Virus record (IMG/VR): IMGVR_UViG_3300021085_000226
Span: 1 to 23,259 of that record
DNA: 23,259 bases
Origin: a virus
Reading direction: 5' to 3' (one strand)
The position numbers and the translations under genes are program-made. Positions 1 to 23,259 of the stretch are shown piece after piece (positions within the stretch are counted from its first letter, which is position 1; each line of letters opens with the position of its first letter). A model generated the notes under the pieces. That model had not been told where the DNA came from. It saw only the letters and a list, made by a program, of their open reading frames with translations, and did not search any database.

Positions 1-360
1 CGTCAGTATTTCTGGCCGAATGTCACTAGAACCAAAGCAGACAGAGTATCGAATGCCACTCAGATACTTAATTATCCAGTACAAGGCTTCAGTGCAGACT
101 TAGTTCAATTAGCTTGTATCAGGGCGTTTAGGCTGTTTAAGGAGAGAAAACTACAATCAAAACTGATACTTACGGTACACGACAGTTTGGTGTCCGATAC
201 ACATCCTGATGAGGTGGATCAGGTCAGAGAAGTTCTTACAGAGGCCATGACTAAGGTCAGCGAAGAGTCAAAAGAGCGGTTTGGCTACTCCCTTGTTGTG
301 CCACTCGACATAGAAATAAGTCGCGGTAAAAACTGGCTAGATCAGGAAGAATATGTTTGA
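1..360 (+). CDS. polA: DNA polymerase I-like family A polymerase, C-terminal 119 residues (5' end outside window)
   Basis: The reading frame is open from the first base and ends with TGA at 358-360. It encodes the last part of the palm domain of a family A (PolA-type) replicative DNA polymerase. NYPVQG, followed by SADLVQ, at visible residues 24-34 matches the conserved stretch between motifs B and C (commonly NYPIQGTAAD). LTVHDSLVS at 57-65 is motif C, whose Asp61 binds catalytic metal. The residue after HD is Ser instead of the usual Glu, as in a number of phage polymerases. The protein copies phage DNA in the host cytoplasm. The exonuclease and upstream domains are not visible, so the subfamily cannot be given. 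A promoter-like element overlaps the end of this gene and drives the next cluster. Confidence 0.93.
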   Translation, partial: RQYFWPNVTRTKADRVSNATQILNYPVQGFSADLVQLACIRAFRLFKERKLQSKLILTVHDSLVSDTHPDEVDQVREVLTEAMTKVSEESKERFGYSLVVPLDIEISRGKNWLDQEEYV

Positions 361-385
361 TTACCGCGCTTAACTAATGTATAAT
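357..385 (+). promoter_or_regulatory. sigma70-like promoter for the nuclease/RNR cluster
   Basis: TTGATT (357-362) and a perfect TATAAT (380-385) are separated by 17 bp, the ideal spacing for a bacterial housekeeping promoter. The -35 box overlaps the polymerase stop codon. The predicted start near 392 would give a short leader of about 20 nt carrying the GAGGA ribosome binding site at 400-404, 7 nt before the ATG at 412. It is the only sizeable gap in the left cluster, so one transcript could cover everything to 5380. Inferred from sequence only. Confidence 0.6.
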
Positions 386-411
386 GTAAGTTCACTTTTG
401 AGGAAATAAGT

Positions 412-1230
412 ATGACTGACTTAGTACTGCAAGATAACAGCTTAACGATTGAAGAAATTAGCGCACAATTGGGTGCTGCCTCTACATCATCAGGGCCGTC
501 AATCCCTGCCGTAGGGATGAATTATGATGGTGAAATGGGTCCAATGGGTGCGTTCTACCTGAAGACCGGCCAAGACCAAGTCTACGCCACAGAGAACGTA
601 AGGTTCAGGGCATTTAGTAACCACATCCAGTATCAGCACTGGGGTGATGACGGTCTAGTAAACAAATCCTTGCTGGTGAAAAATCAGCGTGAGGAAGCCT
701 TTGATCAATTGGGCGGTATCATGTGTGGGATGCCTACTTATGAACAGTCTATTCAAATGTCTCCTCAAGAGAAGGAGAAGTACAAGGACATTGACCGTTA
801 CCGTATTATTAGAGGTATAATTAATTATACAGGCAAGACATCGGATGGCCGTGAGGTCACTATCGAAAACCAGCCCTGCCTAATGTCTCTAAAGCGTAAG
901 AACTACGGACCCTTCTACCATGATGTGATGAAGAAGATGCCCCGTGGCATGAACCTCTGGGACTTTGAAAACATTCTATCCAAAGACACGCAAACAAACT
1001 CATACGGTAAGAAGTACTACGTCATGCACTTTGCTCCGCAGTTCGGCAGTCCAATTCCAATGGATCAACTAACTTACGACAGTCTGGCTCATATCAGTGG
1101 TTTAATTACCGCTGAAAATAAGAGGATTGCGGAAGGTTATAAAGAGGCGTGTATGCAAGTAGGTGATGAGGCTGAAGCTGCTCGAATTATGGATAAGGTT
1201 AATCCCTTAGAAGCGGATTACCGCGTATAA
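412..1230 (+). CDS. Unrecognised 272-residue replication-cluster protein; candidate ssDNA-binding or annealing protein
   Basis: The start ATG at 412 has GAGGA 7 nt upstream. I do not recognise a named family with certainty. The protein is soluble, with no signal peptide or membrane segment. It has a low-complexity N-terminus (about residues 1-45), then a beta-rich-looking central part with many aromatic and charged residues (about 48-200; for example FRAFSNHIQYQHWGDDG and SLKRKNYGPF), and a helical acidic tail (about 225-272). Cys105 in GGIMCGMP is one of few cysteines. It lies between the DNA polymerase and a RecE-like exonuclease and overlaps the exonuclease start by 1 nt (TAATG). In many phages that position is held by an ssDNA-binding or annealing protein. 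That role is an inference from position and composition only; a nuclease accessory factor is an alternative. Confidence 0.8.
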   Translation: MTDLVLQDNSLTIEEISAQLGAASTSSGPSIPAVGMNYDGEMGPMGAFYLKTGQDQVYATENVRFRAFSNHIQYQHWGDDGLVNKSLLVKNQREEAFDQLGGIMCGMPTYEQSIQMSPQEKEKYKDIDRYRIIRGIINYTGKTSDGREVTIENQPCLMSLKRKNYGPFYHDVMKKMPRGMNLWDFENILSKDTQTNSYGKKYYVMHFAPQFGSPIPMDQLTYDSLAHISGLITAENKRIAEGYKEACMQVGDEAEAARIMDKVNPLEADYRV

Positions 1231-2000
1231 TGGGCATAGTCGAAGGCATGTCAAACGAGGTGTATCACTCCCAGAGTGGTATATCCTCAACCGCTGTTAA
1301 GACGGTGTACAAAAAGTCTCTTGCCCATTGGAAGGGCGAGAGGCGCAAGCAGACATCTGCTTTCTCTATGGGGTCTGCCGTTCATGCTCTCCTTCTAGAA
1401 GAAGATCGTGACCTAGTAATTAAAGGTCCAAAGACTAGGGCGTCTAAAGGCTTTAAAGAGCTTGAGGAGAATGCTGAAGATGATCAGGTGGTGCTTACTG
1501 AAGTAGAGTATCACGTAGCACACCGCATGGCGCAGGAAACCCTGAAGAATGAGACCTGCCTAACTGCTCTACGGCATCAAAACCGTAAGAATGAGGTCTC
1601 TATATTTGCTGAGTGTGAGCGTACCGGCTTGATGCTTAAAACAAGGCCAGACCTCTACATACCTACAGAGGGTACAGTCTATGATGTTAAGACTACTCAA
1701 GATGCAAGCCCTACAGGGTTCGCGCAGGAGTGCTGGAAGTACAGTTACGATATACAGGCAGCATTCTACTTATACGTGTGCAACTTAGCTGGTATCTTAG
1801 TAGAACGCTTTCATTTCCTTGCAGTGGAAAAGGCTGCTCCATACGCCAGCCACATGCACGTAGTTAGTCCAGAACTACTAGCGAATGCTACGGAGCGTAT
1901 GCATAGGACACTGGCTGTAATTAAGGATGCTAGTGATAAGGAAGATTTTGGTACTGGGTGGGGCGAGTATACAGTCCTAGACCTCCCGAAGTGGCTATAA
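1230..2000 (+). CDS. RecE/exonuclease VIII-like PDDEXK exonuclease (PF12684/DUF3799 type)
   Basis: The 256-residue protein resembles the nuclease domain of RecE-like phage exonucleases, which degrade dsDNA 5'-to-3' for recombination or host DNA breakdown. Visible motifs in order are: the N-terminal YHSQSGISSTAVK (12-24); the family signature MGSAVHALLLE (47-57); acidic Glu122 in NEVSIF; RPD at 139-141; the metal-binding DVKTT with Asp152 and Lys154; and a Gln176-x3-Tyr180 helix (IQAAFYLY). These make a complete PDDEXK active site. The ATG overlaps the preceding stop by 1 nt, indicating translational coupling. The next nuclease gene begins inside its 3' end in another frame. Family assignment is strong; polarity and processivity are inferred from relatives. 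Confidence 0.87.
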   Translation: MGIVEGMSNEVYHSQSGISSTAVKTVYKKSLAHWKGERRKQTSAFSMGSAVHALLLEEDRDLVIKGPKTRASKGFKELEENAEDDQVVLTEVEYHVAHRMAQETLKNETCLTALRHQNRKNEVSIFAECERTGLMLKTRPDLYIPTEGTVYDVKTTQDASPTGFAQECWKYSYDIQAAFYLYVCNLAGILVERFHFLAVEKAAPYASHMHVVSPELLANATERMHRTLAVIKDASDKEDFGTGWGEYTVLDLPKWL

Positions 2001-2368
2001 CCCCACAGAGTGCCAAAGCGAAGGGCCGAAGACATCAGCAATGGGTAAGAGATAAAATTCTCGCTCTCTTTCCCAAAGCACTCCTCCCAGATGATGTCAG
2101 AAGCACTTCTTCAGGCGCTGGCGGCGAAGACGTACAACTTAGTCCTGCCGCCAGACGCCTGTTCCCATACTCAGTAGAGTGCAAGGCATATAAATCATTC
2201 GCAATCTACAAGGTGATGGACCAAGCGACAGAAAACTGTCCGAAGGGTGCGGAGCCAATCGCCATTATTAAAGCTGATCGCCAGAAACCTCTGGCTGTCA
2301 TGGACGCAGAACACTTCTTTAAATTGATTGGGAAAAATAGTGCCAAAAGTAAATCTACCCGAAAATAG
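1958..2368 (+). CDS. Small PDDEXK endonuclease, Holliday-junction-resolvase-like
   Basis: From the GTG at 1958 the product is 136 residues. A GGED cluster (Asp58) followed by VECK (Glu74-Cys-Lys76) and a downstream Gln89 is the layout of a small PDDEXK nuclease of the Hjc/VSR-like kind. An N-terminal basic helix (KAKGRRHQQWVRDK, about 20-33) precedes it. Such phage enzymes cut branched or host DNA. The start is uncertain. GTG 1958 overlaps the exonuclease gene by 43 nt and has only a distant AAGGAA at 1938-1943. GTG 1991 gives 125 residues and a 10-nt overlap but has no clear ribosome binding site. Both keep the active site. Translation is probably coupled to the exonuclease. The exact substrate cannot be told from sequence. 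Confidence 0.78.
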   Translation: MGRVYSPRPPEVAITPQSAKAKGRRHQQWVRDKILALFPKALLPDDVRSTSSGAGGEDVQLSPAARRLFPYSVECKAYKSFAIYKVMDQATENCPKGAEPIAIIKADRQKPLAVMDAEHFFKLIGKNSAKSKSTRK

Positions 2369-2657
2369 TATTCATGTAATGCTCACCCTTGATCCTGACA
2401 GTGGCAGCATGACCCTGTCATCGCAGGGCAACATCCCTGAAGACTTAGATCCTGAATACGTGAAAGCCATGATGGATATATCCAACGGCCTCTGCATGAT
2501 TTTGGAGAACGGTGTCGAGTACCTAGCCACAACCGGATCCATTCTAACTGCACTAGAAGAAGAGATGAGCGAAGAGGTTGTCTTTGAACCGGATGATGAG
2601 CTTCTGGATGCCGTGTCGGATGCCAAGATTATAGATTTTAGCAAGAAGGTGCATTGA
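2340..2657 (+). CDS. Hypothetical acidic 105-residue protein
   Basis: I do not recognise this protein. From the GTG at 2340 it has 105 residues and is acidic, with a short beta-like start (VMLTLDPDSGSMTLSS), a helical middle (YVKAMMDISNGLCMILENG, with the single Cys), and a strongly acidic end (EEEMSEEVVFEPDDELL). There is no signal peptide or membrane helix. It overlaps the upstream nuclease by 29 nt and its TGA overlaps the next ATG by 1 nt, so it is embedded in a coupled operon. Alternative starts are TTG 2328 and ATG 2379. GTG 2340 is preferred because of GGGA at 2330-2333, but this is weak. A small nuclease regulator or DNA mimic is possible from its charge; nothing shows it directly. 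Confidence 0.65.
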   Translation: MPKVNLPENSIHVMLTLDPDSGSMTLSSQGNIPEDLDPEYVKAMMDISNGLCMILENGVEYLATTGSILTALEEEMSEEVVFEPDDELLDAVSDAKIIDFSKKVH

Positions 2658-2956
2658 TGAACGCTCGCAGTAAAAAAATGACCTACGAAGATCATCTACG
2701 TGAACCCATTGATCAAGATCCAATGCCCATAATGGATGTGGTACATAAGCCGCCTCACTACAATAATGCGGGCATAGAGTGCATCGACGCTATGGAAGCT
2801 ATGGTAGAGGGCGCTGATGTAGAGCCTCACGCCGCCTACTGTTGGCAGAATGCTTTTAAATATCTGTGGAGATGGCCTTACAAGTCTAAGCCTCTGGAAG
2901 ACCTCAAGAAAGCTCGATGGTATCTGAACCGGTTGATTGAGGAGCTTGAAGAATGA
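2657..2956 (+). CDS. DUF3310 family protein (T7 gp1.7-like domain)
   Basis: The 99-residue protein carries the DUF3310 (PF11753) pattern: KPPHYNNAGIECIDAMEAM near residues 31-49, AYCWQNAFKYLWRWPYKSK near 60-78, then EDLKKARWYLNRLIEE at the end. The domain is common in tailed phages and is often annotated as related to T7 gene 1.7, a nucleotide kinase. Its biochemical role here is inferred. The ATG at 2657 overlaps the previous stop (TGATG) and has AAGG 7 nt upstream, which makes it better than the TTG one codon earlier. It precedes MazG and ribonucleotide reductase genes, which supports a nucleotide-metabolism role. Confidence 0.85.
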   Translation: MNARSKKMTYEDHLREPIDQDPMPIMDVVHKPPHYNNAGIECIDAMEAMVEGADVEPHAAYCWQNAFKYLWRWPYKSKPLEDLKKARWYLNRLIEELEE

Positions 2957-3438
2957 TCACTCAGGAAGATATCGACGCAGTGGCTGAACTAGCAGAGCCA
3001 CTATCACAAGCTGGCTTACATAATATGCCAGATGACTGGGATAAACACAGACATCCCTCTCCTCTGGAAATGGTCTCTGACTTCGCATCCAGAATGGAGC
3101 AGCCACTGGGCGAGAAGTGGAAGTTCAGCAAGAAGCTGGAAGATTTTCGCTGGGATATGATTCAGGAAGAGTATGGGGAAGCTTTTGATGAAAGCTGCAA
3201 CGGCAATAACCCCGAAAACATGCTCAAGGAATTAGCTGACCTTGTCTACGTGATCTACGGATACGCAGCCACATACGGCTGGAACCTAGACAAGGCAGTT
3301 CGCCGTGTACACCGCTCCAATATGAGCAAGCTGGGCTTAGACGGCAAGCCCCTGAAAGGACCAGACGGCAAAGTGCAGAAGGGTCCAAATTATAAAAAAC
3401 CAACGCTAACGGATCTTGTGGAGACCAATGATGAATAA
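2953..3438 (+). CDS. MazG-like/phosphoribosyl-ATP pyrophosphatase-like all-alpha NTP pyrophosphohydrolase
   Basis: The start is an ATGA overlap with the DUF3310 gene. The 161-residue protein has the all-alpha NTP pyrophosphatase metal site: Glu72-Glu73-x2-Glu76 (EEYGE), then after 16 residues Glu93-x2-Asp96 (ELADLVYVIYGYA), i.e. EExxE...ExxD. A conserved C-terminal tail (RSNMSKLGLDGKPLKG, then a second Gly-Lys-rich turn and PNYKKP) is typical of phage and bacterial MazG/HisE-like proteins. Relatives hydrolyse (d)NTPs to NMPs plus pyrophosphate, removing unwanted nucleotides or altering alarmone pools. The N-terminal 55 residues are extra relative to a minimal domain. It is adjacent to the reductase, so dNTP-pool management is the likely role. 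Exact substrate unknown. Confidence 0.85.
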   Translation: MITQEDIDAVAELAEPLSQAGLHNMPDDWDKHRHPSPLEMVSDFASRMEQPLGEKWKFSKKLEDFRWDMIQEEYGEAFDESCNGNNPENMLKELADLVYVIYGYAATYGWNLDKAVRRVHRSNMSKLGLDGKPLKGPDGKVQKGPNYKKPTLTDLVETNDE

Positions 3439-5380
3439 CCTACTACCAACCGACTACCAAACCTTCATAGCAACCAGTCGCTATGCTAGGTGGCTTGAAG
3501 AAGAAGGCCGAAGAGAGACATGGTCAGAGACCGTATCTCGCTACATGGATAATATTGTGCGCCCTAAAGTAGGTGCGGAGTTTAATTCATCAGAAATAGA
3601 ACAGGCCATCCTAAGCCTAGAAGTCATGCCCAGTATGCGGTCAATGATGACGGCAGGGAAGGCGGCTAACCGCGATAATACGTGCATGTACAACTGTAGT
3701 TATCTAGCCGTAGATGATCCGAAGGCCTTCGATGAGGCTATGTTCATCCTGCTCTGTGGCACTGGGGTAGGGTTCTCTGTCGAGCGTCAATACATCAACA
3801 GTCTCCCAGAAATTCCACAACTCTACTACAGCGACACTATTGTCATGGTCAGGGATAGTAAGGAAGGCTGGGCCAAGGCTTTCAGACAAGTTCTTGCTCT
3901 CCTGTGGGCTGGTGAAATTCCTAAGTGGAATACGGAAAAGGTTAGACCGGCTGGTGCGCGACTAAAGACATTCGGGGGCAGGGCGTCTGGCCCAGCGCCG
4001 TTGGTCGATCTGTTTAACTTTGCAGTCACTACGTTTAAGAATGCTCAAGGTCGCAAGCTGTCTTCGATTGAGGCGCATGACCTGATGTGTAAAGTAGGCG
4101 AAGTAGTAGTCGTTGGCGGTGTACGCCGCTCCGCAATGATTTCCCTGAGCAATCTATCAGATGACCGTATGCGTCATGCTAAGTCCGGTAAGTGGTGGGA
4201 GAATGACCCACAACGTGCATTAGCAAACAACTCTGTGGCCTACTCAGAGAAGCCTGACAGCATGTCCTTCATGCGTGAGTGGACTGCCTTGGTAGAGAGC
4301 GGGTCAGGGGAGAGAGGCATCTTCAACCGGCAAGCTGCTATTAAACAAGCTGCTAAGAACGGACGCCGTGACCCTAATCGTGAGTGGGGTACTAATCCCT
4401 GTAGTGAGATAATTTTAGCTGGACCTAGAACTGATCCTAAGACTGGTAATCCCATTGCCGGTACAGGTGGACAATTTTGCAACCTCAGTGAAGTGGTTGT
4501 GCGGGCAACCGACACGATAGAGGACTTGGAGCGTAAGGTTAGGCTGGCTACCATTCTAGGAACCGTACAGGCCACCTACACTAAGTTCCCGTACCTTCGG
4601 AAGGTCTGGGAGAAGAATACTGCCGAAGAGCGTCTGCTTGGCGTCAGCCTGACAGGTATTATGGATAACCCTCTTATGACTACTGCTAACAAGGGTTTGG
4701 CTGAGACTTTAGAGCATCTAAAGCAGGTTGCAGTGGATACTAACAAGGAATGGGCTGATAGGCTTGGCATAGAGCAGTCGGCTGCTATAACTTGCGTTAA
4801 GCCAAGTGGAACGGTTTCTCAGCTAGTAGATAGTGCTAGTGGAATACATGCACGGCACTCTCCATATTACATCCGTACAGTAAGGGGCGATAATAAAGAC
4901 CCTCTAACGCAGTTTATGATAGATCAAGGCATTCCCAATGAGCCAGAGGCGTTTAAGCCTGATCAAACGACTGTCTTTAGCTTTCCGGTGAAGTCGCCTG
5001 AAGGAGCGGTCTGCACCGCAGATATGACGGCTATTGAGCAGCTTGAAATGTGGCTGATGTACCAACGGCATTTTGCGGAACATAAACCAAGCGTAACTAT
5101 CAACGTAAAGGCTGATGAGTGGTTTGAAGTAGGCGCATTTGTGTATGAGAATTTTGATGAGATGTCTGGCGTATCTTTCTTGCCGTATGATGATCATACT
5201 TATCAACAGGCTCCTTATCAAGAATGTGAGGTTTCAAAATACCAGATGCTGCTAGGTCAAATGCCTGAACGCATTGACTGGTCGAAGCTGGCAGACTACG
5301 AAAAAGAGGACACAACGGTCAGTATGCAGACGATGGCTTGTACTGGAGACAGTTGCGAACTAGTTGATATTTCAGCATAA
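3431..5380 (+). CDS. nrdJ: Adenosylcobalamin-dependent class II ribonucleoside-triphosphate reductase
   Basis: A monomeric class II reductase of about 649 residues, converting ribonucleotides to deoxyribonucleotides with B12 as radical source. Numbering from ATG 3431: Cys85 in RDNTCMYNCSY (first redox cysteine; Cys89 is a nearby alternative); LLCGTGVGFSVER (107-119); GGVRRSAMISL (229-239); the radical-site NPCSE (322-326, thiyl Cys324); second redox Cys350 in FCNLSEV; KPSGT phosphate loop (457-461); and a C-terminal Cys-x4-Cys (ACTGDSC) that relays electrons from thioredoxin, as in Lactobacillus leichmannii RTPR. It is shorter than that enzyme (739 residues). About 15 extra residues lie between Cys324 and Cys350. 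GGAG at 3420-3423 best fits ATG 3431; ATG 3428 is adjacent. It overlaps the MazG gene by 8 nt. No R2 or activase subunit is needed, which fits its lone position. Confidence 0.94.
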   Translation: MNNLLPTDYQTFIATSRYARWLEEEGRRETWSETVSRYMDNIVRPKVGAEFNSSEIEQAILSLEVMPSMRSMMTAGKAANRDNTCMYNCSYLAVDDPKAFDEAMFILLCGTGVGFSVERQYINSLPEIPQLYYSDTIVMVRDSKEGWAKAFRQVLALLWAGEIPKWNTEKVRPAGARLKTFGGRASGPAPLVDLFNFAVTTFKNAQGRKLSSIEAHDLMCKVGEVVVVGGVRRSAMISLSNLSDDRMRHAKSGKWWENDPQRALANNSVAYSEKPDSMSFMREWTALVESGSGERGIFNRQAAIKQAAKNGRRDPNREWGTNPCSEIILAGPRTDPKTGNPIAGTGGQFCNLSEVVVRATDTIEDLERKVRLATILGTVQATYTKFPYLRKVWEKNTAEERLLGVSLTGIMDNPLMTTANKGLAETLEHLKQVAVDTNKEWADRLGIEQSAAITCVKPSGTVSQLVDSASGIHARHSPYYIRTVRGDNKDPLTQFMIDQGIPNEPEAFKPDQTTVFSFPVKSPEGAVCTADMTAIEQLEMWLMYQRHFAEHKPSVTINVKADEWFEVGAFVYENFDEMSGVSFLPYDDHTYQQAPYQECEVSKYQMLLGQMPERIDWSKLADYEKEDTTVSMQTMACTGDSCELVDISA

Positions 5381-5388
5381 ATCCCAAT

Positions 5389-5420
5389 AAAAAAGCCCTC
5401 AGATCGCTTGACCTGAGAGC
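5389..5420 (-). terminator. Intrinsic terminator of the virion/lysis operon
   Basis: Read on the - strand, an 11-bp stem (5420-5410 with 5405-5395, including two G-U pairs) closes a 4-nt AAGC loop and is followed directly by six T (5394-5389) and ATT. This is a textbook Rho-independent terminator. On the + strand the two wobble positions become A-C mismatches and no T run follows, so it should act on leftward transcripts only. It starts 8 nt beyond the reductase stop codon. Confidence 0.88.
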
Positions 5421-5480
5421 GCATTTACACTAAAATGTATCTTGAATGAGGTTGAGATTGGTCCACCTTGTTCGTTGGTT

Positions 5481-5518
5481 GAGACCCCTGCTTTGGTTGG
5501 CGGGGGTCTCTTTCTATT
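5481..5518 (+). terminator. Intrinsic terminator of the replication/nucleotide operon
   Basis: GAGACCCCTGC (5481-5491) pairs with GCGGGGGTCTC (5500-5510) around an 8-nt TTTGGTTG loop, and is followed by TTTCTATT (5511-5518). The 11-bp stem has one U-G pair on the + strand, which is an A-C mismatch on the - strand. There is no T run on the - strand. It should stop rightward transcription just inside the end of the opposing 1265-residue gene. Confidence 0.85.
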
Positions 5519-8500
5519 CAGGGAAGTTTTTCCTAGTCTCAAAGTTAGGCATCACACCTAAAGCAGCTTCGGTCATGTCCTCACCAACAGCTATAGCTAA
5601 ACTATTGAGTACTGGGTTACTATAATCTTGCTGGCCGTCTTCTTCTTCTCTGATACGGATTTGGTATCTACCGTCCAGCCGTGCTACCCGAAGAGCCGCT
5701 AAGGAAGCATCTCTGATAGCATCCCTAGATTGCCGCTTCCTAGTTATATCTACAAGATTAGCAAATTCTTTAGGGCTGGTAATAATGGTAGCCAAAACCT
5801 GTTTGTGGATTTCTTTTTCGAGGGCAATAATTTCCTCTACTCTAGCGGATGATAATCTACGCAGCATTGCAGCGGTTGGGTTCATGTAACCGGCTAGTAC
5901 CAGAATACTGGTTGAGACAGCATCTCTAGTTTCTTCACCTATTCTAGTAAGTATCTCTGTATTAGAACCTACAGGAACATCCCTGAGTAGGGTTGGACCA
6001 GCATTGGCATATAAGACATTAAGAGCGTTGAATACACCTTCTCTAACTGACTCTGTGGCTGCGTCAGCGGCTCCATCTGGAAAGATGATGTCTAAGCTCT
6101 TCATTAAGCCTTTGGCAGAATCGGCGGTAAGCTTAACAATCTGGCTTGGCTGTATATTACGAAGCGGTGTGCCGTCAGGTTTAAAGCCGGTTATGCTTGA
6201 TCCAAATACTTTCGAACCGACTGTATCTAAAGCAACTGACTGTAGGGCTTGTTGAGCAAGAAGCCGTTGGCTAGTGGGTAGCTTATCTATCTCAGCCATT
6301 AGTTCTATAGTGCCATTGCTATCGGGCTTAGTAATAATATCCGACAGGGCTTCTCTAGTATCTGTTCTAGCGGCCTTACCTACACCACCCGATCTGCGAG
6401 TTACTTTAGATAGAAGATCATTTAGAACAGAGCTTTCTGCGGCCTTCAGAGCTTGCTTGGCTTGAGTAATGCTCTCTTCAGCACCTAACAAGTCATCGCC
6501 TAGATCACGCCGCCTCTGGCCTATGTCTACAACCATCTGCGCTAATCTGTCTGCGCTCTGGTCATTACCGGCTGCGCGTAATTGTTTGATGGCAGGAGCA
6601 ATTTGCTGATTGAGGTCTATCTCACTCATGCCTTTTGTAGCCAGTACAGATAGCTTCTCCATCATCCTAGCCATGATGAGATCACCCATAAGAGGGGTGG
6701 TCGGCCCTACGTTACCCATAGATTCATCGATGGCTTCGTATAGCTGAGTAAAGCCTGACCCGTCAGCTTCATCCATAGCCGTATTGACGTAGGATTCCAT
6801 TGCACGGTTGGAGTCTACCACGCCTTGATCCCTAGAGGTTACTTGAGATGGATCTAGATTACGCTTAGAGCGTTGATCCGACAGTACAGACGTAAGAGCC
6901 TTAATCCGGTCATCATTACGCCACCGATTATCAAAGTCTTTGTATTTCTGGTCAGCTATTTCTGCAAGTTCTCTGGTCTCTCCCTGAGCGTAGCCTAATT
7001 GACCCAGATTACCGTCATCTTGCACTTTGGAAGAAATATGCTTTTTAATTTGACTGAATTTCTGAGCTAATTTTGGATTAGTTGCAGCGTAAGTGTCATA
7101 CATACCGCTAAGAGTGGGCCGTAAATTATAAACGTCTTGAAAGCCTATGGTACTACCAATTCTCTCAAGAAACTCTGCCTTCTTTTCAGGTCTGATAAAT
7201 ACCTCACCACTGGTCTGCATAGTGAAAACACCATCAGGGCCATATAAAAAAGTACGGGTATCCTCAGTAACCATCTTCTTATTAGTAAGTGCTGTGTAGA
7301 TTTTACCCAAGGCATCTCTGGCTTGATTGCCGCTGGAGTCAAAGACGTTTACGTTTTGAACTGCGTCCAGAACTTTATCAACTAAAGCTTCCGCAGCCGC
7401 AGGTCCAATAGGCGTATTGGGAATTGCTCTAAAGGCAGCTTCTACTCCATCTTTCTGAGCTTCAAAGACAGGGTATGCAGTACTTTGAGTCCAATTAGAT
7501 AATGCCTGACGGTCATCACCGGTAAGCTGCATCTGAGTGAAGTCATCCATCAGGAGATCGATGGATTGGTCATCTGCTACTACATTATCGATGTTTGTTT
7601 TAATAGCATCTCTAGCAGCCTCAGCCTCATTAACGTCAGCGCCCAGAGCAGTCTTTTCTACTTCAATTTGCCGTGACAGATTACCTACAGTAGCGTCTGC
7701 GGCTTCATCTATATCACCGGCAACGCGGGAGTTAGCAAATTCAGAGAAGAAGTCTCCCATTTGATTGAGGACGGCATTATCTGTGCCAGCCACATCTGGA
7801 TTACTTCTATTACTACGCATGATAGAAATCATACGCTGATACATATCCCCAGAAGCCTGTTGGATCATTTCTTCAAATTCGTCGGCTCCCATAGTATCTT
7901 GGAGATGCTGACGGGTTTCGCGCATATAGGCTTCAGATCCTGTCATAAGAGCCTGAGCGGTAGGTACTGGTATGTCCTTTTGAAAATCAGCAATCTTCAG
8001 GGTGACTACGGCATTACTGTTTAGTACCTTAGAAAGTACTTTTAAATTCCTTCCTACCTCAAGAGCATTCTTACCATCGATCATAGTTGGATCTAAAAAC
8101 TCAGCTACCTTTAGGATTATGCCGTCTTGTACGGCGGCACTCATCCCATCGATGTCTCTGATAGTTGCCCCTGTAGAATATTTACCTGTTCGAGTTATAA
8201 AATTAAACAAGGGGGTCGCTACTGTAAGCAAGCCATCCATAGCACCGTTAAGAAGCAGACCATCTGTTAATACAGCTAAATCATTTGCAGTTTCGTCAGT
8301 TATATCTGCACCGGCGGTCTCTGCTATACTTTTAATACGATCCGCAGATACAACTAAACCGGAATCTCCTTCACTTACGGCCAGTGTTTCTAAAATAGAG
8401 CCAGATATTGTATTGGCAGTAACTGTACCTAAGCCACCTAGTTTTGCACCTCTATTAAGAGTTGCCCCAGCCTTAGCTAAACGTAAAGCTCCTTGAGCAG

Positions 8501-9311
8501 GTTTAGCCACAATACCCATAGGAAGAGCAAGCGTCCATAAGTCAGACATAAATTGTTCGCCGCCACTAAGCTGCATACTAGGGGTGTTTGCTGCAAAGCC
8601 GCGCTCCTCTTCGGAAACAGAGGGGTCGTATTCGCTGGTATCTGTGGTGAACTCATAATTATAAAGACCTACAGCGTCCTTAGCTAGACTTTTACTGCCT
8701 TCCTTAAAAATCCTAGACCAGAAATTACTGTCATAGGTTGGTATTAGGTAATCAGTGGCAACTAATTTAGAAGGATCGTCGGGATCAGGTTCATAAGCAG
8801 TATAAACTCTATCACCGTTATCTTGTAGAACTCCGGTCTGGTTGTATAGCTCCTGAGATTGCTTCTCCCATTGCTCTTTTGCCGCTGGAAGGTCTTGGAT
8901 TGCTAACTGAGACTCGCTTAGTTCGTTATAGCCCGTCCAGAGGTTTGCTACGTCCTGAAACGCGGCAGTAGCTCTTGTAATAGGGCCAACTTTAGGTGGT
9001 TTACCGTATAGGTCTTGCTTAGACAGGCTGTCTGCTTCTGCAACAGCACTCTCTCGTACATTATTACGGGCATCTTCTGAAAACCTGTCGGACTCAGATC
9101 GCCAATCTTCCGCATTACCGCCAAGAAAGGTCTCTTTCTCTTCTGGAAATTCTAGGAAGTAATCATCCATAGCAGAGCTTTGGGGCGTTTCTGGAACAGT
9201 AGGAGAAGTTCCGTTGAGGGCATTCTGAATATCTTCTGGAGAGTATCCTAAAGCCTCCGCTTCTTCTGGAAACTGCTCATAATATTTTGCCTGAGCTTCA
9301 GTCAGTTCCAT
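5514..9311 (-). CDS. Very large virion protein, candidate internal/ejection protein (T7 gp16-like position)
   Basis: This 1265-residue protein is the last gene of the virion operon. I recognise no catalytic domain; in particular the N-terminal lytic transglycosylase of T7 gp16 is absent. The N-terminus has two copies of a short acidic-aromatic motif ending in FPEE (residues 9-17 and 50-58). A glycine/alanine-rich, weakly hydrophobic stretch follows (about 255-320, e.g. LALPMGIVAKPAQGALRLAK). The remainder is largely helical and coiled-coil-like (e.g. 940-1010) with an acidic C-terminal tail. It has no cysteine. AGGAG lies 6 nt before the ATG, and 3 nt separate it from the upstream 771-residue gene. 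The size order 751, 771, 1265 mirrors T7 gp14-gp15-gp16, so a DNA-ejection role is inferred by position only. Confidence 0.82.
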   Translation of the reverse strand: MELTEAQAKYYEQFPEEAEALGYSPEDIQNALNGTSPTVPETPQSSAMDDYFLEFPEEKETFLGGNAEDWRSESDRFSEDARNNVRESAVAEADSLSKQDLYGKPPKVGPITRATAAFQDVANLWTGYNELSESQLAIQDLPAAKEQWEKQSQELYNQTGVLQDNGDRVYTAYEPDPDDPSKLVATDYLIPTYDSNFWSRIFKEGSKSLAKDAVGLYNYEFTTDTSEYDPSVSEEERGFAANTPSMQLSGGEQFMSDLWTLALPMGIVAKPAQGALRLAKAGATLNRGAKLGGLGTVTANTISGSILETLAVSEGDSGLVVSADRIKSIAETAGADITDETANDLAVLTDGLLLNGAMDGLLTVATPLFNFITRTGKYSTGATIRDIDGMSAAVQDGIILKVAEFLDPTMIDGKNALEVGRNLKVLSKVLNSNAVVTLKIADFQKDIPVPTAQALMTGSEAYMRETRQHLQDTMGADEFEEMIQQASGDMYQRMISIMRSNRSNPDVAGTDNAVLNQMGDFFSEFANSRVAGDIDEAADATVGNLSRQIEVEKTALGADVNEAEAARDAIKTNIDNVVADDQSIDLLMDDFTQMQLTGDDRQALSNWTQSTAYPVFEAQKDGVEAAFRAIPNTPIGPAAAEALVDKVLDAVQNVNVFDSSGNQARDALGKIYTALTNKKMVTEDTRTFLYGPDGVFTMQTSGEVFIRPEKKAEFLERIGSTIGFQDVYNLRPTLSGMYDTYAATNPKLAQKFSQIKKHISSKVQDDGNLGQLGYAQGETRELAEIADQKYKDFDNRWRNDDRIKALTSVLSDQRSKRNLDPSQVTSRDQGVVDSNRAMESYVNTAMDEADGSGFTQLYEAIDESMGNVGPTTPLMGDLIMARMMEKLSVLATKGMSEIDLNQQIAPAIKQLRAAGNDQSADRLAQMVVDIGQRRRDLGDDLLGAEESITQAKQALKAAESSVLNDLLSKVTRRSGGVGKAARTDTREALSDIITKPDSNGTIELMAEIDKLPTSQRLLAQQALQSVALDTVGSKVFGSSITGFKPDGTPLRNIQPSQIVKLTADSAKGLMKSLDIIFPDGAADAATESVREGVFNALNVLYANAGPTLLRDVPVGSNTEILTRIGEETRDAVSTSILVLAGYMNPTAAMLRRLSSARVEEIIALEKEIHKQVLATIITSPKEFANLVDITRKRQSRDAIRDASLAALRVARLDGRYQIRIREEEDGQQDYSNPVLNSLAIAVGEDMTEAALGVMPNFETRKNFPE

Positions 9312-9314
9312 GCG

Positions 9315-11630
9315 TTACTCCTGTGCCGATAATAAGGGATCAAGGGCAGATTTAGCTTGTTGGATTTGTTCTGGAGTAGGGTCCGGTCCAAAGATCATCG
9401 TAGCTCGAATAAAGTAGAAGTTATTCAACAATTGTCCTTGTACAGCTTCAGACTGTTCCATTATGTAGTCCATTTTAATTTTATCTTGGTCCAACAATTG
9501 TTGATTATTCAGATAGGTATTTAAGCCCAAGCCATTATTGTTTTCAGTTTCGTCTGTTTGCTGGTCAGACGGCACTGGCGCGGTGCTGGAAAGCCACTGC
9601 ATTACTTCAGGGGTATTGTTATTCAGGTGATCGTTGATACCAACTTGAAGCTGAGTTGCTTCAAATGCCTGTTTATAAACGGGGTTATTCATGGCAATGT
9701 TATGCTCACTGCTATTCTCTAATATCTCATCATAATCTTTAACCGCCTGAGTAATCATATTCTGGGTCTGAGTTTTTAGGTTGGCAGTATATGTGGGATA
9801 ATCAGTGCCTACATTATTGATAGTAAGCGCATTCTTATAATCGAAGTTAGAAAGAGCCTGACCTGAGCTATCCAGAGCCAATTTAGCAAAGGAGAATGCG
9901 TGTCGAATATTAAGAGCATTCCACTGCGCCCATGCCGAAGCATTTTGTGCTAAAATAGACTTACTTTCTTCGTCCTCGGGTTGAAGATTTTGTAATTTCT
10001 GAGCCGCTTGTTTGGTAAATGCTTCAGCAAATTCGCTATCCGATAGACCTTCACCGCCTAAAGCATTAGCCAGCGCCTCCAGTTCTTCACCTACTTTCTT
10101 GACTAGAGATGAACCCTTGCCACCAATGAATGTCAGTATGTCTGGGTTGTTCTTAGCAAAAGTATCCAGTTGCAGAGCAGTCTGAGCCAGAGTGGTTGTA
10201 TCGGTCTTCAATTGTGATAACGGCGCATTAAAGTCGGCGGTAGTTCTATTAGCCATATTCTGTGCGGCAGTAACTTCATCGCTGCGAGGGCCAAGTTCTA
10301 CAATATCACTAGGACCATATGTCTTACCGTGTACTGCATCATAGAACTTACCGTTCTCCATTACAGCCAAATACAATTCAATAGGCTCTGCATTTGGTGT
10401 GTCAGGATTTGGCCTCAGAAATACAGTCTGCATTTTATCTGTAAGCTTTAAGTCATTAGAGGTGTCGCCTTCGGCAGCATTATAAGTAGCCTGTACCTGA
10501 TCCAGTAACGATTTACGCTGGGCTAGAGCCAGTTTCTTTCGTAATTGATCTTCTGTTAAGCTTGAATCGTCAGGCCCAAAAGACGCTAATTCTGAGGTCA
10601 CATTAGCCGTGAAGTCTGCAATGTTAGTCTTAGTTATAGTCTCCGTCATAAACTTCTGAGAAGCAGGATCTGCCAAAAGTTTATCGACTTCCGCTCGTAG
10701 AGTTGGATCAGCATTTGCTAATTTCTTTAACTCCTCTGTAGATTTATATGAGCCATCGTCATTCTTTAATGGGTCATCGTCAGGATTTTGATTAAACCGT
10801 GGCTCCTTCTTTATGGTTTCTAGAGCAGTAAGCAGGGCAGTCTTTTGCGTACCGGCGGGCATTGCATTGATCTGACTTTCCTTAGCACTTAAATCTGCTT
10901 TATTTTTTATACCCTTAAAGAACTCAGATACATCGGCAGGAACGTCTGTATATGGAGATAGTTCAATACCGCTTTTCTCTATTTCTACAGGTTCAAGGGA
11001 AGCATCATTCTCCCCTTCAGGGCCAAGAATAGCATCCATCTGCTTTTCCATGCCGCCCTGTGTAGTACCGCCCGATTCTCTTAAATCCTCAACAGTGTCA
11101 CGAACTCTAGCTTTAGTCTCATTATCGCCTTTGGCTCCAGCATTCTTAAAAGCAGCTAATGTACTGCTTTGGGCAACATCCAGATCTACATCACTACGCC
11201 GTAGCAGCGGCCCCTGTAATTCAAGGCTCTCAGTTTCCTTAGTGAATTTAAGCTGACCGCTATCAATCATACTCTTAGTCAAAGTAGTTACATCGCCTAC
11301 ATCCCCGTCCATTAAACGGAGTTGCTGCTCAAAAAAGTTTATAGCGCCAGTGTTGTTGGCGTCCCCTGAGAAGTTTAAGTTCAACGCCTTAGCATTGCGC
11401 TGTATTTTTTTCTCTTTTAAATCGGCGGCATCTTGGGCAGCTTTTAAACGGCGCTCTTCAATACGGGCCTCTCTGCGCTTGTCTATTTCTTCTTGGCGCT
11501 GGACCTCTGCACCCTTACGAATGCCATATGCAACTTCATCAGCAAAAGCAGCAAAGGGATTGCTCTTCTTTTTGTATGAACCAGAGCTTATACCAGCCCT
11601 TACCTTAGCAGCCTCGCTCTTAAAGCTCAT
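9315..11630 (-). CDS. Large virion protein, candidate internal/ejection protein (T7 gp15-like position)
   Basis: The 771-residue product starts at ATG 11630, chosen over the ATG at 11648 because AGGAG (11638-11642) lies 7 nt upstream. The N-terminal 80 residues are strongly basic and helical (EIDKRREARIEERRLKAAQD). The middle is acidic and Asn/Asp-rich with many short helices, and the C-terminal third is Gln/Asn-rich. There is no cysteine, signal peptide or membrane helix, and no enzyme motif. It overlaps the 182-residue gene by 11 nt and is followed after 3 nt by the 1265-residue gene. I recognise it only as a large phage structural protein; the ejection-protein role is an inference from order and size. 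Confidence 0.8.
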   Translation of the reverse strand: MSFKSEAAKVRAGISSGSYKKKSNPFAAFADEVAYGIRKGAEVQRQEEIDKRREARIEERRLKAAQDAADLKEKKIQRNAKALNLNFSGDANNTGAINFFEQQLRLMDGDVGDVTTLTKSMIDSGQLKFTKETESLELQGPLLRRSDVDLDVAQSSTLAAFKNAGAKGDNETKARVRDTVEDLRESGGTTQGGMEKQMDAILGPEGENDASLEPVEIEKSGIELSPYTDVPADVSEFFKGIKNKADLSAKESQINAMPAGTQKTALLTALETIKKEPRFNQNPDDDPLKNDDGSYKSTEELKKLANADPTLRAEVDKLLADPASQKFMTETITKTNIADFTANVTSELASFGPDDSSLTEDQLRKKLALAQRKSLLDQVQATYNAAEGDTSNDLKLTDKMQTVFLRPNPDTPNAEPIELYLAVMENGKFYDAVHGKTYGPSDIVELGPRSDEVTAAQNMANRTTADFNAPLSQLKTDTTTLAQTALQLDTFAKNNPDILTFIGGKGSSLVKKVGEELEALANALGGEGLSDSEFAEAFTKQAAQKLQNLQPEDEESKSILAQNASAWAQWNALNIRHAFSFAKLALDSSGQALSNFDYKNALTINNVGTDYPTYTANLKTQTQNMITQAVKDYDEILENSSEHNIAMNNPVYKQAFEATQLQVGINDHLNNNTPEVMQWLSSTAPVPSDQQTDETENNNGLGLNTYLNNQQLLDQDKIKMDYIMEQSEAVQGQLLNNFYFIRATMIFGPDPTPEQIQQAKSALDPLLSAQE

Positions 11631-12168
11631 CTTCAGGCTCCTCTTCATCTACGCCGCCTAGCATGGCAGTTTGCTCTTCTTCAGGTGCTACAACCCCAGC
11701 TTCAGGCATAGCCATGAGACCTTCTGAGGGAGCTTCTGGTGCAGGTTCTTCGGGAATAACCTGCTCATCCTCATCCTCTTCATCAATGATGCCCATAGAG
11801 GCCTTGAGAAGCGTAGGTGTAATGACTACACGGTCCTTGTCCTCTACCCCCATCTCATATTTTACACCGGCATTCTTAGCCGATATTTCAATGTAACGGG
11901 CTACTGGACCTGCAATGAGAATAGCTAAGTCTATGCCTAGCTTACCCTTGCTGACTGCTTGTAGGAGTAATGTGGTGACGATGGTTGTAATGTGGGCGTC
12001 TATACCCAGCATAGCAAAAATCAGTTCTTTCTCTTCAGGCTCATCAATCTTATCGATCAAATAAGAGACAGCCTCATCATAGTCCACCGTATCTGGTGGC
12101 CGGTGCCACGCATAATTACGGGTGTCTGACATATAATTACCGCCCGGAATTGGAGCATTAAGCCTCAT
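11620..12168 (-). CDS. Conserved phage structural-type protein with acidic tail
   Basis: The 182-residue protein opens with a short proline/aromatic segment (PIPGGNYMSDTRNYAWHRPP). A compact helical domain follows (about 28-110), in which LIFAMLGIDAHITTIVTTLL and LGIDLAILIAGPVARYIEI are moderately hydrophobic. The last 50 residues are a disordered Glu/Pro/Ala-rich tail (DEEDEDEQ, EEEPEDEL). I associate this type of small protein with structural clusters of marine tailed phages, but I cannot name a function. GAGGA lies 8 nt before the ATG at 12168. It overlaps both neighbours by 11 nt, so stoichiometry with the flanking 64- and 771-residue proteins may be set by translational coupling. A virion-assembly chaperone is an alternative. 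Confidence 0.75.
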   Translation of the reverse strand: MRLNAPIPGGNYMSDTRNYAWHRPPDTVDYDEAVSYLIDKIDEPEEKELIFAMLGIDAHITTIVTTLLLQAVSKGKLGIDLAILIAGPVARYIEISAKNAGVKYEMGVEDKDRVVITPTLLKASMGIIDEEDEDEQVIPEEPAPEAPSEGLMAMPEAGVVAPEEEQTAMLGGVDEEEPEDEL

Positions 12169-12352
12169 CTTCTAATTCCTCTTCTTTAGCCATTTTGCTA
12201 TCAGTGGGTTCGTCTAGAAGCTCCTCTTCCATCTGATCAAAGAAGTCAGGAGTGTACAGAAGCCCGTCCTCAACTAATTCAGAGGTCTTCATTGGCATTG
12301 TACCTTTGACAAATACTTTAATTGATTTTTTGACTGCTTCATCAAACGTCAT
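12158..12352 (-). CDS. Hypothetical 64-residue acidic protein
   Basis: Not recognised. Residues 1-21 are basic (MTFDEAVKKSIKVFVKGTMP); the rest is strongly acidic (DQMEEELLDEP, KEEELEDEA), giving a dipolar small protein with no cysteine. AAGGTG at 12360-12365 lies about 7 nt before the ATG and overlaps the stop region of the 751-residue gene. Its TAA falls inside the start of the 182-residue gene. The good ribosome binding site and snug spacing support it as real. It may be a minor virion or assembly factor. Confidence 0.68.
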   Translation of the reverse strand: MTFDEAVKKSIKVFVKGTMPMKTSELVEDGLLYTPDFFDQMEEELLDEPTDSKMAKEEELEDEA

Positions 12353-12363
12353 TTTTTATCACC

Positions 12364-14619
12364 TTATTTTCCAAACGGTAGTAAATCGGTTAGCCATTTA
12401 GACCCACTGGATGAGCCAAAGTAGGCTCCAGCAACAGAGCCACCTATTTTCAGCAATCCATCTAAGAAGCCACCGCCAGACTGTTGACCCGACTGAGCTT
12501 GCATCTGTGCCATAAGCAGCCGAAGCTCCCGCTCTAAGTCGTTGTCTGTAGTCTTCCAAATGTAGTCGAGGATGTTATCTGCGCTATCCCAGAGATTGTT
12601 TTGAGCCTCTGTAGTTAAGTCTAATGCTGCTTTAACGTCTGCCGTGTGAGCATCCACCATAGTCTGGTTATTAGTGGTCTCTACGGTCTGTCTCCACTTG
12701 GCATTCGATAAATCAATTTGATATTGCATTTCAGATAAAAACTGTTGCCGGTCATTCTTCATGTCAGCGTTAAACTGAGCGGCATCATTTATTTCGCCAG
12801 CATTAAACTTCTTTAGTGCATTCATCTCAGAAGTGTTGTGACGCTGAATATTTACTACCATTTCGGTGTAGAATTTATTCATGTCGTTAGTAGCTTCGGC
12901 ATTGAACCTGCGAGCTACATTCTCTTCTTTAGTATTCTCCAGCATTGCCTGAACAAGAGCTTGCTTATTAATCATCTCAGCTTGCTGCTCATTAGTTAGG
13001 TTAGCTAAATCCATCTCCATAAATGCTTTAGCATTTTGTACCGCTGCCTGAGACCGTACATCTAAATTAGCCATCTCCAGTTTGGACAAGATATTAGCTT
13101 TGTTAATGATAGCTTCTTGCTTATTGTCCAAGTTCTTGGTGGTAAGTGTCTGGAAAAAAGTGGCTTCCTTTTCAGCTACCCCTAAAGTAGCTTCCATGAT
13201 TGCATTAGACATAGCCGCTGTAGCAGCGGTTCCAGAGATACCACTGAAGCCAATGGATTTCATTACCTCTCTATGTTGAGCTTGCGCCCACGGCGGTATA
13301 ATTGGCTCACCGTTTGGACCCTTGAACTCCGCAGCAATAGTCTTCATCTGCCATAGAATAGAGGTCTTGGCGTCTACAAACTCTTTACCTTCTTTACGAA
13401 GCTTATCCGCTAAAAGTTTACCGGCCACCGTAGTTGTATCAATTACTTTTGACAGGTCTACATTAGCCCAGTCATTAACGGATATACCAAGTTCATTTTT
13501 TGTGCCATCTGCATTTACGCCAGTAGCTGCGCCAGTCATATCAATAGCATATTTATCGGCATCGACTAAAGCATCGTCGCTTACTGTACCAGTTGCTGCG
13601 TCCATCATCTCGTTATCAGTGAGAGTGGTAGTGGCAGCATCATAGTTAGAAGCACCCGGATTATCTGCTAGACTAGGGTCTACTGTAGCAGCATCTCCGG
13701 TAGTAGTAGCCGTGTATCCATCATTGTCTCCAAGCCCATAATTAGGATTGTTAGGGTCTAAATTAGTTCCTTCAGAATCTGGATCTATCTTAGGCATAAT
13801 GTCGGCAAGTACTAAGCCTCTATCTTCCAGAAACTTATTTGGGTCTGCAATAATAGCCTTCATATCTTCTTCGTTGGCTACAACGCCCGCCGCTACCGCC
13901 ATGTCTTTTATAGCTTCGGCAGTAAGTCTTCCCTCAGAAACTTCCCCACTTTCGTTGGCATTATCTTCCGCATATTGAGCAATTTGTGCAGCGCCCTCGC
14001 TATCTCCACTGGCTTGAGCTTGCTGTTGATTAAACTGATATCCGGTCATTGTACCATTAGGGTCCAACTCACCGGAGTTATTTACCTTCATAGATAATTT
14101 ATCAACCGGTACACCATCTTCATTTACCTTTACCTCGTACTGCATTCCAAGGAAATTATACGAATACTGCATACCCCCTTCACTGACGTAAACGCGCCTT
14201 CCATCGTAAACTCCAGCCTTAAATCCATCGACTTCTCTATCTTGATCTGCTTCAGCATCTAGCCCGTTTGCCCAACTAGCTAATCCACCAAATACTTTAG
14301 GCAGTGCCGTCATAGGATTTATAACTGCGCCAATAGCGTCCTTAACTCCTAGAGTTCCCTTCTCACCCTGTATTTTATTTATAGGATCTTTATCTGGATT
14401 AGTGTCGGTGTAAGTAGAACTATCCCCTGAGTTAGAACTGTTAGAGTCGTTCAACCCGTCATTTGCATGGCTATTACCGGTTACTGCATTGGATATGGAT
14501 GCAATACCCGTTACGTTATTATTGGGATTATTATCATTATCATAAGTATCCCCGCTCATTCCGGGTCCACCGCCATCGAACATATCGCCAATGCTATCGT
14601 AGTTGCCAAAAATGCCCAT
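12364..14619 (-). CDS. Large virion protein with disordered N-terminus and long helical C-terminal half; candidate ejection protein (T7 gp14-like position)
   Basis: The 751-residue product has a disordered Asn/Asp/Gly/Ser-rich N-terminus (1-80), an Ala/Asp/Thr-rich middle, and a long helical region (about 480-710) that includes related segments, RRFNAEATNDMNKF and KKFNAGEINDAAQF. A glycine-rich C-terminal tail (GGGFLDGLLKIGGSVAGAYFG) looks amphipathic and could contact membrane. There is no cysteine and no enzyme motif. Its ATG overlaps the outer spanin stop by 1 nt (TGATG). Comparable C-terminal helical-plus-glycine tails occur in marine podovirus structural proteins. Calling it the gp14-like member of an ejection set is an inference from order and composition. 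Confidence 0.82.
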   Translation of the reverse strand: MGIFGNYDSIGDMFDGGGPGMSGDTYDNDNNPNNNVTGIASISNAVTGNSHANDGLNDSNSSNSGDSSTYTDTNPDKDPINKIQGEKGTLGVKDAIGAVINPMTALPKVFGGLASWANGLDAEADQDREVDGFKAGVYDGRRVYVSEGGMQYSYNFLGMQYEVKVNEDGVPVDKLSMKVNNSGELDPNGTMTGYQFNQQQAQASGDSEGAAQIAQYAEDNANESGEVSEGRLTAEAIKDMAVAAGVVANEEDMKAIIADPNKFLEDRGLVLADIMPKIDPDSEGTNLDPNNPNYGLGDNDGYTATTTGDAATVDPSLADNPGASNYDAATTTLTDNEMMDAATGTVSDDALVDADKYAIDMTGAATGVNADGTKNELGISVNDWANVDLSKVIDTTTVAGKLLADKLRKEGKEFVDAKTSILWQMKTIAAEFKGPNGEPIIPPWAQAQHREVMKSIGFSGISGTAATAAMSNAIMEATLGVAEKEATFFQTLTTKNLDNKQEAIINKANILSKLEMANLDVRSQAAVQNAKAFMEMDLANLTNEQQAEMINKQALVQAMLENTKEENVARRFNAEATNDMNKFYTEMVVNIQRHNTSEMNALKKFNAGEINDAAQFNADMKNDRQQFLSEMQYQIDLSNAKWRQTVETTNNQTMVDAHTADVKAALDLTTEAQNNLWDSADNILDYIWKTTDNDLERELRLLMAQMQAQSGQQSGGGFLDGLLKIGGSVAGAYFGSSSGSKWLTDLLPFGK

Positions 14620-14864
14620 CAGATATTACCCTTTTCTTTTTCACACGCACGAATGCGGTCACGAAGCTTTGCGTAGTCGGCTATAGCCGTTTGAATATTG
14701 CCGTCTGCACCTTCTAAGGTGTCTAACTCATCGGCTAATTCATTGTTAAATTCTGGCGTGTAGGTCTGAATAGGTGGACAATAAACTTCCAGCTTGGTTC
14801 TATAGACCGTTTCCGCGCAGCCGCTCAGTGAGACTGCGGCTATCAGTAATGCTATCTGCTTCAT
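14619..14864 (-). CDS. Outer-membrane lipoprotein spanin (o-spanin, Rz1-like)
   Basis: From ATG 14864 the product has 81 residues: a short basic start, a hydrophobic segment, and the lipobox LSGC with Cys16, the predicted signal peptidase II cleavage and lipidation site. The mature part of 66 residues has CPP near its start and a helical C-terminal half (YAKLRDRIRACEKEKGN). With the inner-membrane spanin encoded in an overlapping frame, it should bridge the periplasm and disrupt the outer membrane in the last step of lysis. The start is placed at the codon directly before the hydrophobic signal. A longer reading from 14954 would add a basic stretch that does not fit a lipoprotein signal. The ribosome binding site is weak (GAG close to the ATG), consistent with coupling to the overlapping i-spanin gene. 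Confidence 0.83.
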   Translation of the reverse strand: MKQIALLIAAVSLSGCAETVYRTKLEVYCPPIQTYTPEFNNELADELDTLEGADGNIQTAIADYAKLRDRIRACEKEKGNI

Positions 14865-15039
14865 GCTCTGCCATTGCTTTATAAAAACCAGTCGCCTTTT
14901 CCTGCGCCTGTAGATCGTCCTTGAGGACTTTATTCTTTTCGTTAGCTGCCCCACGTACTCGCCCCATCACGTAAATAATGGGAAGAGCCAGTGCGAGAGC
15001 GCCTATAATGTAGGTCTTGATCTTGCCGAAGATGAACAC
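14800..15039 (-). CDS. Inner-membrane spanin (i-spanin, Rz-like)
   Basis: The 79-residue protein has one N-terminal membrane helix (about residues 9-26, YIIGALALALPIIYVMG) and a periplasmic helical part (RGAANEKNKVLKDDLQAQEK) ending in ITDSRSLTERLRGNGL, the kind of C-terminus seen in Rz proteins. It should pair with the overlapping lipoprotein spanin. The start is GTG at 15039, overlapping the endolysin TAG by 1 nt, with GAAGG about 9 nt upstream. The last 65 nt overlap the o-spanin gene in another frame, an arrangement between the nested lambda type and fully separate spanin genes. Confidence 0.85.
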   Translation of the reverse strand: MFIFGKIKTYIIGALALALPIIYVMGRVRGAANEKNKVLKDDLQAQEKATGFYKAMAEHEADSITDSRSLTERLRGNGL

Positions 15040-15770
15040 TAATGAACGCCTTCTTTATTATCCTTCCAGCGAGCGTATGCAGCTAAGGCAATGCCTCCAA
15101 TTGCACACAGTAGGAAGATGGTTTTCAGGCTGTCTGCGTAAGCAACCAACCCCTGTAATTGACCCGCTACCTCGTTCAAGCCAGTGGCTGCACCGGCTAT
15201 ACCTGCACCTACCATAGTCTTAGACTTAGTAAGCTTCTTAGGAGCCTCTGCGGTAGGTTTCTGTACCATCTGCGGGCCACCCTCATCAGATGGCAATTGA
15301 GCGTCACGACTAAAGATAGCTGCTTCCGCTGCACGGCGTCGAGTAAGTCCACGTAGAGGTGTTAGCTTGCCGTCTACCCGTGCCTTGTTCCAGCGATTAA
15401 GCTGCTCAGGTACATCGTCGTACATTCCTAAGTTCAGACGCTTTAGGGCTGTAGATGACTTAAAGTTACCACCTCCGACATTGAATACAAACGATACTAG
15501 GGCATCATACTGACCTTGGCTTAGAGGCACGTTGACTAGACGTTTAACTATCTTACCGTGTGCGTCTAAGTCATCTTTAAGATGCTGCTCTGCCTCGGCT
15601 ATAGTGCAAGTCATTCCAGAGCGAATACCCTTAGTTTTCCCAAATCCAAGTGTCCAAACACCGGCTGGACAGCGATATGAGTGTACTAATCCATCGTCTT
15701 TTAGTTTGTGGAGACCTTCAAACTTTTTAACAAGATCTACGCAATCTTTTGATACTGTTACTGGATGCAT
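15039..15770 (-). CDS. GH24 lysozyme endolysin with C-terminal membrane segment
   Basis: Residues 1-155 form a T4/P22-type muramidase that cleaves peptidoglycan glycan strands. KKFEGL carries catalytic Glu18, YRCPAGVWTLGFG (32-44) holds Thr40, and ALVSFVFNVGGGNF is the conserved core helix. The usual catalytic Asp position is Cys34, a substitution found in part of the family. Glu18 to Cys34 is about 7 residues longer than usual. After a Pro/Lys-rich linker (160-185) comes a Gly/Ala-rich stretch (187-197) and a clear membrane helix (about 217-233, TIFLLCAIGGIALAAYARW) with a short charged tail. ATG 15770 is preferred (AGG 7 nt upstream); TTG 15785 would add five residues. It heads the lysis cassette and no separate holin is seen. 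Confidence 0.87.
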   Translation of the reverse strand: MHPVTVSKDCVDLVKKFEGLHKLKDDGLVHSYRCPAGVWTLGFGKTKGIRSGMTCTIAEAEQHLKDDLDAHGKIVKRLVNVPLSQGQYDALVSFVFNVGGGNFKSSTALKRLNLGMYDDVPEQLNRWNKARVDGKLTPLRGLTRRRAAEAAIFSRDAQLPSDEGGPQMVQKPTAEAPKKLTKSKTMVGAGIAGAATGLNEVAGQLQGLVAYADSLKTIFLLCAIGGIALAAYARWKDNKEGVH

Positions 15771-15774
15771 ATTA

Positions 15775-17667
15775 TTACCTAGCAAACGTGTTTGGATTTA
15801 TTGGCTGACTAACGGGAATTGTTCCTGCGAAAGGATTGGGTGGCCTTTCCATAACTGGTTTAGGCGTACCCGTAGTCGCAAACGGCGAAGCAAACCCTGT
15901 GCTAGGTACAGCCGCAGACATAGCAGGGGATAGGTTACCCATAGAGGCATTACCACCTTGCATAGTCTGTAGTTTACTCAAACTATCTAATGAACGATTG
16001 ACATTAATTACCTTATTGCCAATCTGCTTACCTGTTACGTCAAAAGAACGAAGCAGTAGATTGCCTTGATTATCCATAGCACGGGAGATTGTATTCCCCT
16101 GCTCATCGATGCTGTTTTTAATAAGTTCCCCGTTATCGGAGAAAGCTGAACCAAGCTGGTTAAAGTCTTGGCGCATGTTCGTGTCTAGATCAGTTTGAGC
16201 CGCAGCAATCTTAGCTAGGTCACGGGCTTGTGCTACCTGACCACCATCTAAGTTCTGGAAGCCATTTGCCATAGCTTGTTGAACGTCAGTGACAGCGTTG
16301 TTGGTGGTAGTTTGGTTTTGCCCGACTTGCTGAGTTAAATCAGCCTGACCAGACATAAGCCCATCACCTACACCCTGAATCTGCCCTGTTAAATCACGCT
16401 GATAACTTTCTGCCTGTGTCAGCATTTCGTTGACGTTCATATTAACCTGATCAACTTGATTGCCTGACTGATCAAAACGAGTAGCAATGATATTGCCCTG
16501 ATCATCCATCTGGCGGCTAATAGTATCTCCGTTTTCCGCAATGGAATTTTGGATTAGCTGACCGTTTTCATCAAAACTAGAAGACAAGGCTTCATATTGT
16601 TGCTGAGTATTTGCATCAATATTAGCACCTGTAGTAGTCATAATATCGCCAAGGTTACCAAGTCGGGTTGTGAGGTTTTCTTGTGAAGCCAGTGCATCAG
16701 TACCTGCCTGACTAAAGCCTCCTTCAACCGCAGTACCAAGGTTCTGGAACTCAGCACCAACGCCTGTGGCAACATCACCTAGTTGAGTACCTAAGTTAGA
16801 TTGTCCTGTAGCAGTAGCTTGAGCATATGCCCCCAAGTCTTCACGTAGGCGATCTGTTTGGTTAGCCTGTGCTGTAGCCAGATCAGCCCGTGACTGTTGA
16901 GCCAGTTCCTGATCTTCGCCATATCGCTCTGTATAATTATCAAAGCTACTTACAAAGGTATCTTGGTTCTGTTGTAGGGCAGCTTGATTTTCCATAGATT
17001 GATTAGCGTAGGTATCCGCGGTAGAAGACATTGTATCTAAATTATCTTGTATCTGTCCTTGGCCGTCTAATACATTGGACTGCGTATTGGTAAGCTGGGT
17101 AGATGCATCTCCAAAGCCCTGAGCTAACGCCTCACCGGTATCACTAAATCCTGTGGTCATAGCTGTATTGGCAGCATCAAACTGAGCAGTACGATCAGCC
17201 TGTGCATCAGAAAATCCCTGCGCTTGGTCCGTAAATCCTTGATCTACCGCACCTTGAATGTTTGCCTGACCAGTATCTAGCGTATCAAACCGACCGCCCA
17301 TGTCATTAAATCCACCAGTAACATCTGTTTGCAGATTACCGATAGAAGTGGCGTTGTTAGACAAAGCGGTAGCGTTATTGCCTACACCAGTATTGACAGT
17401 ATTAAACTGGGTATTCATTCCCTGATTGTACTGATCCATTAGATCTTGGATATTGGTAAAACCCGCAGTAAGATTACTACCAACCCCTGCTACAGAAGTA
17501 TCAATTCCATCAAAGCGAGTATCAAAGTTATCATAACGTGCTGTAGCATCGTCACGGGCATCAGTAATTTGACCGCTGATACCTACTTGGTTATCCGCTA
17601 AGGTCTGGTACTGATCGTCTCCAAGACCTGTGTTTGTTACGTTGGTATCACCGCCGCCGCCGCCCAT
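15775..17667 (-). CDS. 630-residue Gln/Asn/Asp-rich rod-like virion protein with 11-residue repeats
   Basis: Not assigned to a named family. It begins with a run of five glycines, is very rich in Gln, Asn, Asp, Thr, Ala and Gly, and contains no Cys, Trp or His. There is no Lys before residue 486 and no Pro before about 581. Two blocks of four consecutive 11-residue units (365-408 and 509-552) follow the pattern hydrophobic-D-x-x-G-N-x-I. A Pro-rich unstructured tail ends the protein. Composition suggests an extended coiled-coil or fibrous virion component. AAGGAG lies 7 nt before the ATG, and only 1 nt separates it from the HlyC-like gene upstream, so the two are likely co-translated. Possible roles are a tail or fibre spacer, or an ejected protein. 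Function is unknown. Confidence 0.82.
   Translation of the reverse strand: MGGGGGDTNVTNTGLGDDQYQTLADNQVGISGQITDARDDATARYDNFDTRFDGIDTSVAGVGSNLTAGFTNIQDLMDQYNQGMNTQFNTVNTGVGNNATALSNNATSIGNLQTDVTGGFNDMGGRFDTLDTGQANIQGAVDQGFTDQAQGFSDAQADRTAQFDAANTAMTTGFSDTGEALAQGFGDASTQLTNTQSNVLDGQGQIQDNLDTMSSTADTYANQSMENQAALQQNQDTFVSSFDNYTERYGEDQELAQQSRADLATAQANQTDRLREDLGAYAQATATGQSNLGTQLGDVATGVGAEFQNLGTAVEGGFSQAGTDALASQENLTTRLGNLGDIMTTTGANIDANTQQQYEALSSSFDENGQLIQNSIAENGDTISRQMDDQGNIIATRFDQSGNQVDQVNMNVNEMLTQAESYQRDLTGQIQGVGDGLMSGQADLTQQVGQNQTTTNNAVTDVQQAMANGFQNLDGGQVAQARDLAKIAAAQTDLDTNMRQDFNQLGSAFSDNGELIKNSIDEQGNTISRAMDNQGNLLLRSFDVTGKQIGNKVINVNRSLDSLSKLQTMQGGNASMGNLSPAMSAAVPSTGFASPFATTGTPKPVMERPPNPFAGTIPVSQPINPNTFAR
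16012..16143 (-). repeat. Second block of four 11-residue coding repeats
   Basis: Residues 509-552 of the 630-residue protein: four back-to-back units beginning Phe509, Ile520, Met531 and Phe542. Each has Asp at position 2 in three of the four, Gly at position 5, and mostly Asn or Gln around it. The order of leading residues (F, I, M, F) is the same as in the other block, which suggests duplication of the whole four-unit block. The last unit alone contains a Gly-Lys (546-547). Confidence 0.8.
16444..16575 (-). repeat. First block of four 11-residue coding repeats
   Basis: Residues 365-408 of the 630-residue protein, with units starting Phe365, Ile376, Met387 and Phe398. NSIxExGxTISR and MDxQGN are shared with the downstream block at residues 509-552. 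This indicates an internal duplication separated by 144 residues. Confidence 0.8.
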
Positions 17668-17668
17668 A

Positions 17669-18088
17669 TTAGAACTCCTTTATGTGAACTTTGTCTGGCT
17701 GTTTGAATCTACGCCAGTGGGCTGGAACTCTCTTGCCCAAGATTGATTGTGAGTGTTTCATCATGCCGCGCATGACTTTGGTTGTGTGACCATACGGAGC
17801 TATAAATTCTATTCCCCATAGCTGTAGGTCTGAAACTATATCCGGCCTCTTGTAGGTGGCCTCTTCTGGTATCCACCTCTCTGAAGTAAATCCCTCTGCC
17901 TCACCTTCGGTCAGCCATGCCCAAGAAACAAATCCTATAGGCTTCTCTTTATCGTAGAATAGTCTGGCCTTGTTATGAAGCAGGGGAAATACACAGTAGT
18001 GGTTAAATTCAACTAGCGTATAGAGCCTATGATCTGCGGATTGGTTAAACAAGAAAAGACTGTCTAGTACAGCTTTTTGTAGTAACAT
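17669..18088 (-). CDS. HlyC-type toxin-activating lysine acyltransferase-like protein
   Basis: The 139-residue protein resembles HlyC/ApxC enzymes, which move fatty acids from acyl carrier protein to lysines of RTX toxins. SADH ends at His20, matching the catalytic His of HlyC in SPLH. IGFVSWAWL (51-59) matches the VAYCSWANL strand. A WGIEFIAPYG segment (91-100) matches WFIDWIAPFG, followed by a helix with MRGMM (compare YMRKKF). At the position of the conserved Asp of that segment there is Glu94. It is shorter than HlyC (170 residues) at the C-terminus. No RTX toxin gene is visible here, so the substrate is unknown and may be a virion or host protein. It has no ribosome binding site and a promoter-like element ends about 9 nt before its ATG. 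A degenerate or repurposed acyltransferase is possible. Confidence 0.8.
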   Translation of the reverse strand: MLLQKAVLDSLFLFNQSADHRLYTLVEFNHYCVFPLLHNKARLFYDKEKPIGFVSWAWLTEGEAEGFTSERWIPEEATYKRPDIVSDLQLWGIEFIAPYGHTTKVMRGMMKHSQSILGKRVPAHWRRFKQPDKVHIKEF

Positions 18089-18097
18089 GTTGCAATC

Positions 18098-18127
18098 ATT
18101 ATAGCACTTAACTAGTTGGTATTACAA
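18098..18127 (-). promoter_or_regulatory. Promoter-like element for a near-leaderless acyltransferase transcript
   Basis: On the - strand, TTGTAA (18127-18122) and a perfect TATAAT (18103-18098) are 18 bp apart, in the only gap of the virion operon longer than 40 nt that precedes a gene lacking a ribosome binding site. Transcription would begin about 18091, some 3 nt before the ATG at 18088, so the message would be nearly leaderless. Inferred from sequence only. Confidence 0.5.
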
Positions 18128-18131
18128 GCCC

Positions 18132-18344
18132 TTAAGCTGCTTCTTTTGTTTCTTCTAGGGAAGCAGTCAGCATATCTACGAATGCTTTCTTGCCTACCGC
18201 AAGTTGATCAAGATTGAACTGAGTAGTGCCAATCTTGCGGTCAAGATCAGCGACATGGTTTACCATAATCTTTTGCTGATCAGTAAGCTGATCCTCAGTG
18301 TATTCTTTGTCGTTAATGACAATGGTTTTTTTGTTTTCTGCCAT
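18132..18344 (-). CDS. Small helical 70-residue protein (DUF6447-like)
   Basis: ATG 18344 is chosen because AGGAG (18352-18356) lies 7 nt upstream; a longer frame to 18428 has no such support. The protein has a short beta-like start (KKTIVINDKEYTEDQLTDQQ) and then a long helix (about 22-65) with heptad-like spacing. This matches the layout of DUF6447-type small phage proteins (I/V-x-I-x-x-x-x-Y near the start, then a coiled helix), found near tail-fibre genes in marine phages. Family naming is from memory of the pattern and is tentative. It probably oligomerises, perhaps as a fibre-assembly factor, but no function is shown. Confidence 0.72.
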   Translation of the reverse strand: MAENKKTIVINDKEYTEDQLTDQQKIMVNHVADLDRKIGTTQFNLDQLAVGKKAFVDMLTASLEETKEAA

Positions 18345-18369
18345 TGCTTTTCTCCTAGTTAAATTAAAA

Positions 18370-18732
18370 TTAAGCGGGTACGTCTGTAGGCCAAGGTACA
18401 CCAGACGCATCCGCTGTCTTACGAGCAACTTGCGCCGTAACTTTACCCTGACGGTTCGTTTCGATACGGGCCTTGGCTTCGTCGGCTGTTTCTTCGCCTT
18501 CGATCAAGCTGTTGTAGACCCAGCCAAGCACTGTGGCTTCTGTTAGGTCAGCGTATGCTACAAAATCAGACGCCGTAGCATCGGGTTCTAGTCGCAATTT
18601 GCCACCCTCTACTGCACTGCATTCTGTGTGGGTATCGTCTTGTACACGACAGTCCCAATAGACGGTTTTTACGCCGCCTGTGGCATCGTCACGAACCATG
18701 TCGTTGACTTTCCATGTTGTTGTTTGAGCCAT
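18370..18732 (-). CDS. Conserved hypothetical 120-residue fibre-adjacent protein
   Basis: ATG 18732 is preceded by GGAG at 9 nt. The product has an N-terminal beta-like segment (TTTWKVNDMV ... GGVKTVYWDCRV), a pair of cysteines (Cys28, Cys38), and a helical C-terminal half (VLGWVYNSLIEG ... ADEAKARIE). Proteins with a WxV...V...W-x-C start, ending in a short Pro-rich tail, recur beside marine phage tail-fibre genes; no function is established that I know of. It sits between the second fibre and the 70-residue gene, suggesting a role in fibre folding or attachment. Confidence 0.75.
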   Translation of the reverse strand: MAQTTTWKVNDMVRDDATGGVKTVYWDCRVQDDTHTECSAVEGGKLRLEPDATASDFVAYADLTEATVLGWVYNSLIEGEETADEAKARIETNRQGKVTAQVARKTADASGVPWPTDVPA

Positions 18733-18761
18733 TGTTTGTTTCTCCTTTATGGCTGATTTAT

Positions 18762-18776
18762 GCACCACTAGGGTGC
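18762..18776 (-). other. Small stem-loop between fibre and downstream gene
   Basis: GCACC (18762-18766) and GGTGC (18772-18776) form a 5-bp stem with a 5-nt loop, 5 nt beyond the stop of the 838-residue fibre gene on the - strand. No T run follows, so it is not a standard terminator. It could be an RNA-processing or stability element, or chance. Confidence 0.3.
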
Positions 18777-18780
18777 GGTG

Positions 18781-21297
18781 TTAATAGACGGTGGACACAA
18801 ACAGTCGCTCAGCACGGGGAGTAGAGTCGCCGCCTGCTTGTGAATACTTAACTGTCATCATTGGATGAACGTCAGAGCCATTCATTGTAATTGTGAGTTT
18901 GTTACCTTGACCTGCCGCTGTGGTACTTGTCCTTGCACCGACTACACTCGTAATTATGTTGCTATTATCGTAGGTATAAATAGTACGCTGATCACTGCTA
19001 TTGTTGTAGCCGCCCGCATAAATTCGTGCCATACCTCTAGTTGTAGAGATTGTAATTTCCCAAGAATACGATTTCCAAGTTCCTGCGGCGTATTCAAGAA
19101 CAAACTGGGAACCTGAACGACCTGTTCCTGAAAACCCGTAAACAGCTTCAATACTACCGCCGTGTTGAATACCGTAATGGCTTCCGTTGGAGATGTTACC
19201 ACTCAACTCAGGGTCATGACTTGCACTTCCCTTTGAAATACCGCCGTGGACATACAAAGAAGTGGTGCCAACCCCTTGCCCTGCGATATGAACAGTATCG
19301 GTACCACCATCAACAAATAGTGCAGAAGTCCGATTATCACTCTCAACACGGAAGTCGATGGCTTTACTCTCATCGTTGAAAACTGTTGCACTACCTGCAT
19401 TATAAGTGACATGGTGGATGGCATTGGTATCGTCATACGCACCATACATTTTACCGAGGCCAGCACCTATCGCCCAACGAGTTGTCGGGGAGTTTGTGCC
19501 TTTCAAATGCAAAACTGCATAGTTTGTACCCTCAATGGACACTTGCCGTGTGCTCGCCGCTGTCCCCCATGAGGTGTCAAATGGTGAAGAGTCACCAAAA
19601 CCAACAGCATTAGTAGCCGCATCTACAAACAGCATATGGCTGTCTGCGACACTCTCAACCCGTAAGTCTTGATCCCTTCCTGCTTGGTTGAATACAGGGC
19701 CAGTTCTATAAAAATCCACCACCGCATCGCCATAATGCGCTATTTGAAGTGGCTGATTTGTGGCATTGTTTGCGTGAATAAATGCGGCATTCGCCACACT
19801 ATCATTGAACTCTTGCCCTGCTTCTCCAACCATCCCAATTTTTAACTGTTGCGATGATGAGCCATCTTGGCCCATAGACAAATAAGGATTATCGTTTTCC
19901 CCTGAGTTATCAGTATCAGCTTGGATATGGATGCCTACATCACCCGTACCTGCTAAATTTAGCATATGTGCAGGGGTGTTTGTGTTTATGCCAATGCGGC
20001 CATTTGTACTATCAACATAGAACATATGGGTGGCGTTGTTTGTCTCGACACGGAAGTCATAATCGTGACTGTCTTGGTTCACGACCATTTCATCACTATA
20101 AAGATGCATTCCTCTGCTACCATTTGCATAAAGAAAAATGCCATCTTCTGCGCCAAGGCTTCCAATCCAACCACGAATGTTTCCGTTGTTGTAAAGCTCA
20201 ATATTTGAACGATCATTGCCGCCAGTGCCGTTTCGGTTTACCCGAATAGGTGGGCTGTTTGCCGTAAAACTTGAGGACGATCCGGGGCTTAAATAAATGC
20301 CCTCATTGGATGCGTGGTTATGATTATCGGTTGTCGTTCCAAACGCAGTCGTGCCGTTTCCTGCGTTCATAAATATAGCATTAGCGTTGCTGTCGCTCTC
20401 GACGCGGAAGTCGAGGTCTACGCTGTCTTGGTTTACAATAATTTCAGAGTTTGTTTTAGTAAAAATCTGGCGGTCACTACCGCCTACTTTATTGTACCAA
20501 GCAAAACCTGTGTCATCAGATGCCGCAGAAACATCATATAAAATATGATTAATCTGCATACCAGATTGTTCTGAACCACCATTATCATTATATCTCCAGA
20601 CTATACCGCCTGTAATATCATTTGCAGCGGGGCTTGAAGAATTGCCATAAAGGTAAATGTACGGGCCAGTGTTATTGTCAGCCTGTGTGCTTTCTAATTG
20701 TAAGGCGACAGAACTTCCTGACTGTTGCTTTATCTGCCCAGCAACATTTAACATACCGCCTAAGTCTGTAGATGTACCAATATTTACATGGTTAGCCCCC
20801 GCATCTACAAACAACATATTAGCGTTGCCGTCGCTCTCAACACGGAAGTCTGCATCTTCACCATCTTCGTTGAAGACGGCACCAGAATATGAGGTCATAA
20901 AGCCTGAGTTATTCAGGTTCAAAGCCAAGTTTAGCGTTGCACCAGAACCCGCCGTTGAGGGCTGTGTGTAAAAGTCCAGACCACCTTGATCTGCGTCACC
21001 ATACTGACGAGAGGCGATTGCCGATAATTTACGCCCACCTGATTTTGAAAATACAATCGCAGAGTTAATATCATTTGTAACATTGTCTGCGCCATGAATT
21101 TGCAACGCTACACGACCATATGCGGTTTCGTTTGAATCTGTACTAAACGCAGAATTGACTGCGCTAAAAACTGGCGTACCAGTAAAAGTAGGAGAAGCCG
21201 TAGGAGCAGCGCCAACGACCTCTGCAACGGAAATCTGTCCGTCAGCTAACTCTGCGTTATCCGATATCAGGTTAGCGAGTGTTCTTGCCTTGCTCAT
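18781..21297 (-). CDS. Tail fibre/receptor-binding protein with five FRVES-type repeats
   Basis: The 838-residue protein starts with a short helical attachment segment (SKARTLANLISDNAELADGQ). A beta-rich shaft follows, in which a unit of about 34 residues (pattern NxDxxDxDFRVESD, then FVDAG and VxIG) recurs near residues 141, 287, 405, 535 and 639. Between units lie varied domains rich in Gly, Ser, Asn and aromatic residues. The C-terminal 150 residues (YSWEITISTTRGMARIY and following) look like a globular beta domain that could bind receptor. There is no cysteine. AGAGGA lies about 8 nt before the ATG, 16 nt after the upstream fibre stop. Repeats of this kind are common in marine phage fibres. 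Receptor binding is inferred; it may form a heteromeric or branched fibre with the S74 protein. Confidence 0.85.
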   Translation of the reverse strand: MSKARTLANLISDNAELADGQISVAEVVGAAPTASPTFTGTPVFSAVNSAFSTDSNETAYGRVALQIHGADNVTNDINSAIVFSKSGGRKLSAIASRQYGDADQGGLDFYTQPSTAGSGATLNLALNLNNSGFMTSYSGAVFNEDGEDADFRVESDGNANMLFVDAGANHVNIGTSTDLGGMLNVAGQIKQQSGSSVALQLESTQADNNTGPYIYLYGNSSSPAANDITGGIVWRYNDNGGSEQSGMQINHILYDVSAASDDTGFAWYNKVGGSDRQIFTKTNSEIIVNQDSVDLDFRVESDSNANAIFMNAGNGTTAFGTTTDNHNHASNEGIYLSPGSSSSFTANSPPIRVNRNGTGGNDRSNIELYNNGNIRGWIGSLGAEDGIFLYANGSRGMHLYSDEMVVNQDSHDYDFRVETNNATHMFYVDSTNGRIGINTNTPAHMLNLAGTGDVGIHIQADTDNSGENDNPYLSMGQDGSSSQQLKIGMVGEAGQEFNDSVANAAFIHANNATNQPLQIAHYGDAVVDFYRTGPVFNQAGRDQDLRVESVADSHMLFVDAATNAVGFGDSSPFDTSWGTAASTRQVSIEGTNYAVLHLKGTNSPTTRWAIGAGLGKMYGAYDDTNAIHHVTYNAGSATVFNDESKAIDFRVESDNRTSALFVDGGTDTVHIAGQGVGTTSLYVHGGISKGSASHDPELSGNISNGSHYGIQHGGSIEAVYGFSGTGRSGSQFVLEYAAGTWKSYSWEITISTTRGMARIYAGGYNNSSDQRTIYTYDNSNIITSVVGARTSTTAAGQGNKLTITMNGSDVHPMMTVKYSQAGGDSTPRAERLFVSTVY
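19285..19383 (-). repeat. Fibre repeat unit 5
   Basis: Residues 639-671 of the 838-residue fibre (VFNDESKAIDFRVESDN followed by LFVDGGTDTVHI). Fifth and last copy of the unit. Confidence 0.75.
19594..19695 (-). repeat. Fibre repeat unit 4
   Basis: Residues 535-568 (VFNQAGRDQDLRVESVAD followed by MLFVDAATNAVGFG). A diverged copy: Phe of FRVES is Leu. Confidence 0.75.
19987..20085 (-). repeat. Fibre repeat unit 3
   Basis: Residues 405-437 (VVNQDSHDYDFRVETNN followed by MFYVDSTNGRIGI). Ser of FRVES is replaced by Thr. Confidence 0.75.
20338..20439 (-). repeat. Fibre repeat unit 2
   Basis: Residues 287-320 (IVNQDSVDLDFRVESDSN followed by IFMNAGNGTTAFG). Confidence 0.75.
20776..20877 (-). repeat. 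Fibre repeat unit 1
   Basis: Residues 141-174 (VFNEDGEDADFRVESDGN followed by MLFVDAGANHVNIG). It is the copy closest to the apparent consensus. Confidence 0.75.
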
Positions 21298-21313
21298 TAG
21301 CTAGTCCTCTAAA

Positions 21314-23259
21314 TTAGGGTGTTTCTAGGGCGGTTACTTTTGCCTCTAGGGTTTCAATCCGATCCATTGCCTCTTGCAGTGCCTTGACTGCTTTCATGTA
21401 GAGGATGGAGTATTTTACCGTTTTAGTGGTAGTTTCTAAAATAGTACCATCGGGATCAACATCGACAGTTTCACTTACTAATCCCGACATTCCTGACGCT
21501 TCCAAATCTTGTGCGATTACGCCCAGTTTATTTGGAGCATCTAAAGCATCTAACTTCAGGCTATATTTCTTCACTTGGATAGCTTTTATATCATCCCATT
21601 GAGATGCAGCATCAGATATATTTTCTTTAAGTTTAAGGTCTGAAGTAGCCCCATAGCTGTTGTTTACGTTTCTAACGTCACCATTACTCGCAACGTAAAA
21701 CCTTACAGACGCACTGTCCATTGCGTATAAGAAGAAATTTGAGCCGTTAGTGGGGGCCGCATTTGGATATCTAATTTGGACGCCATAAGGACCTGAGTTG
21801 TGTTCACAATTAAATCTTGTATTCCATTGCCCTGAGGTGGCATTACGGATAAACCACATTGGGGAAGTAAGACCCCCGTGATAATACATTAAGGGGTCAC
21901 CATCCCCATCAGCCAGCACGATGTTGTTGCTTGTGGTGCGGATGTCCAAGCCGCCTTGGTTGCCTGAGAAACCGCCAAGGATTGTGTTAGCATTTCCCGT
22001 TGTCATGGATTGACCGGAGCCTAGTGTGCCATTTCTAGCACCTACAAAAGTATTTCGGCTTCCTGTTGACTGATAGCCAGAGGCAAAACCTAAAAACGTA
22101 TTGTTGTCTCCTCCTGTTAAGTTATACCCAGAGGTGCGACCAATACCCGTATTGTAGTCACCTGTAGTAACTCTCAACGCAGTTACACCAACGCCGACAT
22201 TGCCAGTGCCGTTTTCTATTTCAATAGTGCCAGACAGGTAGAGGTCTTTGAAGCGGGCGGCTGAAAGCCCTAGATCAAGTTGAGCATCTCTGGCGCCGCC
22301 CGTAGATGTAGAGGGGAAAACGTAGTTGCCAACAGGGTTAAACGTGAGGTTTGCATCACCACTGCCGATATATATTCTTGTGCCGCTATTAACCCCAATA
22401 CGCCCCACAGGTGCGCCGTCTTTGTAATAAAGGTGAATTGGGCCGTCTGATGCCATTCGGTTAAACACAGAAGCACTATTTGATGAGTTGCTAATCTGAC
22501 CATCGGCACGAAGGTTTACCCCTGCATCACCACCAGAACCTGATGTGTAAACTGTTGTACTCGTAGTCCCCACCAGCAAGTTACCGCTCGCATCCAGGCG
22601 CATGGCAAGGCTGTTGTTTGGTTGAAAATCAAAAACGCCATTAGTTCCAGCCTCTGTGCGAAAATTAAAGTCTGGACTTCCCGCAGAAAACCACTCAATA
22701 GATGCTTTTGCTGCGCCATCTTGACGAAACTCAAGCACAGCCTCGCCTGTATCCGCTGCGTCGATTATTAAAGAAGCGTCGGCGTCACCAGCCCCCGTTG
22801 ATTTTACCTCAATGGCTACATCACCAGAATGTTCCACAGTCAGCCCATCGCTGGTCAAAGTCCCAGTTACGTCTACACCTGTGCTAGTGGTGGCTAGTTT
22901 TTTAACATCGTTATAATACAAATCAACTGAACCATCAGCCGTTGCAACTAAACCAACTTCACCAGTGTATTTCCCTAAAACGACACTATCGCTTCGCATA
23001 TACAAAGACCCAGTGCCAGCATCATCAATGAAACTATCAGTCCCACTATGGTAAATCTGTAGGTCAGACCCAGCGCCGAAGATGGCTTTGTTGTTGTCGC
23101 CGAAGGACAGGTCACCCGTCATGGTATCACCCGAAAGGTTCACATACCGTGCGTCTGATTGTGTCTGCGTCAGGTGATCTGCTAGAACAAACGTGCCGTA
23201 GCCTACGATCTCAACAATGTCGTTTACCGTGGTTCCACTTGCAAATACTACTGAGGTTC
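21314..23259 (-). CDS. Tail fibre/spike with C-terminal S74 intramolecular chaperone (5' end outside window)
   Basis: The frame stays open to the right edge (38 codons beyond the GTG at 23143), so the true start lies outside. The visible 647 residues are beta-rich, with the fibre motif NLSGDTMTGDL near the edge and repeated GS/GT-rich strands. A set of YadA-head-like turns lies near residues 320-393 counted from the GTG. The last 109 residues form a peptidase S74/endosialidase-type chaperone, TSDLKLKENI with Ser501 and Lys506, then a helix (LYMKAVKALQEAMDRIETLE) that trimerises. In that family the chaperone drives trimer folding and then cuts itself off before Asp of the Ser-Asp pair. One cysteine is present (Cys446). 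Receptor-binding fibre is the likely role. Confidence 0.9.
   Translation of the reverse strand, partial: TSVVFASGTTVNDIVEIVGYGTFVLADHLTQTQSDARYVNLSGDTMTGDLSFGDNNKAIFGAGSDLQIYHSGTDSFIDDAGTGSLYMRSDSVVLGKYTGEVGLVATADGSVDLYYNDVKKLATTSTGVDVTGTLTSDGLTVEHSGDVAIEVKSTGAGDADASLIIDAADTGEAVLEFRQDGAAKASIEWFSAGSPDFNFRTEAGTNGVFDFQPNNSLAMRLDASGNLLVGTTSTTVYTSGSGGDAGVNLRADGQISNSSNSASVFNRMASDGPIHLYYKDGAPVGRIGVNSGTRIYIGSGDANLTFNPVGNYVFPSTSTGGARDAQLDLGLSAARFKDLYLSGTIEIENGTGNVGVGVTALRVTTGDYNTGIGRTSGYNLTGGDNNTFLGFASGYQSTGSRNTFVGARNGTLGSGQSMTTGNANTILGGFSGNQGGLDIRTTSNNIVLADGDGDPLMYYHGGLTSPMWFIRNATSGQWNTRFNCEHNSGPYGVQIRYPNAAPTNGSNFFLYAMDSASVRFYVASNGDVRNVNNSYGATSDLKLKENISDAASQWDDIKAIQVKKYSLKLDALDAPNKLGVIAQDLEASGMSGLVSETVDVDPDGTILETTTKTVKYSILYMKAVKALQEAMDRIETLEAKVTALETP
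21641..21643 (-). other. Predicted S74 chaperone self-cleavage serine
   Basis: This codon is the Ser of Ser-Asp-Leu-Lys-Leu-Lys. Ser and the Lys five residues later match the catalytic dyad spacing of endosialidase chaperones (Ser911/Lys916 in endoNF). Cleavage would release a C-terminal chaperone of about 108 residues. Confidence 0.7.
21965..22189 (-). repeat. YadA-head-like repeats in the S74 fibre
   Basis: Three to four units with the pattern NTxxGxxSGY followed by a Thr/Gly turn (NTGIGRTSGYNLTGG, NTFLGFASGYQSTGS, NTFVGARNGT, NTILGGFSG) at residues 319-393 from the GTG. Such units form left-handed beta-rolls in trimeric adhesin heads. Confidence 0.75.

Follow-up and report, generated by a model that had tools for sequence, protein, structure and literature searches.

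LysAP of Acidovorax phage AP1 is a GH24 endolysin with a C-terminal helix, and the AP1 report describes how deletion of that helix led to cytosolic build-up of the enzyme and abolished lysis (PMC8879335). The same report presents HolAP as a separate small holin that partners LysAP and speeds lysis, and records that LysAP overproduced alone lyses E. coli (PMC8879335). The M4Lys, Enc34 and Siskin endolysins of chi-like phages likewise place the enzyme first and a C-terminal membrane domain after it, with one or two helices and a small membrane gene in the cassette (PMC7143992, PMC8943055, PMC6498227). M4Lys is reported to need its helix and to lyse E. coli when overproduced alone, while its tail alone was bacteriostatic only and gave no lysis (PMC7143992). 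How do such enzymes cross the membrane? This is an open question in the papers, and the Enc34 authors state that no known route moves an N-terminal domain by a C-terminal signal (PMC8943055). SpmX of Caulobacter also combines a lysozyme domain, a proline-rich linker and C-terminal membrane helices, and its lysozyme domain contacts cytoplasmic partners (PMC5347347).

The window, which here means the whole stretch of DNA analysed (virus record IMGVR_UViG_3300021085_000226), represents 23 kb of the genome of a CRP-3/HMO-2011-type roseophage, a marine bacterial virus. The record has 23,259 bases and is, for this reason, probably a genome fragment. The isolates closest to it are the roseophages CRP-738 (82.7% identity), CRP-3, CRP-235 and CRP-212, whose genomes measure 52.7-54.7 kb. 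All four encode relatives of the window's endolysin at 65-83% identity, with the same tail and in the same place before the i-spanin, and their annotation reads lysozyme only. The words holin, lysozyme and endolysin are absent from the main texts of PMC9038755 and PMC6918029, and our literature search, which took in few subscription journals, brought up no description of this tail in roseophages. Membrane-tailed endolysins are a rare design already on record, and the present tail has a characterised homologue; the new elements are its occurrence in this marine phage group and the breadth of the tail module. Membrane-tailed endolysins are thereby extended to an abundant group of marine phages.

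The endolysin gene and its neighbours

The endolysin gene (Table 1) lies on the minus strand, with an ATG start at 15770, a final sense codon ending at 15042 and a stop codon at 15039-15041, and the plus strand of 15039-15770 holds no long open frame in the frame given. The catalytic domain is of the phage lysozyme GH24 type and not PHA02564, the PF00959 match covering residues 30-149 of the 243-aa protein (35-154 of the 248-aa frame). The preliminary description had seen a GH24 domain, a Pro/Lys linker and a C-terminal helix at about residues 217-233, and this layout is confirmed with the helix at 215-233, the top 19-residue window of the protein (mean Kyte-Doolittle 1.91), followed by a basic C-terminus. 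No SAR-type N-terminal helix is present, since the helix cut-off of 1.5 is not reached anywhere ahead of residue 215, and no export signal was seen in the N-terminus in the helix scan. The hydropathy of the 215-233 segment was equalled by 17 of 2000 shuffles of the tail (155-243) and by 107 of 2000 shuffles of the whole endolysin. Helix hydropathy alone is only moderately beyond chance, and the case for the tail therefore rests more on conservation. An AlphaFold2 model of the endolysin is of low quality, insufficient for use here, with a mean pLDDT of 60 and most of the tail below 60.

Table 1 Predicted features of the window and of related loci
Feature	Position	Strand	Evidence
GH24 endolysin with C-terminal membrane tail, 243 aa	15042..15770	-	PF00959 E 2.3e-39; PHROG endolysin E 5e-48
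Pro/Lys-rich linker, residues about 159-187	15210..15296	-	translation, hydropathy
Gly/Ala-rich, weakly hydrophobic stretch, residues about 188-214	15129..15209	-	hydropathy; within conserved tail
C-terminal hydrophobic helix, residues 215-233, then invariant R234 and K236	15072..15128	-	hydropathy, alignment
i-spanin (Rz-like), N-terminal helix 7-25	14800..15039	-	PHROG Rz-like spanin E 1e-4
o-spanin candidate (Rz1-like lipoprotein, 81 aa, Leu-Ser-Gly-Cys lipobox)	14619..14864	-	sequence; weak PHROG Rz-like E 0.0024
HlyC-family lysine acyltransferase gene	17669-18088	-	PF02794 E 1.2e-12
97-aa N-terminal-helix coiled-coil gene and 158-aa multi-helix gene, replacing the XhlA-like gene	L088 2731-3490 (CRP-3); L089 5508-6267 (CRP-235)		
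148-153-aa C-terminal-helix protein near terminase	L002 46521-46973 (CRP-738); L088 4032-4493; L089 6663-7109; L090 7805-8266		
Four-gene bacterial cassette	L192 785-2165		

Comparison with LysAP reveals a shared plan, in that both are GH24 enzymes with no signal peptide, a C-terminal helix with a basic flank, and homologous tails. Residues E18, C34 and T40 of the endolysin active site, found in all 54 rows with a residue there in the 55-row alignment described below, align with E15, D24 and T30 of LysAP, such that LysAP has an active-site Asp where the window endolysin has Cys34. A cysteine can stand in for the catalytic aspartate in a GH24 active site. The cassettes also differ: LysAP has a holin gene directly upstream, a feature of the AP1 cassette and not of the enzyme, whereas no small holin lies directly upstream of the endolysin in the window. 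The window has a spanin pair, whereas the AP1 authors found no spanin (PMC8879335).

The spanins had been described as the next genes, and both lie downstream of the endolysin as stated. The i-spanin GTG start overlaps the endolysin stop by one base, and the o-spanin candidate, whose Leu-Ser-Gly-Cys motif we take to be a lipobox by applying the general lipobox rule to the sequence, overlaps the i-spanin in another frame. Together they appear to form a two-component spanin, consisting of an i-spanin with an N-terminal helix and an overlapping o-spanin lipoprotein with a weak family match. Three of the 21 window genes scanned reach the helix cut-off of 1.5: those of the i-spanin, of the endolysin and of a protein of 182 aa encoded at 11620-12168. 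The o-spanin candidate falls below it. No holin-like gene was found among these 21 genes. The HlyC-family acyltransferase gene lies two genes upstream of the endolysin, and the annotations of CRP-738 and CRP-235 have an acyltransferase in the corresponding position.

Two curated family models give sub-threshold matches to the endolysin. The Bartonella gene transfer agent endolysin BgtA (NF058676) is matched over residues 5-232 of 243 and profile positions 3-213 of 220 (E 3e-39), yet the score of 134.8 bits is far under the curated 315, and the window endolysin is therefore not that equivalog. The SpmX model matches residues 5-155 with a score far under its cut-off and leaves the tail unmatched; SpmX is a polarity factor (PMC5347347). 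The M4Lys, Enc34 and Siskin type belongs to catalytic family PHA02564, unlike the PF00959 domain of the window.

Conservation and spread of the tail

The alignment of relatives comprises 84 proteins from 84 loci (the best 80 of 279 viral-contig relatives and four isolates), which reduce to 54 distinct sequences and, with the window protein, give 55 rows. The membrane tail is kept in all 55, as are K184, K216, R234 and K236, and Cys222 is present in 54. A ten-row alignment has 30 invariant columns among the 66 of the tail, and comparison with 12 relatives gave a tail non-synonymous proportion of 0 to 0.148 versus a synonymous proportion of 0.27 to 0.89 that is saturated in many pairs. The endolysin and full-length LysAP align at 35% over 232 columns. 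A tail model built without LysAP scored the LysAP tail at 24.0 bits, and the best shuffle reached 6.5 (463 scored of 500); judged by sequence, the two tails are homologous. The M4Lys tail scored 9.4 bits against this model and the best of 500 shuffles 10.7, so that the M4Lys tail could not be told apart from shuffles.

Genome contigs yielded a single locus (L166), in a Rhodobacteraceae genome (G009) whose class, order and phylum defined the taxa searched. The family-tail profile matched 12 of 385 genomes of the class at E <= 0.01, several of them weakly, and a broader tail profile at E <= 1e-4 matched 87 of 390 genomes in the alphaproteobacterial order and 8 of 398 in the phylum. The tail module is found at the C-terminus of M15 peptidases, of GH24 enzymes and of 'NNPGN' enzymes, the last termed PHA02564-like by us from a motif shared with M4Lys. 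By rough motif labels, the 53 tailed rows comprise 37 M15, 4 PHA02564-like, 1 GH24 and 11 unlabelled enzymes. These observations suggest that several wall-cutting enzymes of alphaproteobacterial genomes have the tail in common as a module that is exchanged among them. A tblastn search of phage records with two bacterial-enzyme tails gave no match.

Removal from these 53 rows of frames under 200 aa, frames with no usable start and near-identical copies left 27 non-redundant tailed-enzyme loci, and a gene of 60-160 aa with a single helix lies just upstream in 21 of them (one, L210, is probably spurious). The control was drawn from a single phage genome, CRP-738, and not from bacterial loci, and gave 4 of 28 genes. 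One upstream protein belongs to DUF6127 (PF19622, E 2e-25), which may be a holin-like partner. The tail and its recurrent small-membrane-gene neighbour thus offer a testable pair for the question of membrane passage. Two arrangements were also observed: a cassette, recurrent in alphaproteobacterial genomes, of a small C-terminal-helix gene followed by a tailed M15 peptidase (L188, L189, L213, L239 and similar loci), the DUF6127 protein being the one small product scanned, and, in a bacterial genome, a compact four-gene cassette at L192 with a coiled-coil and helix gene, a tailed 'NNPGN' enzyme, and i-spanin-like and o-spanin-like genes.

Could the hydrophobic tail be a decaying or neutral remnant with no role in lysis? 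The 107 whole-protein shuffles that reached the helix hydropathy would agree with this, but the invariant tail columns of the ten-row alignment, the low non-synonymous change in the 12 pairs and the recurrence of the same module on unrelated enzymes argue against it, and we consider a remnant barely credible.

Candidates for a separate partner protein

The preliminary description reported no holin nearby, which holds for the 21 window genes; terminase-bearing relatives, however, carry a conserved small membrane protein near the terminase. The helix scan of relatives covered 65 annotated genes of CRP-738 and parts of CRP-3, CRP-235 and CRP-212. In CRP-738 and CRP-212 the gene directly upstream of that for the small terminase encodes a coiled-coil protein of 88 aa that has a hydrophobic segment at its C-terminus; in CRP-738 this XhlA-like gene is ~23 kb from the endolysin. 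An XhlA-like coiled-coil and helix gene is present in seven of the eight longer records of relatives (the eighth also has no terminase match) and in two of the four complete isolates. The homologue in relative G001, whose endolysin is 94% identical, matches Pfam XhlA with E 8.5e-5 and 23.1 bits; the XhlA-like scores of 17.6 and 23.1 are under the curated cut-off of 34.7, and the composition of coiled coils could be partly behind the weak Pfam and PHROG matches of these small proteins. XhlA itself is described as a membrane protein with a predicted role alongside the holin XhlB, and as a holin synergist, not a holin (PMC5589764). In CRP-823 the XhlA-like homologue precedes and adjoins a PF11351 holin gene, and in MW202426 an endolysin gene is preceded by a homologue that bears the annotation 'hemolysin xhlA'.

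CRP-3 and CRP-235 have no XhlA-like gene and carry different small membrane genes at that place (Table 1). The 97-aa protein of CRP-3 has a weak LysB match (E 2.5e-5) far under the cut-off, and the multi-helix protein of CRP-3 and CRP-235 was set aside as a holin because no family assigns it a function. All four roseophages conserve, near the terminase, the 148-153-aa protein with a C-terminal helix, which is related to phrog_32327 in the three scanned and was set aside as a holin on the same ground. Similar genes occur in further roseophages and a pelagiphage. A tblastn search with the CRP-823 holin, at E <= 1, gave no hit in CRP-738, in G001 or in the portions used of CRP-3, CRP-235 and CRP-212.

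A missing partner protein is probably encoded in the part of the genome beyond the fragment. Because terminase-bearing relatives carry the conserved small membrane gene, the apparent lack of a separate holin is mostly a fragment-edge effect, and a holin-free window is no proof of a holin-free phage. With regard to a holin elsewhere in the genome, which the preliminary description had raised, the window is indeed holin-free and the XhlA-like gene near the terminase of relatives is a candidate only.

Action of the tail

We hypothesize, with reasonable confidence, that the window encodes a GH24 endolysin with a membrane tail, of the LysAP kind, in which the tail is a membrane anchor or targeting device and not a complete holin, and which acts with a separate partner protein. 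The enzyme would be made with no export signal, and its tail would hold it at the inner membrane. At a set time a distinct small membrane protein for lysis, most likely the product of the XhlA-like gene upstream of the small terminase and outside the fragment, would perturb the membrane, the tethered muramidase would then reach the peptidoglycan, and the spanins would finish the outer membrane. The rationale for favouring a cytoplasm-facing anchored enzyme that a partner lets through is the reports on LysAP, M4Lys, Enc34 and SpmX, from which we infer the last steps. An anchor function of the tail is supported by its homology to the LysAP tail, and by analogy the tail may be needed for membrane placement and lysis. 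Since LysAP and M4Lys lyse E. coli alone when overproduced, the partner may not be strictly needed.

The preliminary description had offered the tail as an anchor or a fused holin, and the LysAP tail homology supports the first of these. A fused holin-like element, by which the endolysin would permeabilise the membrane itself with no separate holin, as claimed for overproduced M4Lys, we regard as unlikely. It would fit the lack of a detectable canonical holin, the lack of a CRP-823-holin match in the relatives searched and the lysis of E. coli by M4Lys and LysAP alone, as well as CRP-823, which has a PF11351 holin beside its XhlA-like gene and an M15 enzyme with no such tail in its printed sequence. 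However, the tail has a single helix only, searches of Pfam, PHROGs and NCBIfam linked the endolysin to no holin family, and a look for tail genes standing alone found none, the five short frames fetched appearing to be fragments or frameshifted copies. Moreover, the M4Lys tail alone was bacteriostatic only, and tailed enzymes usually adjoin a small membrane gene (21 of 27).

An alternative hypothesis regards the tail as the C-terminal counterpart of a SAR helix, such that the enzyme domain is periplasmic early, tethered and inactive, and is released on membrane depolarisation, as the AP1 authors propose for LysAP (PMC8879335). We consider this quite improbable: the endolysin N-terminus has neither helix nor signal, and the export route that such a protein would need is the one that the Enc34 authors say is not known (PMC8943055). 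The Arg/Lys residues on the C-terminal side of the single helix favour an enzyme domain on the outside, yet no export signal is seen. Phage P1 lysozyme is held inactive by thiol chemistry, and a mirror image can be conceived here in which membrane exit lets helix Cys222 free active-site Cys34, which requires a periplasmic enzyme domain. We hold such a thiol switch to be very unlikely. Cys34 (54 of 54 rows) and Cys222 (54 of 55) are the most conserved cysteines of the endolysin family, but LysAP combines a helix cysteine with an active-site Asp, and the bacterial tailed GH24 enzyme L191 has a cysteine at the active-site position and none in the helix.
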